Shown here piece after piece: positions 1 through 64,000 of a DNA stretch of 64,000 nucleotides. Numbering within the stretch: the stretch's first letter is position 1; every line of letters starts with the position of its first letter. A program made the position numbers and the translations under genes. The notes below the pieces were generated by a model. That model was not told the DNA's origin. It saw only the letters and a program-made list of their open reading frames with translations, and did no database searches. Source of the stretch: Cellulomonas sp. WB94 (GTDB lineage Bacteria > Actinomycetota > Actinomycetes > Actinomycetales > Cellulomonadaceae); NCBI RefSeq assembly GCF_003115775.1, contig NZ_QEES01000002.1, positions 2,542,001 through 2,606,000 on the forward strand, in the 5' to 3' direction.

Positions 1-1486
1 CGTGCCGGGCGGCGTTCGCGAGGCCCTCCCGGACGACCGCGACGACGTCGTCGGTCAGGTCGGGGCCGATCCGTGCGTCGATCTGGTCGGCCTCGATGTA
101 GTCGCCGTCGGGCACGCTCTCGCCGTCCAGCATGACCACGAATGACGGCGCGAAGCCGAGCCCGGTCCGCGCGAGCGACGCCTCGCGGCGCAGCCGCTCG
201 ACGATGCCGTTCGCCGCGTCGGGGTCCCGCAGCGCGTAGACGATCTGGCGGATCTGTCGGACCGACGCATCGACGTTGTCGAGCGCGTCCTCGACGATGC
301 TCGTGAGCTCGCTGGGGTCGACGCCGCGGGCCGCGCGCCGCCGGACCGTCTCGAGCTGCATGCCGGTCGCGAAGAGCTGCTGGATGGCGAGGTCGTGCAG
401 GTCACGCGCGATCCGCTCACGCTCGTCGAGCAGGGCCGCGACGTCCTGGGCGTGCCGCGCCTCGGCCAGGACGAAGGCGAGCGCGGCCTGGGCGGCGAAC
501 GACTCGGCGGTCACGAGGTCGCTCGACTCGAACGCCGAGCCGCCGATGCGGCGCATCAGGATGAGCACGCCGACGCCGCGCCCCGACGTCTGCAGCGGGG
601 CGAACATCGCCGGGCCGAACGCCCGCATCGGCAGGACCCGCACCACGCGGGACTGCGACAGGGACTCCACGAGCAGCCCGTGGCCCTCTCCCATGACCGA
701 CCACGACGGACCGTCGGACGGCATGACCGAGCCGATGAGGCTCTCGGCCGCGTGACCGTCGGCCAGCTCGATGACGAGCTCGCCGCCGACGCCGGGGAGC
801 GCGAGCGCGGCCGTGTCGGCCCCGGCGACCTCACGGGCCGTGGCGGCGATGTGCGCGAGCGCCTCTTCCTCGTCGACGCCTGAGAGCAGCATCGTAGTGA
901 TGTCCTGGCCGGCGCGGAGCCAGTGCTCACGGCGTGCCGCGTTCGCGTAGAGCTGGGCGTTCGCGAGCGCGACCCCGGCCGACAAGGCGAGCGCGATCAC
1001 GACGTCGGCGTCCGCCTCGGTGAACCCGCCCTGCTTGTCGGCGAGGTACAGATAGCCGTAGACCTTCTCGCGCACGCGGACGGCGGTGCCGAGGAACGCG
1101 CCCATCGGGGGGTGGTTGGCCGGGAAGCCGCGGAACGCCGGATGGTGCGTGAGGTCGTCGAGCGCGAGCACGCCTTCGTCAGGGATCTCGCCGAGGACCC
1201 CGATGTTGTGGGGCGCGTGCCGCAGCATCGCGGCGACGGCCGGGGACACGCCGACCTGCACGAAGGTCGTCGAGGCGCCGCGCGCGTCGAGCACGTTGAG
1301 CGCACCGAAGCTCGCCCCGGTCAGCTCGACGCTCGCCTCGACGAACCGCTCGAGGACGCCGGTCAGGTCGAGCCCGCTCGCGACGGACAGGACCGCGTCC
1401 AGGAGGTCGTCGCGACCCTTGTCGGCCTGGGTCGTGCCGCCGTCGACGGGCGGTACCGCGGTGCGGGCGTCGTCGCGCGTGGTCAT
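1..1486 (-). CDS. DosS/DevS-like GAF-GAF sensor histidine kinase (C-terminus off window)
   Basis: Reading the minus strand from the ATG at 1486 gives an open frame to the window edge (about 495 codons), so the gene is cut within its ATPase domain. A first GAF domain (about residues 40-180) contains His125 in an HPPM context, which from memory matches the haem-ligand histidine of mycobacterial DosS/DosT. A second GAF domain follows (about 200-345). The HisKA_3 box reads ERIARDLHDLAIQQL, with His364 the predicted phospho-acceptor, and the last residues (EGLANAARH) start the N-box of the HATPase domain. It would phosphorylate a NarL/DevR-type regulator, probably encoded just outside the window. 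It starts 24 bp after cydC on the same strand and may be cotranscribed with the oxidase genes. Haem binding is inferred. Confidence 0.88.
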   Translation of the reverse strand, partial: MTTRDDARTAVPPVDGGTTQADKGRDDLLDAVLSVASGLDLTGVLERFVEASVELTGASFGALNVLDARGASTTFVQVGVSPAVAAMLRHAPHNIGVLGEIPDEGVLALDDLTHHPAFRGFPANHPPMGAFLGTAVRVREKVYGYLYLADKQGGFTEADADVVIALALSAGVALANAQLYANAARREHWLRAGQDITTMLLSGVDEEEALAHIAATAREVAGADTAALALPGVGGELVIELADGHAAESLIGSVMPSDGPSWSVMGEGHGLLVESLSQSRVVRVLPMRAFGPAMFAPLQTSGRGVGVLILMRRIGGSAFESSDLVTAESFAAQAALAFVLAEARHAQDVAALLDERERIARDLHDLAIQQLFATGMQLETVRRRAARGVDPSELTSIVEDALDNVDASVRQIRQIVYALRDPDAANGIVERLRREASLARTGLGFAPSFVVMLDGESVPDGDYIEADQIDARIGPDLTDDVVAVVREGLANAARH

Positions 1487-1510
1487 GCGTCCTCCGGGTC
1501 GTCGTCCTGC

Positions 1511-3373
1511 TCAGTCGTCGTCGTGCTCACGGGCCAGCGACTCACGGTAGCCGTCGTGGGTGCAGAGCAGCTCGGCGTGGGTCCCGCGCGCCTCGACCCG
1601 TCCGTCCCGCAGCAGGACGACCTCGTCGGCCGCGTCGAGCGGGGTCAGTCGGTGCGTGACGACGACGACGCCGCGAGCGCGGTCCACCGCGGTGCGCGCA
1701 GCGGTCCCGGGTGCGGTGGCGCTCTGGTTCAGCAGGTCCCGGACGAGGAGGTCCGCGGTAGCCCGGTCGAGGTGCTCACCGGGCTCGTCGACGAGCAGCA
1801 GCGGTGCCGGCGCGACCAGGGCGCGGGCGAGCAGGAGGCGCCGCCGTTCGCCTCCGGAGACGTTCTGCGCGTCGGTGCCGAGCTGGGTGTCGACGCCGTC
1901 CGGCAGCCCGACGAGCCAGTCCGTCAGCCCGGCCCGGCGCAACGCGTCGAGCGCCTCGTCGGGGGAGACGTCGCCGCGGGCGACCCGGAGGTTCTCGAGC
2001 ACGTTCGTGGCGAAGACGTGCGCGTCCTCGGCGGTCAGTGCCACGCCGCGGGCTGCGGTGTCGCGGGAGAGGGACGAGACGGCGACACCGCCGAGCTCGA
2101 CGGTGCCCGCGTGGGGCGGCAGCAGACCCGCCAGCGTCAGCAGGAGGGTGGTCTTCCCCGTGCCGCTCGGGCCGACGACGGCGATCGAGCGACCGGGGGA
2201 GAGGTCAAGGTCGAGCCCCGTGACGACCGGCGGGTGCCCCGGCCACGCGCAAGAGAGGCCCCGCGCCACCAGCGACGGCGCGACGGCGGTCGAGCCCCGC
2301 GCGTGGTGGTCGGGGACAGTTCCGGCCTCGGCCTCGTCGAGCAGCGCCATGATCCGGGCCGCGGCGGCCCGCGAGCGGTGGACCTGGATGGCGGCAGCCG
2401 GCAGGACCGAGGTCGCCTCGAAGGCGGCGAGCGGCGTCAGGACGACGACCGCGAGCGCGACGGGCGTCAGGCTGCCGGCGGCGACTGCGGGGATGCCGAG
2501 CAGCAGCGCCGACAGCACGGCGATCCCCACGGCGAGCGACCCGAGTGCCGACGCGAGCGCGGCCGGACCCGCGCCCGCGTCGGTGGCGTCGGCAAGCTCG
2601 GCGTCGGAGCGCCGCAGCGCGGCGAGCTCGGGTGCTGTGCGCCCCTGGACGGCGAGCGCGCCCGGGTCGTCGAGCAGCCCGAGAGCGATCGACGCGATCG
2701 ACGCGCGGGCGGCGACGGCCCGCTGCTCGGTGATGCGTGCGCCGCGCGCCGCGAGCCACGGGGCGACGACCCCGGCGAGCAGGAGGCAGGCGGCGAGGGC
2801 GGCTCCTGCCGCGGGGAGGAGCGCACCCATCGCGACGACGGTGCCGAGGCCCAGGACCGAGGCCACGGCGGCCGGCAGGAGGCCTCGGACGACCGCGTCG
2901 CCGACCGCGTCCACATCCGCGCCGACGCGCGCCAGGAGGTCGCCGCGTCGCACGGCGGCAGTCCCTTCGGGGCGACCGGCGGCCAGGCGCGCGTAGAGCG
3001 CCGTGCGCAGCGCACCCATGCCACGGAGCGCGACGTCGTGCGACACGAGCCGCTCGAGGTAGCGGAACACTCCGCGGCCGATCCCGAACGTCCGCACCGC
3101 GACGGTGGCGATGGACAGCTCGAGGACCGGTGGCATCTGCGAGGCGCGGGCGATGAGCCACGCGGCCACGCCCGCCAGCGCGACGGCACTGCCCAGCCCC
3201 AGCACCCCGAGCGTGACGGACAGTGCGACGCGGGACCGGTCGATGTCGAGGAGTGCCAGGGCCCGCCGCAGCGGGTCACGTGACCCCCAGGGTGCATCGA
3301 CCCGCGCTGGTTCCGTCGCGGCGGCGGTGTCACGCGGCAGGGCGGGCGCGTCGGCGCCGCTGAGGGCGGTCAT
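1511..3373 (-). CDS. cydC: Thiol reductant ABC exporter subunit CydC
   Basis: A 620-residue half-transporter: an N-terminal membrane domain (about 45-340) fused to an ABC ATPase. Walker A GPSGTGKTT lies near residue 401, the signature SGGERRR near 505 and Walker B LLLVDEP near 521. The stretch GVAAWLIARASQMPP followed by RYLERLVSHDVALR is typical of CydC rather than CydD. The CydDC heterodimer exports cysteine/glutathione-type thiols and is needed to assemble haem-containing cytochrome bd. The start ATG overlaps the cydD stop by four bases (ATGA), which indicates translational coupling. The order cydABDC, as in many actinobacteria, supports the assignment. Confidence 0.95.
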   Translation of the reverse strand: MTALSGADAPALPRDTAAATEPARVDAPWGSRDPLRRALALLDIDRSRVALSVTLGVLGLGSAVALAGVAAWLIARASQMPPVLELSIATVAVRTFGIGRGVFRYLERLVSHDVALRGMGALRTALYARLAAGRPEGTAAVRRGDLLARVGADVDAVGDAVVRGLLPAAVASVLGLGTVVAMGALLPAAGAALAACLLLAGVVAPWLAARGARITEQRAVAARASIASIALGLLDDPGALAVQGRTAPELAALRRSDAELADATDAGAGPAALASALGSLAVGIAVLSALLLGIPAVAAGSLTPVALAVVVLTPLAAFEATSVLPAAAIQVHRSRAAAARIMALLDEAEAGTVPDHHARGSTAVAPSLVARGLSCAWPGHPPVVTGLDLDLSPGRSIAVVGPSGTGKTTLLLTLAGLLPPHAGTVELGGVAVSSLSRDTAARGVALTAEDAHVFATNVLENLRVARGDVSPDEALDALRRAGLTDWLVGLPDGVDTQLGTDAQNVSGGERRRLLLARALVAPAPLLLVDEPGEHLDRATADLLVRDLLNQSATAPGTAARTAVDRARGVVVVTHRLTPLDAADEVVLLRDGRVEARGTHAELLCTHDGYRESLAREHDDD

Positions 3374-5052
3374 GCCCGGACCTCGGCGACGACGGGCTCG
3401 GGGTGGACCTCGATGACGTCGTCGGCGAGCGCGACGAGCGACGCGCGGTGCGCGACGAGCACCACCGTGCGCCCCGCGTCACGCAGCGCGCGCACCGTCT
3501 CGAGGACGACGCGTTCGCCGGCTGCGTCGAGGTGCGCCGTCGGCTCGTCGAGGACGACGAGCGGCGCGGGGGCGAGGACGGCCCGGGTGAGCGCGACCCG
3601 TTGGCGCTGCCCGACACTCAGACCCGTGCCGCCGCGACCCAGGGGCGTCGACCATCCGTCGGCGAGGCCCGCGACGACCAGGTCGAGGCCCGTCAGCGCG
3701 GCCGCGGCGTCGCGGTCGGACGCCCTGACCGCGCCGGCACCTGCGGTCACGACGTCGGCGAGCGTGCCCGGTTCGAGCACCGGGCGCTGAGGCAGCCACG
3801 CGACCTGGCGCCAGAAGGAGGCGAGGTCGATGTCGGCGAGATCCGTCTCACAGCCGTGGTCGTCGACCAGCGTGACCGAGCCTGCGTCGGGTCGCAGCAG
3901 ACCGAGCAGCACGGCGACGGCGGTCGTCTTCCCGGCGCCGCTGGGTCCGGTGAGCGCGACGACGCGGCCCGGGGTGACCGTGAGGTCGAGCGCAGCGGGG
4001 GCGTGCACCGAGCGTCCGGGCGCCCGGACGCCGACGCCCCGCATCAAGACGGTCGTGGTGCGAAGGTCGGGCGCCGGGACGGCCCCTGCCGCCGGGACGG
4101 GCGTGTCGAGGACCGCGAAGACCTGCGTCGCAGCGGCCACGCCGTCGGTCGAGGCATGGAAGTGGGCGCCCACCTGACGCAGCGGGAGGTACACCTCGGG
4201 CGCCAGGACCAGCACCGCGAGCCCGGTGACCAGGTCGATGTCGCCACCGACGAGGCGCAGCCCGATGCCGACCGCGACGAGCGCGACCGAGAGCGTGGTG
4301 AGCAGCTCGAGCACCATCCCGGAGAGGAAGGCGATGCGCAGCGTCCCCATCGTCGCGACACGGTGCGCGTCGCCGAGCTCGCGCACGCGCGCCGCAGGGC
4401 CGCGTTCGCGCCCGAGGGCCCGCAGGGTCGCGAGCCCCGCGAGCAGGTCGAGGACCTGCGAGCCGAGGCGCTGCATCACCCGCAGGCCACGCTCCGAGCG
4501 TCCCTGGGTGAGCTGCCCGACGAGAACCATGAACACGGGGATGAGCGGGAGCGTCCCGGCGATGATCGCGGCGGACACCCAGTCGAGCCCGAGCACGACC
4601 GCGAGCGTGGCCGGGGTCAGGGTCGCGGCGAGGACCAGCTGCGGCAGGTACCGCACGAAGTACGGCTCGAGAGCGTCGATCCCACGGGTCGCGAGAGTGA
4701 CGACACCGGGCCCGGCGCCCTCGGCGAGCCAGCGGGGGCCCAGCGCAGCGGCTCGCGCCACGACCTGCTCGCGGAGCTCGCCGATCGCGCGGGTCGCCGC
4801 CCGGTGCGCGTACCGCTCCTGCACGCCGGTCACGGCGGCCCGGGTCACCACGACGACGGCGAGCCACGCGACGAGGCCCATGACGTCCGACAGGTCGGCG
4901 CCGTCGTGCACGACCGACGCGAGCGCGTGCGCGAGCAGGAGGGCCTGCGCGACGACGAGGCCGGCCCCGACGACGCCGAGACCGACGGTCAGTGCGAGGT
5001 ACGAGCGGGCCGATCGTGCATAGCGCAGGAGTCTCGGGTCGAGCGGCTTCAC
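3370..5052 (-). CDS. cydD: Thiol reductant ABC exporter subunit CydD
   Basis: An ABC half-transporter with six predicted membrane helices and a C-terminal ATPase: Walker A GPSGAGKTT, signature LSVGQRQRVALTRA, Walker B LVVLDEPTAHLD. I chose the GTG at 5052 (560 residues) because it gives the usual CydD N-terminus VKPLDPRLLRYARSAR and lies 13 bp after the cydB stop. A GTG at 5103 would add 17 residues and overlap cydB. Partner of CydC, with which it overlaps by four bases. The pair sits in the inner membrane and supports maturation of the cytochrome bd oxidase encoded just upstream. Confidence 0.94.
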   Translation of the reverse strand: MKPLDPRLLRYARSARSYLALTVGLGVVGAGLVVAQALLLAHALASVVHDGADLSDVMGLVAWLAVVVVTRAAVTGVQERYAHRAATRAIGELREQVVARAAALGPRWLAEGAGPGVVTLATRGIDALEPYFVRYLPQLVLAATLTPATLAVVLGLDWVSAAIIAGTLPLIPVFMVLVGQLTQGRSERGLRVMQRLGSQVLDLLAGLATLRALGRERGPAARVRELGDAHRVATMGTLRIAFLSGMVLELLTTLSVALVAVGIGLRLVGGDIDLVTGLAVLVLAPEVYLPLRQVGAHFHASTDGVAAATQVFAVLDTPVPAAGAVPAPDLRTTTVLMRGVGVRAPGRSVHAPAALDLTVTPGRVVALTGPSGAGKTTAVAVLLGLLRPDAGSVTLVDDHGCETDLADIDLASFWRQVAWLPQRPVLEPGTLADVVTAGAGAVRASDRDAAAALTGLDLVVAGLADGWSTPLGRGGTGLSVGQRQRVALTRAVLAPAPLVVLDEPTAHLDAAGERVVLETVRALRDAGRTVVLVAHRASLVALADDVIEVHPEPVVAEVRA

Positions 5053-5065
5053 GCCCGCGAGCGTC

Positions 5066-6154
5066 TCACGCCCGCGGGCCGCCGTCAGAACCCGCAGGCC
5101 CACCCGCGGGAGTCGTCGGGGCGCCGACCGGGACAGCCGGACGCTCGAACGTGAGCCCGACGTGGTCGGGGATGTGCGTCGCGAACACGCGCTTGCGGAA
5201 GACCCAGTACGTCCAGCCCTGGTACAGCAGCACGAACGGGACGAGGACGGCTGCGACCCACGTCATGACCGTCAACGTGTAGTGGCTCGACGACGCGTTC
5301 GTCACGGTCAGGGAGTTCGCCGTGTCGAACGCCGGCATGACGTCGGGATACAGCGAGCCGAAGATGAGCACGACGGCGGCCAGGATCGTGACGGCCGACG
5401 CGACGAACGCCCAGCCCTCGCGCCTGGACCGGGTCGTCAGCACCGTGGCGACGAGCGAGGCGGCTGCGACGACGACCGCGGCCCACGTCCAGGTCACCGA
5501 GTACGCGACCTGGGCCCAGATCGCCCACGCCGCCGCGACCACGAGGGTCACCGGCGCGAGCCGTGCAGCGAGCGCGCCCGCGCGGTCCCGCACGTCCCCG
5601 CCGGACTTCAGTGCGAGGAAGATCGCGCCGTGCGTGAGGAAGACGAGCGCCGTCATGGCGCCGCCGAGCAGCGCGAACGGGTTCAGCAGCGCGAAGAAGC
5701 CACCGACGTACTGGTGGCTCGCGTCGAGCTCGACACCTCGCACGAGGTTCGCGAACGCGACGCCCCACAGGACGGCGGGCACCCACGACCCGATGATGAG
5801 CGCCCAGTCCGAACGGCTGCGCCACGCGTCGTCGTTGATCTTGCCGCGCCACTCGAAGGCGACGACGCGCACGATCAGCGCGAGCAGGATGAGCAGCAGG
5901 GCGAGGTAGAAGCCCGAGAACATCGTGGCGTACCACTCGGGGAACGCCGCGAAGGTCGCGCCGCCCGCCGTGAGCAGCCACACCTCGTTGCCGTCCCACA
6001 CCGGGCCGATCGTGTTGATCATGACGCGACGGTCCTTGTCGCGTCGGCCGAGCACGGGCAGCAGCATGCCGACTCCGAAGTCGAACCCCTCGAGGACGAG
6101 GTAGCCGGTCCACAGGACCGCGATGAGCAGGAACCAGACGGTCGAGAGCTCCAT
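5066..6154 (-). CDS. cydB: Cytochrome bd ubiquinol/menaquinol oxidase subunit II
   Basis: A 362-residue polytopic membrane protein beginning MELSTVWFLLIAVLW and carrying the conserved CydB segments LEGFDFGVGMLLP and GPVWDGNEVWLL. CydB is the second large subunit of the high-affinity cytochrome bd quinol oxidase, which lowers oxygen tension and supports microaerobic respiration. In an actinobacterium the electron donor is probably menaquinol. The gene starts 9 bp after the cydA stop, with a GGAG motif within the cydA stop region. The length is normal for the family and no key segment is missing. Confidence 0.96.
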   Translation of the reverse strand: MELSTVWFLLIAVLWTGYLVLEGFDFGVGMLLPVLGRRDKDRRVMINTIGPVWDGNEVWLLTAGGATFAAFPEWYATMFSGFYLALLLILLALIVRVVAFEWRGKINDDAWRSRSDWALIIGSWVPAVLWGVAFANLVRGVELDASHQYVGGFFALLNPFALLGGAMTALVFLTHGAIFLALKSGGDVRDRAGALAARLAPVTLVVAAAWAIWAQVAYSVTWTWAAVVVAAASLVATVLTTRSRREGWAFVASAVTILAAVVLIFGSLYPDVMPAFDTANSLTVTNASSSHYTLTVMTWVAAVLVPFVLLYQGWTYWVFRKRVFATHIPDHVGLTFERPAVPVGAPTTPAGGPAGSDGGPRA

Positions 6155-6163
6155 GTCCGCTCC

Positions 6164-7654
6164 TCAGTAGGCGAACGACAGCGGCGCGTCAGCGGCGGCG
6201 GGGTCGTCGGGATCGCGGTGGTTGGCGGGGTTGTCGGGGCTGGGGTCGTGCTCGGTCGCGGCGACGCCCTCGATCGCGTAGCGGTGCATGAGCTTGAACC
6301 ACACGACCGCGAGGACCCCGTAGAGCAGCGTGAAGGCCACCATCGAGATGATGACCATCGTCGGGCTGACGACGGTCGACACGCCGCGCGCCGTGAGGAG
6401 CCACACGCCGTCGACGCCCGACGGGTTGGGGTTCGGCACGACGACCCAGGGCTGGCGGCCCATCTCGGTGAAGATCCAGCCGAACGACGAGGCGAGGAAG
6501 ATCATCGGGAGCGCGACGAGCCCGAGCCGGGAGAACCAGACGCTGCCGGTGACCCGGCCCTTGCGCGTGAGCCACAGCCCGGCGAGAGCGAGCGCCGCGG
6601 CCCCGGCGCCCATGCCGATCATGAGCCGGAACGACCAGTAGGTGATCGGCAGGTTGGGGACGTAGTTGACGCCGTCGCCGTACTTCGCCGCGGCGAGCGC
6701 CTGGAGCTCGTCGACGCCCTTGATCGGGGCGGAGAAGTCGTTCGTCGCCAGGAAGGACGTCAGTCCGGGCACGGAGATGAGGTGCTTGACGCCCGCGCAG
6801 TCGTTGTTGAGGTCGCCGATCGCGAGGATCGAGAACGAGGCGCCGTCGACGCTCTCGCACAACCCCTCGGCGGCGGCCATCTTCATGGGCTGCTGGTCGA
6901 ACATGAGCTTGGCCTGCTGGTCGCCCGTGAGCGCGACGCCGGCGCCGGCGACGAGCATGACGACGACGCCGAGGATGACGGCGGGCCGGTACACGTCTCG
7001 TGCCGTCGCGACGTCACCGCTGCGCACGAGCCGGACCATCCACCAGCCGGCGATGGCGGCGACGAAGGTGCCCGCGGTCACGAACGCGGCGGTGAGCGTG
7101 TGCGGAAGCGCCGCCATGAGGGTCGGGTTGCTCAGGATCTTGCCGATGTCGACCATCTCGGCGCGGCCGGTCTGAGCGTTGAAGACGGTGCCGACCGGGT
7201 GCTGCATCCAGGAGTTCGCGGCGAGGATGAAGAAGGCCGACAGGTTGGTCGCGATCGCGACCGCCCAGATGCACGCGAGGTGGATCTTCTTGGGGAGCTT
7301 GTCCCACCCGAAGATCCACAGCCCGAGGAACGTCGACTCCACGAAGAAGGCGGCGAGCGCCTCCATGGCGAGCGGTGCGCCGAAGACGTCGCCCACGAAC
7401 CGCGAGTACTCGCTCCAGTTCATGCCGAACTGGAACTCCTGCACGATGCCGGTCGCGACGCCGATGGCGAAGTTGATGAGCATGAGCTTGCCGAAGAACT
7501 TGGTGAGGCGTAGCCAGCGCTCGTTCTTCGTGCGGACCCAGAAGGTCTGCATGAGCGCGACGAGGGGCGCGAGCCCGATCGTCAGCGGCACGAAGATGAA
7601 GTGGTAGACGGTGGTGACACCGAACTGCCAGCGGGCGAGATCGAGGGCTTCCAT
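6164..7654 (-). CDS. cydA: Cytochrome bd quinol oxidase subunit I
   Basis: A 496-residue integral membrane subunit that binds haems b558, b595 and d. His18 (TTVYHFIFVPLTIG) is the expected haem ligand near the N-terminus; the conserved GRQPWVV motif and the quinol-binding region with a short Q-loop are present. The start at 7654 is fixed by GGAGG five bases upstream and by alignment to MEALDLARWQFG. The frame stays open upstream to 9382 but that stretch is antisense to rne and is not coding. First gene of the cydABDC-kinase operon. A DosR-type box about 100 bp upstream suggests induction by hypoxia or NO. Confidence 0.96.
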   Translation of the reverse strand: MEALDLARWQFGVTTVYHFIFVPLTIGLAPLVALMQTFWVRTKNERWLRLTKFFGKLMLINFAIGVATGIVQEFQFGMNWSEYSRFVGDVFGAPLAMEALAAFFVESTFLGLWIFGWDKLPKKIHLACIWAVAIATNLSAFFILAANSWMQHPVGTVFNAQTGRAEMVDIGKILSNPTLMAALPHTLTAAFVTAGTFVAAIAGWWMVRLVRSGDVATARDVYRPAVILGVVVMLVAGAGVALTGDQQAKLMFDQQPMKMAAAEGLCESVDGASFSILAIGDLNNDCAGVKHLISVPGLTSFLATNDFSAPIKGVDELQALAAAKYGDGVNYVPNLPITYWSFRLMIGMGAGAAALALAGLWLTRKGRVTGSVWFSRLGLVALPMIFLASSFGWIFTEMGRQPWVVVPNPNPSGVDGVWLLTARGVSTVVSPTMVIISMVAFTLLYGVLAVVWFKLMHRYAIEGVAATEHDPSPDNPANHRDPDDPAAADAPLSFAY

Positions 7655-8093
7655 GTGGTCCTCCGACGGTGTGCAGCGGCTCGGTGCCGGGCCGGCGCGA
7701 ACCGGACAGGGGCCTGGGACGACCGTAGAAGGCAGCCCCTTCCAGACGTGGGACCTTAGTCCCGGTTGCTGACAGTTCGTCGTCACGTCGAACCGTGTCG
7801 CGGCGCCCGCCGCAAGCCCCTGTGCGATACTTGCAGCGGTGCCCAGGGTGTCCACACCGCCCTGACGCCACGAACGTGCTCGCCGCACCAGCGCATCGCG
7901 CTCGCCAGGCGCCGCCGGCTTCGCGCCGGGTCCCGTCCGGGACTCGGGGGAGCAGGCAGGCGATGGCGCCGACCGCCCGTGCAGCCAGCCGCAACCGACG
8001 ACTTCCGTCGCCGCGCTCAGCGCGAGCGACGACCGACCGCCCGCGGGCGCCGATAGGTGTGGACGGCGCTGGTGGGCACCCAGGAGCACCCGA
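7655..8093. other. Divergent cydA-rne intergenic region
   Basis: A 439-bp region between divergent cydA and rne. It holds the DosR-type box (7750-7763) and, in the presumed rne leader, a stable inverted repeat at 7928-7945 (GGGTCCC-GTCC-GGGACTC, one G-T wobble). GATACT at 7826-7831 could be an rne -10 element, but I see no convincing -35. Two short plus-strand open frames in the region (96 and 100 codons) have arginine-rich random composition and are not credible genes. Confidence 0.5.
7748..7767 (-). promoter_or_regulatory. DosR/DevR-type palindromic box upstream of cydA
   Basis: The core GGGACCTTAGTCCC occupies 7750-7763. On the minus strand the site reads CGGGACTAAGGTCCC. It keeps the GGGACT and GTCCC half-sites and their spacing of the mycobacterial dormancy consensus TTSGGGACTWWAGTCCCSAA, but loses the outer TT/AA pairs. 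It lies 96 bp upstream of the cydA start and more than 320 bp from rne, so cydA is the likely target. Binding is inferred from the match and from the DosS-like kinase at the end of the same operon. Confidence 0.6.
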
Positions 8094-11000
8094 GTGACCT
8101 TCGAGAACAGCAACGACAACGCAGTCGAGAACAGCGCTGAGAGCGCCGGCGCAGCGGCTGTCGCACCGAGCAAGCCCGTCCGGCGCCGCGCCACGCGCCG
8201 CACCGCCGCCCCCGGGGATGTCGTCGCGGCGCCTGCCGCCGAAGCACCAAGCGTGCCGGAGCCCGCTCCCGTCGTCGCACCCGAACCTGTCGTGGCCCCG
8301 CCGGTCGAGCCGGCACCCGCCGCAACGGCCGAGTCTGCCGCGCCCCCGGCGCGTCGGTCGCGGCGCGTCACGCGCACCGTCGTGACCCCGGGCGAGGCCG
8401 TCGAACCGGCGTCGGCCCCGGTCGCCGAGGCCCCTGTCCCCGAGACACCCGTCGCCCAGGTCGCTGCCGACGAGGTTCCCGTCACTGCCCCGCGCAAGCG
8501 CGCCCCGCGCCGCAGCCGGTCGCAGGCTGCGCCCGTCGTCGAGCCTGTCGTCGAGGCGGCAGCCGACGAGGAGGAGCTCGACGAGTCGGCTCCCGACGCC
8601 GCCCCCGCCCCGTCGCGTGCGCCGGCGCTCGACGTGTTCGCGGCGCTTGCTGCGACGCCGCCTGCCGAGGCAGCCCCCACCGCCACGACGCGGTCGACCA
8701 AGCCCCGTCTCGCCACCACGGCTCTGCTGTTCCAGGCCCCGGAGCCGGATGTGCGCCCGCGCCGGCGGCGCGCCGTGTCGCCGGCCGGTACGCCTGCCGC
8801 GATCTCCGAGGCCGCCGCGGCCCTGCACGACCAGGAGCTCGCAGCGTCGGTCGCCGCCACCGAGGCGGTCGTCGCCGACGAGGCCGTGCAGTCCGAGGCC
8901 CCCGCGCGTCGCCGCTCGCGTCGCGGAGGACGAGGACAGGCCCCGGTCGAGGAGCTCGAGGTCGTGGCGCCTGTCGAGCCTGCGGCCGACGAGGAGCTCG
9001 ACGAGGACCAGGCGCCCGACGAGGCAGCAGGCGAGCAGGACGACGAGCAGACGTCGCCGCGCCGCCGCCGTCGTCGCGGCGGTCGTGGCCGTCGCAGCCG
9101 CCCCGCGGGCGAGGTCGACGAGTCCGACGACGGTGACGAGGACGAGGAGTCCCCGGCCGGCGAGGCCGACGAGGACGCGTCCGATGCCGAGTCCGACGAG
9201 AACGAGGCCGTGACCGAGGGTGACAGTGACGGCGGATCCAGCCGTCGTCGTCGGCGTCGTCGTAGGGGCGGTCGCAGCGGGGACGGTGCCGAGGAGGTCG
9301 TGACCACCACGCGGACCCGTGCTGCGCGCGTCCCGAGCGACGAGCCCACCGCGCTGCGCGGCTCGACGCGGCTCGAGGCCAAGCGTCAGCGCCGCCGCGA
9401 GGGGCGCGACAACGGTCGACGCCGTCAGATCATCACGGAGTCGGAGTTCCTGGCCCGTCGCGAGTCGGTCGACCGCACGATGATCGTCCGCGAGGCCAAC
9501 GGGCGGACGCAGATCGCGGTCCTCGAGGACGGCGTTCTCGTCGAGCACTTCGTCTCGCGGCAGGCGCAGGCGTCGATGGCCGGGAACGTCTACCTGGGTC
9601 GGGTGCAGAACGTGCTCCCGAGCATGGAGGCCGCGTTCGTCGACGTCGGCAAGGGTCGTAACGCCGTGCTGTACGCCGGTGAGGTCAACTGGGACGCGGC
9701 GGGCCTCGAGGGTCAGCCGCGCCGCATCGAGCAGGCACTGAAGTCCGGTGACGCGGTGCTCGTGCAGGTCACCAAGGACCCCATCGGTCACAAGGGCGCC
9801 CGCCTGACGTCTCAGGTGACGCTCGCGGGCCGCTACCTCGTGTACGTCCCGGGCGGCGGCATGACCGGCATCAGCCGCAAGCTCCCCGACACCGAGCGCA
9901 ACCGCCTCAAGAAGCTGCTGCGCGAGCTCGTCCCGGACTCCGCCGGCGTGATCGTGCGCACCGCGGCCGAGGGTGCCAGCGAGGAGGAGCTGCGCGCGGA
10001 CATCGCGCGGCTCCAGGCGCAGTGGGAGGCCATCGAGAAGAAGTCGAAGTCGGCGTCGGCGCCCGCGCTGCTGCAGGGCGAGCCGGACCTGGCCATCCGT
10101 GTCGTGCGTGACATCTTCAACGACGACTTCGGCTCGCTCGTGGTCCAGGGCGACGAGGCGTGGGACACGATCTCCGGCTACATCGGCGACCTCGCCCCCG
10201 ACCTGGCCTCGAAGGTCACACGGTGGTCGGGTCGCGGTGACGTGTTCGCCGAGCACCGGATCGACGAGCAGCTCGCCAAGGGCATGGACCGCAAGGTCTG
10301 GCTGCCGTCGGGCGGCTCGCTCGTCATCGACCGCACCGAGGCGATGACGGTCGTCGACGTCAACACCGGCAAGTTCACGGGGTCGGGCGGGACGCTCGAG
10401 GAGACCGTCACGCGCAACAACCTCGAGGCCGCGGAGGAGATCGTCCGTCAGCTCCGGCTGCGCGACATCGGCGGGATCATCGTCATCGACTTCATCGACA
10501 TGGTGCTCGAGCAGAACCGCGACCTCGTGCTCCGCCGCCTGGTGGAGTGCCTGGGCCGTGACCGCACGAAGCACCAGGTCGCGGAGGTCACGTCGCTCGG
10601 CCTCGTGCAGATGACCCGCAAGCGGGTCGGCCAGGGGCTGGTCGAGGCGTTCAGCGAGACGTGCGAGCACTGCAACGGGCGCGGCTTCATCGTGCACGCC
10701 GAGCCGATCGAGAAGGACAACCGCCTCGACGCGGGTACTGCCCAGCCCGTCGACTCCGAGGGCGACGGGGAGCCGAAGCGCGCGCGCCGCAAGCGCGTCG
10801 TCAAGGAGTCCTCGACGCCGACGATCGCCGTACCGGTGCTTCCCGAGGCGCGTGCGGCCGTCAAGGCGACGCTCGCCACGATCGCGGCAGCGGCGGCTCA
10901 TGCGCACGAGCACGGGCACGAGCAGGCCCCGGAGCGCGCCGAGGAGGCCGACCTCACGGTCGCGGCTCCCGAGCCGGTGCAGGCGGCCCCCGTGGACGAC

Positions 11001-11159
11001 GAGACTGCCTCCAGCGCCGCGCCGAGCGAGCCCGCAGCGACGTCGTTCGATGCCGCCGTGGCCCTGCCGGCCGAGGCGGGCGACGCGACGCTCGAGCTCG
11101 TGCAGGTCGACCCGGGCGTGTTCGAGCTCGACGGGGACGAGGACGAGACGTCCGACTGA
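8094..11159 (+). CDS. rne: Ribonuclease E/G family protein
   Basis: A 1021-residue endoribonuclease for mRNA decay and rRNA processing. Residues 1-460 form a low-complexity extension of Ala/Pro/Glu-rich tracts with basic patches such as RRRRRRGGR alternating with acidic runs, as in actinobacterial RNase E enzymes, where such arms bind RNA and partners. The S1 domain starts near residue 480 (GNVYLGRVQNVLPSMEAAF near 496). The two metal-binding aspartates of the DNase I-like fold lie in VVDVNTGKF (about 753) and IVIDFIDM (about 797). CEHCNGRG near 856 is the zinc-link. A short Glu/Ala-rich tail follows. The start is GTG at 8094 with CAGGAG upstream. It precedes rplU, as is usual in actinobacteria. 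Confidence 0.93.
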   Translation: MTFENSNDNAVENSAESAGAAAVAPSKPVRRRATRRTAAPGDVVAAPAAEAPSVPEPAPVVAPEPVVAPPVEPAPAATAESAAPPARRSRRVTRTVVTPGEAVEPASAPVAEAPVPETPVAQVAADEVPVTAPRKRAPRRSRSQAAPVVEPVVEAAADEEELDESAPDAAPAPSRAPALDVFAALAATPPAEAAPTATTRSTKPRLATTALLFQAPEPDVRPRRRRAVSPAGTPAAISEAAAALHDQELAASVAATEAVVADEAVQSEAPARRRSRRGGRGQAPVEELEVVAPVEPAADEELDEDQAPDEAAGEQDDEQTSPRRRRRRGGRGRRSRPAGEVDESDDGDEDEESPAGEADEDASDAESDENEAVTEGDSDGGSSRRRRRRRRGGRSGDGAEEVVTTTRTRAARVPSDEPTALRGSTRLEAKRQRRREGRDNGRRRQIITESEFLARRESVDRTMIVREANGRTQIAVLEDGVLVEHFVSRQAQASMAGNVYLGRVQNVLPSMEAAFVDVGKGRNAVLYAGEVNWDAAGLEGQPRRIEQALKSGDAVLVQVTKDPIGHKGARLTSQVTLAGRYLVYVPGGGMTGISRKLPDTERNRLKKLLRELVPDSAGVIVRTAAEGASEEELRADIARLQAQWEAIEKKSKSASAPALLQGEPDLAIRVVRDIFNDDFGSLVVQGDEAWDTISGYIGDLAPDLASKVTRWSGRGDVFAEHRIDEQLAKGMDRKVWLPSGGSLVIDRTEAMTVVDVNTGKFTGSGGTLEETVTRNNLEAAEEIVRQLRLRDIGGIIVIDFIDMVLEQNRDLVLRRLVECLGRDRTKHQVAEVTSLGLVQMTRKRVGQGLVEAFSETCEHCNGRGFIVHAEPIEKDNRLDAGTAQPVDSEGDGEPKRARRKRVVKESSTPTIAVPVLPEARAAVKATLATIAAAAAHAHEHGHEQAPERAEEADLTVAAPEPVQAAPVDDETASSAAPSEPAATSFDAAVALPAEAGDATLELVQVDPGVFELDGDEDETSD

Positions 11160-11190
11160 GTCCGGGGAGGCGGAACGGCCTGGTCGCGGT

Positions 11191-11219
11191 TTGACCCTGC
11201 CAGGTCAGTTCCGTACTCT
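11191..11219 (+). promoter_or_regulatory. rplU-rpmA promoter
   Basis: TTGACC at 11191-11196, a 17-bp spacer and TACTCT at 11214-11219 form a good sigma-70-like promoter 30 bp after the rne stop. The predicted transcript has a leader of about 240 nt before rplU. The leader opens with a hairpin (GGCGCG-N7-CGCGCC, 11228-11246) and then contains two tandem-repeat arrays. Confidence 0.6.
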
Positions 11220-11247
11220 TGGACGTCGGCGCGTTTCGCACGCGCCG

Positions 11248-11316
11248 GTTGTGCGTTGCAGGTTGTGCGCTGCAGGTCGTGAGCACAGGCCGTGCGTGCA
11301 GATCGTGCGAGATCAG
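11248..11316 (+). repeat. Imperfect 13-15 bp direct repeats in the rplU leader
   Basis: Five consecutive degenerate units: GTTGTGCGTTGCAG, GTTGTGCGCTGCAG, GTCGTGAGCACAG, GCCGTGCGTGCAG and ATCGTGCGAGATCAG. They share a CGTGCG(T)GCAG core. They lie in the untranslated leader between the promoter and rplU and do not encode a plausible protein. A second, distinct array follows 68 bp later. Confidence 0.7.
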
Positions 11317-11383
11317 CGTCGAACAGGCGCGAGCCGAACCTCGGCTCTCCGGATCCTGCGCGCGCAGCACATCTCCCAGAGAT

Positions 11384-11459
11384 GCAGTGCCTGAGTGACG
11401 ACGTAGTGCCTGATCGCAGACGTAGTGCCTGACCAAAGACGTAGTGCCTGAGTTCGACG
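11384..11459 (+). repeat. Four tandem 19-bp repeats just upstream of rplU
   Basis: Units begin at 11384, 11403, 11422 and 11441, an exact 19-bp period. Unit 2 reads GTAGTGCCTGATCGCAGAC. The core GTAGTGCCTGA is invariant in units 2-4 and has one change (GCAGTGCCTGA) in unit 1. The array ends 7 bp before the rplU start, so it occupies the place of the ribosome binding region. Confidence 0.85.
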
Positions 11460-11466
11460 AGCAGAG

Positions 11467-11787
11467 ATGAGCAACAACGTGGTGTACGCGATCGTGAAGG
11501 CTGGCGGCCGCCAGGAGAAGGTCGCCGTCGGCGACGTCGTCGTCGTCGACCGTCTCGCCGCGACGCCCGGGTCGACGGTCGAGCTCACCGCTCTGCTCCT
11601 CGTCGATGGCGAGAAGGTGACCGCCGACGCGAGCGCGCTCGCGAAGATCAAGGTCACGGCGGAGGTCGTCCGGGACGAGAAGGGCCCGAAGATCGACATC
11701 CTCAAGTTCAAGAACAAGACCGGCTACCGGGTGCGCCAGGGTCACCGTTCGCGGCTGACCCGCCTGAAGGTCACCGGCATCAACTGA
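11467..11787 (+). CDS. rplU: 50S ribosomal protein L21
   Basis: A 106-residue L21 protein starting [19 protein letters not shown] and ending with the conserved [17 protein letters not shown] segment. It binds 23S rRNA in the large subunit. The start ATG is at 11467. The upstream sequence GAGCAGAG is only a weak Shine-Dalgarno, and the 19-bp repeat array abuts it, so initiation may depend on leader structure. Cotranscribed with rpmA 61 bp downstream; both precede obgE in the standard rplU-rpmA-obgE order. Confidence 0.98.
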
Positions 11788-11848
11788 GCTTGCGCCGCCG
11801 CCCCGCACGTGGGCGCGTCATCCATCTGAGCACGAAAGCAGGTTCGAC

Positions 11849-12103
11849 ATGGCACACAAGAAGGGCGCGAGCTCCTCGCGCAACGGTCGCGACTCCAACG
11901 CGCAGCGCCTGGGCGTCAAGCGCTTCGGTGGCCAGGTCGTGAAGGCCGGCGAGATCATCGTCCGCCAGCGCGGCACGCACTTCCACCCCGGCATCAACGT
12001 CGGCCGCGGGGGCGACGACACACTGTTCGCCCTGGCTCCCGGCGCCGTCACGTTCGGCACCCGTCGCGGCCGCAAGGTCATCGACATCGTCGTGGCGGCC
12101 TGA
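11849..12103 (+). CDS. rpmA: 50S ribosomal protein L27
   Basis: An 84-residue L27 with the family N-terminus [20 protein letters not shown] and the core [20 protein letters not shown]. Its N-terminal tail reaches the peptidyl transferase centre. The start follows the second-residue-Ala pattern typical of actinobacteria, with no N-terminal cleaved extension of the Firmicutes kind. It is the second gene of the rplU operon and is followed by a strong terminator hairpin. Confidence 0.98.
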
Positions 12104-12122
12104 CGCCTCAGTACACGTTCGT

Positions 12123-12156
12123 CGAAGGGGCGCGCCTGGACGGGTGCGCCCCTTCG
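12123..12156 (+). terminator. Terminator hairpin after rpmA
   Basis: An 11-bp perfect inverted repeat CGAAGGGGCGC / GCGCCCCTTCG with a 12-nt loop, 20 bp after the rpmA stop. There is no long U tract, as is common in high-GC actinobacteria. It separates the ribosomal protein transcript from obgE. Confidence 0.8.
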
Positions 12157-12278
12157 TCGTCGTCACGCTCGTTCGAGCGCAGCCTTGCTGGTCTCAGCAC
12201 CAGCTCGGAGCAGTACCGCCGCGGCCATTCGCGGCAATCAGGGACGGGGTCCGCGTGATCCCCGGGAAGAGGTAACCC

Positions 12279-13799
12279 ATGGCATCTTTCGTCGACAGGG
12301 TCGTGCTCAGCGCGACCGGCGGTGACGGTGGTCACGGGTGCGCCTCGATCCGCCGCGAGAAGTTCAAGCCGCTCGCGGGGCCCGACGGCGGGACCGGTGG
12401 GAACGGCGGGAGCGTCATCCTCGTCGTGGACCCCCAGGTGACCACGCTGCTCGAGTTCCACCACTCGCCGCACAAGCATGCAGGCTCGGGCTCGCAGGGC
12501 ATGGGCGACTACCGGCAGGGCGCGACGGGTGAGGACCTGATCCTCGGCGTGCCCGACGGGACCGTCGTGAAGTCCAAGGACGGCGAGGTCCTGGCTGACC
12601 TCATGGGCGTCGGTGCCCGCTACGTCGTCGCGCACGGCGGCCACGGCGGCCTCGGGAACTGGGCGATCGCGTCGCCGCGCCGCAAGGCCCCGGGCTTCGC
12701 GCTGCTGGGGGAGCCGGGGACGTCGCAGGACGTCGTCCTCGAGCTCAAGACGATCGCCGACGTCGCGCTCATCGGGTACCCGAGCGCCGGCAAGTCGAGT
12801 CTCATCGCCGCCATCTCGGCAGCCCGGCCGAAGATCGCCGACTACCCGTTCACGACCCTCGTCCCGAACCTCGGCGTCGTCCAGGCGGGCTCGTCGCGCT
12901 ACACGGTCGCGGACGTCCCCGGCCTGATCCCCGGGGCGAGCCAGGGCAAGGGTCTGGGCCTGGAGTTCCTGCGGCACGTCGAGCGCTGCGCGGTCCTCGT
13001 GCACGTGCTGGACTGCGCGACCCTCGAGCCTGACCGTGACCCGCTGAGCGACTTCGACGTCATCGAGTCCGAGCTCGCGGCGTACGCGGGCGACGTCGGC
13101 ATCGAGGGCGGTCGGGTCCCGCTGATCGAGCGGCCGAGGCTCGTCGTGCTCAACAAGGTGGACGTGCCGGAGGCCCGCGACCTGGCGGCCCTCGTCCGGT
13201 CCGACCTCGAGGAGCGCGGCCTGACCGTGTTCGAGGTCTCCGCGGCGACCCACGAGGGGCTGCGCCCGCTGACGTTCGCGCTCGCCGAGCTGGTCGAGCG
13301 CACGCGCCGCGAGGCGCCGGCCCCGGAGCAGGCGCGGATCGTCCTGCGCCCCAAGGCGGTCGACGACGCGGGCTTCACAGTCACGCTGCGCACCGACGGC
13401 CCGCACGACTACTTCCAGGTGCTCGGGGTGAAACCGGAGCGCTGGGTGCGCCAGACGGACTTCACGAACGACGAGGCCGTCGGGTACCTCGCCGACCGGC
13501 TCGCGCGGCTCGGCGTCGAGGAGCAGCTGTTCGCGGCCGGCGCGGTCGCGGGCGCGGAGGTCGTCATCGGCGACGGTCCGGGTGCTGTCGTCTTCGACTG
13601 GGAGCCGACGATGCTCGTCGGCTCGGAGATGCTCGCGGGTCCCCGCGGCTCGGACATGCGGATCGAGGCGCGGTCGCGGCCGACCCGCGGCGAGAAGCGC
13701 TCCGAGTACAAGGAGCGCATGGATGCCAAGACCGAGGCGCGTGCCGAGCTGTGGACCGAGCACGAGGCCGGGCTGTGGACGGACGAGGACCCCTCCTGA
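12279..13799 (+). CDS. obgE: GTPase ObgE/CgtA
   Basis: A 506-residue ribosome-associated GTPase. The glycine-rich Obg domain covers about residues 1-158 ([19 protein letters not shown]). The G domain has G1 GYPSAGKSS near residue 166, G3 DVPGL, and G4 NKVD. A C-terminal OCT domain (about 345-430, ending in the region VVFDWEP) is present, as in actinobacterial ObgE, with a charged tail after it. It acts in 50S assembly and the stringent response. The start ATG at 12279 has GGAAGAGG upstream. It is on its own transcript after the rpmA terminator, 88 bp before proB. Confidence 0.97.
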
Positions 13800-13887
13800 C
13801 CCTCCGGCGTCGTCGTGGTGCGTCCACGGCCGACCCGGCGGCGCGCTGCGGCACGTCGGGGGCGCGTGACACGGGAGGATGGACCCC

Positions 13888-15066
13888 GTGAGCGCCCCCG
13901 CCCTGACCGACCGCCGCCGCCTGCCTTCCGCCGCTCGGATCGTCATCAAGGTCGGGTCGTCGTCCTTGACGGACGGGCACGGCCGGCTCGACCCTGACCG
14001 GCTGCGTGCCCTCGTGGACGTCCTGGCCGCGCGGCGCGCCGCCGGTGGGCAGGTCGTCCTCGTGTCCTCGGGTGCGATCGCCGCCGGCCTCGGACCGCTC
14101 GGGCTGAGCGCGCGCCCGCGCGACCTCGCCACGCAGCAGGCCACCGCATCGGTCGGCCAGGGCATCCTCGTCGCGCACTACACCAAGGCGTTCTGGGACC
14201 ACGGGATCCGGGTCGGGCAGGTGCTGCTCACGGCGGAGGACACCGTGCGGCGCGGTCACTACCGCAACGCGCAACGCGCGCTCGGCCGCCTGCTCGACCT
14301 GGGTGTCGTGCCGATCGTCAACGAGAACGACACCGTCGCGACCGAGGAGATCCGGTTCGGTGACAACGACCGGCTCGCGGCGCTCGTCTCGCACCTCGTG
14401 CACGCCGACGCGCTCGTGCTCCTGACCGACGTCGACGGGCTGTACACCGGTCCGCCGTCCCGCGCGGGGTCGACACGCATCGCCACGGTCACCGGTCCCC
14501 AGGACCTCGAGGGCGTCGACATCTCGGCGCGCGGCAGCGCGGTCGGGACCGGCGGCATGGTGACCAAGCTCGAGTCCGTGGCGATCGCCGCGGGTTCCGG
14601 CATCCCCGTCGTCCTGACCTCGGCCGCGCAGGCCGCGCAGGCGCTCGCGGGGGACGACGTCGGTACCTGGTTCGCGGCGACCGGCAGGCGCGCCTCGACG
14701 CGGCTGCTGTGGCTCGCGCACGCGGCGCGCACGCGGGGACGGCTCGTGCTCGACGACGGTGCGGTCCGCGCGGTCGTCGAGCGCCGCATGTCGCTCCTCC
14801 CCGCGGGCATCACCGGGGTCGACGGCGACTTCGAGGCGGGCGACCCGGTCGACCTGGTGACCGCCGACGGCACCGTCGTGGCCCGCGGCCTGGTCGGGTT
14901 CTCGTCGGCCGAGGTCCCCGACCTGCTCGGCCACACCACGTCCGAGCTGCGCGCCGAGCTGGGGCCGGGCTACGACCGGGTCGTGGTGCACCGTGACGAC
15001 CTCGTGCTCGTGCGGCGTCGGCCTCGCGCTGCCACGCGTCAGCGCCAGGACGCCGGACTATCCTGA
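13888..15066 (+). CDS. proB: Glutamate 5-kinase
   Basis: First enzyme of proline synthesis, ATP + L-glutamate to glutamyl 5-phosphate. The amino acid kinase domain (about 15-265) shows [23 protein letters not shown] and the [17 protein letters not shown] substrate loop. A C-terminal PUA domain (about 285-375) is present, as in long-form bacterial ProB. I use the GTG at 13888 because GGAGG at 13874-13878 is spaced nine bases from it; the ATG at 13879 abuts the Shine-Dalgarno and is unlikely. It is followed directly by proA. Confidence 0.95.
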
Positions 15067-15070
15067 CTCG

Positions 15071-16390
15071 ATGACCGCATCGCTCGAGAACCACCTCGAC
15101 GTGTCGCCCGCCTCTGCGGCCGGTGACGACGTCGCGGCGCAGGTCCTGGCCACCGCGCGCCGCGCCAAGGTCGCGTCCCGTGTGCTCGCGACCGCGACGC
15201 GCTCGACCAAGGATGCCGCGCTGCACGCGCTGGCCGACGCTCTCGTCGACTCGACCGCCCAGATCGTCGCGGCCAACGCCGAGGACCTGGCGCGAGGTCG
15301 GGAGAACGGCACCTCGCCGGGGCTCCTCGACCGGCTGGCACTGTCCGACGCGCGCATCGTCGCGATCGCCGACGCCCTGCGCGAGCTCGCCGCGCTGCCC
15401 GACCCGGTCGGTGAGGTCGTGCGCGGCTCGACGCTGCCCAACGGGATGCGTCTGCGCCAGGTCAGGGTCCCGATGGGCGTCGTCGGCATGATCTACGAGG
15501 CCCGGCCGAACGTCACCGTCGACGCCGCCGGCCTCGCGCTCAAGAGCGGGAACGCCGTGATCCTGCGCGGCGGCTCGGCGGCGGCGCGCAGCAACGAGGT
15601 CATCGTCGGCGTGCTCGGCCGAGCCCTCGTGGCGCAGGGTCTGCCCGCCGACCTCGTCCAGTCGATCGACGCGTTCGGCCGTGCGGGGGCTGTGGCGCTC
15701 ATGCACGCCCGTGGCCTGGTCGACGTGCTCGTGCCGCGCGGCGGCGCCGACCTCATCCAGACCGTGGTGCGCGAGGCGACCGTCCCCGTCATCGAGACCG
15801 GTGTCGGCAACTGCCACGTCTACGTCGACGCGTCCGCCGACCCGGCGATGGCCCTGCCGATCCTGCTGAACTCCAAGACCCAGCGGGTCGGGGTGTGCAA
15901 CGCCGCAGAGACGCTGCTGGTGCACGCGGCGGCGGCGCCGGGGTTCCTGCCGTCGGCGCTCGCAGCGCTCGCCGAGGCGGGCGTCGTCGTGCACGGCGAC
16001 GCGGCCACAGCGGCGCTCGCGCCCGTCGGCGTCGAGGTGGTGCCGGCGACCGACGAGGACTGGGCGACGGAATACCTCTCCCTGGACCTCGCCGTGCGGG
16101 TCGTCGACGACCTCGACGCCGCGATCGAGCACATCCGCACCTGGACGTCCGGCCACACCGAGGCCATCGTGACGCGGGACCTGGCCGCGTCGGAGCGGTT
16201 CGTCGCCGAGCTGGACTCCGCGGCGATCATGGTCAACGCGTCGACCCGGTTCACCGACGGCGGCCAGTTCGGCCTCGGCGCCGAGATCGGGATCTCGACC
16301 CAGAAGCTGCACGCCCGCGGTCCGATGGGCCTCGCCGAGCTCACCACGACCAAGTGGATCGTGCACGGCGACGGGCACGTGCGACCCTGA
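15071..16390 (+). CDS. proA: Glutamate-5-semialdehyde dehydrogenase
   Basis: A 439-residue NADPH-dependent reductase, glutamyl 5-phosphate to glutamate semialdehyde, the second step of proline synthesis. It has the ProA signature [20 protein letters not shown], and the catalytic cysteine lies in [14 protein letters not shown]. It starts 4 bp after proB. The start has no Shine-Dalgarno; instead TATCCT (15059-15064) lies six bases upstream of the ATG, so proA may also be made from a leaderless transcript initiated inside the end of proB. Confidence 0.97.
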
Positions 16391-16448
16391 GTGGCACCTC
16401 GGACGTGCGACACTGGAACACCCCGCTACCCCACCCCTGGAGGATGAC

Positions 16449-16601
16449 GTGCACGCTGCCCTGCTCGCCGTCGAGGCCGTCGCCGAGCACGCCACCGAGC
16501 TGCCCGTCCCGCCCGTGGCCTTCGGTCTGACCGCGTTCGGCGGGCTCGTCGCGCTGCTGCTCGTCACCTACGCGTTCCGGAGCGTCGGCACCCGGCACTG
16601 A
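16449..16601 (+). CDS. Small single-span membrane protein (50 aa) between proA and nadD
   Basis: A GTG-started frame preceded by GGAGGA four bases upstream. It encodes 50 residues: a short N-terminal segment, a hydrophobic helix ([19 protein letters not shown], about residues 26-44) and a basic tail ending RSVGTRH. Small proteins of this shape occur in the proA-nadD interval of other actinobacteria (recalled, not searched). Function unknown; likely inner membrane with the tail in the cytoplasm. It is missed by length cut-offs but has a good ribosome site and a normal context. Confidence 0.75.
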
Positions 16602-16644
16602 CCGCGCACGACCGACCTGGGACACGAGAGCGAGGACGCACCTG

Positions 16645-17247
16645 ATGGAAGAGCGTCGACCCCGCCTCGGCGTCATGGGTGGCACGTTCGACCCCATCCA
16701 CCACGGGCACCTGGTCGCCGCGAGCGAGGTCGCCGCGATCCTGGGTCTCGACGAGGTGGTGTTCGTCCCCACGGGGCAGCCGTCGTTCAAGCAGCACCAG
16801 CACGTGACACGGGCCGAGCACCGCTACCTGATGACCGTCATCGCGACCGCCTCGAACCCGCGGTTCACGGTCAGTCGGGTGGACATGGACCGCGCGGGGC
16901 TGACGTACACCGTCGACACGCTCCGCGACCTCAACATCGAGCGGCCGGATGCCGATCTGTTCTTCATCACCGGAGCGGATGCGCTCGCACAGATCCTCAC
17001 GTGGAAGGACCCGGAAGAGCTGTTCGCCATGGCCCACTTCGTCGCCGTCAACAGACCCGGGCACACGCTGTCCACCGAGGGGCTGCCCGAGGACCGAGTG
17101 ACCCAGCAGGAGATCCCCGCCCTGGCGATCTCGTCGTCGGACGTCCGCGCCCGTGCGCGCGGGGGGAAGCCGGTCTGGTACCTCGTTCCTGACGGGGTCG
17201 TCCAGTACATCGCCAAGCATGGTCTGTATCGAGGTAACGATGAGTGA
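16645..17247 (+). CDS. nadD: Nicotinate-nucleotide adenylyltransferase
   Basis: A 200-residue nucleotidyltransferase transferring AMP from ATP to nicotinate mononucleotide in NAD synthesis. The family signature [15 protein letters not shown] (residues about 9-23) and the C-terminal [20 protein letters not shown] motif are intact. The ATG at 16645 follows GAGGACG. It is 43 bp after the small membrane protein gene and overlaps the next gene by eight bases, so it is part of a tight nadD-unknown-rsfS-phosphatase operon. Confidence 0.97.
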
Positions 17248-18580
17248 ACCAGGAGAGCGGCGCCGCCGTCGCGAGCTCGAGCGAGCCGGCGAGGGCGGTG
17301 CGCCCGACACGGACTTCGGAGTCAGCGGCGACGCGACCCCGCCGTCTCGCCGCGCCCTGCGCAGCCAGCCCGTCCCGTCCGTCGGACCGGACGGCCAGCG
17401 CGGGGGAGCGGCGCCGTACCAGGTGCCCGGTCTCGCGCCCGACACCTCGCAGGCGATGCGTTCGCGCCGCACGATCCGCGACACCCCGCTCGACCCGACC
17501 GGCCCCCACCCCGCCACGACAGGTCAGCCCTCGGTGCGACCACCGTCGGCGGGCTCCCCGTCGGCGTGGAGCGGGCACCCGAGCGCCCCCGCGGCGCCAG
17601 CAGCGCCCACGCAGACCTACACGAGCCGTCCGGCGACCCCGCGCCCGGCGGCCGGCCCCGCACGCTCCGCGGACGCCGTCGGCGGCAGTTCCAGCCAGGT
17701 GCCGACGCAGCCGCCGGCGGCTCCGTCGCCCGCTGGATCGACGCCTGCCGCCCGGCCGACCGTTGCGCGTCCCGCCGTGGCCCGCCCTGCGGTGGCCCGG
17801 CCCTCGATCGTCCGGCCCTCCACGGCCGCGCAGCCGTCGAGCCCGTACTCCGCCGTCCCCGCAGCTGCCTCGAGCCCCGAGCAGGCCGGCCCGACCGCTC
17901 AGCCGCCGGTGCCGGACCCGACGGTCCCGCGGCCGACCGGCTTCCAGCCGAGGTCGAGCGCATGGGGTGGCCCGGCGGGCGCAGGGTCGGCACGACCCGC
18001 CGCCGGGGACGCGGGTGCGCCCTCGGCCGGTCCGGTGACGCCGTCGCGCTACGGCACGTCGCCCGCAGCGACCCCGCCGCCGACACCGGTCGCACCATCC
18101 ACACCGTCTGCACCGCAGGCCGGGTGGCAACCCACGTCCGGGCGCACCGGCCCTTCGTGGGCGCCGTCCGCGGGGGCGTCGACCGCCGTTCCGACACCTG
18201 CTTCGCCGCCGGCCTACCAGGCGCCCGTCGTGGGCTCGTGGGGGGCGTCCGCCCCGGCGCCCGAGGTCGAGGTCGCCGACGAGGTCCCCGTCCCGCACTG
18301 GGGTTCGCTCGGCGTCGCGGGGAGCGCACCTGCGGCCGGCAATGAGCCCGTCGCGAGCGGGAGCCTGTACGGTGACGACGACGACGAGGACGCCGACGAG
18401 CGGCCGTCGCACCCCTACACGTGGCTTCAGCTGATCGTGCTGGCTCTCGTCGCGTTCGTCCTCGGCTTCCTCATCGTGCTCCTCGCAGGTCACGGCAGCG
18501 CCGATGCGAACGACCCCGCACCGACCTCGACGCCCGCAGCGTCGGCGCCGTTCGGTGCGGTCCAACACCCTGTGGTCTGA
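17240..18580 (+). CDS. Proline/alanine-rich protein with one C-terminal membrane anchor
   Basis: The ATG at 17240 overlaps the nadD stop, with GAGGTAAC upstream. The 446-residue product has a basic start ([17 protein letters not shown]), a long disordered Pro/Ala/Ser/Thr-rich cytoplasmic region, and a hydrophobic helix near 395-416 ([20 protein letters not shown]) followed by a short external tail. A short internal repeat of VARPA units lies around residues 172-192. I do not recognise a catalytic domain. It occupies the place between nadD and rsfS where actinobacteria often carry a poorly conserved membrane protein, and is probably a tail-anchored envelope or division-associated protein (inference). 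Confidence 0.8.
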
Positions 18581-18621
18581 CGGTCAACCGTCCGTCCATC
18601 TGAACTCACCCAAGGAGTCCC

Positions 18622-19008
18622 GTGCCGGCAACCGAACGCGCCATCGAGCTTGCCATCGCTGCAGCCCGCGCTGCAGCCGACCTCAAGGCAGACGAGATCA
18701 TCGCCCTCGACGTGAGTGCGCAGCTCGTCCTCACCGACGTGTTCCTCATCGCCTCGGGTACCAACGAGCGGCAGGTCAGCAGCATCGTCGACGCTGTCGA
18801 GCGTGCGCTGCACCTGCTCGGCGCCAAGCCGCTGCGCCGCGAGGGCAACCAGACCGCGCGCTGGGTCCTGCTGGACTTCGGCGACATCGTCGTGCATGTC
18901 CAGCACGCGGAGGACCGCGTGTACTACGCGCTCGAGCGACTGTGGAAGGACTGCCCGGTCATCGAGCTGCCCGCCGACGTCCGGTCGGGGTCCGGGACCA
19001 CCGAGTGA
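18622..19008 (+). CDS. rsfS: Ribosome silencing factor RsfS
   Basis: A 128-residue RsfS/Iojap/DUF143 protein that binds L14 on the 50S subunit and blocks subunit joining when nutrients are low. Family features: VLTDVFLIASGTNERQV and the end of the domain WVLLDFGDIVVHVQHAEDR followed by YYALERLW. GTG start at 18622 after AAGGAG. It follows nadD and its neighbour, the standard position, and overlaps the next gene by four bases (GTGA). Confidence 0.96.
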   Translation: MPATERAIELAIAAARAAADLKADEIIALDVSAQLVLTDVFLIASGTNERQVSSIVDAVERALHLLGAKPLRREGNQTARWVLLDFGDIVVHVQHAEDRVYYALERLWKDCPVIELPADVRSGSGTTE

Positions 19009-19679
19009 CCGCGGGGCGCGTGCTGCTCTGGCGGCACGGTCGCACTGCGCACAACCTGCAGGCCAGGCTGCAGGGGCAGTCGGACATCCCTCTCGACGAC
19101 GTCGGCCACTGGCAGGCGCACACGGCGGCCGCGGCCATCGCCGCGCGGTACCAGCCGACGCGGATCGTGGTGTCCGACCTCGTGCGCGCGCGGGTCACAG
19201 CCGACGCACTCGCGTCGATGCTGGACCTCGAGCCAGTGGTCGATGCGCGCGTGCGTGAACGCTCGTTCGGCGACTGGGAGGGCATGACGGCGACGGAGAT
19301 CGCCGAGCGGTGGCCTGCCGACCATGCTGCCTGGGCGCAGGGCGGCGAACCGAACCGCTCGGGCGGGGAGTCCCGCGCGGCCGTCGCGGCTCGCATGGTC
19401 GAGGGCGTGATGGCCCATGCCGATGACCTCGGCGACGACGACACGCTCCTCGTCGTCTCGCACGGCGCGGCGATCGGGCTCGGCGTGGCGGGGCTGCTCG
19501 GCCTGCCGCCGGACTGGCGGGGCATCGTCGGGGTCAGCAACGCGCACTGGGCCGAGCTGCGGCTCGGACGCGGGAACCTGGGGCCGACGTGGCGGCTCAC
19601 GGGCTACAACCTGGGGCCCACCGACGCCTCCGCCGACTGGGATGCGGGACCGGACCGCGAGGTCCGGGACCCCGATTAG
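19005..19679 (+). CDS. Histidine phosphatase family protein (phosphoglycerate mutase-like)
   Basis: A 224-residue branch-1 histidine phosphatase. The catalytic RHG motif is at the N-terminus (LLWRHGRTAHN), the ERSFGDWEGMT segment carries a conserved glutamate, and LLVVSHGAAIG holds the second catalytic histidine. Proteins here are often annotated as phosphoglycerate mutase, but substrates are usually sugar phosphates or other small phosphoesters, so I do not assign one. The GTG at 19005 overlaps the rsfS stop (GTGA), indicating coupling. It ends the nadD-rsfS operon before tRNA-Ala. Confidence 0.92.
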   Translation: MTAGRVLLWRHGRTAHNLQARLQGQSDIPLDDVGHWQAHTAAAAIAARYQPTRIVVSDLVRARVTADALASMLDLEPVVDARVRERSFGDWEGMTATEIAERWPADHAAWAQGGEPNRSGGESRAAVAARMVEGVMAHADDLGDDDTLLVVSHGAAIGLGVAGLLGLPPDWRGIVGVSNAHWAELRLGRGNLGPTWRLTGYNLGPTDASADWDAGPDREVRDPD

Positions 19680-19752
19680 CGCTCGGGGCGAAGTTCCGCC
19701 TAGACTTCACGACGCCCGCAAGGGTGGTGGTCCTCCCTCCGGGGTGGGTCAC

Positions 19753-19827
<75 letters not shown>

Positions 19828-19831
19828 CGAT

Positions 19832-19864
19832 CGAAAGGGCCGTCCCTCAGGGGCGGCCCTTTCG
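19832..19864 (+). terminator. Terminator after tRNA-Ala
   Basis: An 11-bp perfect stem CGAAAGGGCCG / CGGCCCTTTCG, with a further CCC/GGG pairing inside, begins 7 bp after the tRNA. It is probably a factor-independent terminator for the tRNA transcript; there is no strong U tract. Confidence 0.8.
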
Positions 19865-19921
19865 CATGCCCGGCGGGCGCCCGCAGGACGCGGACCTGCG
19901 CACACGGGTAGCGTGCAAGGC

Positions 19922-20581
19922 GTGAGCGACAACGGGTACGGCGACTTCGAGTTCGAACGCCGGTTCTTCGTCCGCGACCTGCCGCGTGAGCTGCTCGACG
20001 AACCCGCCCCCGTCCTGATCGTCCAGAGCTACTTCATGGCCGAGCAGGGGTACGCGCTACGGATGCGGGTGCAGTCCAGCTCGGCGCGCGTCGAGCTCGA
20101 CGGGACCGAGGACGAGCTCGCGTTGCTCGACGACCTGGGGAGCGAGTTCGACTTCTGCGCGCTGACCGTCAAGGGGCCGATGATCGAGGGCACCCGGTAC
20201 GAGGCGGAACGGGAGATCGACCTGTCGGTCGGGCTCGAGATGATCAAGCTCGCGGGGTCACGGATCATCAAGAACCGCTACGCGATCTGGCTGGGCGGGG
20301 ACGGCTGGGTCGTGGACGTGTTCGGCGGCCTGAACCGTCCGCTGATCATCGCCGAGTGCGAGCGGGGGAGCCCGGTCACCGACCTGCACATCCCGGCGTT
20401 CTGCGTCACGGAGGTCACGGACGACCGCCGGTTCGCGAACGACGGGCTCTCGAACGCGCCGTTCTCGACGTGGAAGGACGCGTTCGACGCCGAGCTCGCC
20501 GCGAACGGTCCGCACTTCCTGGCGGGGCTCGGGCAGAACTTCTTCGACTCGGGGCGCGTCCCGCACCAGGGGCGCGGGTAG
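19922..20581 (+). CDS. CYTH domain protein (class IV cyclase/triphosphatase superfamily)
   Basis: A 219-residue protein starting VSDNGYGDFEFERRFFV. EFERR is the ExExK/R signature of the CYTH/triphosphate tunnel fold, and alternating charged strands (LRMRVQ, ALTVKGP, YEAEREIDL, RIIKNRY) supply the tunnel residues. Such enzymes hydrolyse inorganic triphosphate or other triphosphates; cyclase activity is rarer. The GTG at 19922 has no Shine-Dalgarno, but TAGCGT at 19909-19914 sits seven bases upstream, so the mRNA is probably leaderless. It is monocistronic, convergent with marR. Confidence 0.87.
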   Translation: MSDNGYGDFEFERRFFVRDLPRELLDEPAPVLIVQSYFMAEQGYALRMRVQSSSARVELDGTEDELALLDDLGSEFDFCALTVKGPMIEGTRYEAEREIDLSVGLEMIKLAGSRIIKNRYAIWLGGDGWVVDVFGGLNRPLIIAECERGSPVTDLHIPAFCVTEVTDDRRFANDGLSNAPFSTWKDAFDAELAANGPHFLAGLGQNFFDSGRVPHQGRG

Positions 20582-20590
20582 GGCTGCTGC

Positions 20591-21091
20591 TCAGGCCGCC
20601 GTGGTCGGCGTCGCGAGCATCTGCAGGCGGTCCTCAGGGTCGATCCGGCGCAGCACGGCGGTCGCGATCGCGTCGAGCTGCGCGATCTGCTCGGGGGTCA
20701 GGGCGTCGATGACGGCGTCCCGGACCGAGCGCACGTGCTCGGGAGCGGTCGCGACGACCTTGCGCCATCCCGCCCCGGTGAGTGAGGCGTTGGTCGCGCG
20801 GCGGTCGTCGGCGCAGGTCCGCCGCTCCAGGTACCCGCGGGCCTCGAGCCGGGCACTGACGTGCGAGAGCCGGGGCAGGGTCGCGTTGGTCCGGGCCGCG
20901 AGCTCGCTCATGCGGAGCGTCCGGTCAGGCGCCTCGGAGAGCTTGGCGAGGACGAGGTACTCGTAGTGGCTGAGCTCCGCGGCGCGGCGCAGCGGACCGT
21001 CGAGCGCGCCCGGCAGCAGCTCCACGACGGCCTCGAGGCGCGTCCAGGCGCGCAGCTCGTCCGCGGTCAGCCAGCGCGTGTCGTCGTCCAT
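20591..21091 (-). CDS. MarR-family transcriptional regulator
   Basis: A 166-residue winged-helix repressor: LSHYEYLVLAKLSEAPD leads into the helix-turn-helix MSELAARTNATLPRLSHVSAR and the wing with the DDRR motif (TCADDRRATNASLT). The C-terminal helix supports dimerisation. It is divergent from an F420/NADP reductase with an inverted-repeat operator between them. On the minus strand TACACT (21104-21099) is seven bases from the ATG, so the gene is probably leaderless and autoregulated. The same operator at the catechol dioxygenase gene suggests a quinone or phenolic ligand. No obvious redox-sensing cysteine pair is seen: one Cys, in RRTCADD. Confidence 0.93.
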   Translation of the reverse strand: MDDDTRWLTADELRAWTRLEAVVELLPGALDGPLRRAAELSHYEYLVLAKLSEAPDRTLRMSELAARTNATLPRLSHVSARLEARGYLERRTCADDRRATNASLTGAGWRKVVATAPEHVRSVRDAVIDALTPEQIAQLDAIATAVLRRIDPEDRLQMLATPTTAA

Positions 21092-21111
21092 GCCAGCCAG
21101 TGTAGCCGGTT

Positions 21112-21127
21112 AGTTGACAGATCAACC
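21112..21127. promoter_or_regulatory. MarR operator and divergent promoter
   Basis: AGTTGA-CAGA-TCAACC (21112-21127) is a near-perfect inverted repeat containing a consensus -35 TTGACA (21114-21119) for the rightward gene, with CATAGT (21138-21143) as -10 at 18 bp. It also covers the -35 region of the leftward marR promoter. GTTG-AAC-CAAC at 21145-21155 is a weaker second half-site pair. The first element recurs almost exactly at 24035-24050. Confidence 0.7.
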
Positions 21128-21175
21128 ATTCGAGGAGCATAGTAGTTGAACCAACAAGTAATCCCGGAGGAAGAC

Positions 21176-21805
21176 ATGACCACGTTCAGCATCCTCGGCG
21201 CCGGCTCGATGGCGTCCGCGATCGCCACCGTCGCACTCAAGGGCGGTGCGACGGTCCAGGTCCTCGCCCGCGACCCGCAGAACTCCGCAGCAGCCGTCGC
21301 GGCCCTCGGTGCCGGCGCGACGAGCGGCCGGTTCGGTGACGAGCTGACGGGCGACGTCGTCGTCCTCGCGCTCCCCTACGGTGCCGTTGCCGACATCGTT
21401 GGGCAGTACGCGACCCAGCTCGACGGCAAGGTCGTCGTCGACATCACCAACCCGCTCGACTTCACGACGTTCGACGACCTGGCCGTCGCCGCCGGTACCT
21501 CGGCGGCGCAGCAGATCGCCGCGCTCGTCCCGGGTGCCCGCGTCCTCAAGGCCTTCAACACGAACTTCGCAGCGACGCTCGCCACCGGCACGGTCGGCGG
21601 CGCGACCACCACGGTGCTCGTCGCCGGGGACGACGCCGACGCGAAGGCGACGCTCATCACGGTCCTCGAGGCGGCCGGTCTCGGTGCGGTGGACGCCGGC
21701 TCGCTCAAGCGCGCGCAGCAGCTCGAGGCGCTCGGCTTCCTGCAGCTGACGCTCGCGGTCGGCGAGAAGATCGCCTGGGCCGGCGGGTTCTCGCTCGCAA
21801 GCTGA
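21176..21805 (+). CDS. NADPH-dependent F420 reductase-like oxidoreductase
   Basis: A 209-residue Rossmann protein starting MTTFSILGAGSMASAIATV. The GxGxMA dinucleotide motif and the later VLKAFNTNFA and VAGDDADAKATLI segments match the Fno/NADP oxidoreductase coenzyme F420-dependent family (also seen in prokaryotic STEAP-like reductases). It may exchange hydride between NADPH and F420, or use another acceptor. The ATG at 21176 has GGAGGAA eight bases upstream; an upstream in-frame TTG at 21146 is less likely. It is divergent from marR and shares its operator, so it is likely the main repressed target. Confidence 0.85.
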   Translation: MTTFSILGAGSMASAIATVALKGGATVQVLARDPQNSAAAVAALGAGATSGRFGDELTGDVVVLALPYGAVADIVGQYATQLDGKVVVDITNPLDFTTFDDLAVAAGTSAAQQIAALVPGARVLKAFNTNFAATLATGTVGGATTTVLVAGDDADAKATLITVLEAAGLGAVDAGSLKRAQQLEALGFLQLTLAVGEKIAWAGGFSLAS

Positions 21806-21899
21806 GCCTGGCGGTGTCCGTCGGGCGGTGCGGGGCGCCAGACTGTCGGTGCGCCCCGTGCCGTCCGGCCCGGGTGCGGCTCGCCGCGAGGGAGACGAC

Positions 21900-23216
21900 A
21901 TGCCGGCCTGGATCGACCACGCGATCTGGTGGCACGTCTACCCCTTGGGCTTCACCGGGGCGCCAGCGGCCGCCCTTGCGCCGGGCGAGCTGGTGCAGCA
22001 CCGGTTCGCCCACCTGACCGCGTGGCTCGACTACGCGGTCGAGCTGGGGTGCAACGGCCTGGTCCTCGGACCGGTGTTCGCCTCGGCGAGCCACGGGTAC
22101 GACACGGTCGACCACCTGCGGATCGACAGTCGCCTCGGGGACGACGACGACTTCGACGCCTTCCTCGCGGCCGCGCGCGAACGCGGGGTGCGGGTCGTGC
22201 TCGACGGCGTGTTCAACCATGTCGGCCGCGACCACCCGCGCGTCGTCCAGGCGCTCGCCGAGGGGCCGGACTCCGCCGCGGGGCGCTGGGTGCGCTGGCG
22301 CACCGGCATCGACGGTGTTCCCGAGCTCGACGTGTTCGAGGGCCACGGGGCGCTCGTCGCGCTCAACCACGACAACCCCGACGTCGCCGACCACGTCGCC
22401 GACGTGATGACCCGCTGGCTCGGCCGGGGGGCCGACGGCTGGCGGCTCGACGCGGTCTATGCGGTGCCGGCAGCGTTCTGGCAGCGCGTCCTGCCGCGCG
22501 TCCGCGCCGCGCACCCCGAGGCGTGGGTGCTCGGCGAGATGATCCACGGCGACTACGCCGGGTACGTCGCGGAGTCGGGGATCGACTCCGTCACGCAGTA
22601 CGAGCTCTGGAAGGCGCTCTGGAGCTCGATCGTCGACCTCAACCTCTTCGAGCTCGCATGGGCGCTGCAACGGCACGACGCCTTCGCCGCGCAGTTCCTC
22701 CCGTACACGTTCGTGGGCAACCATGACGTCACGCGGCTCGCCAGCACCGTGACGGACGCGCGGCACGTGACGCACGCGCTCGCCGTGCTCTTCTTCGTCG
22801 CCGGGACGCCGTCGGTGTACGCGGGTGACGAGCAGGGCTTCCGTGGGGTCAAGGAGGAGCGGGCCGGAGGCGACGATGCGATCAGACCTGCGTTCCCCGC
22901 AGCTCCCGGCGACCTCGCGCCCGACGGGTGGCCGCTCTACCGCGAGCACCAGCGCCTGATCGGGTTCCGGCGTCGCTACCCGTGGCTCGCGCACGCGCGC
23001 CTCGAGGTGGTGCACGTCGAGAACGAGCGGCTCGTGCTCGGCGCGAGGTCACCTGACGGCGAGCGCCTCGTCCTGGCGCTGAACCTCGGCGACGAGCCGT
23101 TCACCCCGGCCATCCCGTCGGCCGAGCTGCTCCTCCGGTCGGGGGAGGAGCTCTCGCCGTCCACCGTCCCGGGCGACCTCGTCGTCGGCCCGCACTCGTG
23201 GGCGATCTGGCGCTAG
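21900..23216 (+). CDS. GH13 alpha-amylase-family glycosidase
   Basis: A 438-residue cytoplasmic TIM-barrel hydrolase. Conserved GH13 regions: DGVFNHVGR (I), GWRLDAVY with the nucleophile Asp (II), VLGEMIHGDY with the acid/base Glu (III) and FVGNHDVTRL (IV). There is no signal peptide, so the substrate is probably an internal or imported malto- or trehalose-type oligosaccharide. The ATG at 21900 follows GAGGGAGACGAC. Its end overlaps the convergent DUF488 gene by four bases. The specific activity cannot be told from sequence alone. Confidence 0.93.
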   Translation: MPAWIDHAIWWHVYPLGFTGAPAAALAPGELVQHRFAHLTAWLDYAVELGCNGLVLGPVFASASHGYDTVDHLRIDSRLGDDDDFDAFLAAARERGVRVVLDGVFNHVGRDHPRVVQALAEGPDSAAGRWVRWRTGIDGVPELDVFEGHGALVALNHDNPDVADHVADVMTRWLGRGADGWRLDAVYAVPAAFWQRVLPRVRAAHPEAWVLGEMIHGDYAGYVAESGIDSVTQYELWKALWSSIVDLNLFELAWALQRHDAFAAQFLPYTFVGNHDVTRLASTVTDARHVTHALAVLFFVAGTPSVYAGDEQGFRGVKEERAGGDDAIRPAFPAAPGDLAPDGWPLYREHQRLIGFRRRYPWLAHARLEVVHVENERLVLGARSPDGERLVLALNLGDEPFTPAIPSAELLLRSGEELSPSTVPGDLVVGPHSWAIWR

Positions 23217-23569
23217 TCGGAGCCGGCCCCGACGAGGTAGGCGGCCAGGACGACCGCCTGGTTGTGGCGCTCGTCGTGCGCCGAGTAGACGAGGGTGATC
23301 CGGTCGTGGTCGGCAGCCAGGCCGCGGAGCTCGGCTGCCGCGGGACTGGCGTCGAGCTCCGCGGTGTACCGCACGGTGAACTCGGCCATGCGCTCGGTCT
23401 CGTGGCCGAACCACTGCCGCAGCTCGGTGCTCGGGGCGACGTCCTTGAGCCACAGATCCACCGCGGCGTCGGCCTTGCTGATCCCGCGCGGCCAGATCCG
23501 ATCGACGAGGACCCGGAGTCCGTCGTCGGGGGCGGGTGGCGCGTAGACGCGCTTGACGCGGACGTCCAT
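23213..23569 (-). CDS. DUF488 family protein
   Basis: A 118-residue small basic-start protein, MDVRVKRVYAPPAPDDG, with the family signature VDRIWPRGISKADA and the C-terminal LVYSAHDERHNQAVVLAAYL. DUF488 proteins are conserved and uncharacterised; a nucleotide- or metal-binding role has been proposed. The ATG shares one base with the upstream DUF2510 gene stop (TGATG), so the two are translationally coupled. Convergent with the GH13 gene. Confidence 0.9.
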   Translation of the reverse strand: MDVRVKRVYAPPAPDDGLRVLVDRIWPRGISKADAAVDLWLKDVAPSTELRQWFGHETERMAEFTVRYTAELDASPAAAELRGLAADHDRITLVYSAHDERHNQAVVLAAYLVGAGSD

Positions 23570-23967
23570 CAGCGGAAGAACCCTTGGGTGAGCAGCGTGA
23601 AGGTCGTGGAGATCCCGGCCACCACGAGTCCCCAGGTGGCGATGCGACCGCCGCTGGGGCGGTAGTTCTCGCGCACCCAGGTCGTGACGCGGCGCTTTCC
23701 GAGGAGGCTCAGGGCCAGTCCGGCGATGCCGAGCAACCCCACCGGGTTCCACGCGAGGCTGACGAGGCCGATCCCGAGACCGGCGATCGCGGCGTTGTTG
23801 TGCCCGGGTGCCAGCTCAAGGCCTTCGTAGGGGTCCGGGGGTGCCAGAGCGGGGTCGGGGCGGGTCGCCACGGTCCAGGTGTCACCGTCCCACCAGCGCT
23901 GGCCGGCCGGTCGTCGCGGGTCGGCGTACCAGCCGCGGAGACCTCCGGGCGGGGGTGCTTCGTTCAT
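23569..23967 (-). CDS. DUF2510 membrane protein
   Basis: A 132-residue protein. The N-terminus holds a DUF2510 motif (GWYADPRRPAGQRWWDGDTW), an actinobacterial module found on membrane proteins. Two hydrophobic segments follow (AIAGLGIGLVSLAWNPVGLLG and IATWGLVVAGISTTFTLL, approximate positions 60-85 and 108-128). Function unknown. The ATG at 23967 is chosen because DUF2510 begins shortly after it; upstream codons to 24048 would be artefactual. It forms a two-gene unit with the DUF488 gene. Confidence 0.87.
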   Translation of the reverse strand: MNEAPPPGGLRGWYADPRRPAGQRWWDGDTWTVATRPDPALAPPDPYEGLELAPGHNNAAIAGLGIGLVSLAWNPVGLLGIAGLALSLLGKRRVTTWVRENYRPSGGRIATWGLVVAGISTTFTLLTQGFFR

Positions 23968-24034
23968 GCGTCCAGTCTGGCGCACGCGTCGTGGCCGGCT
24001 GGCGTGCGACGGGGAATGCAGGCCACTAGCCAGA

Positions 24035-24050
24035 AGTTGAAGCGTCAACT
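24035..24050 (+). promoter_or_regulatory. Second MarR-type operator, upstream of the catE-like gene
   Basis: AGTTGAAGCGTCAACT is a perfect inverted repeat with 6-bp arms and a 4-bp centre. It matches 11 of 12 arm bases of the site between marR and the reductase gene at 21112-21127. It ends at a TACTAT (24050-24055) that could be the -10 element, so a bound repressor would block transcription of the dioxygenase gene starting at 24083. Confidence 0.72.
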
Positions 24051-24082
24051 ACTATGAACTCAGCCGACCCGAGGAGAACGCC

Positions 24083-25030
24083 ATGACCACCGTCCGCACA
24101 TCGCTGACCGCAGCCCAGCAGGCCGGCGCGCCGCTGATCGCGCGCCCCGACTCGATCGCGGCCGGCACGGGCATGGACGCGGTCACGCTGCTCGTCGAGG
24201 ACCTCGACCTGCAGACGCGCTACTACCACGAGGCCCTGGCGCTCGACATCATCGAGGACCCTGCCGACCGCCTCGTCGCGGACGGTCGCCGGGCCGTCGT
24301 CACGCTGGGCCGGGGCGGCACACCCCTCGTCGTCCTGCGCCACACGCCCGGACTGCCGCGCCCTGCGCGTGGTCAGGCCGGCCTGTACCACACGGCGATC
24401 CTGTTCGACGAGCAGGCCGGCCTCGCCGCGACGCTCGCCTCGATCGCCGCGAAGGCCCCGAACACCTACATCGGGAGCGCCGACCACCTCGTCTCGCTCG
24501 CGTTCTACTTCACCGACCCCGAGGGCAACGGCGTCGAGCTGTACTGGGACCGCAGCCGGTCCGACTGGGCCTGGACGCCGGACGGCCACGTGCAGATGGA
24601 CGCGCTGCGACTCGACCCGAACGCGTTCCTCGGTGAGCACCTCACCGAGTCCGGCATCGCGACCCCCGGCGCAGGCGAGGCCATCGTCGGTCACGTGCAC
24701 CTGCAGGTCGGCGACGTGCCCACGGCGCGGGCCTTCTACGTCGACGCGCTCGGCTTCGACGAGACCCTGACGTGGAACGGCGCGCTGTTCGTGTCGGCCG
24801 GCGGCTACCACCACCACCTGGCAATGAACACGTGGAACAGCGCGGGTGCGGGTCCCCGCGCGTCGTCGATCGGCCTCGGCGAGGTCGCCATCGTCGTGCC
24901 GACCGCCGACGACGTCGCAGCGCTGGACGCACGCCTTGCGCACCACGGCATCCGCAGCCGCAACGACGGCGCGACGCTGCACTTCGAGGACCCGTGGCTC
25001 AACCACCTCAAGGTCAGCGTCGAGGGCTGA
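24083..25030 (+). CDS. CatE-like VOC-family ring-cleavage dioxygenase
   Basis: A 315-residue protein with two tandem VOC/glyoxalase modules (about 28-150 and 190-310). Metal and active-site segments typical of Bacillus CatE/MhqO-type extradiol dioxygenases are visible: GLYHTAIL, DPEGNGVELYWDR, GHVHLQVGD and YHHHLAMNTWN. The predicted role is ring opening of catechol-like or quinol compounds with O2 and Fe(II). The start has GAGGAGA upstream. The promoter carries the MarR-type operator. The ferredoxin reductase gene follows 82 bp later and may be cotranscribed. The exact substrate is not determinable. Confidence 0.87.
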   Translation: MTTVRTSLTAAQQAGAPLIARPDSIAAGTGMDAVTLLVEDLDLQTRYYHEALALDIIEDPADRLVADGRRAVVTLGRGGTPLVVLRHTPGLPRPARGQAGLYHTAILFDEQAGLAATLASIAAKAPNTYIGSADHLVSLAFYFTDPEGNGVELYWDRSRSDWAWTPDGHVQMDALRLDPNAFLGEHLTESGIATPGAGEAIVGHVHLQVGDVPTARAFYVDALGFDETLTWNGALFVSAGGYHHHLAMNTWNSAGAGPRASSIGLGEVAIVVPTADDVAALDARLAHHGIRSRNDGATLHFEDPWLNHLKVSVEG

Positions 25031-25112
25031 ACCGGCGGCCGCGCCCCGACCGCGGCAGACTGGCCGGAGCGGGCGTCGAGGTCGGGCGCTCCGGCGACGA
25101 CGAGGAGACACC

Positions 25113-26339
25113 ATGGCAGCGACGCAGGACATCGTCATCGTGGGCGCCGGGCTCGCGGGGGCCAACGCCGCCGCGTCGCTGCGCATCGAGGAGTTCACCG
25201 GGCGGATCATCCTGATCGGCGACGAGCCGTACCTGCCGTACGAGCGCCCGCCGCTCTCGAAGGGGTACCTGCTCGGCAACGACGAGCTCGAGACCGCGTT
25301 CGTGCACCCGGCCGACTGGTACGCCGAGCACGCCGTCGAGCTCCGCACGGACGTCGAGGTCGTGGCGCTGGACCGTCCGGCGCACGAGGTCGTGCTGGCC
25401 GGCGGTGAGCGCGTGCCCTATGGCAAGGTGCTGCTCGCCACCGGGTCCGAGCCGTTGCGGCTCGACGTGCCCGGGGCCGACCTCGCCGGCGTGCTGACGC
25501 TGCGCCGCATCGAGGACAGCCAGCGCCTCAAGGACGCCTACACGCGCGCGTCCAGCGTCGTCATCGTCGGCGGTGGCTGGATCGGGCTCGAGACCGCGGC
25601 AGCCGCCCGTGCGGCGGGCCTCGACGTCACGCTGCTAGAACGTGGTGAGCTGCCCCTGCTGCGCGTCCTCGGCCCCGAGGTCGCCCCCGTCTTCGCCGAC
25701 CTGCACCGCGAGCACGGCGTCGACCTGCGCACCGGCGCCGTCGTCGCAGAGATCCTCGGGGTCGATGGCGTGGTCACCGGCGTCCGTCTCGGCGACGGCT
25801 CGACCATCGACACCGAGCTCGTCGTCGTCGGCGTCGGCATCCGTCCCCGCACCGAGCTCGCCACCGCCTCGGGCCTCGACGTCGACAACGGCATCGTCAC
25901 TGACGAGCACCTGCGGACCTTCGACCCCGACGTGTTCGCGGCGGGTGACGTCGCCAACGCGATGCACCCGCTGCTGGGGCGACGCCTGCGCGTCGAGCAC
26001 TGGGCGAACGCGATCCGCCAGGGCGAGCTGGCCGGGCGCACCATGCTGGGTCGCGACGACGTCGACGACAGGCCGCCGTACTTCTTCAGCGACCAGTACG
26101 ACCTGGGCATGGAGTACACGGGCTACGTGGAGCCAGGTGACGCCGACCGCGTGGTGTTCCGGGGCGATGTCGCCGCGCGCGAGTTCGTCGCGTTCTGGCT
26201 CTCGGGGGACCGCGTGCTCGCCGGCATGAACGTCAACGTCTGGGACGTCGCCGACATGATCGACGTCCTCATCCGCTCCGGTCGATCCGTCGACGTCGCC
26301 CGGCTCACCGACCTCGCTGTCGGGCTCGACGAGGTCTGA
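25113..26339 (+). CDS. FAD-dependent ferredoxin/rubredoxin reductase family protein
   Basis: A 408-residue pyridine nucleotide-disulfide oxidoreductase of the ferredoxin/putidaredoxin reductase type. The FAD motif is IVIVGAGLAGANAAASLR, the NAD(P) motif VVIVGGGWIGLETAA, and the second FAD motif DVFAAGDVAN; a C-terminal reductase domain follows (PPYFFSDQYDLGMEYTGY). It passes electrons from NAD(P)H to a small iron-sulfur or haem partner, which is not encoded in the window. ATG at 25113 after GAGGAG. Its place after the CatE-like gene suggests it supports aromatic or quinone metabolism, but this is inference. Confidence 0.92.
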   Translation: MAATQDIVIVGAGLAGANAAASLRIEEFTGRIILIGDEPYLPYERPPLSKGYLLGNDELETAFVHPADWYAEHAVELRTDVEVVALDRPAHEVVLAGGERVPYGKVLLATGSEPLRLDVPGADLAGVLTLRRIEDSQRLKDAYTRASSVVIVGGGWIGLETAAAARAAGLDVTLLERGELPLLRVLGPEVAPVFADLHREHGVDLRTGAVVAEILGVDGVVTGVRLGDGSTIDTELVVVGVGIRPRTELATASGLDVDNGIVTDEHLRTFDPDVFAAGDVANAMHPLLGRRLRVEHWANAIRQGELAGRTMLGRDDVDDRPPYFFSDQYDLGMEYTGYVEPGDADRVVFRGDVAAREFVAFWLSGDRVLAGMNVNVWDVADMIDVLIRSGRSVDVARLTDLAVGLDEV

Positions 26340-26362
26340 GCCGGAGGCGCGCGTGCCGCCCC

Positions 26363-27403
26363 TCAGCCTGCCATCGCGGCGGCTGTGTGCTCGGGCGGGA
26401 CCTCCTCGCCCCGACGCACGGGGCCTGGGGGAGTGCCGTCGCCGAACGGACGGCCGCCCAGCGCCGCACGGCCGTGCGGCGTGAGCCACCCCGTCAGGTC
26501 GGGACCGTCCGGCACGATCTGCGTCGGGTTCACGTCCGTGTGGACCACGTAGTAGTGCCGCTTGATGTGGTCGAAGTCGATCGTGTCCCCGAAGCCCGGC
26601 GTCTGGAACAGGTCGCGCGCGTAGGCCCAGAGCACCGGCATCTCGGTGAGCTTGGACCGGTTGCACTTGAAGTGCCCGTGGTAGACGGCGTCGAAGCGCA
26701 CGAGGGTCGTGAACAGCCGCACGTCGGCCTCGGTGATCGTGTCACCGACGAGGTAGCGCTGCGAGCTCAGCCGCTCGGAGAGCCAGTCGAGGCGCGCGAA
26801 CAACCTGCCGTACGCCCGGTCGTACGCGGCCTGCGAGCCTGCGAACCCGCAGCGGTAGACCCCGTTGTTGACGTCCCGGAACACCGCGAGGGCAACAGCG
26901 TCGATCTCGTCACGCAGGTGCTCGGGGTACAGGTCCGGCGCGCCCTCGCGGTGGAGCGAGCGCCACTCGGTCGACAGGTCGAGGGTCATCTGTGCGTAGT
27001 CGTTCGTCACCACCTTACCCGACGACACGTCCACCATCGCCGGGACCGTGATGCCCCGCTCGTACCCCGGGAACCGCGCGAAGTACGCGTCCTGGATCCG
27101 CTCGATGCCGAGCACGGGGTCGACACCGCCAGGGTCGAGGTCGAACGTCCACGAGCGACGGTCGTGCGTGGGCCCGCAGATGCCCATCGAGATCGCCTCC
27201 TCGAGGCCCAGCAGCCGCCGCACGATCACGGCCCGGTTCGCCCACGGGCACGCACGCGAGACGACCAGCCGGTAGCGACCCGCCTCGACCGGGAAGCCGT
27301 CGCGGCCGTCCGCCGTGATGCGGGTCGCGATGTAGCGCTGGTCGCGGGTGAACTCGGTGCCCGGCGTCACGTAGGCCCCCGTGGTGCTGTTCTCGTCCGT
27401 CAT
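26363..27403 (-). CDS. Glutathionyl-hydroquinone reductase-like (Xi-class GST) protein
   Basis: A 346-residue thioredoxin-fold transferase with the omega/Xi-class active site RACPWANRAV (catalytic Cys52). The C-terminal helical domain carries YLVGDTITEADVRLFTTLVRF and FKCNRSKLTEMPVLW, typical of YqjG/ECM4. In proteobacteria these enzymes reductively remove glutathione from glutathionyl-hydroquinones. Actinobacteria usually make mycothiol, so the thiol partner here is uncertain. It is convergent with the ferredoxin reductase gene and 24 bp from it. With the MarR/CatE genes it makes a plausible quinone-detoxification neighbourhood. No MarR operator is seen at its own promoter. Confidence 0.9.
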   Translation of the reverse strand: MTDENSTTGAYVTPGTEFTRDQRYIATRITADGRDGFPVEAGRYRLVVSRACPWANRAVIVRRLLGLEEAISMGICGPTHDRRSWTFDLDPGGVDPVLGIERIQDAYFARFPGYERGITVPAMVDVSSGKVVTNDYAQMTLDLSTEWRSLHREGAPDLYPEHLRDEIDAVALAVFRDVNNGVYRCGFAGSQAAYDRAYGRLFARLDWLSERLSSQRYLVGDTITEADVRLFTTLVRFDAVYHGHFKCNRSKLTEMPVLWAYARDLFQTPGFGDTIDFDHIKRHYYVVHTDVNPTQIVPDGPDLTGWLTPHGRAALGGRPFGDGTPPGPVRRGEEVPPEHTAAAMAG

Positions 27404-27484
27404 ACGACGATCTTGCCCGCCCGCTGTCAGGTGCGCGGCCCGGTCGACGTCACATGGCGGTCGTCCGGGTAGCGGGTGTGGTGG

Positions 27485-28408
27485 TCAGCAGCCGGGGCCG
27501 TGGGGGTTGGTGAGGCAGGTGTCGGCGACGAGGTGGGTGCGGCGTTCGACGACGGTCAGGGCCGGGTGGGTCGTGGTGGTGGTGGCGGTGCCGGTGATGG
27601 GCCGCCAGGTGGTGTCTCCGGCGATCTGGTAGGTGCCGGTCCAGGTGGTGGTCAACGTCAGGGTGTAGGTGCCGGGGGCCTGGTAGGGGTGGCCGTGGGA
27701 CCCGGCCGGGTAGACGCTGCCGGGGGTCGTCGGGGGCGTGCTGCCGTCGGTCGGGTAGGGCAGGCCGGGGTCGGGGGTGTCCAGGGGCGGGGTGTCGTCC
27801 CCGAAGTCCCAGCGGTAGGTGGTGGGGGTGGCGTGCACGGTGACCGGGTAGCCGAGCAGGGTGGTGGTCAGGTCGACCGGGGTCGGATCGGCGCTGACGA
27901 TGACCCCGTACCCGACCAGGACGTACCCGGTGCCGGGTTGCACGGTGGTCGCGGTGGGGGTCAGGGGCAGGCGCCGGAAGTCGGCGGTGGTCAGGGCGGG
28001 CAGGACGTCTTGAGGGCAGGCCCCGGCCGTGAGGTACGTCCAGGGGGTCCACGCAGCGGTCGCGCTGGTCCGGGTGCGGGTCCACAACGGGTCCAGGGCG
28101 GTGACCCCGACCCCGCAGAACACCGCGGGCACCGCCCCGCTCGCGGCCCCGCACGGACCGTTCAACGCGGTCGTCAACGGCACCGTCGTCACGTTGCACT
28201 GCACGCCCCGGGCGTACTCCTTCAGCACCGCCACCGGGTCACCCGCCGCCACCGCCACCGCATGCGCCGCCACCTCGGCCTGCCACTCGCGCGCCGAGAG
28301 TTGATAGGCGCCCCCGTTGGCACCCACACCCACGTCCATTGCGGCGGCCGACGAGCCGACACCGAACGCGACACCCGCAAGAATCAGGACCGAAGCCAGG
28401 GTTCGCAC
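27485..28408 (-). CDS. Secreted PKD-like domain protein
   Basis: A 307-residue protein with a signal peptide (MRTLASVLILAGVAFGVGSSAAA) and a Thr/Pro-rich ectodomain. A PKD-type motif is visible around residues 195-260: YRWDFGDDTPPLDTP, then HPYQAPGTYTLTLTTTW. Four cysteines lie at about 68-120 and two near the C-terminus (DTCL...GPGC), fitting an exported disulfide-bonded protein. The GTG start shares one base with the stop of the upstream lipoprotein gene (TAGTG), so the pair is coupled. Function unknown; a surface adhesion or substrate-binding role is a guess. Confidence 0.8.
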   Translation of the reverse strand: MRTLASVLILAGVAFGVGSSAAAMDVGVGANGGAYQLSAREWQAEVAAHAVAVAAGDPVAVLKEYARGVQCNVTTVPLTTALNGPCGAASGAVPAVFCGVGVTALDPLWTRTRTSATAAWTPWTYLTAGACPQDVLPALTTADFRRLPLTPTATTVQPGTGYVLVGYGVIVSADPTPVDLTTTLLGYPVTVHATPTTYRWDFGDDTPPLDTPDPGLPYPTDGSTPPTTPGSVYPAGSHGHPYQAPGTYTLTLTTTWTGTYQIAGDTTWRPITGTATTTTTHPALTVVERRTHLVADTCLTNPHGPGC

Positions 28409-29043
28409 TACTCCTCGATGAGGTCGGCCTGGGCCTCACGCACCAGCCAGCGGCCAGAGTCGCGGACGACGTTCATGTGGATGTGTGCAACCTTCGTCGG
28501 CAGTGACTCCTCGACGACGGTCCCTGCCTTGTCTACGACCTGCCAGGGGCCCTGGGTGAGCTCGAGGTCGACGTCGAAAAATGCGCCCCGTGTCACCTCG
28601 ATGCCGGTTGCGGATGCGATGGATGTAGCCAAGCCCTCCTGATGCTCAGAGAGACCGACTTGCCGCTCCACCTCATCCGCCAGTCCGGCACAGAAGATGC
28701 ACTCAGGATGGCTGAGGCTGTTCCAGTCGCTGATGTCGCCCGTGTTTAGGGCATAGGGATACAGCTCGAGGAAGTACGTGGCCGTCGCGATGGCACCATC
28801 GACATTGACGGTGTCCATCGCGGCCGGACGCTCGGGCTTCGGCGTTGCCGTCGGGCTGGGCGTGGCGGCCGCGGTCGGTGTCGTCGAAGCGACGACCGTC
28901 GGGACAGAGCTCGTCGAGGTGGCCACCGGGGCGGAGCCGCCGGACGAGCAGCCACCGAGCAGCCCGAGCGCCAGCACCGCCGCGAGAGCAAACCTGACCG
29001 CGCGCGAGGAGACGACGTCGGGCACGGGCAGGGTGCGGGGCAT
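28408..29043 (-). CDS. DUF6318-like lipoprotein
   Basis: A lipoprotein with the lipobox LGLLGGCSSGG near residue 33, then a Thr/Pro/Ala-rich linker and a compact domain (AAMDTVNVDGAIATATYFLELYPYALNTGD, here split as residues about 75-104) with the pair SHPECIFCAGL. The family name is recalled from similar pairs in Micrococcales. I use the ATG at 29043 because GGTAGG lies nine bases upstream; a GTG at 29067 is possible. It is upstream of, and coupled to, the PKD protein gene. Confidence 0.78.
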   Translation of the reverse strand: MPRTLPVPDVVSSRAVRFALAAVLALGLLGGCSSGGSAPVATSTSSVPTVVASTTPTAAATPSPTATPKPERPAAMDTVNVDGAIATATYFLELYPYALNTGDISDWNSLSHPECIFCAGLADEVERQVGLSEHQEGLATSIASATGIEVTRGAFFDVDLELTQGPWQVVDKAGTVVEESLPTKVAHIHMNVVRDSGRWLVREAQADLIEE

Positions 29044-29202
29044 GCCCGAGAACCTACCGATAACCACCCAACCCGGTCAGCCGATCTCACATCCCTGTGG
29101 ATGAGCTTCAGAGCCTGGTCCGCCGCGCGGACGCGATGCCGGTGCCGCCGCCGACTCGCCGCCTACAGTTGACCGGCCATCGCCGTCGACCCCAGGAGCG
29201 CC

Positions 29203-31035
29203 GTGCCGCACCATCCCCGCGCACGCCGCGCCGCCGTGCACGGTCGGCGTCAGGCGGCGGCAGGTATGGCTGCGCTCGTGGCTCTGGGCGTGGGTGCGTG
29301 CACGACCGGCACCCCCGTCGAGCGTGCGCCGAGTCCGAGCGTGGCGCTGAGCGCGACTGCGTCACCGACCACGGCGACCCCCACCGCTGCACCGACGCCC
29401 CTCGTCGTCCCCGTCGAGACGCGCCCGCCCGGCGGACCGGTCACGCTCGTTCCCGACGCAGATCCCGAGACGACCGCGATGGCAGCGAGCCGCGCGCTGT
29501 ACGTCCACGCGCCGACGGTCGTGCTCGCGCCCGTGAACGACGTCGCCGCGCAGCTGACCGGGGCGTCGGCCGCCGTGGGCCTCGGCGTCCCGCTGCTGCT
29601 CACGGGCGGGACCGTCGTCGGGGCGGACGTCGCGGTCGAGCTCGACCGTCTCGGAGCGGACGTCGTGCTGGCGGTGGGCTCGGCCGTGGTGCCCGCGGGA
29701 GTGGCAGCCGTCCAGCAGGCTGTGGGCGACATCCCCGGCGCGGCCGCGATCGCGTCCGGGGCGGCCGCGCAGGTCGTCGAGCCCGGTCTCGAGGTCGCGG
29801 CGGTGGTCGGGCTCGCGCGGCCGGCCGTGGCGACCCTCGTCGTGCAGGGCCAGGACGTCGCCGCGGCGCCTGCGATCACCCCGACTCCTCAGGACATGTC
29901 GCTGTGGCTTCCTTCCGAGCCGACGGGTGCGCCCCGCCCGCCGCGTCCGCCCGCCCCGCCGGTCGTCCCGGCGTTCTCTCCCGCGGCCACGCCTTCGGGG
30001 ACGCTCGTCCTGACCGACGGCGCGCCCACCCACCTCGCAGCGCTGGCGACGGCGAGGGCCGCGGGCGTCCCGGTCCAGGTGGTGCCGGGCGGCGACCCGC
30101 GGCTGTTCGCGACAGCAGTCGACGCGCTCGGAGTGGTCAGGCCGACCGCGGTGCTGGCGCTGGGCTCGGTGTTCGGGACACCCGAGCTGCTCGCAGCGCG
30201 CGTCGCGGCGGCCGCCACCGGTGTCCAGCTTCCGGGCGGCGGGCAGCTCGTCTTCCCGACGGCGCCAGGCGTGCCCGGCAAGCGGTACGTCGCGCTGTAC
30301 GGGTCGCCCGGGACTCCCGGTCTAGGGGTGCTCGGCGAGCAGGACGACGCCGCGACGGTGGCCCGGGCCGAGGCCACGGCGGCCGAGTACCGTCCGCTCA
30401 CCACTGACACCGTCGTCCCGACGCTCGAGATCATCGCGACGGTCGCCTCAGCCGGTCCGGGGTCGGACGGCAACTACTCCGCCGAGCGTCCGCCGGCCGA
30501 GCTGCGGCCGCTGATCGACGCCGCCGGGGCTGCGGGCATGACCGTCCTGCTGGACCTGCAGCCCGGTCGGACCGACTTCCTCACCCAGGCTCAGCAGTAC
30601 GCCGAGCTGCTCGCCCTGCCGCACGTCGGCCTGGCGCTCGACCCGGAGTGGCGGCTCGCGCCGGACCAGGTGCACCTCCGGCAGATCGGGAGCGTCGGGA
30701 TCGACGAGATCAACGCGACGGCCGCGTGGCTCGCCGACTTCACGCGCGCGCGGGCACTGCCCCAGAAGATGCTCGTGCTGCACGAGTTCGCGCCCCGCAT
30801 GATCGTCGATCGCGAGCGACTCGGCCTGAGCCGGGACGAGCTCGCCGTCGTGCTCCACGTCGACGGGCAGGGTGGGCAGCCCGCCAAGGCCGGGACGTGG
30901 GCGCGACTGCAGGAGGGGGCACCGGCCGGCGTCCGGTGGGGCTGGAAGAACTTCTACGACGAGGACTCGCCGATGCTGGACCCCATCCAGACGATGGCCG
31001 TGCAGCCGATCCCCGACCTGGTCACCTACCAGTAG
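29203..31035 (+). CDS. Lipoprotein with cell-wall-binding-repeat-like N-terminal half
   Basis: A 610-residue exported protein. The lipobox-like ALVALGVGACTTG (Cys33) follows a basic start, then a Thr/Pro linker. Residues about 95-200 resemble CW_binding_2 modules (VVLAPVNDVAAQLTGA, LGVPLLLTGG, LDRLGADVVLAVGS), repeated more weakly near 265-340. Residues about 400-600 form a separate domain with LEIIATVASAGPGSDGNYS, VLLDLQPGRTDFL and GLALDPEWRL, resembling a TIM-barrel glycosidase-like domain; catalysis is unproven. GTG start after AGGAG; TACAGT at 29164-29169 may be its -10. Probably anchored outside the membrane. Confidence 0.78.
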   Translation: MPHHPRARRAAVHGRRQAAAGMAALVALGVGACTTGTPVERAPSPSVALSATASPTTATPTAAPTPLVVPVETRPPGGPVTLVPDADPETTAMAASRALYVHAPTVVLAPVNDVAAQLTGASAAVGLGVPLLLTGGTVVGADVAVELDRLGADVVLAVGSAVVPAGVAAVQQAVGDIPGAAAIASGAAAQVVEPGLEVAAVVGLARPAVATLVVQGQDVAAAPAITPTPQDMSLWLPSEPTGAPRPPRPPAPPVVPAFSPAATPSGTLVLTDGAPTHLAALATARAAGVPVQVVPGGDPRLFATAVDALGVVRPTAVLALGSVFGTPELLAARVAAAATGVQLPGGGQLVFPTAPGVPGKRYVALYGSPGTPGLGVLGEQDDAATVARAEATAAEYRPLTTDTVVPTLEIIATVASAGPGSDGNYSAERPPAELRPLIDAAGAAGMTVLLDLQPGRTDFLTQAQQYAELLALPHVGLALDPEWRLAPDQVHLRQIGSVGIDEINATAAWLADFTRARALPQKMLVLHEFAPRMIVDRERLGLSRDELAVVLHVDGQGGQPAKAGTWARLQEGAPAGVRWGWKNFYDEDSPMLDPIQTMAVQPIPDLVTYQ

Positions 31036-31133
31036 CCCTGCGCGCGCCCGCGGGGTCGGTGGGTGCCACGATGAGAACGAGGGCGGGACGTCGCCCAGGG
31101 TGAGTGAACTCGGTCCGCCCCGAGGAGGCCGTC

Positions 31134-32054
31134 ATGGCCGGGCAGAAGAACGTTCACGTCGACGGGCACAGGTCTCGGTCGGTGGCCGTGACCTGCGTGG
31201 CAGCCCTCGCCCTGATCCTCGCGGGGTGCACGACGGGGACCGGCGGTGAGCCGACCCCGACCACGACCCCGAGCCCGAGCGCCACGCCGAGCGTGACCGC
31301 GTCGGTCACCCCGAGCCCGTCACCGACCGTCTCACCGACGAGCGCGCCGGTCGTCGTGCCCGTGTACTTCATGATCGACACCCGAACGGGGCTGCGGCTC
31401 GCGCGCGAGCAGCGCGCAGTCACGGGGTCAGACCCGATCCGGGCGGCCGTCGAGGCGATGATCGCCGGACCGACCGACCCTGACTACACGACCACCTGGA
31501 ACCGTACGACCACGGTGCTCGGCACGAGTCGCGTCGACGGTGCGATCGTCGTGGACCTCTCGGCCGACGCGCGGACCGCGAACGTCGGGTCGGCGGGTGC
31601 GGCTCTGATGATCCAGCAGCTCGTCTACACGGCGACCGGTGCGGCAGGCGATCCCGGGACGCCGGTCCTCCTGCGGATCGACGGCAAGCCGGCAGGCGAG
31701 CTGTGGGGTGTGGTGTCGTGGGATGCGCCGATCACGCGTGAGGACCCGATCTCGGTGCGGCTGCTTGTCCAGATCGACTCCCCGGTGCAGGGCGCCCGAG
31801 CGACCTCGCCGTTGCGCGTCACCGGCGAGGCCGCGGTGTTCGAGGCGGTGCTGCACTGGGCCGTGCGCGACGCGAGCGGCGTCGAGGTCTCGTCGGGCGT
31901 GACGATGACCGCCGAGGGCCAGACGTTCGCCCCGTACGCGTTCGACGTCGAGCTGACCCCGGGCGCCTACACCGTGGTGATCACCGAGGACGACTCGTCG
32001 GACGGGGAGGGCGGCACCCCGATGAGCGACTCCCGAGCGGTGACGGTGACCTGA
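31134..32054 (+). CDS. GerMN/Gmad2-domain lipoprotein
   Basis: A 306-residue lipoprotein: lipobox LALILAGCTTG (about residue 33), a Thr/Pro/Ser linker, a GerMN domain (about 80-185; VPVYFMIDTRTGLRLARE, VVDLSADARTANVGSAG) and a C-terminal Gmad2 immunoglobulin-like domain (about 205-300; SPVQGARATSPLRVTGEA). These domains occur in spore-germination proteins but also widely in non-sporulating actinobacteria. The ATG at 31134 has GAGGAGG five bases upstream; a GTG at 31104 is a weaker alternative. It follows another lipoprotein by 98 bp on the same strand. Confidence 0.88.
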   Translation: MAGQKNVHVDGHRSRSVAVTCVAALALILAGCTTGTGGEPTPTTTPSPSATPSVTASVTPSPSPTVSPTSAPVVVPVYFMIDTRTGLRLAREQRAVTGSDPIRAAVEAMIAGPTDPDYTTTWNRTTTVLGTSRVDGAIVVDLSADARTANVGSAGAALMIQQLVYTATGAAGDPGTPVLLRIDGKPAGELWGVVSWDAPITREDPISVRLLVQIDSPVQGARATSPLRVTGEAAVFEAVLHWAVRDASGVEVSSGVTMTAEGQTFAPYAFDVELTPGAYTVVITEDDSSDGEGGTPMSDSRAVTVT

Positions 32055-32120
32055 CGGCGGCGTGCCCCGACCGGCCCGAGCGCCGTGGTGCGACCCGACG
32101 GGCCGTGTCAGGCTGGGCGC

Positions 32121-32912
32121 ATGTCGACGACTCCTCCCACGCAGCGTCCCGTCCGCATCGGCGTCCAGCTTCAGCCGCAGCACGCCGAGTACGCCCAGAT
32201 CCGCGACGCGGTCGCCCGTGCCGAGGACGCCGGGGTGGACGTGGTCTTCAACTGGGATCACTTCTTCCCCCTGAGCGGCGACCCGGACGGCAAGCACTTC
32301 GAGTGCTGGACGATGCTCGGCGCGTGGGCCGAGCAGACGAGTCGCGTGCAGATCGGTGCGCTCGTGACGTGCAACTCCTACCGGAAGCCCGAGCTCCTGG
32401 CGGACATGGCCCGCACGGTCGACCACATCTCCGGTGGGCGTCTCATCCTCGGGATCGGTGCGGGCTGGTTCGAGAAGGACTACGACGAGTTCGGCTACGA
32501 GTTCGGCACTCCCGGGTCGAGGATCGCGGCGCTCGGCGAGGCGCTGCCGCGGATCAAGGCGCGGTGGGCGGCATCGAACCCGGCGCCGACGCGTGAGATC
32601 CCGATCCTCGTCGGCGGCGGCGGCGAGCGGAAGACGCTGCGCGTCGTCGCTGAGCATGCGGACGTCTGGCACTCGTTCGGCGACCTCGAGGTGCTGAAGC
32701 GCAAGAGCGCCATCCTCGCCGAGCACGGCGCTGCGGTCGGGCGCGACACCTCGCTCGTCGAGCGGTCGGTCGCCGTCCAGCGGCCGCCGGCAGCCGTGGG
32801 CGACGACCTCGTCGCGGCAGGCGCGACGCTGCTCACGGTCGGCGTGAGCGGGCCGGACTACGACCTCCGGCTCGTCCGCGACTGGGTGGCCTGGCGGGAC
32901 GCGCGGGGCTGA
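32121..32912 (+). CDS. LLM-class F420-dependent oxidoreductase
   Basis: A 263-residue luciferase-like TIM barrel: RIGVQLQPQHAEYAQIRD, GVDVVFNWDHFFPL, then the cofactor region ARTVDHISGGRLILGIGAGW. These match the F420-binding LLM subfamily common in actinobacteria. Substrate unknown. There is no Shine-Dalgarno; CAGGCT lies six bases upstream of the ATG, consistent with a leaderless mRNA. With the F420-type reductase at 21.2 kb, it suggests that the organism makes coenzyme F420. Confidence 0.9.
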   Translation: MSTTPPTQRPVRIGVQLQPQHAEYAQIRDAVARAEDAGVDVVFNWDHFFPLSGDPDGKHFECWTMLGAWAEQTSRVQIGALVTCNSYRKPELLADMARTVDHISGGRLILGIGAGWFEKDYDEFGYEFGTPGSRIAALGEALPRIKARWAASNPAPTREIPILVGGGGERKTLRVVAEHADVWHSFGDLEVLKRKSAILAEHGAAVGRDTSLVERSVAVQRPPAAVGDDLVAAGATLLTVGVSGPDYDLRLVRDWVAWRDARG

Positions 32913-33018
32913 CCTGCGGACACGGTCGACGCCGCGGCGCGACGCGAGATGTCCGGTCTGCGCCGGAGTGTCCGGGGCTGCTGTCGAACGACGTGAGCGC
33001 TCGACCTAGGCTGCAAGG

Positions 33019-34683
33019 ATGACGGCCGCATCCGACGTCCCCGCCGGGGAGCCTGCACGGGAGGCCCCCGTGCGTCGCCGCCTGCCGTTCTGGCTCCGCG
33101 TCCTCGTCCCGGCAGCCCTCGCCCTCGCGGTGTCGCTGGTCGTGGGTGTCACGACGGCGACCGCGGAGCTCAGCCTCGGTCCGCACGAGGCCCGGTACGA
33201 CATCACGACGGACGGCGGGATCACCGTCGACGTCGGCCCGCTGGGCACCCTCGTGATGAGCTCGCCGTTGCCGCTCGCGCTGGGCGTCCGGGTGACGGTC
33301 CAGGAGATCCCGGCGTCCGTCACGTCCGTGGACGCCTCGTCGACGCTCCAGTCGCTCAGCGGCGACCTGCAGGGCTATCTGCAGTTCTTCTCGGGGCCGC
33401 AGGCGACGATCCATGACGTCACCCGAGCCCTGCTCGCAAGCGCTGCCCGCCGCTCGCTCACGGTCCTGGCGCTGCTCGTCGGGCTCTGGTTCGGCGGGCG
33501 GCTCGCCCTCGGCGCGCGGCGTCGTGCCGAGCTGGCAGCGCCGCTGGCCCCCCACGCCCACCAGCTGGCCGCGGCGTCGCTCGTCGTCGTTCTCGCGCTG
33601 ACCGTCCTCACGTCGAGCGTGGGGGAGCGTGACCGGTCGTCGACCATGAGCGCGGGGTCGCCGGTCTTCGACGGGACAGCGCTCGAGGGGTCCAGGGTCA
33701 CCGGGCGACTTGCGGGCGTCATCAACACGTACGGCACGTACGTGCTCAACGCCTATCGCACGAACCAGGCGTTCTACGCGGGCGCCGACGACGCGTTCGT
33801 CGCCGCCTGGACCGATCGCCAGGGCCGGATCGACGCCGCAGCCACGGCCTCGACACCGACCCCCACCCCGTCGCCCTCAGCCGACGAGGCCGCCGATCCG
33901 GTGGGCAAGGATGAGCAGCCGATCACCCTCCTGCTCGTCTCGGACCTGCACTGCAACGTCGGCATGGCGCCTCTGATCCGGTCGGCTGCCAAGCTCTCGG
34001 GCGCCAAGGTCATCCTCGACGCCGGCGACACGACGATCGACGGCACAGCGGTCGAGCAGTACTGCGTCACGACGTTCGCGGAGGCCGCGCCCGCTGGGGT
34101 GCCGATCGTCACGTCGCCGGGCAACCACGACTCGAAGGAGACCTCGGCGATGTACGGCCGCGCGGGTGCGACGGTCTTGTCGGGGGAGGTCGTCACCGTG
34201 GAGGGCATCCGGATCCTCGGCGACAGCGACCCCAACTCCACGCGCATCGGTGCCGGGACCACGCTCGTGGGCAAGGAGACGGCGCGCGAGGAGGCGAGCC
34301 GCCTGGCCGACGTCGCGTGCGACGACACGGACGGCGTCGACCTCCTGCTCATCCACAACCCTCGTGTCGGCGACGAGGCGCTCGACCGCGGATGCGTGCC
34401 CACCCAGCTGTCGGGGCACCTGCACACCCGCGTGGGGCCCCTGCGCAACGGGAGCGGGGTGCGCTACGTGAGTGCGAGCACGGCGGGCGCGCTGCTGGGG
34501 GAGCCGACCGTGGGTCCGTTGCGCAACACCGCCGAGATGACCGTGCTCCGCTTCGACCCGGTGAACCGCCAGATCATCGACTACCAGCTGATCCAGGTCC
34601 GCACGAACGGTTCGGCGAGCGTGGGGCCGCGCATCGGATGGCCACGTCCGCTGCCGGTCTCCCTGCCGAGCGGCATCCGCTGA
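33019..34683 (+). CDS. Membrane-bound metallophosphoesterase
   Basis: A 554-residue protein with three predicted membrane helices (about 23-50, 148-168, 180-202) and a C-terminal calcineurin-type phosphoesterase domain (about 305-500). The metal-binding motifs are in order: VSDLHCN, DAGDTTIDG, SPGNHDS, LLIHNP and LSGHLHTR. The catalytic domain follows a Thr/Pro/Ser linker and the last helix, so it probably faces outward. Substrate unknown. TAGGCT (33007-33012) lies six bases before the ATG, so the transcript is probably leaderless. Confidence 0.92.
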   Translation: MTAASDVPAGEPAREAPVRRRLPFWLRVLVPAALALAVSLVVGVTTATAELSLGPHEARYDITTDGGITVDVGPLGTLVMSSPLPLALGVRVTVQEIPASVTSVDASSTLQSLSGDLQGYLQFFSGPQATIHDVTRALLASAARRSLTVLALLVGLWFGGRLALGARRRAELAAPLAPHAHQLAAASLVVVLALTVLTSSVGERDRSSTMSAGSPVFDGTALEGSRVTGRLAGVINTYGTYVLNAYRTNQAFYAGADDAFVAAWTDRQGRIDAAATASTPTPTPSPSADEAADPVGKDEQPITLLLVSDLHCNVGMAPLIRSAAKLSGAKVILDAGDTTIDGTAVEQYCVTTFAEAAPAGVPIVTSPGNHDSKETSAMYGRAGATVLSGEVVTVEGIRILGDSDPNSTRIGAGTTLVGKETAREEASRLADVACDDTDGVDLLLIHNPRVGDEALDRGCVPTQLSGHLHTRVGPLRNGSGVRYVSASTAGALLGEPTVGPLRNTAEMTVLRFDPVNRQIIDYQLIQVRTNGSASVGPRIGWPRPLPVSLPSGIR

Positions 34684-34791
34684 CCTGACCGAGCGATCCG
34701 CCCGGGCTGTCGGCCAGGTAGGATCCTGGTGTCCCCCGGAGTGAACGACGGCGTGCCCCCCGGACCGAGATCGAATCGATTCGAGGACCAT

Positions 34792-36069
34792 GTGACCGAC
34801 GTACTGACGAGCACGTCCGCGCGACGCGCGACCCGCGGCGGCCTCGCCCTACTGGCGCTCGCGCTGGGCGGGTTCACCATCGGCACGACCGAGTTCGCCA
34901 CGATGGGGCTCCTCCCCCTGGTCGCGGGGGATCTCGGCGTCTCGATCCCGGCGGCCGGGCACGTCATCACGGCGTACGCGCTCGGTGTCGTCGTGGGCGC
35001 GCCGGTGCTGACCACCCTTGCGGCCCGCGTCGACCGTCGCGTGCTGCTGCTGTGGCTCATGGTGGCGTTCGCTGCGGCGAACGTCGTGACCGCGTTCGCG
35101 CCGTCGCTCGGCTGGCTCGTCGTCGCCCGGTTCGTCGCCGGACTGCCGCACGGTGCGTTCTTCGGGGTCGGCGCCGTCCTCGGTGCCCACGTCGCGGGGC
35201 CGGGCCGACGCGGGCGTGCCGTCGCGATGATGATGGCCGGGCTCACGGTCGCGAACATCGTCGGTGTCCCGCTGTCGACCGTGCTCGGGCAGCAGCTCGG
35301 GTGGCGGGCCGCGTTCGTCGGCGTGGGGGCGCTCGGTGTCATCACGGTCGTCGCCCTGCTGCGCTGGACCCCGGCGCTCGCGGTCGAGGCCCACGCGAGC
35401 GTCCGCTCCGAGCTCGGGGCGCTCCGCAACCGGCGGCTGTGGGTCGCGTTCGCCGGCGGTGCCGTCGGTTTCGGTGGCATGTTCGCCGTCTACTCCTACG
35501 TCTCGCCCCTGCTCACCGAGGTCACCGGTCTGGCGATCACGACCGTGCCGATCGTGCTCGCGCTGTTCGGGGTCGGCATGACGATCGGCACCCTCCTCGG
35601 CGGCCGGCTCGCCGACCGGTCCGTCCTGCGGACGGTCTACCTGGGGTTCGCGAGCACGATCGCCGTCCTCGTGGTCATCGCACTCACGGGCGGCAACGCC
35701 GTCCTCGCGATCACCGCGATCGTCGCCCTGGGTGTCTCCTCGCAGATCCTCGGCCTCTCGCTGCAGACGCGGCTCATGGACCTGTCACCCACGGCGCCGT
35801 CGCTCGGTGCTGCGCTGTGCCACTCGGCCCTGAACCTCGGGAACGCGACCGGTGCCTGGCTCGGCGGCCTGGTCATCGCCGCCGGGTACGGCTACCTTGC
35901 GCCCGCCTGGGTCGGAGCGGCACTGACCGCGGTCGGGCTGCTCGTCGTGGCGACCGTGGGGCGCAGCGGGCCGCACGACCACGCCGTCTCGACGTCGGGC
36001 ACCGGGTCGCACACGAATGGTTCCCCCGAGGACGACGACGCCGACGCCGCGCTCGCCGTCGTCCGCTGA
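34792..36069 (+). CDS. MFS transporter (AraJ/arabinose-efflux type)
   Basis: A 425-residue protein with about 12 predicted membrane helices. It starts with the DHA1-type pattern GGFTIGTTEFATMGLLPLVA, carries LAARVDRRVLL between helices 2 and 3, and GGRLADRSV in the second half. This subfamily exports drugs, sugars or other small molecules; the substrate is not evident. I chose the GTG at 34792 with GAGGA upstream; a GTG at 34729 lies only four bases after a TAGGAT -10 candidate and is less likely. It is convergent with the HerA-like gene 4 bp away. Confidence 0.88.
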   Translation: MTDVLTSTSARRATRGGLALLALALGGFTIGTTEFATMGLLPLVAGDLGVSIPAAGHVITAYALGVVVGAPVLTTLAARVDRRVLLLWLMVAFAAANVVTAFAPSLGWLVVARFVAGLPHGAFFGVGAVLGAHVAGPGRRGRAVAMMMAGLTVANIVGVPLSTVLGQQLGWRAAFVGVGALGVITVVALLRWTPALAVEAHASVRSELGALRNRRLWVAFAGGAVGFGGMFAVYSYVSPLLTEVTGLAITTVPIVLALFGVGMTIGTLLGGRLADRSVLRTVYLGFASTIAVLVVIALTGGNAVLAITAIVALGVSSQILGLSLQTRLMDLSPTAPSLGAALCHSALNLGNATGAWLGGLVIAAGYGYLAPAWVGAALTAVGLLVVATVGRSGPHDHAVSTSGTGSHTNGSPEDDDADAALAVVR

Positions 36070-36073
36070 CGGT

Positions 36074-37957
36074 CTAGCGGCGCCGCGTCCCGAACAGCGA
36101 GCGGGTGATCTCCCGTCCGAGCTGGGTCCCGGCCGACCGCAGGAACGAGTCGAGCGGGCTCGACGCCCGGCTGCGGCTCTGCGCGGTCGAGGTGCGCCGG
36201 GAGGCGCTGGCCGCGTCGCGCTCCATCTCTCGGCTGATCCGGTCGAGCTCCTTCGCGCGGGCGGCGGCGTCCTTGGCGGCCTGCTTCGCCGCGGCGTCGG
36301 CCGCCTTCGCCTGCTGCTCCGCTGCCGTGGCCGCCGCCGACTCCGCGGCGGCGCTGGCCGTGCGGGCCGCGAGCAGCTCGTAGGCCGACTCCCGGTCGAC
36401 CGCCGTCGCGTACCGGGCAGAGACGGGGGACGCCGCGACCGCGGCCGTGAGCGTGGCCTCCGGCAGCGGCTCCATCGACGACTGCGGCGCGCGCAGCCGG
36501 GTCCAGGCCACGGGCGTCGGTGCGCCCTTCTCCGACAGGACCGTGACGATCGCCTCGCCGGTCCCGAGGGTGGTCAGGACCTCCTCGAGGTCGTAGGGCG
36601 AGTTCGGGAACGTGCTCGCGGCCGCCCGCAGGGCCTTCGCGTCGTCGGGCGTGTAGGCGCGCAGCGCGTGCTGCACCCGGTTGCCGAGCTGGGCGAGCAC
36701 GTCACCCGGCACGTCCTTGGGGCTCTGCGTCACGAAGAACACGCCCACACCCTTCGACCGGATCAGCCGAACCGTCTGGGTCACCTGGGTGAGGAAGTCG
36801 CCTGAGGCGTCGGCGAACAGCAGGTGCGCCTCGTCGAAGAAGAACACGAGCTTGGGCTTCGCGGGGTCACCGACCTCGGGCAGCACCTGGAACAGGTCGG
36901 CGAGCAGCCACATGAGGAACGTCGAGAAGAGCGCGGGTCGGTCCTGCACGGATGGCAGCTCAAGCGCGGAGATCATGCCCCGGCCGTCGCTCGCGGTCCG
37001 CAGCAGCTCGGAGACGTCGAACGCGGGTTCGCCGAAGAACACGTCGGCGCCCTGGGCCTGCAGCGTGACGATCTCGCGCAGGATCACGCCCGCGGTGGCC
37101 GCTGACAGGCCGCCGATGCCCTTGAGCGACGCCTTGCCCTCGTCGCCGATGAGGTACGCGATCGTCGCCTGGAGGTCCTTGAGGTCGAGCAGCGCGAGCC
37201 CCTGCGTGTCGGCCCAGTGGAAGATGAGGCCGAGGCTCGACTCCTGGGTCTCGTTCAGACCGAGCACCTTCGACAGCAGGAGCGGTCCGAAGTCGGTGAC
37301 CGTGGTCCGGATCGGGGTGCCGTGCCCGAGCCCGCCCAGGGAGTAGAACTCGACCGGGTGAGCGGTCGCGTGCCAGTCCTGCCCGACGCTCGCCGTCCGG
37401 GCCAGCAGCTTGTCGTTCGGCTGACCCGCCTGCGCGAGACCCGAGAGGTCGCCCTTGATGTCCGCGACGAACACGGGGACTCCCGCGGCGGAGAGCGCCT
37501 CCGTCATGACCTGGAGCGTCTTCGTCTTGCCGGTGCCGGTCGCGCCGGCGACGAGGCCGTGGCGGTTCATCATCGCGAGCGGGAGGCCCACCTGTGCGGA
37601 CGTGGTGGGAGTGTCACCCTCCACGAGGGCTCCGAGGTGGAGCATCTCGCCGGCGAACGTGTAGCCCGCCGTGACCTTGGCGGCCCACTCGGACGGGCCG
37701 GCTGCGCCCGACGCGGCCGGGGCAGGGGGCGGAGCAGGGGCGGACGGAGCAGCGGCGGCGGGTGCTGTGGCAGCCGCGACGCGCGGTGCCTGGGCGGCCG
37801 CGTCGGCAGCGGCCTGGGCAGCCTCAGCGGCGGCGACCGCGGCAGCGGCTCGTGCCTCGGCAGCCTCGGCGGCTGCCTGCGCGGCGGCAGCCTTGAGGGC
37901 GGCGAGCTCCGCGGCGCCCGGGACCGATGGGACAGTGCCACCCTGCGCGTCCGACAT
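36074..37957 (-). CDS. HerA-like ATPase (DUF853 family)
   Basis: A 627-residue P-loop ATPase. The N-terminal 90 residues are an Ala/Pro-rich, partly coiled-coil extension. Walker A GATGTGKTKT lies near residue 140 after LPLAMMNRHGLV, and Walker B LVFFFDEAHLLFAD near 370; VGVFFVTQSPKDVP carries the sensor. The C-terminal region (about 540-627) is an Ala/Lys-rich coiled coil with a basic tail. DUF853/HerA-FtsK-type ATPases are DNA or protein translocases of unclear function. The ATG at 37957 gives MSDAQGGTVPSVPG. Alone on its strand; divergent from the desaturase. Confidence 0.9.
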   Translation of the reverse strand: MSDAQGGTVPSVPGAAELAALKAAAAQAAAEAAEARAAAAVAAAEAAQAAADAAAQAPRVAAATAPAAAAPSAPAPPPAPAASGAAGPSEWAAKVTAGYTFAGEMLHLGALVEGDTPTTSAQVGLPLAMMNRHGLVAGATGTGKTKTLQVMTEALSAAGVPVFVADIKGDLSGLAQAGQPNDKLLARTASVGQDWHATAHPVEFYSLGGLGHGTPIRTTVTDFGPLLLSKVLGLNETQESSLGLIFHWADTQGLALLDLKDLQATIAYLIGDEGKASLKGIGGLSAATAGVILREIVTLQAQGADVFFGEPAFDVSELLRTASDGRGMISALELPSVQDRPALFSTFLMWLLADLFQVLPEVGDPAKPKLVFFFDEAHLLFADASGDFLTQVTQTVRLIRSKGVGVFFVTQSPKDVPGDVLAQLGNRVQHALRAYTPDDAKALRAAASTFPNSPYDLEEVLTTLGTGEAIVTVLSEKGAPTPVAWTRLRAPQSSMEPLPEATLTAAVAASPVSARYATAVDRESAYELLAARTASAAAESAAATAAEQQAKAADAAAKQAAKDAAARAKELDRISREMERDAASASRRTSTAQSRSRASSPLDSFLRSAGTQLGREITRSLFGTRRR

Positions 37958-38237
37958 GGCTGCGAGTCTAGGGCTGGGCGACCCATGTGTCCCGGGGACA
38001 TCGGAGCGCAGGGGTGCCGTACGCATGCGCTGCGACGTACGTCTAGGACCAATGGCCCTGTACGGTTCCCGGCGCGCCGTGCGGGGACGCGCCGGTGGGG
38101 GCGCGAGAATCGTGGCTGGCCACCTGCCGATCGACAGGCGGTGCCGTTACCCTCGAACCAGACCCCGTTCGGATGTGTTGCCCCGCGGCATCGCGTCACC
38201 ACGATGACCACCCGACGACGACCCCGAGGCAGGCCCC

Positions 38238-39350
38238 ATGAGCAGCACCGTGATCGAGAGCATCGAGCAGCCCGACAACGGCCGCGCGGTCCCTGGCGCC
38301 GCGCGCGAGCGACAGGTCAGCGAGTTCACCGAGCTGACCAAGATGGTCCAGAGCGCCGGGCTCCTGCGCCGCCGCTACGCGTACTACTGGACGCGCTTCG
38401 CGGTCATCCTGCTCCTGCTCGGCGGCACGGCGTTCGCGTTCTTCGCCATCGGCCCGTCGTGGTGGCAGCTTGTCGTCGCCGCGGTCCTGGCGCTCGTCCT
38501 CGGGCAGGTCATGTTCCTGGGCCACGACGCAGCGCACCGGCAGATCTTCGTCTCGGGCCGCTGGAACGACTGGGCGAGCCTCGTCGTCGCCAACCTGCTG
38601 GCCGGGATGAGCTACGGCTGGTGGAACCACAAGCACAGCCGCCACCACGCCAAGCCGAACACCCTCGGCGCCGACGGCGACATCGATGCCGGCGCGATCG
38701 TGTTCACCACCGAGAACCTCGAGCGCGAGCGTACGGGGATCGCCGGGTGGTTCACCCAGCGCCAGGGATGGTTCTTCTTCCCGCTGCTGCTCCTCGAAGG
38801 CCTCAACCTCCACATCTCGGGCGTCAAGACGATCTTCGGCCGCGGCGCCGTCAAGCGCCGCCCCGTCGAGATGGCCTTCGTCACCCTGCGGCTCGGCGGC
38901 TACCTCGCGATCGTGTTCTGGTTCCTGCCGGTGGGTATGGCGTTCGCGTTCCTGGGCGTCCAGCTCGGCCTGTTCGGGCTCTACATGGGTGCCAGCTTCG
39001 CCCCGAACCACAAGGGCATGCCGATCGTCCCGGCGTCGATGAAGATCAGCTTCCTGCACCGTCAGGTCCTCCTGAGCCGCAACATCCGGGGCGGCCGGTT
39101 CGTGGACCTGTTCATGGGCGGGCTCAACTACCAGATCGAGCACCACCTGTTCCCGAGCATGGCGAGCCCGTCGCTCAAGAAGGTCCAGCCCATGGTTCGG
39201 CAGTTCTGTGCCGACCGGGGCATCTCCTACACCGAGACGACCCTGCTGCACTCCTACCGGATCGTGGTCGAGTACCTCAACGAGGTCGGCCTCGCCGCCC
39301 GCGACCCGTTCCAGTGCCCGCTCGTCACGGAGTTCCGCGCGGCCCGCTGA
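38238..39350 (+). CDS. Fatty acid desaturase (acyl-CoA/acyl-lipid type)
   Basis: A 370-residue membrane di-iron desaturase. The three histidine boxes are GHDAAHRQ (about 95), HKHSRHH (about 131) and [10 protein letters not shown] (about 299). Four hydrophobic helices flank the boxes. It resembles the DesA3/linoleoyl-CoA-type desaturases of actinobacteria and would introduce a double bond in membrane acyl chains. An oxygenase electron donor is not encoded next to it, although the ferredoxin reductase at 25.1 kb could be involved. The start ATG follows GAGGCAGG. It has its own transcript. Confidence 0.92.
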
Positions 39351-39420
39351 CCTGCCGGACCTACGCCGCGTGGCGGAGCCCCTGACCCGGGCTCCGGCGC
39401 GCGCCGGTAAACTCGCCGAC

Positions 39421-42385
<2,965 letters not shown>

Positions 42386-42389
<4 letters not shown>

Positions 42390-43411
42390 GCACCGACCGA
42401 GCGCGGTCGCGCGCAGCCGCGCGGCCCCCACGGGTCGCGGTCGTCACCGACTCGACCGCGTCGTTGCCGGCGGGCGAGGCCGAGCGGTGGGGCGTCGTCG
42501 TCGTCCCGCTGCAGGTCGTCGTCGGCGGGGAACGCCATCTCGAGGGCCGGGACCTCCCGCCGGCCGAGCTCACGGCGGCGCTGACCCACGGCGTCCGTGT
42601 CACGACGTCGCAACCGGCACCGGCCGCCTTCGCCGAGGCCTACGCGCGCGCGGCTGCGTCCGGTGCCCGCGAGATCGTGTCCGTGCACCTGTCGGGTGAG
42701 CTCTCGGGGACCGTGCGGGCCGCTCAGCTCGCGGCTCTCGCCGCGCCGATACCCGTGCACGTCGTCGACTCGCGCTCGGTCGTCATGGGCCTCGGGTTCG
42801 CGGTGCTGTCGGCTGCCCGGCTGGCCCGGGGTGGACTTCCGGTGGACGACGACGGGACCTCGCAGGGCTATGCCGACGGCGCGGGTCGAGCCGGATCGAC
42901 CGGCCTGATCCGCAGCCTGGTCAGGCGGGTCCGGCACGAGACACCCTCAGTCGCGATGCCTGCGGAGCCGTCGGCCGACGGTGCGCTCGTCGCCGAACGT
43001 GCGCGCTCGGTGGCCGCATCGGCCAGCGCCTGGTTCCTCGTCGACTCCCTCGACCACCTGCGCCGCGGGGGGCGTCTGAGTGCGACCGCGGCGGCGCTCG
43101 GCACGGTGCTGGGTCTGCGGCCGATCCTTGCGCTGCGTGGCGGACGCATCGAGGTCGCCGAGAAGGTCCGCACCCGTCGTGCGGCACGCGACAGGCTCGA
43201 GGCGATCGTCGTCGCTGAGGTCCGCAGGCGGGGTCCGGCGCGGGTCGCGGTCCACCACCTCGGGCAGCCTGAGGTCGCCGACGGCGTGGCGCGTCAGCTC
43301 GAGGCATGGCTGGGCGAGCTGGTCCAGCACGTCGAGGTGTGCGAGGTCAGCGCCGTCATCGGGGCCCACGTCGGCCCAGGGCTGCTCGCGATCGTCGTCG
43401 CGGACGCCTGA
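42386..43411 (+). CDS. DegV family lipid-binding protein
   Basis: A DegV/FakB-like protein: the N-terminal [20 protein letters not shown] and later [20 protein letters not shown] carry the fatty-acid-head binding Ser/Thr residues, and [17 protein letters not shown] is a family signature. It presents fatty acids to a fatty acid kinase in other bacteria. The start is odd: no ATG, GTG or TTG lies between the leuS stop and the conserved N-terminus. A CTG at 42386 that overlaps the leuS stop (CTGA) is the best candidate and gives [15 protein letters not shown] before the domain. Coordinates of the 5' end are therefore uncertain. Confidence 0.85.
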
Positions 43412-43526
43412 CGCGTGACGCCCGACGCCCGCTCGGCCACCCGCAGCCCCGATGGCCGGGGGCGTCCTCCGCAGCGGTCTCCCGTCGTGGCGCCGATCGC
43501 CGACGGCGACCCCTACCGTCTCGAGA

Positions 43527-44687
43527 ATGGCCGTCCGAACGCAGGTCCCGGAGCGAGGCCGGTCGTCTGAGAGCGACGGGTCGTCCGAGCGCGACCGGTT
43601 GTGGGGGCTGACCCAGCCCGTCCCCACCGCGCCGGTGTCGCCCCGGTCGACCGCGGCGACCGGTGAGCCGGCCGGGGTGCCCGCCGGTCCCGCGGACGGC
43701 TGGGTCCCTGCGCGCGCGGCGGACCGGCACGCTGGCGATCCCGACGCGGCTGCGCTCGATCCTGGCCCGGCTGCGCGCGATCCCGACGCGGCTGGGCGCG
43801 ACCTTGCCCCCGACCCGGCTGGGCGCGACGCAGCGGATGTCGCCGCTCGTCGCTCGTCAGCGCTCGCGACCGCGAGCAAGGCCTACGCGGACGCACATGG
43901 GCATCCCCTGACGCATCCCCGCGACGGGGAGCGGCGACCCAGCAGTCCGCCGCGTCGGTGGGCCGTTCCGATGCGCCTTGCCCTGACGGCCGCGCTGGCG
44001 ATGGGCCTCGTCGGTGGCGCGGTCGCCCTGAGGTCCGCCGCGGTCGCCTCAGCAGGGCTCGTGCCGATCGAGCTGCCACCCGTCGGGGTGTCGTTGTCGT
44101 CAGTCGCAGCCGACACGGATGACGCTCGTGGCGCCGCGTCGACCCCTGGAGCAGCGACCGGCTCTGCGTCGACGGGCTCTGCGTCGGTCGACGGCACCGG
44201 CTCGGTGTCCACGGTGAGGACCAGCGGTGGCGCGGTGGTCGTGCACGTCGTGGGTGAGGTTGCGACCCCCGGTGTCGTGCAGCTGGCTGCGGGCTCTCGC
44301 GTGGACGACGCGATCCGTGCTGCGGGCGGTGCGACGGAACGTGCGGACCTGGCCGCGCTCAACCTGGCGCGCGTCGTGATCGACGGAGAGCAGGTGGTGG
44401 TGCCCGCACCCGGCGACGCCGTCGCCCCGCAGACGGGAGCACCGCCGGGCGGTGGGACCGCCCCCGACGGCGCCGGGTCGGGCGGCTCGTCGTCGGCGAC
44501 CGTCGACCTCAACGGCGCCGATGCTGCGGCCCTCGATGCGCTCCCGGGCATCGGCCCGGTCCTTGCGGGCAGGATCGTCGACTGGCGGCAGGCCAACGGG
44601 CGGTTCGCGTCCGTCGACCAGCTCGGTGAGGTCGACGGCATCGGTCCGACGCTGCTCGCCAAGCTCCGTCCGCTCGTGCGGGTGTGA
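43527..44687 (+). CDS. comEA: ComEA family DNA-binding protein
   Basis: A 386-residue protein. The N-terminal 140 residues are disordered and contain Asp/Ala/Arg/Pro-rich tandem repeats (DPDAAALDPGPAARDPDAAG). A membrane helix follows (about 145-168), then a SLBB domain (VVVHVVGEVATPGVVQL) and a C-terminal helix-hairpin-helix pair (VDLNGADAAALDALPGIGPVLAG in part). It binds incoming DNA outside the membrane during transformation. TACCGT (43514-43519) lies seven bases before the ATG, so the mRNA may be leaderless. It is followed at once by comEC. No pilus genes are in the window, so competence cannot be confirmed. Confidence 0.92.
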   Translation: MAVRTQVPERGRSSESDGSSERDRLWGLTQPVPTAPVSPRSTAATGEPAGVPAGPADGWVPARAADRHAGDPDAAALDPGPAARDPDAAGRDLAPDPAGRDAADVAARRSSALATASKAYADAHGHPLTHPRDGERRPSSPPRRWAVPMRLALTAALAMGLVGGAVALRSAAVASAGLVPIELPPVGVSLSSVAADTDDARGAASTPGAATGSASTGSASVDGTGSVSTVRTSGGAVVVHVVGEVATPGVVQLAAGSRVDDAIRAAGGATERADLAALNLARVVIDGEQVVVPAPGDAVAPQTGAPPGGGTAPDGAGSGGSSSATVDLNGADAAALDALPGIGPVLAGRIVDWRQANGRFASVDQLGEVDGIGPTLLAKLRPLVRV

Positions 44688-44690
44688 CGG

Positions 44691-46514
44691 GTGCGCGACG
44701 GGCTCGACCTGCGCCTCGTGCCGTCGGCGTGCGCGGCCTGGCTGGCCGCCACCGCCGTCGTGGTGATGTCGCCGCGGGTCGCGTGCGTGCTCGCCGCCGT
44801 TGCCGGCGCCGCCTGTGCCGGAACAGTCGCGCTCACCCGGCGGCGCGGTCGGTTCGTGTCCGTCGACGTCGAGGTGGTCGGGCCGCCGGGGATCCAGGAC
44901 CGGACGGGGACAGTCGGGCGGGCCGGTGCGGTCGGGCGGGCCGGTGCGGTCCGGCAGGCCGGGGCAGTCGGCCAGGTCGTCCTTGTTCTGGCCGCGCTCA
45001 GCGTCGTGCTCGGGACCGGGGCAGCCCAGCTCGTCGCGCGCCAGGCGGGCGGCATCGCCACGCTCGCCGCCGACCGGGCCGTCGTCCGGGTGACCGGGAC
45101 CGTCGACAGCGATGCTGTGCCGATCGCGAGCTCATGGCCAGGGGCCCCCGCGAGGTACCGGATCGCAGTCTCGACCCGGAGCGTGGAGGCGAGCGGTGCC
45201 GAGAGCACGTCGGCCGCACCGGTCGTGGTCCTCGGGGGGAGCGGATGGTCGGACGTGGTCTACGGCAGCCAGGTCGCCGCGTCCGGGAGGCTGGCGGCCG
45301 CCGAGCCGGGCTCGCGTGCCGTCGCGATCCTCGTCGCGTCGGGGCCGCCGACGGTACTCGCCGAACCCGGGCCGTGGATCGCCTGGGCCGCGCCGGTGCG
45401 TTCGGCACTCGTCGACATCGCATCGACACTGCCGGGGGACGCGGGCGCACTGCTCCCTGGTGTCGCTGTGGGGGACACCTCGTCGATGCCGACCGACCTC
45501 GCCGACGCGATGCGAGGAGCGGGTCTCACGCACCTGACGGCGGTGTCGGGTGCCCACTTCGCGCTCGTGGGGGCCGCTGTGCTGGCCTGCGCGGGCGCCG
45601 TGCGGCTGCACCGGCGGTTGCGGGTGGTCGTCCTCGTCGTGACACTGACCGGCTTCGTCGTGCTGGTCCATCCGGGCGCCAGCGTGCTGCGCGCCGCCGC
45701 GATGGGTGCGGTGGGCGTCGGCGGGCTCGTCGTCGGGCGGCCGGCTCGGGCGATGCCGGCGCTCAGCGCCGCGGTCGTCGCGCTGCTCGTCGCCGACCCA
45801 TGGCTGGCACGAGAGATCGGGTTCGTCCTGTCGGTGCTGGCGACCGCCGGGCTGGTGCTCCTTGCGAAGCCGCTGGCGGCACGGTGGTCGGGTGCGGTCG
45901 GCACGCCGGTCGCCTATGCGCTCGCGGTCCCCGTCGCGGCACAGTGCGTCTGCGCGCCCGTCATCATCCTGCTCAGCCCGACGGTCTCGACGTACGCGGT
46001 GCCCGCGAACCTCGTCGCGGACCTGGCGGTCGCGCCCGCGACCGTCGTCGGGCTGCTCGCCGCTCTGGTCGCACCGTGGTGGCCGGCAGCTGCCGCGGTG
46101 CTGGCGGCCGTGGCGGGCGCCGCCTGCTGGTGGATCGGAGCCGTTGCGCGGACTGCGGTCGCGCTGCCGGGCGCACGGGTGGCCTGGCTGGCGGGCCCGC
46201 TCGGAGCTGCGCTGCTCGCCGTCGCGACTGCTGCGCTTCTCGCCCTGGTCCTGCGCGAACGGCCCGAGCGCTCCGACGCGTCCGTTGCCGTGGGGCGCTC
46301 CGTGCGCGAACGTGCCCGTCAGTCGGCCATGGCACTCTTGGTGCGTGCCACCCGCGACGCGATCCCACCGAACGACCGGAAGACCACCGAGCGGTGGGCC
46401 GGCTACCGGGCTCACGTGGGACGACGCACAGCTCGCGCCCGTCGTGCTCGTGTCCGGCGCCGAGGAGCTTCTCGCCGACCGGGCCGTCGACCGTCTCATC
46501 GGGCTGGCCCGTGA
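44691..46514 (+). CDS. comEC: ComEC/Rec2 family DNA-uptake channel protein (no MBL domain)
   Basis: A 607-residue polytopic membrane protein. The DUF4131-like N-terminal half contains an OB-type region, and the competence domain runs from about 240 to 520 with LTHLTAVSGAHFALVG, the ComEC signature. The metallo-beta-lactamase domain found in long ComEC proteins is absent, as in some actinobacterial homologues. It starts GTG 3 bp after comEA. The reading frame continues 170 bp into holA; the last 55 residues are Arg-rich and look like out-of-frame holA, so the true C-terminus may differ. Confidence 0.87.
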   Translation: MRDGLDLRLVPSACAAWLAATAVVVMSPRVACVLAAVAGAACAGTVALTRRRGRFVSVDVEVVGPPGIQDRTGTVGRAGAVGRAGAVRQAGAVGQVVLVLAALSVVLGTGAAQLVARQAGGIATLAADRAVVRVTGTVDSDAVPIASSWPGAPARYRIAVSTRSVEASGAESTSAAPVVVLGGSGWSDVVYGSQVAASGRLAAAEPGSRAVAILVASGPPTVLAEPGPWIAWAAPVRSALVDIASTLPGDAGALLPGVAVGDTSSMPTDLADAMRGAGLTHLTAVSGAHFALVGAAVLACAGAVRLHRRLRVVVLVVTLTGFVVLVHPGASVLRAAAMGAVGVGGLVVGRPARAMPALSAAVVALLVADPWLAREIGFVLSVLATAGLVLLAKPLAARWSGAVGTPVAYALAVPVAAQCVCAPVIILLSPTVSTYAVPANLVADLAVAPATVVGLLAALVAPWWPAAAAVLAAVAGAACWWIGAVARTAVALPGARVAWLAGPLGAALLAVATAALLALVLRERPERSDASVAVGRSVRERARQSAMALLVRATRDAIPPNDRKTTERWAGYRAHVGRRTARARRARVRRRGASRRPGRRPSHRAGP

Positions 46515-47376
46515 GCGCGACGCCGGCGTCGAGGTCACCCGGCTCGACGCGAGCGAGTATGCGGCGGGCACGCTCGGTGTCGTGACGAGCCCGTCGCTCT
46601 TCGCCGAGGACCGGGTCGTGGTCGTGGCCGGTGTGGAGCGTGCGACGGACGAGCTGATCGAGGACGCGCTCGCCTACCTCACGGCACCGCAGCAGGACGT
46701 CACGCTCGTCCTGCGCCACGCGGGAGGGCAGCGCGGCAAGAAGCTGCTCGACGCCTTGCGCGCCGGTGACGGTGTCGTCGTGGCGTGCGAGCCGGTGAAG
46801 AAGGACGCCGACAAGACGGCATTCGTGACGGCGGAGCTTCGCCGCGCGGGGCGTCGTGCGAACGCCGCGGCGGTGCGCGCGCTGGTCGACGCGGTGGGCA
46901 GCGACCTGCGTGAGCTCGCGTCGGCGTGCGCCCAGCTCGCGGCCGACACCACCGGTGCGATCGGTGTCGACGTCGTCGAGCGGTACTACGGGGGACGCAT
47001 CGAGGCAACGGGATTCCGGGTCGCCGACGCGGCTGTCGAGGGGGATGCCGGGCAGGCGGTCGCGCTGCTGAGGCACGCGCTCGCCACCGGGGTCGACCCG
47101 GTGCCGATCGTGGCTGCGCTCGCGGCCAAGCTCCGCATCCTCGCCAAGGTCGCGGCGACGCGCGGGCGCGGCTCGGCGGCGGTCCGTGACCTGGGACTCG
47201 CACCGTGGCAGGTGGACCGGGCCCTACGGGACCTGACGCGCTGGACGCCCGAGTCGCTCGCGGCGGCGATCACAGCAGTCGCGCAGGCGGATGCCGAGGT
47301 CAAGGGTGCGAGCCGCGACCCCGAGTTCGCGGTCGAGCGCGCCGTTCTTCGCGTCGCGTCAGCGCGTTCGCGGTGA
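46345..47376 (+). CDS. holA: DNA polymerase III subunit delta
   Basis: A 343-residue clamp-loader subunit. It begins (GTG at 46345) MPPATRSHRTTG, then GLTWDDAQLAPVVLVSGAEE, the usual actinobacterial HolA start, followed by LLADRAVDRLI and the AAA-fold without a functional Walker A, as expected. The C-terminal collar domain runs to GASRDPEFAVERAVLRVA. With HolB and DnaX it opens the sliding clamp. The start lies within the comEC frame, so the two overlap by 170 bp. It is convergent with the EAL gene, overlapping it by 18 bp. Confidence 0.95.
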   Translation: MPPATRSHRTTGRPPSGGPATGLTWDDAQLAPVVLVSGAEELLADRAVDRLIGLARERDAGVEVTRLDASEYAAGTLGVVTSPSLFAEDRVVVVAGVERATDELIEDALAYLTAPQQDVTLVLRHAGGQRGKKLLDALRAGDGVVVACEPVKKDADKTAFVTAELRRAGRRANAAAVRALVDAVGSDLRELASACAQLAADTTGAIGVDVVERYYGGRIEATGFRVADAAVEGDAGQAVALLRHALATGVDPVPIVAALAAKLRILAKVAATRGRGSAAVRDLGLAPWQVDRALRDLTRWTPESLAAAITAVAQADAEVKGASRDPEFAVERAVLRVASARSR

Positions 47377-48144
47377 GGGGACGGCGGGGGCGCGCTCGAA
47401 CACCATCGTCGGCTGGACGATGTTGCCCTGGAACAGCGTGAAGCCGGCGGCGGCGCACCTGTCGAGAGTCGCGTCGTCCTCGACGCGCTCTGCCACCAGG
47501 ACAGCACCGAACCGTGCGGCGAGCCGGATCAGCGCAGTCCCCTGCCGGGCGAGGTCGCGGATGTCGAGCTTCACGTAGTCAGCGTGGGGGAGCAGGGCGA
47601 CCTGGTCGTCGAGCCCGGCGAAGTCGTCGATGGCGATCCGGTACCCGCGAGCCCGCAGGGCCTTCACGCCCGCGAGGACCGCGGGGTCGGCCCGGACGGA
47701 CTCGACGATCTCCAGGACGAGGCGCGCCGGGTCGAGCGGCAGCGACAGCTCGCCGACCAGGTACGAGCGGGTCACGTTGACGAACGCCAGGTGGTCGGCG
47801 GCGACGCTCGCGACGCCGGAACCGCCGAACACGCAGTCGAGCACCGCCGCAGTCGCTCCGTCCTGCCGCGCGGGCGTCCAGCGGTCGACCCGTACGGGCC
47901 GACGGGACGGCGCGCGGTAGAGGAACTCGTAGCCGATGGTCCGGCCGGCCGATGTGACGATCGGTTGCCGACCGAGCCGGGTGCGCCAGGTCGCGGCTGA
48001 GCTGGGCGCGCGCGGCGCCGTGTCGGCGGCGATCCACTCGACGGACGCGGACGCGGGGGCGGCGAAGGCAGGGCGGAACGGCACGCCACGGACCGTCCAT
48101 GGGTCATGGCGAGCTGAGTGCCGTTCGACGGGGAGGCTGCTCAC
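47359..48144 (-). CDS. EAL-domain protein, catalytic residues conserved
   Basis: A 261-residue, one-domain EAL protein without GGDEF, PAS or membrane helices. Positions of the usual cyclic-di-GMP phosphodiesterase residues are filled: Glu73 in GYEFLYR (the EAL motif), Asn123 in FVN, Glu145 in VLEIVES, Asp173-Asp174 in AIDDFAG, Lys192 in YVKLD, Glu219 in VAERVED and Gln239 in FQGN. It may therefore hydrolyse c-di-GMP, although the motif is EFL and the fold is shorter than usual. GTG start overlaps the upstream EAL gene stop by four bases (GTGA). Confidence 0.85.
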   Translation of the reverse strand: MSSLPVERHSARHDPWTVRGVPFRPAFAAPASASVEWIAADTAPRAPSSAATWRTRLGRQPIVTSAGRTIGYEFLYRAPSRRPVRVDRWTPARQDGATAAVLDCVFGGSGVASVAADHLAFVNVTRSYLVGELSLPLDPARLVLEIVESVRADPAVLAGVKALRARGYRIAIDDFAGLDDQVALLPHADYVKLDIRDLARQGTALIRLAARFGAVLVAERVEDDATLDRCAAAGFTLFQGNIVQPTMVFERAPAVPSPRTR

Positions 48145-48884
48145 GCGACACGTCTCGCGATCCGGGCCGCGGACCTGTCCAGGACGGTGGGCGGCTCGAG
48201 CAGGTTGCCTTGCAGAAGATCGAAGCCCAGGTCGCAGCTGTGCTCGAGCAGCCAGCTGTGCTCGACGAACTCCGCGATGAGCAGCGCGCCGTACGAGCGG
48301 GCGAGCTCGACGACGGGCCGACCCTCGACGTCGAGGTCACGGACGTCGATCTTGACGAAGTCGGCATGGGGGAGAAGGAGTCGCTGCGAGGGCCGGCTGA
48401 CGAACCCGGGCACGGCGATCCGGAACCCACGGTCGCGCAGGTTCCGGAGGGAGCCGATCAGCTGGTGGTCGATCTCGACGTGCTCGGCGACCTCGATGAC
48501 GAGCCGGTCCGGACGTTCGGGGATCGGAAGCTCGCCCATGAGGTAAGCGCGCGGGAACCGGACGAAGAGCCACCGGCCCTGCGAGACGTCCTCGAAGTTC
48601 GTCCGCCCGAAGGTCGATCGGAGCACGTGGGCAGTGGCTCGTTCGTGCTGGAACTCGCTCCACGAGCCCGACACGAGCGGTTCGAGGGTGGGGGAGCGGT
48701 AGGAGAGCTGGTAGGCGAACGGCCGCAGCCGGTTCGTGAAGATGCCCTGTCGACCGATCAGCACGGGTTCGTGGGCGACGTGCTGGTCCCACTCGCGCTG
48801 CGCGCAGTCCGGGATCGCCGCATCGACGGCAGCGGCAAGCTGCGTCTCGGGCTCCCACCAGGACTCGTCAGTCATGTAGACCAT
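48141..48884 (-). CDS. Degenerate EAL-domain protein (predicted inactive)
   Basis: A 247-residue homologue of the next gene. It keeps the fold (RLVIEVAEHVE, LPHADFVKIDVRDL, LIAEFVE, LLQGN), but the EAL glutamate is Gln59 (YQLSYR), the FVN asparagine is Arg109 and the DDFG aspartates are replaced (VPGFVS). Catalysis is thus unlikely; it could bind c-di-GMP or form a heterodimer with the active-looking partner. The ATG at 48884 or the one at 48875 could be the start; neither has a clear Shine-Dalgarno. It is divergent from a small secreted peptide gene. Confidence 0.82.
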   Translation of the reverse strand: MVYMTDESWWEPETQLAAAVDAAIPDCAQREWDQHVAHEPVLIGRQGIFTNRLRPFAYQLSYRSPTLEPLVSGSWSEFQHERATAHVLRSTFGRTNFEDVSQGRWLFVRFPRAYLMGELPIPERPDRLVIEVAEHVEIDHQLIGSLRNLRDRGFRIAVPGFVSRPSQRLLLPHADFVKIDVRDLDVEGRPVVELARSYGALLIAEFVEHSWLLEHSCDLGFDLLQGNLLEPPTVLDRSAARIARRVA

Positions 48885-49011
48885 GACACCACACGCTGTC
48901 GAACATGACACTCACCCATCTGTGTGACCCCCGGGTGAAGATGGTTCGTGTGGCGCGCGTGGCGCTGTGCGTGCGGTCGAGCGGACGGTCGGAACTCACC
49001 CGCCAAGTGCG

Positions 49012-49070
49012 CGACAAGTCCGTCGCCGAGCCGTCATAATATTGCTGACATCAAGTCAGTCCACTGTGAC
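49012..49070 (+). promoter_or_regulatory. Promoter and palindromes upstream of the 45-aa peptide gene
   Basis: GCGACA (49012-49017), 17 bp, CATAAT (49035-49040) form a good promoter in a locally AT-rich patch (CATAATATTG). Downstream of the predicted start of transcription lies the perfect inverted repeat CTGAC-ATCAA-GTCAG (49045-49059), overlapping GTCA-N8-TGAC (49055-49070), which abuts the AGGAG ribosome site at 49071. The GACAT...CAGTC spacing resembles the site at the regulator promoter 300 bp downstream. Confidence 0.5.
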
Positions 49071-49082
49071 AGGAGACCTATC

Positions 49083-49220
49083 GTGCGCATCACCGTGAAG
49101 TCCGCAACCGCCGTCGTCCTCGCCGTGCTCATCTCGATCAGTGCTGCCACCACCTCCCAGGCCTCCGAGTACACGCCGCTCGGCGGTGCCACCGGTTGCT
49201 GCCGCGACATCATGAAGTGA
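49083..49220 (+). CDS. 45-residue secreted peptide precursor, candidate signal peptide
   Basis: GTG start seven bases after AGGAG. The product is MRITVKS, then a hydrophobic core (ATAVVLAVLISISAA), then TTSQA, a textbook Sec signal with a likely cleavage after Ala27 (S-Q-A). The mature peptide would be SEYTPLGGATGCCRDIMK, 18 residues with adjacent Cys39-Cys40. A short exported peptide immediately upstream of an XRE-TPR regulator is the arrangement of RRNPP quorum-sensing pairs, so it may be a pheromone precursor; an antimicrobial or metal-binding peptide is the alternative. Too short for most gene finders. Confidence 0.7.
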   Translation: MRITVKSATAVVLAVLISISAATTSQASEYTPLGGATGCCRDIMK

Positions 49221-49257
49221 CGACGGGGGTGACCGCGACGAACGCGGCACTCTCGCC

Positions 49258-49303
49258 TGGCGTGGTGGTGGCGGGGACGTGCCCGTTCCCGCCCACCACG
49301 CCA
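49258..49303 (+). terminator. Hairpin between the peptide gene and the XRE-TPR gene
   Basis: TGGCGTGGTGG (49258-49268) pairs with CCACCACGCCA (49293-49303), and an inner GGCGGG/CCCGCC continues the stem after a 2-nt bulge. It begins 38 bp after the peptide stop, without a U tract. It probably ends the peptide transcript, so the regulator needs its own promoter. Confidence 0.65.
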
Positions 49304-49349
49304 AGTCGCCGCGTGAGATGGTTGCCTGGAGTGAATCTCGACCAAGATG

Positions 49350-49381
49350 CAGACATTCTCATCAGTCACAGGTACAGTGAC
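49350..49381 (+). promoter_or_regulatory. Promoter and operator of the XRE-TPR regulator gene
   Basis: CAGACA (49350-49355), a 17-bp spacer and TACAGT (49373-49378) form a promoter that would start transcription at or next to the ATG at 49387 (leaderless). The palindrome GTCACAGGTACAGTGAC (49365-49381) spans the -10 element; seven of eight arm positions excluding the centre pair in the outer part. A bound regulator would block its own transcription. Confidence 0.55.
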
Positions 49382-49386
49382 CCAAC

Positions 49387-50718
49387 ATGACGACCATTGC
49401 TGACCGAGTCCGCCAGGGGCGGATCGATGCAGGCCTCTCCCAGACGGCCCTGGCCGGAGGGGCCTTCTCACCGAGCTACATCTCGCTCATCGAGGCCGGT
49501 CGACGCGAGCCGACCGACGCGGCGCTCGCTGTCCTCGCCGCCCGGATGGGTTCGACGGTGGAGTTCCTCAAGTTCGGTGCCGACGGCCCGAACGAGGCTC
49601 GGACCCGTCTCGAGGTCGACTTCGCCAAGCTCGACGTGAAGTCGGGCGCGGCCGCGTCGGCTCGCGAGCGCATCTCGCGTCTCGACCTCGACCGTGTGAC
49701 GCACGCGCTCAAGGTGGAGGCTCTGCTGACCCTTGCCCGAGCCCACGAGGGTCTCGGTGATCTGGAGTCGTCGGTCGCCATCCTCGAGCCGCTGCTCGTC
49801 GACGCGCAGGCTCGCGGGCACCACCTCGACGCGGCGGGCGTCGCGACGGGCCTGGTCGCCTCGTACCTCGAGGCCGGCGACCTGCACCGGAGCATCGAGG
49901 TGGGCGAGCGCGTGGTCCTCGACCTTGAGAAGGCGGGCCTGTCCGGGACGGACGAGCACCTGCGACTGGCCTCGACCCTGCTCTGGGCCTACGTCGAGCG
50001 CGGCGACCTCCTGTACGCCACGCACCGCGCCTCGGAGCTGGTGCGGCAGGCCGATGAGCAGGGCACACCGCGCGGTCGGGGCAGCGTCTACTGGAACGCC
50101 GCGCTCGTCGCGGAGCAGCGTCGTGACTACGACCTCGCTCAGCGCTACACCGAACGGGCGCTGGCGCTGCTCGACGGCGGCGAGGTGAGCCGGGACGTGC
50201 CGCGGCTGCGACTCAACTACGCATGGCTGCTGCTCCGGAGCGATCCGGCAGAGCCGATCGAGGCGCTCCACCAGCTCGAGCTGGCCACTCCCGACCTTGT
50301 GGCGTCGGGCTCCGAGGTCGAGCTGGCGCGGGTCGATGTCGAACGGTCGCGGGCGCACCTCCTGCTGGGCGACTCCGACGAGGCGGAGCGGTGTGCGCGA
50401 GCAGCCATCGTCCGTCTCGGTGACCAGCCTCGTCTGGAGAAGGCAGTCGCCCAGCTCGCGCTGGGGGACGCGCTGCACACGAAGGGCGACATCGTGGCGT
50501 CGGCCGAGGCCTACAAGTGGGCAGCCGACATGCTCGGGATGATGTCCGCGAGCCGGCAGTCGGCGGCCGCATGGCGTGAGCTCGGAGACCGGCTCCTCGG
50601 CAACCGCGACATCGCCGGCGCGGCTGAGGCGTTCGACCGGGCGCTGCGGGAAGCCGGGTTCCGGCCGTCTGTCCCGGCCGCGCTGCTCGAGGCGTGGAGC
50701 GGGTCCTCGGCGAGCTGA
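49387..50718 (+). CDS. XRE-family regulator with TPR repeats (RRNPP-like receptor)
   Basis: A 443-residue protein: an N-terminal helix-turn-helix (about 3-62; IADRVRQGRIDAGLSQ, then SPSYISLIEAGRREPT) followed by an all-helical region (about 85-435) with tetratricopeptide-like pairs such as ALLTLARAHEGLGDLESSVA and RYTERALALL. This is the architecture of Rap/Rgg/NprR/PlcR peptide receptors and of some actinobacterial regulators. There is no Shine-Dalgarno; a promoter -10 element eight bases upstream suggests a leaderless mRNA. A 45-residue secreted peptide gene lies immediately upstream. DNA target and ligand are not known. A perfect terminator follows. Confidence 0.9.
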   Translation: MTTIADRVRQGRIDAGLSQTALAGGAFSPSYISLIEAGRREPTDAALAVLAARMGSTVEFLKFGADGPNEARTRLEVDFAKLDVKSGAAASARERISRLDLDRVTHALKVEALLTLARAHEGLGDLESSVAILEPLLVDAQARGHHLDAAGVATGLVASYLEAGDLHRSIEVGERVVLDLEKAGLSGTDEHLRLASTLLWAYVERGDLLYATHRASELVRQADEQGTPRGRGSVYWNAALVAEQRRDYDLAQRYTERALALLDGGEVSRDVPRLRLNYAWLLLRSDPAEPIEALHQLELATPDLVASGSEVELARVDVERSRAHLLLGDSDEAERCARAAIVRLGDQPRLEKAVAQLALGDALHTKGDIVASAEAYKWAADMLGMMSASRQSAAAWRELGDRLLGNRDIAGAAEAFDRALREAGFRPSVPAALLEAWSGSSAS

Positions 50719-50763
50719 TCGCCCGGCCCCGCCGGTCGGGGCGGGTCGCACGGCGAGAAGGTC

Positions 50764-50815
50764 GGACAACGAGGAAGGCGTCACCCCGTAGGGGGTGACG
50801 CCTTCCTCGTTGTCC
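50764..50815. terminator. Bidirectional terminator with perfect 24-bp arms
   Basis: Two perfect 24-bp inverted arms (50764-50787 and 50792-50815) around a 4-nt loop GTAG, located between the convergent XRE-TPR and rpsT genes. It starts with GGACAACGAGGAAGG. This is by far the longest stem in the window and probably serves both strands. Confidence 0.92.
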
Positions 50816-50862
50816 AGGGCTGCGTGTCCGGGACGTGCGCCGGTCGAAGACCGGCGGCGGAC

Positions 50863-51123
50863 TCAGAGGCTGCCGACAGCCTTCGCGAGAGCCGACTTCT
50901 TGTTCGCTGCCTGGTTGGCGTGGATGACGCCCTTGGACGCCGCCTTGTCGAGCTTGCGCGACGCCGAGACGAGGGCGACCGTTGCGGCGTCCTTGTCGCC
51001 ACCGGCGACAGCTTCGCGCACGCGGCGCACGTGCGTCTTGAGCTCCGACTTGACGGCCTTGTTGCGCAGGCGCGCCTTCTCGTTGGTGCCGATCCGCTTG
51101 ATCTGAGACTTGATGTTGGCCAC
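50863..51123 (-). CDS. rpsT: 30S ribosomal protein S20
   Basis: An 86-residue S20 with the family start [20 protein letters not shown] and the basic helical body to [11 protein letters not shown]. It binds 16S rRNA early in 30S assembly. The start is GTG at 51123 with AAGGAAG upstream; the frame runs open to 52761 but only this part is coding. It lies on its own, convergent with the XRE-TPR gene and 241 bp after the PemK-like gene. The gap between holds an inverted repeat (51230-51253) that could end the upstream gene or form part of the rpsT leader. Confidence 0.98.
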
Positions 51124-51364
51124 GTATGGACTTCCTTGTGTGTTCGCCGGGGCGATCGATGAGGTCGTAGAGGGCTTGTCCAGCCCCGGGACTTGGGCGT
51201 GGGGACACCCGCGGTGAAGAACTGGATCTGTGCCCGCCGACCTGGGCGGACACGCGAGCGTCAAGAATAGCAGCCCGGGCCGCGAAGGCCCATTCCGCGC
51301 GGGCGGGCGTGGGCCGGAGCGGGGCCGCCCAGCGCGCGCCGACCTGCAGGCACTGCGACCGACG

Positions 51365-51925
51365 CTAGAGCTGCGCGACGACGCGGTCGAATGTCGCCTC
51401 GTCCATGATCGCGCCCTCCCGGCGGACCGCCCCCGGATCGATGCGGAGCACGCGGTCGAGGCGAACCTCGCTGGGGCGTCGCTGTGCGTCCCACGGGCCC
51501 GCACCGACGTCGAACCAGCGACGGCCCCACCGGGCCTCGTCGGCGGCGTCGCGGTCGTGGTCCTTGCTCGAGAGCATGAGCCCGAGCAACCACCGCGCGT
51601 CCTGACCGACGACGAGCACCGGGCGGTCCTTGCCCCGCGTCGGGTCGTCCTCGAACGGGACCCAGGTCCAGACGACCTCACCGTGGTCGGCGTCACCGTC
51701 GAGGTGGGGCGCGTACCGCGGGTGGACGACTCCTGTGAAGTCGCCGGGATACGGCGACCGGTCGGCGCGTGCGTGCGGGGCGGACGAGGTCGTGCGGCCC
51801 CGGGGTGCAGCGCGCGGTGCAGCGCGCGGCCCGCTCTCACGAGCCGGGCGTCCCGCCGACGCGACCACGGATCGAAGGATCTCCGCACCCGCACGGAGGA
51901 CTCGGTTCCACGTCGATTGCGCCAC
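51365..51925 (-). CDS. PemK/MazF-like family protein without visible antitoxin
   Basis: A 186-residue protein with an Arg/Pro/Ala-rich N-terminal extension (about 1-60) followed by a PemK/MazF-type barrel: [26 protein letters not shown], written here in parts as [19 protein letters not shown] near residue 88, then [13 protein letters not shown] and [14 protein letters not shown]. MazF toxins are endoribonucleases, but this long chromosomal actinobacterial form stands alone: no small antitoxin ORF precedes it. It may be a housekeeping derivative. ATG start at 51925. It is divergent from the ATP-grasp operon. Confidence 0.85.
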
Positions 51926-52053
51926 GTCGGCACCCTAACGACCGCGACCGTGCGACGCGACCGGCACCGGAGTGCCGGCGCCGTACGAGACCCGCCGGGG
52001 GCGGCGGGGCGTCCGACACATGCTGGTGACAAACGCGTACTAGGTTCCGGCGT

Positions 52054-53664
52054 ATGGAGGACGTGTTCGACGACTACCCGGCAGGCGCAGCGTGGGACGA
52101 GATGTTCGACCACGTGACGGGACCTCGTCCGGCGTACAAGCAGGTCCATGCGGCGCTCAGCGGTCTGTCGTCGGCGGACCTGCGCGCACGGGCCGACACG
52201 CTCGCGCGCTCGTACCTGGCCCAAGGGGTGACGTTCGACTTCGCGGGTGAGGAGCGACCCTTCCCGCTCGACGTCGCCCCCCGCGTCCTGTCGGGTGAGG
52301 AGTGGGACCACGTCGCGCCGGGTGTCGCTCAGCGCGTGCGCGCGCTCGAGGCCTTCCTGGCCGACGTCTACGGCCCGCAGAAGGCCGTCGCGGACGGCGT
52401 CGTCCCGCGGCACCTCATCGTCTCCTCGACGCACTTCCACCGGGCGGCACGCGGGATCCAGCCGCCCAACGGCGTCCGCGTGCACGTGTCCGGGATCGAC
52501 GTCATCCGCGACGAGGTCGGGCACTTCCGCGTCCTCGAGGACAACGTCCGGGTGCCGAGCGGGGTCAGCTACGTGCTGTCCAACCGGCGCGCGATGGCCC
52601 AGACGTTCCCTGAGCTGTTCGCCGCACTGCGGATCCGGCCGGTGCAGGACTACCCGCGCCGGCTGCTCGCGGCCCTGGTCGCGGCGGCTCCCTCCGGCGT
52701 CGACGAACCGACGGTCGTGGTCCTGACGCCGGGCGTCTTCAACAGCGCGTACTTCGAGCACTCGCTGCTGGCGCGGTCGATGGGCGTCGAGCTCGTCGAG
52801 GGACGCGACCTGTTCTGCGCGAGCGGCCGCGTCTGGATGCGCACGACGCAGGGCCGGCGGCGGGTCGACGTCATCTACCGACGGGTGGACGACGAGTTCC
52901 TCGACCCGGTCGCGTTCCGTTCCGACTCGCTGCTCGGCAGCCCTGGGCTCATGACGTGTGCCCGGGCGGGCACGGTGACCATCGCCAACGCCGTCGGCAA
53001 CGGCGTCGCGGACGACAAGCTCGTCTACACCTACGTCCCCGACCTGATCCGGTACTACCTCAGCGAGGAGCCCCTGCTCGACAACGTCGACACGTGGCGC
53101 CTCGAGGACCCGGGTGCGCTCGAGGAGGTCCTCGACCGCCTCGACGAGCTCGTCGTGAAGCCCGTCGACGGGTCAGGCGGCAAGGGGCTCGTGGTCGGAC
53201 CTCGCGCGACCCGCGCCGAGCTCGACGCGTTGCGGGCACGCCTGGTCGAGGACCCGCGCGGCTGGGTCGCACAGCCGGTCGTCCAGCTGTCGACGGTGCC
53301 GACGCTGATCGGGGACTCGCTGCGGCCCCGCCACGTCGACCTCCGGCCGTTCGCCGTGAACGACGGCGAGTCGATCTGGGTCCTGCCCGGCGGCCTGACC
53401 CGGGTCGCGCTGCCCGAGGGTGAGCTGGTGGTCAACAGCTCGCAGGGCGGCGGGTCGAAGGACACGTGGGTGCTCGGGTCGGGCATACCCCGTCGGCCTC
53501 CGGTCGTGGCGGCGGAGCTCCCCGCGAGCGTCCCGCAGACGACGGCCCAGAACACCGACCCCAACCCGAGCGGCCTGCGGGTCCAGGTCAGGCAGCAGCA
53601 GCAGTCCGGCGGCGCCCCCGGCACGCGTGCCCTGACGACCGTGCAGGAGGCACCGACGTGCTGA
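52054..53664 (+). CDS. Circularly permuted type 2 ATP-grasp protein
   Basis: A 536-residue protein starting [19 protein letters not shown]. Family segments include [58 protein letters not shown] and the ATP-binding [20 protein letters not shown]-grasp ligases couple carboxylates to amines via acyl phosphate; here the substrate is unknown. It is the first gene of a conserved three-gene operon with an alpha-E protein and a transglutaminase. No Shine-Dalgarno is seen; TACTAG (52038-52043) upstream suggests a nearly leaderless mRNA. Confidence 0.93.
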
Positions 53665-54587
53665 GCCGCATCGCCGAGTCGCTGTTCTGGATCGGGCGCT
53701 ACGTCGAGCGTGCCGACGACACGGCCCGTCTCCTGGACGTCCACGTCCAGAGCCTGCTCGAGGACCCGTGGGCGGAGGAGGACACCGCCTGCCGGCTGCT
53801 CCTGTCCGTCATGGACCGGACCGCGCCGCCGCCCGAGGTGCAGGTCGGCCGCGAGGAGGTCCTCGAGATTCTGGCGTACGACCGGGTGTCGTCGTCGGCC
53901 ATCGCCGGGTCACTGGTCGCGGCACGGGAGAACGCCCGCCGCGCGCGGGAGATCATCTCGACGGACCTCTGGGAGTGCCTCAACGCCTCCTGGAACCGGC
54001 TGCCCGCGGAGGTCCACCCGGCGCGGCCGCACGACTACTTCACGTGGGTGCGTGAGCGGGCCGCCGTCGTCGCAGGACTCATGGACTCGGTGACGTCGCG
54101 TGACGAGACGTGGCAGTTCATGGTGCTGGGGCGGTCGATCGAGCGCGCCGACATGACCGCGCGCCTCCTGACGACGCGCGCGCTCGCGGGCACGACGGGT
54201 CCGGGGTGGACGACCCTGCTGCGCTCGTGCGGCGCGCACGAGGCCTACCTGCGGACCCATCGAGGGTCGGCCTCCGACGAGCGGGCCGCGGGCTTCCTGC
54301 TGCTCGACCGGCTGTTCCCCCGCTCGATCGTGTTCGCGCTCGGCCAGGCCGAGGCGTGCCTCACGGCGCTCGACCCCGTCAGCGACCGCACCGGTGTCGA
54401 CGAGGCGCGCCGGCACCTCGGGCTTGCGCGCACGCGCCTCGAGTACCGCCCGCTCCTCGACGTCCTGGACTCGCTGCCCGACGAGATGGAGAGCGTGCAG
54501 CGCGCGTGCTCGGCGGCGAGCGACGCGATCCGGATGCGGTACTTCCCGTCCGGTCACCTCACCAACTGGGTCGGAGAGGCGCTATGA
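53658..54587 (+). CDS. Alpha-E domain-containing protein
   Basis: A 309-residue, almost all-helical protein with the family start [20 protein letters not shown] and the repeated LGRSIERADMTARLL motif; the ends YFPSGHLTNWVGEAL are also typical. It is always found with the circularly permuted ATP-grasp protein, and sometimes fused to it, and is probably its partner. The GTG start at 53658 overlaps the upstream gene by seven bases, with GGAGG seven bases before it. The stop overlaps the next start (ATGA). Biochemical function unknown. Confidence 0.92.
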   Translation: MLSRIAESLFWIGRYVERADDTARLLDVHVQSLLEDPWAEEDTACRLLLSVMDRTAPPPEVQVGREEVLEILAYDRVSSSAIAGSLVAARENARRAREIISTDLWECLNASWNRLPAEVHPARPHDYFTWVRERAAVVAGLMDSVTSRDETWQFMVLGRSIERADMTARLLTTRALAGTTGPGWTTLLRSCGAHEAYLRTHRGSASDERAAGFLLLDRLFPRSIVFALGQAEACLTALDPVSDRTGVDEARRHLGLARTRLEYRPLLDVLDSLPDEMESVQRACSAASDAIRMRYFPSGHLTNWVGEAL

Positions 54588-55423
54588 GCCGTCTGCATGT
54601 GGTGCACACGACGTCGATCCGCTACGCGGGCCCCGTCACGGCGTCGTACAACGAGGCGCGCATGACGCCGCTCGCCCAGCCCGGCCAGACCGTGCTCGAG
54701 ACGCGGCTCGACATCCAGCCGCTCACGTGGTCGTACGAGTACCGCGACTACTGGGGCAGCTCCGTCACGGCCTTCGAGGTGCTCGCGCCGCACGAGCTGC
54801 TCGTCGTGGTCGCCGAGCACCGGATCGACATCCACGAGCGGACGCCCGCCAAGGCGACGACCGGGTGGGACACGGTGCGGGGTCCGGAGCTGCGTGACCG
54901 GCTCGCGGAGTTCCTCGCGGACACCCCGACGACGCTGGCCCCGGACGAGGTCGTCGAGCTCGCCGCCAGGAACGCCCACGGTCGGGACCCGAACGAGGCC
55001 GCGACGGCGATCTGCGGCGAGCTGCGCGACGAGCTCGAGTACGTCCCGGGAGTGACAGCGGTGCACACGCCGGCGTCCGAGGCGTGGGCCGCTCGCAAGG
55101 GGGTCTGCCAGGACATGGCCCACCTGGCCGCCGGGGCCCTGCGCAGCGTCGGCATCCCCGTCAGGTACGTCTCGGGCTACCTGTACCCGAGCAGCGACGG
55201 CGAGGTCGGCGAGGTCCTCGTCGGGCAGTCGCACGCCTGGATCGAGTGGTGGGCGGGCGAGTGGCACCCGTACGACCCCACGAACCGCGTGCCCGCGGGC
55301 CCGCAGCACGTCGTGCTGGCGCGGGGAAGGTCGTACGACGACGTGGCTCCGCTGCGCGGGATCTTCGCCGGCCCCGGGACGCAGGACCTCGACGTCCAGG
55401 TCCAGATCACCCGCGAGTCGTGA
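54584..55423 (+). CDS. Transglutaminase-like cysteine protease family protein
   Basis: A 279-residue protein with an N-terminal beta domain (about 1-110; LHVVHTTSIRYAGPVTASYN) and a C-terminal transglutaminase-like papain fold. The catalytic triad is visible: Cys in ARKGVCQDMAHLA, His in GQSHAWIEWW and Asp in WHPYDPTN. Such enzymes may cleave or form amide bonds. It is the third gene of the ATP-grasp/alpha-E operon, coupled by a four-base overlap, so it likely acts on the peptide or tag made by the ligase (inference). Confidence 0.94.
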   Translation: MSRLHVVHTTSIRYAGPVTASYNEARMTPLAQPGQTVLETRLDIQPLTWSYEYRDYWGSSVTAFEVLAPHELLVVVAEHRIDIHERTPAKATTGWDTVRGPELRDRLAEFLADTPTTLAPDEVVELAARNAHGRDPNEAATAICGELRDELEYVPGVTAVHTPASEAWAARKGVCQDMAHLAAGALRSVGIPVRYVSGYLYPSSDGEVGEVLVGQSHAWIEWWAGEWHPYDPTNRVPAGPQHVVLARGRSYDDVAPLRGIFAGPGTQDLDVQVQITRES

Positions 55424-55447
55424 CGCGCCGCCTGTTCGCGGTGCGGG

Positions 55448-57586
55448 TCACTCCTGAAGCGCGACGAGCGGGGTCATGAGCCCCTCGGGAAGCGGCCGGC
55501 CGAAGAGCCAGCCCTGCCCGTGCTCCCAGCCGTGCGCGAGCGCGGCCGCTGCCTGCTCCTCGGTCTCGAGGCCCGCCGCGATGCCGTAGCTGCCGAGCGC
55601 CCCGACCACCGCCGCGACGGCCGCGCTCACCCGGTCGGCGGCACCGGCCTCGCCGAGCCGGGCCGTGAACGACCGGTCGAGCTTGAGACCGGTGACGGGC
55701 GCCGCGAGGGCCGACAGCAGCGCGGAGTACCCGGTGCCGAAGTCGTCCAGGAGCACGGCGACCCCCAGCCGGGCGATGCTCGCGAGCTCGGCCCGCGTGT
55801 GCTCGGTCGCCTCGAGGACCGCCACCTCGGAGATCTCGATCCCGAGCCGGCTCGGGTCGACGCCCTCCGCCTCGAGGGTCTGCGCGATCAGCCGGGCGAG
55901 ATCGGGGGGGCGGCGATCGGTGTGGTCCTCGGGCTCAATACTCACCCGGCCGAGCTCGCGAGGTGACACGTTGATGTACAGCCTGCCGGGCATCTCGGGG
56001 TGCCGGGCAAGGAAGCCGACAGCCTCCCGGAGCACCCAGGACCCGACCTCGGGCGTCAGGTCGGCGTCGTCGGCGATCGCGATGAACGACTCGGGCAGGA
56101 CCAGGCCGCGCTCCGGGTGGCGCCAGCGCACGAGCGCCTCGTAGCCGGAAACCACGCGCGAGGCGAGCTCGACGATCGGCTGGTAGTGCAGCTCGAAGTC
56201 GCCGTGCTCGATCGCGGCGCGGAGGTCTTCCTCGACGGACAGCCGGTCGACGGCCGCGCGACGGTGCTCCTCGCGGAACGCGACCCAGCGGCCCCTGCCG
56301 GTGTTCTTCGCGACGTACATCGCGGTGTCGGCGTCCCGCAGGACGCGCAGCGCGTCACCGCCGCCGTCGTCGACCGTCAACCCCGCGCTCATCGCCGGGA
56401 GGAGCAGGTGCCCGTCGAGCTGCAGCGGCAGCTCGACGGACGTCTGGATCCGTTGGAGCAGCTCGCCGGCCTGGTCGGCCGAGTCGATCTGCTCGAGGAC
56501 GACGACGAACTCGTCGCCGCCGATCCGGGCGACCGTGTCGCCGGGGCGGACGGACGTGCGCATGCGGTCGGCGACGATGCGCAGCATGCGGTCGCCGGCG
56601 TCGTGACCGAGCGAGTCGTTGATCCGCTTGAAGTGGTCGAGGTCGGCGAAGACCACGGCGACGAGCTTGTCGTTGCGCGCGTGCATCGCGAGTGCGTGGT
56701 TGAGCCGGTCGAGGAGGAGCGAGCGGTTGGCCAGGCCGGTCAGGTGGTCGTACAACGCGCGCTGCTCGAGGACGTCCTGCGCGCGCCGCGTCGCCGTCAC
56801 GTCCTCGACCTGGCTGATGAAGTGCAGAGGTCGTCCCGCCGCGTCGTGCGCGAGCGAGACCGTCAGACGAGCCCGGATGACGGTCCCGGACGGTGTCACG
56901 TACCGCTTGTCGATCTGATAGCCGTGGATGGCGCCGTCGAGCAGCAGCGCGAGCTGCTCGAGGTCGGCGTCGATGTCGTCCGGATGGGTGATCTCCTGGA
57001 AGGTGAGGGCGAGGAGCTCGGCGCGGGGGATGCCGAGGCTCTGGACCAGCGCCTGGTTCACCTGGAGGAACCGGCCGTCGAGCGACACGATCGCCATGCC
57101 GATCGCGGCATCCTCGAAGGTGAGCCGGAACCGCTCCTCGCTGCGGCGGAGCTCGTCGGCGCGCAGCCGCTCGGCCGTCACGTCGACCATCGTCATGATG
57201 AGGGCCGGTCGTCCGGGTTCGTCGCTCTCGCCGTCGGGCAGCGGGATCGGGTTCACCGACAGGCGCAGCCACAGCGGGTCGGTCGTCTCCGGCCGCAGCC
57301 CGACCACAGCGCTCGCGGGCTCACCGGTGCGGGCCGCGATCACGGACGGTCGGTCCTCATGACGGAACGGTGTGCCGTCGATCGTGGTGGCGCCACGGCC
57401 GGATGCGTCGAACCGGCCGCCGATCACCTGCTCACGGGTCAGTCCCAAGATGGTCGCCGCTGCCGCGTTGGCCTCGATGACCCGTCCGTCGGAGTCGGCG
57501 ATCAGCAGGCCCTCTTGCAGCGCGTCGATCAGCACCCGGGACATGATCGGGCTGCTCGTGGCTGGGCGCGGGTCCGCGGTGCCCAC
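55448..57586 (-). CDS. PAS-PAS-GGDEF-EAL cyclic-di-GMP enzyme
   Basis: A 712-residue soluble protein: two PAS domains (about 12-130 and 140-270), a GGDEF domain (about 280-440) with an intact RIGGDEFVVVLEQ, and an EAL domain (about 455-705) with GYEALVRWRHPERG, the LLDDFGTGYSAL signature and the LKLDRSF lysine. Both active sites look complete, so it could synthesise and degrade c-di-GMP under PAS control; no membrane helix is seen. A small change, AAGLETEEQ instead of the usual AEGVETEEQ, is present. GTG start after GAGGGAGG. Convergent with the transglutaminase gene and divergent from lepA. Confidence 0.94.
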   Translation of the reverse strand: MGTADPRPATSSPIMSRVLIDALQEGLLIADSDGRVIEANAAAATILGLTREQVIGGRFDASGRGATTIDGTPFRHEDRPSVIAARTGEPASAVVGLRPETTDPLWLRLSVNPIPLPDGESDEPGRPALIMTMVDVTAERLRADELRRSEERFRLTFEDAAIGMAIVSLDGRFLQVNQALVQSLGIPRAELLALTFQEITHPDDIDADLEQLALLLDGAIHGYQIDKRYVTPSGTVIRARLTVSLAHDAAGRPLHFISQVEDVTATRRAQDVLEQRALYDHLTGLANRSLLLDRLNHALAMHARNDKLVAVVFADLDHFKRINDSLGHDAGDRMLRIVADRMRTSVRPGDTVARIGGDEFVVVLEQIDSADQAGELLQRIQTSVELPLQLDGHLLLPAMSAGLTVDDGGGDALRVLRDADTAMYVAKNTGRGRWVAFREEHRRAAVDRLSVEEDLRAAIEHGDFELHYQPIVELASRVVSGYEALVRWRHPERGLVLPESFIAIADDADLTPEVGSWVLREAVGFLARHPEMPGRLYINVSPRELGRVSIEPEDHTDRRPPDLARLIAQTLEAEGVDPSRLGIEISEVAVLEATEHTRAELASIARLGVAVLLDDFGTGYSALLSALAAPVTGLKLDRSFTARLGEAGAADRVSAAVAAVVGALGSYGIAAGLETEEQAAAALAHGWEHGQGWLFGRPLPEGLMTPLVALQE

Positions 57587-57894
57587 CGTGCCTCCCTCGC
57601 GAACGTGAGCGCCGTGCCGGGCTCACCGGGTCCGGGGCAGCATCGTCGGCAGGCGCGCGTTCCCTTTGAGCATGCACTCACGGACGCCCTGCGGCCATGG
57701 CTCGGCCCAGAGATCGCCCGCTCGTCGGTCGAAGATCGCCCGTTCGCCACGCAGGGTTCGTCCTGTTCCCGGTTCGCCGCCCCGTCCGGTGGTCGATCGC
57801 ATCCGACGCCATGGGACCATGGGGTGCCGTCCACCATCCCCCGAAGCGAAGCCGGAGCACCCCCGAGTTGTCCCCGATCCCGAGCGCCGCGGGC
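57587..57894. other. Divergent intergenic region between the GGDEF-EAL gene and lepA
   Basis: This 308-bp region must hold promoters for both flanking genes. I find no convincing -35/-10 pair in it. It contains two adjacent CCATGG palindromes (CCATGGGACCATGG near 57815-57830) of unknown meaning. Open frames through it, including an upstream extension of lepA to 57697, have Arg/Pro-rich random composition and are not supported. Confidence 0.4.
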
Positions 57895-59760
57895 ATGAGC
57901 CGCATCCAGCCGGCGGCCACGCCGCCCGAGCTGCTGCGGAACTTCTGCATCATCGCCCACATCGACCACGGCAAGTCGACCCTCGCGGACCGCATGCTCC
58001 AGCTCACCGGCGTGGTGGACGCCCGAGCGATGCGCGCGCAGTACCTCGACCGGATGGACATCGAGCGCGAGCGCGGGATCACGATCAAGTCGCAGGCCGT
58101 GCGCATGCCGTGGGCCGTCGAGAACGCCGACGGCGAGCTCGTGCCGTACGCGCTGAACATGATCGACACACCGGGCCACGTCGACTTCACCTACGAGGTG
58201 TCGCGGTCGCTGGCAGCGTCCGAGGGGGCCGTGCTGCTCGTCGACGCGGCGCAGGGCATCGAGGCGCAGACGCTCGCCAACCTGTACCTCGCGCTCGAGA
58301 AGGACCTGCAGGTCATCCCGGTGCTCAACAAGATCGACCTGCCGGCTGCGCAGCCCGAGAAGTACGCCGAGGAGCTCGCGCGCCTGGTCGGCGGTGAGCC
58401 CGAGGACGTCCTGCTGGTCTCCGGCAAGACGGGTGCGGGCGTCGGGCCGCTGCTCGACCGCATCGTGAAGCTCGTCCCGCACCCGACCGGTGACGCGGAC
58501 GCGCCCGCCCGGGCCATGATCTTCGACTCGGTCTACGACACCTACCGCGGCGTCGTCACGTACGTCCGCGTGGTCGACGGCAACCTCAACCCGCGCGAGA
58601 AGATCGTCATGATGTCGACGCGCGCGACGCACGAGCTGCTCGAGATCGGTGTCATCTCGCCGGAGCCGGTCGTCACGAAGGGTCTGGGAGTCGGCGAGGT
58701 CGGGTACCTCATCACGGGCGTCAAGGACGTCCGGCAGTCGCGCGTCGGTGACACGGTGACGAACGCGAGCAAGCCCGCGACCCACGACCTGGGCGGCTAC
58801 CGCGACCCCAAGCCGATGGTCTTCTCGGGCCTCTACCCGATCGACGGCACCGACTACCCGCTGCTGCGCGACGCCCTGGACCGGCTCAAGCTCAACGACG
58901 CCGCGCTCGTCTACGAACCCGAGACGTCCGTCGCGCTCGGCTTCGGCTTCCGGGTCGGCTTCCTCGGGCTGCTGCACCTCGAGATCGTGCGTGAGCGGCT
59001 CGAGCGCGAGTTCGACCTCGACCTCATCTCGACGGCGCCGAACGTCGTGTACGACGTCACGCTCGAGGACAAGAAGGTCGTGCGGGTCACGAACCCGAGC
59101 GAGTTCCCGGGCGGCAAGATCGTCGAGGTCCGCGAGCCCATCGTCAAGGCCACGATCCTCGCGCCGAGCGAGTTCATCGGCGCCGTGATGGAGCTGTGCC
59201 AGACCCGCCGCGGCGAGCTGGGCGGCATGGACTACCTGTCGGCCGACCGCGTCGAGCTGCGGTACACCCTCCCGCTCGCCGAGATCGTCTTCGACTTCTT
59301 CGACCAGCTCAAGTCCAAGACGCGCGGCTACGCGAGCCTGGACTACGAGGCTGCCGGTGAGCAGGCGGGCGACCTGGTCAAGGTCGACATCCTGCTGCAG
59401 GGCGAGCAGGTCGACGCGTTCAGCTCGATCGTGCACAAGGACAAGGCGTACGCGTACGGCCTGATGATGGTCGGCAAGCTGCGCGAGCTCATCCCGCGCC
59501 AGCAGTTCGAGGTGCCCATCCAGGCGGCCATCGGCGCGCGGATCATCGCGCGCGAGACGATCCGGGCGATGCGCAAGGACGTCCTGGCCAAGTGCTACGG
59601 CGGTGACATCACCCGCAAGCGCAAGCTGCTGGAGAAGCAGAAGGAGGGCAAGAAGCGCATGAAGACGATCGGTCGGGTCGAGGTGCCGCAGGAGGCCTTC
59701 ATCGCCGCGCTGTCCTCCGACGCGAGCGGCAAGGACGCCAAGGATGCCAAGAAGAAGTAG
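57895..59760 (+). CDS. lepA: Elongation factor 4 (LepA)
   Basis: A 621-residue translational GTPase that back-translocates ribosomes or aids initiation. G1 AHIDHGKST lies near residue 21, the switch region [16 protein letters not shown]3 [10 protein letters not shown] and G4 LNKIDLP follow. The unique C-terminal LepA domain ([20 protein letters not shown]) and the basic end [17 protein letters not shown] are complete; a short Lys/Asp tail ends the protein. The ATG at 57895 gives [20 protein letters not shown]. It is followed 9 bp later by hemW, the common lepA-hemW order. Confidence 0.97.
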
Positions 59761-59769
59761 CGCGCACCG

Positions 59770-61007
59770 ATGAGCCCGGCCCTCCCCGACGGCGATCCGG
59801 CGCCCGACGACGGCGCCCTTCCCCCGTCGGCCGTCGCAGGCGCGGGCTCCCGCGCGTTCGGGGTGTACCTGCACGTGCCGTTCTGCACCGTGCGCTGCGG
59901 GTACTGCGACTTCAACACGTACACCGCGACCGAGCTCGGCGGCGGCGCGAGCCAGGTCGCCTACGCCGACACGGCCCTGCGGGAGATCGACCTCGCGGCG
60001 TGCGTGCTGGCCGGCTCTGGGCTCCCCGCGCGCCCGGTCCGGACGGTGTTCGTCGGCGGGGGGACGCCGACTGTCCTCCCCCCGGGGACCTTGCGCGGAT
60101 GCTCGACGGTGTGCGGTCGGCCTGGGTGCTGGCTGACGACGCCGAGGTCACCACGGAGGCGAACCCCGACTCCGTCACGCCGTCGTCGCTCGAGGCCCTG
60201 GCCGCAGCGGGCTTCACGCGCGTGTCGTTCGGGATGCAGTCCGCGGTCCCGCACGTCCTCGCGACGCTCGAGCGGACGCACGACCCGGCACGCATCCCCG
60301 ACGTCGTGCGCTGGGCGCGGGACGCGGGGCTGCAGGTCTCGCTCGACCTCATCTACGGCACGCCGGGGGAGTCGGCGGACGACTGGCGCCGCAGCGTCGA
60401 GGCGGCGCTCGCGACCGGCGTCGACCACGTGTCCGCGTACGCGCTCGTCGTCGAGCAGGGCACCCGCATGGCTGTCCAGGTACGCCGCGGCGAGCTCGAG
60501 CTGCCGAGCGGGGACGACCAGGCCGCGAAGTACGAGCTGGCCGACGACCTGTTCGCCGCGGCCGGTCTGCACTGGTACGAGGTCAGCAACTGGGCCCGGA
60601 CCGATGCCGACCGGTGCCGGCACAACCTCGCGTACTGGCGGGGCGACGACTGGTGGGGGGTCGGGCCCGGCGCGCACAGCCACGTGGGCGGGATGCGCTG
60701 GTGGAACGTCAAGCACCCGCGGGCGTATGCGGCGCGGCTCGCCGACGGGCTGAGCCCGGCGGCCGGGCGCGAGCTCGTGGGGGCGGACTCGGCCCAGCTT
60801 GAGCGGGTGATGCTCGGGGTGCGGCTCGCGGACGGCCTCGCGCTCGACGCCCTGACGCCTGCCGCGCGGACACAGGTGGCCGGGCTCGTCGCCGACGGGC
60901 TTCTCGACGGACGCGCTGCGCTCGGGGCCGACGGCGAGCGCCGCGTGCTGCTGACCCGGCGCGGTCGCCTGCTCGCCGACGCCGTGGTCCGCGACCTGAC
61001 CGACTGA
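59770..61007 (+). pseudogene. hemW: Radical SAM HemW (coproporphyrinogen III oxidase-like), split by a one-base frameshift
   Basis: Residues up to VFVGGGTPTVLPPG are read from the ATG at 59770, with the radical SAM motif CTVRCGYC (family VPFCTVRCGYCDFNTY). The rest, from DLARMLDGVRSAWVLADD to the C-terminus RGRLLADAVVRDLTD, is read one frame away. One extra G in the run GGGG at 60084-60087 would restore PPGDLARML. All HemW motifs are present (VSFGMQSAVPHVL, LDLIYGTPGES, VVEQGT). HemW is a haem chaperone and is not essential in all bacteria, but the single homopolymer deletion looks like a sequence error, as in leuS. It is followed by tandem repeats and a terminator. Confidence 0.88.
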
Positions 61008-61075
61008 CCTGGCCGTCCCGACTGACCCGGCCGTCCCGAGCGACCTGGGTGTCCCGACTGATCCGGCTGTCCCGA
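61004..61075 (+). repeat. Four tandem 18-bp repeats at the hemW stop codon
   Basis: Units at 61004, 61022, 61040 and 61058: CTGACCTGGCCGTCCCGA, CTGACCCGGCCGTCCCGA, GCGACCTGGGTGTCCCGA and CTGATCCGGCTGTCCCGA. The first unit contains the hemW stop codon. The array runs to the terminator hairpin at 61081, so it forms most of the hemW 3' untranslated region. Confidence 0.88.
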
Positions 61076-61080
61076 CAGGG

Positions 61081-61116
61081 CGAGGCCCCGCCGACCTGAT
61101 GGTCGACGGGGCCTCG
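61081..61116. terminator. Terminator between hemW and the DUF4870 gene
   Basis: A perfect 10-bp stem CGAGGCCCCG / CGGGGCCTCG with an inner CGACC/GGTCG pairing and a TGAT loop. Placed between convergent genes, it may act on both strands. Confidence 0.85.
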
Positions 61117-61136
61117 CGTCGTGCGACGGCGTCAGC

Positions 61137-61709
61137 TCAGCTGACGAGCCGGAGCGTCAGCGGGTAGCGGTACAGCTCACCGCGGTTGGACGCGATGGCG
61201 GCCATGATCGCGAACACGAACGAGCAGATCCCGGCGGCGAGCAGGATGAACAGGCCGATGATGAGGATCGCCGTCAGGCCCCCCACCACGTAGGCGATCG
61301 CCAGGGTGATCTGGAAGTTGAGCGCCTCCTTCGCCTGGTCCTCGACGAACGCCCCCCGACCCTTGAAGACGAGCAGGATGACGAGCGGGACGAGGAACGA
61401 GACGAACACCCCACCGATGTGGGCGAAGACCGACCACATGCGCTGGTCGGAGTCGGTCAGCGGGGGCTGGACCCCGTACGCCGGCGGCGGATAGGCACCC
61501 TGCGGCGAGGCGTACCCCGGTGCGCCGTACCCGGGTGCGGGCGGCGGCGGGGGATAGGCGCCCTGCGGTGCGCCGTACCCGGGAGCCGGGGGCGGCGGCG
61601 GGTACTCACCCTGGGGCGCCTGGTACTGCGGTGTCTCGTACTGCGGTGCGGGCGGCGGCGGGACGGCGCCTGTCGGCTCGTCGGGTGTCCCCGGGGTCTC
61701 GGCGGTCAC
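61137..61709 (-). CDS. DUF4870 membrane protein with proline-rich N-terminus
   Basis: A 190-residue protein. Residues 1-85 are a Pro/Gly/Tyr-rich tail with two near-identical copies of YPPPPPAPGYGAP. The DUF4870 domain (about 88-190) has several hydrophobic helices (GGVFVSFLVPLVILLVF, FQITLAIAYVVGGLTAILII) and the family motif EALNFQITL. GTG start at 61709 overlaps the upstream gene stop (GTGA) and has AAGGAG upstream. The gene pair encodes two DUF4870 proteins. Role unknown; probably inner membrane. Confidence 0.88.
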   Translation of the reverse strand: MTAETPGTPDEPTGAVPPPPAPQYETPQYQAPQGEYPPPPPAPGYGAPQGAYPPPPPAPGYGAPGYASPQGAYPPPAYGVQPPLTDSDQRMWSVFAHIGGVFVSFLVPLVILLVFKGRGAFVEDQAKEALNFQITLAIAYVVGGLTAILIIGLFILLAAGICSFVFAIMAAIASNRGELYRYPLTLRLVS

Positions 61710-62092
61710 TTGATCAGCTCCAAGGAGAAGGGGTAGCGGTAGGCCTGGCCACGCTGCACAGCCAGGTAGCCCTGGATCGAGAAGACCAGGGAGAAGATCC
61801 ACAGCGCGAGCTGGAGCAGGTTGGCCAGGAACCACGGCAGGAAGATCGCGTCGGCGATCCAGACGATGACCCACCCGATCAGCAGCGTGATCTGGAAGTT
61901 CACCGCCTTCTTACCTTCTTGGTCCACGAACCCGCTGCGCGCGCGGAACAGGAGCCAGATGATGAGGCCGGGCACGATCCACAAGATCCCGCCGAGGTGC
62001 GCGAGCCCGGCCCACTGGCGGGTCTCGGCGTCGGTCAGGGGTGGGCCCGCGGGCGGCTGCCCGGCCCACGGCGGCGGTGGGGTCTGGCTCAT
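61706..62092 (-). CDS. DUF4870 membrane protein
   Basis: A 128-residue paralogue of the following gene with a short Pro-rich start (MSQTPPPPWAGQPPAG), the domain entry LTDAETRQWAGLAHLGGILW, the KKAVNFQITLLIGWVIVW motif and two or three further helices. The ATG at 62092 is the most plausible start given the length of the family. The stop overlaps the start of the second DUF4870 gene. They may form a heteromer in the membrane (inference). Confidence 0.88.
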   Translation of the reverse strand: MSQTPPPPWAGQPPAGPPLTDAETRQWAGLAHLGGILWIVPGLIIWLLFRARSGFVDQEGKKAVNFQITLLIGWVIVWIADAIFLPWFLANLLQLALWIFSLVFSIQGYLAVQRGQAYRYPFSLELIK

Positions 62093-62203
62093 GTGGGTGC
62101 CTCTCGCGTCAGGGAACGGCGCGGCATGCGTGGCCGTTGCGCCGCACACTAGTCGTCCGACGCGTCGGACGCGCGCCGTTTGACCCAGCTCAGGCGGCTG
62201 CCG

Positions 62204-63088
62204 TCAGGACGCCGTCACGAAGTCGATGAGCTCCTCGACCCGCCCGAGCAGCGACGGCTCGAGATCGGCGTAGGAGCGCACCGACGCGAGGATCCGCTGC
62301 CACGCGTGCGCGACGTCGGCCTGCTCGAGCGCGGGCCAGCCGAGCTCCCGCAGGATGCCGAGCTTCCACTCGGTGCCGCGCGCGATCGTCGGCCATGCCG
62401 CGAGGCCGATCCGCGCGGGGCGCACGGCCTGCCAGACGTCGATGTAGGGATGGCCGAGCACGAGGACGCTCCCGGCCGGTGTGCCGCGGGTGGCGTCGGC
62501 GGCGATCCGCGTCTCCTTGGAGCCGGGCACGAGGTGGTCGACGAGCACCCCGACGCGCCGCTCGCGTGTCGGGGCGAACTCCCGGAGCGCGTCGGCGAGG
62601 TTGTCGACGCCGTCGAGCAGCTCGACCACCACACCCTCGAGGCGCAGGTCGTCGCCCCACACCTTCTCGACGAGCTCGGCGTCGTGCTTGCCCTCGACCC
62701 AGATCCGGCTCCCGCGCGCCACCCGGGCCGTGGCGCCGTGCACCGCGACCGATCCGGACGCGGTGCGCGTCGGGCGGGCCGGTGCGGACCGGCCGACGGG
62801 CGCGAGGAGCACGACGGGCTCCCCGTCGACCCAGAACCCGGGCCCGAGCGGGAACGTGCGCGTCTTGCCCTTGCGGTCCTCGAGCACGACGACGTGCTGC
62901 CCGCCGGACTTCTCGACGCGTCGGACGGCACCGACCCAGCCGGTCATGACCTCCTCGACGACGAGTCCGATCTCGGCAGGCTGCGGGCGGGACTGCTTGC
63001 GGGGCCGGTGGTGCGCGGACCCGGGCCGGTCGCCGCCGCCGCGGCCGGGGGTCGCGAGGACGTCGTTCCCGTAGCGGTCGTGGCTCAC
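62204..63088 (-). CDS. DUF3097 family protein
   Basis: A 294-residue actinobacterial conserved protein. Recognisable segments are YGNDVLATPGRGGGDRPG at the start, WVEGKHDAELVEKVWGDDLR in the middle, and LVDHLVPGSKETRIA with VLVLGHPYIDVWQAV. The acidic/glycine pattern in WVEGKHD and DHLVPGSKE recalls a TOPRIM-like fold, but I cannot show it. It is divergent from hrcA by 243 bp. GTG start (GTGAGCCACGAC) at 63088. Function unknown. Confidence 0.9.
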   Translation of the reverse strand: MSHDRYGNDVLATPGRGGGDRPGSAHHRPRKQSRPQPAEIGLVVEEVMTGWVGAVRRVEKSGGQHVVVLEDRKGKTRTFPLGPGFWVDGEPVVLLAPVGRSAPARPTRTASGSVAVHGATARVARGSRIWVEGKHDAELVEKVWGDDLRLEGVVVELLDGVDNLADALREFAPTRERRVGVLVDHLVPGSKETRIAADATRGTPAGSVLVLGHPYIDVWQAVRPARIGLAAWPTIARGTEWKLGILRELGWPALEQADVAHAWQRILASVRSYADLEPSLLGRVEELIDFVTAS

Positions 63089-63230
63089 CCGGGCACCCTA
63101 ACGGGCGCGTGGCCGTCGCACCGGAACCGGCGCGGGCGCGCGATGCGGACAGGTGCTGCGGGCAGGAGTACGGGCTGACGGGTGCCCGACGTGCGAGCCC
63201 GACGTCGCCCCGCGGCGCGACCGCGTAGAA

Positions 63231-63257
63231 TTGGCACTCCGGGTGGCCGAGTGCTAC
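63231..63257 (+). promoter_or_regulatory. CIRCE operator upstream of hrcA
   Basis: TTGGCACTC-N9-GAGTGCTAC matches the CIRCE consensus TTAGCACTC-N9-GAGTGCTAA at 16 of 18 arm positions. It directly follows TAGAAT (63226-63231), a likely -10 element. HrcA would repress its own transcription here. Confidence 0.92.
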
Positions 63258-63331
63258 CCCGCTCTCACGGCAGCCCGCCGGGCGACCCGACGGGCACCCA
63301 GTGAGGTCCAGGACGACGCGCAGGAGGTGCG

Positions 63332-64000
63332 ATGAGCGAGGATCGCAAGCTCGACGTGCTGCGCGCGATCGTCGAGGACTACGTGGCCACCCGCGAGCCC
63401 GTCGGCTCCCGCGCGCTGGTCGAGCGGCACGGGCTCGGGGTCTCGCCTGCGACGATCCGCAACGACATGGCGGCCCTCGAGGAGGGCGGCTTCATCGTGC
63501 AGCCGCACACGTCGGCGGGGCGCGTGCCCACGGACAAGGGGTACCGCCTGTTCGTCGACCGGCTCTCATCGGTCAAGCCGCTGTCGGGCGCGGAGTCGCG
63601 GGCGATCGAGGACTTCCTCGCGCGCGCCGTCGACCTGGACGACGTCGTGGACCGGGCCGTCCGGCTGCTCTCCCAGCTGACCCAGCAGGTCGCGGTCGTG
63701 CAGTACCCGTCGCTGCGGCGCTCGGTGCTGCGGCACGTCGAGCTCGTCCCGCTCGGTGACCGACGGCTGCTCGTGGTGATCATCACGGACAACGGTCGCG
63801 TCGAGCAGCGCACGGTCGAGCTGTCGACCGAACCCGACCTCGACGTCGTCGCGGTGCTGCGCGCCCGCCTCAACGTCGCCGCCGCCGGCCGGCGGCTCGC
63901 GGAGCTCGACACCGTGCTTGCGGCCCTCATTGACTCGTTCGCCCCGGACCATGCGTCGCTCGTCCGTTCGGTCGTCTCCGTCGTCGAGGAGACGCTCGCG
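63332..64000 (+). CDS. hrcA: Heat-inducible transcription repressor HrcA (C-terminus off window)
   Basis: The ATG at 63332 follows GGAGG and begins [18 protein letters not shown]. The winged helix-turn-helix (about 5-75) contains the family motif [20 protein letters not shown] and [18 protein letters not shown]. 223 codons are visible, ending at the window edge in the regulatory domain. HrcA binds the CIRCE element to control chaperone genes; dnaJ usually follows in actinobacteria. A CIRCE element lies upstream at 63231-63257. Confidence 0.96.

Follow-up and report, generated by a model that had tools for sequence, protein, structure and literature searches.

A conserved propeptide–regulator gene pair in Cellulomonas and other actinobacteria resembles RRNPP peptide–receptor signalling systems

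The window, the whole 64,000-nucleotide stretch of Cellulomonas sp. WB94 DNA that was analysed, contains two minus-strand EAL-domain genes followed by a propeptide gene, a regulator gene and then rpsT. The nearest named relative of the window genome is Cellulomonas sp. KJC.2. The features at the locus are as follows:

47359..48144, minus strand: another degenerate EAL-domain gene, probably transcribed together with the one at 48141..48884, which it overlaps
48141..48884, minus strand: degenerate EAL-domain gene in divergent orientation, the predicted target; it matches the C-terminal half of PF00563
48871..48887, no strand: predicted operator GTCATGTAGACCATGAC, GTCA-N9-TGAC, where the divergent EAL gene begins
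49033..49049, no strand: predicted operator GTCATAATATTGCTGAC, GTCA-N9-TGAC, at the peptide promoter, exact in 25/41 loci; a -10-like CATAAT lies inside it at 49035-49040
49055..49070, no strand: second inverted repeat GTCAGTCCACTGTGAC, GTCA-N8-TGAC, between promoter and ribosome site, present in the nearest relatives
49071-49075: ribosome site AGGAG of the propeptide gene
49083..49220, plus strand: propeptide gene, 45 aa, a real ORF with start GTG at 49083 and a stop that ends at 49220
49164..49217, plus strand: predicted mature peptide SEYTPLGGATGCCRDIMK with vicinal Cys, delimited by a putative cleavage site from the sequence and a comparison of 41 peptides
49258..49303, plus strand: strong GC-rich hairpin between peptide and regulator genes (fold z = -4.2), possible terminator
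49365..49381, no strand: predicted operator GTCACAGGTACAGTGAC, GTCA-N9-TGAC, at the regulator promoter, in 39/41 loci; it encloses a -10-like TACAGT just 5′ of the regulator ATG
49387..50718, plus strand: XRE/TPR receptor-like regulator, 443 aa, with ATG at 49387 and a stop that ends at 50718

The start codon of the EAL gene at 48141..48884 is uncertain, and the ORF list begins this gene at 48911.

A sequence-only reading of this DNA had described a GTG-started ORF of 45 residues with AGGAG and a Sec-type signal, next to a 443-residue regulator with an N-terminal HTH and TPR-like helices, and both descriptions hold. The propeptide consists of an n-region with R/K, a hydrophobic core, a signal-peptidase-like SQA and a mature end with GGATGCCR. 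In the regulator, HTH_31/HTH_3 matches cover residues 5-60 and TPR matches extend over approximately 106-425 (TPR_2, 38.4 bits with a cut-off of 27; TPR_8, 29.7 bits with a cut-off of 25.7). The window peptide matched no Pfam, PHROGs or NCBIfam model, and four of its relatives matched no NCBIfam model.

A genome scan with the regulator recovered 41 loci (L008-L047 and, as the forty-first, L048). A comparable peptide gene adjoins the regulator at every one of them, upstream on the same strand at 40 and divergent at L048. Across these 41 loci the signal sequences diverge and a vicinal Cys-Cys near the C-terminus is kept, which is the pattern that the sequence-only reading had proposed to look for among relatives. 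In L008-L047 the peptide ORF ends 70-196 bases 5′ of the regulator and has the C-terminal motif GCC[RKW]. The L048 regulator has 37% identity, and its double-Cys peptide, encoded on the opposite strand, has a 30-residue tail after the CC. Composition was counted in the window peptide and those of L008-L047, again 41 in total, with start codons chosen by a script. These peptides are 41-48 residues long, all have K/R within the first ten residues, and 35 contain AxA, the window peptide with its SQA being among the six that do not. In eight close species pairs, chosen by us, non-synonymous differences occurred at 33 of 763 sites versus 52 of 305 for synonymous differences, approximately a quarter per site, and the non-synonymous value was lower in all eight pairs. 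For 135 unaligned pairs of equal length, pN and pS were alike (0.359 versus 0.387, with pN lower in 75), which we read as saturation and misalignment. In the eight close pairs, then, the peptide ORF is under a purifying pattern, which on comparative grounds marks it as more than chance.

The regulator occurs once in the window genome and once in each of six further genomes of the genus; three of these seven genus loci (L003, L004, and L007) are unoriented and were left out of same-strand peptide scoring. At the family level it was found in 99 of 221 genomes and 4 of 25 genera (E ≤ 1e-30). With the window genome included in each draw, it was detected in 23 of 396 genomes from the order and 7 of 396 from the phylum (both E ≤ 1e-40), and in 70 of 296 from the class (broader profile, E ≤ 1e-25). 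The peptide check covered part of the 99 family genomes and part of the class-draw matches. All eight loci of genus g2 have the peptide, as do the other fetched orthologues from the family except L086 and L087. In actinobacteria outside this family the peptide gene usually diverges from the regulator and sometimes follows it, so the pairing survives rearrangement, and the peptide often ends exactly in CC (e.g., ...WPGMCC, ...SPGDFCC, ...HPPTCC, and ...AGPTWCC). A double-Cys ORF is present at 27 of the 29 loci L119-L147. No double-Cys peptide was detected at six phylum-level relatives (L106-L111) or, bar a chance ORF at L183, in the Streptomyces-size genomes of family f21. The sequence-only reading had named two outcomes that would count against it, a peptide that is not conserved in relatives and a regulator mostly without the peptide gene; instead, the pair is present at 41 of 41 loci and in several other families.

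Downstream of each of three Cellulomonas regulator paralogues (L088-L090) there are at least two double-Cys peptides. At one of them (L090:2600-3700) several diverged double-Cys ORFs follow a single receptor paralogue, like a competing-signal family. At L102:303-4302, on the minus strand, an open frame of 1444 residues matches the receptor profile in three stretches and adjoins a normal-size receptor with a double-Cys peptide.

For a census, 151 regulator ORFs were found by profile in the kept loci, the window copy not included. A Sec-like double-Cys ORF lies within 600 bases of 114 of the 151, which are non-independent rows from related species (named loci overlap other genomes, and recognised repeats were dropped). 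By score, such an ORF accompanies 65/67 regulators at 500 bits or more, 22/26 at 350-500 and 21/25 at 260-350, versus 3/13 at 200-260, 2/5 at 150-200 and 1/15 below 150. Taken at a threshold of at least 260 bits, 108 of 118 regulators have one (none was scored at the other 10), versus 6 of the 33 weaker ones (none at 27), and the pairing thus belongs to a bounded receptor family and not to XRE/TPR proteins at large. The nearest ORF is upstream on the same strand in 53 cases, upstream on the opposite strand in 47, downstream on the opposite strand in 9 and downstream on the same strand in 5. The automatic test counts some chance ORFs (e.g., at L183), misses L048, and for the first copies in L091 and L092 counts a peptide that belongs to a neighbour. 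At L018, L021, L026, L027, L078, L093, L098, L104, and L135 the nearest ORF is a chance one and the likely peptide is also there. Loci L119 and L132, scored negative, include only approximately 230 and 300 bases of sequence before the regulator. At least two of the far hits (L090) look like true peptides.

High-GC genomes are rich in spurious ORFs, and the peptide gene could in principle be a chance frame beside an ordinary XRE/TPR regulator. Sec-like double-Cys ORFs numbered 129 in 174,483 bases near receptors versus 19 in 726,108 bases elsewhere, a 28-fold enrichment. Together with the conservation at 41 of 41 loci and the purifying pattern in the eight close pairs, this enrichment refutes the chance reading, to which we assign a negligible probability.

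Relatives were also sought outside chromosomes. Among plasmids (16 records, five loci examined), two from Streptomyces carry annotated hypothetical proteins shaped like the peptide. On pSMg1-1 of Streptomyces sp. Mg1, WP_008741297.1 adjoins the regulator gene, and on a plasmid of Streptomyces sp. NBC_01707, WP_331750220.1 is approximately 1.9 kb from the regulator. Plasmid pSMg1-1 (L239:2486-4548) encodes, side by side, a receptor relative, a peptide ending in ...DIPLCC, another small protein that looks secreted and a BTAD-domain regulator, and a link of this cluster to specialised metabolism is possible. A viral collection yielded one weak match of 55 residues. From a phage collection we recovered a receptor relative on one unverified, unannotated scaffold labelled as phage from human faeces (L242, MT836207.1); no Sec-like double-Cys ORF was found in the 4,060 bases examined, and the scaffold is perhaps a bacterial fragment.

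The gap between the two genes had been said to contain a terminator hairpin. The hairpin stands, and its terminator role is plausible at best, since no T-run follows 49258-49303 and the terminator scan called nothing. The two Cys codons shortly 5′ of this strong hairpin would fit transcriptional attenuation of the regulator by a Cys-responsive leader peptide, and in the window the peptide gene has the position expected of an attenuator, in cis on the regulator's strand and 5′ of it. In other families, however, the peptide gene mostly diverges from the regulator and is sometimes found downstream of it, and the regulator has a promoter palindrome of its own. We rejected attenuation on the gene orientation in other families and consider it extremely improbable.

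The sequence-only reading had recognised GTCA...TGAC palindromes at the peptide and regulator promoters, which are confirmed, and had missed the third one at 48871-48887. The 64 kb window contains five GTCA-N9-TGAC sites versus 1.23 expected, a number reached in 0 of 100 shuffles, and three of the five fall within 511 bases at this locus. Palindrome counts over 41 loci refer to the window and L008-L047, all of which have the pair. The EAL-start palindrome is present in 40 of these 41 versus 0 of 12 Cellulomonas genomes without the pair (Fisher p = 5e-11, a figure that ignores descent). Outside the 41, it is present in L091, L092, and L114; L093 and L094 have the pair and an EAL gene yet no EAL-start palindrome, and L079, whose EAL gene lies elsewhere, has none. 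In genus g2 the palindrome occurs upstream of the peptide at 8/8 loci and at the regulator promoter at 6/8. It is also upstream of the regulator in L098, L100, L102, L103, and L105 of family f15, whose ORF lists indicated no clear target, and was not found upstream of the regulator in the loci of f16 and f18.

Six of the seven genus genomes contain a single copy of the strict form GTCAYANNTANNRTGAC, in each case at the regulator promoter. The looser GTCAY-N7-RTGAC was found at 18 places in the window's own genome versus 4 for the reversed control. Two of the 18 are at the locus, where the peptide-promoter site fits GTCA-N9-TGAC alone, and the other 16 lie in apparent coding frames. A search of this genome for a wider regulon revealed no further promoter-like site, and the regulon suggested by the motif is therefore the locus itself. 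Our guess is that the excess inside coding frames, about four times the control, reflects codon usage. Before the peptide promoter, at 48925-49005 of the window and in many of L009-L047, there is a further recurring element (GGGTGRA... and TTCACCC), which may be a site for another regulator.

In place of the EAL signature motif the two EAL-domain proteins have, by eye, EVA and EIV. Given this degenerate signature, a binding or regulatory function is more likely for them than phosphodiesterase activity. When window proteins were searched against L008-L047 (tblastn), holA and an EAL gene upstream of the pair were detected at 40/40 loci, comEC at 35 and rpsT at 38; the two loci without an rpsT match, L014 and L035, end before rpsT. 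Some Cellulomonas loci have one EAL gene and others two, and at the genus g2 loci no EAL match was found upstream of the pair. A link to competence through the nearby comEC is recorded as a remark only, as comEC, holA and rpsT persist where the pair is absent.

A toxin-antitoxin-like or bacteriocin layout can also consist of a short hydrophobic peptide next to an XRE regulator; a small membrane-active or antibacterial peptide would then only have its expression controlled by the XRE protein. Against this stand the signal-peptidase-like sites and the kept double-Cys end; plain repression needs no long TPR region, and the divergent EAL gene is marked by the same palindrome. We therefore regard a toxin or bacteriocin as improbable.

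Thirteen genomes of genus g4 (Cellulomonas) had no regulator in the family-level scan, and 12 were examined, G081 (67% complete) being left out. Between the EAL gene and rpsT of these 12, neither a regulator match nor a double-Cys ORF was found. The EAL and rpsT matches are 181-355 bases apart, and two EAL genes are kept. In a holA tree the 12 form one clade (87/90 support) nested among species that have the receptor, and the L086 and L087 genomes group together as another, so these absences amount to about two events and not fourteen. Loci L086 and L087 have a syntenic divergent regulator and no double-Cys peptide, EAL palindrome or promoter palindrome; they are natural orphan receptors.

RRNPP or RRNPPA systems (Rap, Rgg, NprR, PlcR, PrgX, AimR, and ComR) have in common a Sec-type propeptide adjoining a TPR receptor with an HTH. 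To our knowledge, none of their pheromones has a vicinal Cys pair. The present pair is like these systems in the palindromes at its own promoters and in profile matches to PlcR and to the ComR HTH. In detail, profile A3 matched PlcR (2qfc) at E = 2e-5 over profile positions 3-182, covering the HTH and first TPRs, which are common domains, and also matched the ComR HTH. The window regulator as a single query had no PDB match, and PlcR is absent from the matches listed for profile A1. Unlike RRNPP systems, the pair is actinobacterial, its peptide has a kept vicinal Cys, and its receptor has no assignment to a named subfamily. In streptococci a doubled C-terminal residue, WW, matters in XIP, the peptide of ComR. 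ComR/XIP likewise combines an XRE-TPR receptor with a doubled C-terminal residue, but the present peptide has CC, not WW, and a classical Sec signal, a resemblance rather than a demonstrated orthology. The NsdA family of Streptomyces (NCBIfam NF053720) is likewise an actinobacterial TPR regulatory family; two relatives reached only 16.5 and 22.7 bits with a cut-off of 75, and the family is not among the matches listed for the window protein. RamB (NF038139) has a similar N-terminal HTH, but the window regulator scored 17 bits, far under the cut-off of 700.

The RRNPP signature, in the accessible part of PMC10075063, comprises a small Sec-secreted propeptide and a TPR receptor of 250-500 aa encoded by adjacent genes. 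At the window pair the propeptide has 45 aa (range 10-100), the receptor has 443 aa and TPRs, and the genes are adjacent, which bears out the RRNPP-like layout claimed earlier as far as sequence can tell. From their accessible parts, the RRNPP surveys PMC10075063 and PMC9765709 covered Firmicutes, and the former also viruses. The same portion of PMC10075063 describes actinobacterial signals as typically small molecules, and that of PMC4748050, a review of actinobacterial signalling, treats gamma-butyrolactones and cyclic or modified peptides. Neither portion describes an imported-peptide receptor pair in actinobacteria, and the accessible part of PMC8467076, on competence, contains nothing on such a pair. 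No actinobacterial counterpart family appears among the literature titles listed, whose coverage excludes preprints and most subscription journals. The pair looks like an undescribed peptide-signalling family in many actinobacteria.

A gene pair, a peptide end and palindromes at three promoters are conserved, and the pair is jointly absent in one clade. The best explanation is an RRNPP-like peptide–receptor signalling pair in actinobacteria, to which we assign a probability of about 0.7; the pairing at 41 of 41 loci and in other families supports the circuit first suggested by the sequence-only reading. The propeptide would leave the cell by the Sec route and be processed by signal peptidase, yielding a short peptide whose kept feature is the vicinal Cys pair. 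The peptide would be re-imported, probably via an oligopeptide permease, and bound in the groove of the TPR domain of the cytoplasmic XRE/TPR protein. Without peptide, the receptor may occupy GTCA-N9-TGAC at three promoters and so repress its own gene as well as those for the peptide and the divergent EAL protein; repression is favoured because the palindromes overlap -10-like elements or start codons. Peptide binding would release or change the receptor, so that expression of the EAL gene or genes and of the peptide gene rises together; in Cellulomonas, one or two EAL proteins would then be the output.

Across families only the Cys pair is retained, and the remaining residues of the mature peptide vary. 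This would suit chemical sensing, in which the exported Cys-Cys peptide probes for metal ions or the thiol redox state outside the membrane, its form (oxidised, metal-bound or free) being read by the receptor after import. Yet the recurring Cellulomonas neighbours tested are comEC, holA, EAL genes, rpsT, and MazF-like and ATP-grasp genes (the last two named by eye), none of them obviously metal- or redox-related, and the residues before CC differ by clade, as a recognition sequence might. We consider chemical sensing unlikely. Within the peptide–receptor reading, a tentative extension, possible but rather doubtful, is that the HTH-TPR receptor recognises the peptide according to the thiol state of its C-terminal vicinal Cys (free, disulphide, metal-bound or mixed with the thiol of the cell itself). 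The pair would then belong to a widespread actinobacterial family of redox-conditioned pheromones, wired in Cellulomonas to a divergent EAL gene.

Firmicutes are the group in which signalling through HTH-TPR receptors and imported peptides has been described. Comparative evidence extends the earlier reading in two ways: the divergent EAL gene is a probable target, and the family reaches far past the window. If the peptide–receptor reading is true, it would give soil and antibiotic-producing bacteria of many actinobacterial families a new, synthesisable class of signal, and the double-Cys tag would make the family easy to find and to test.
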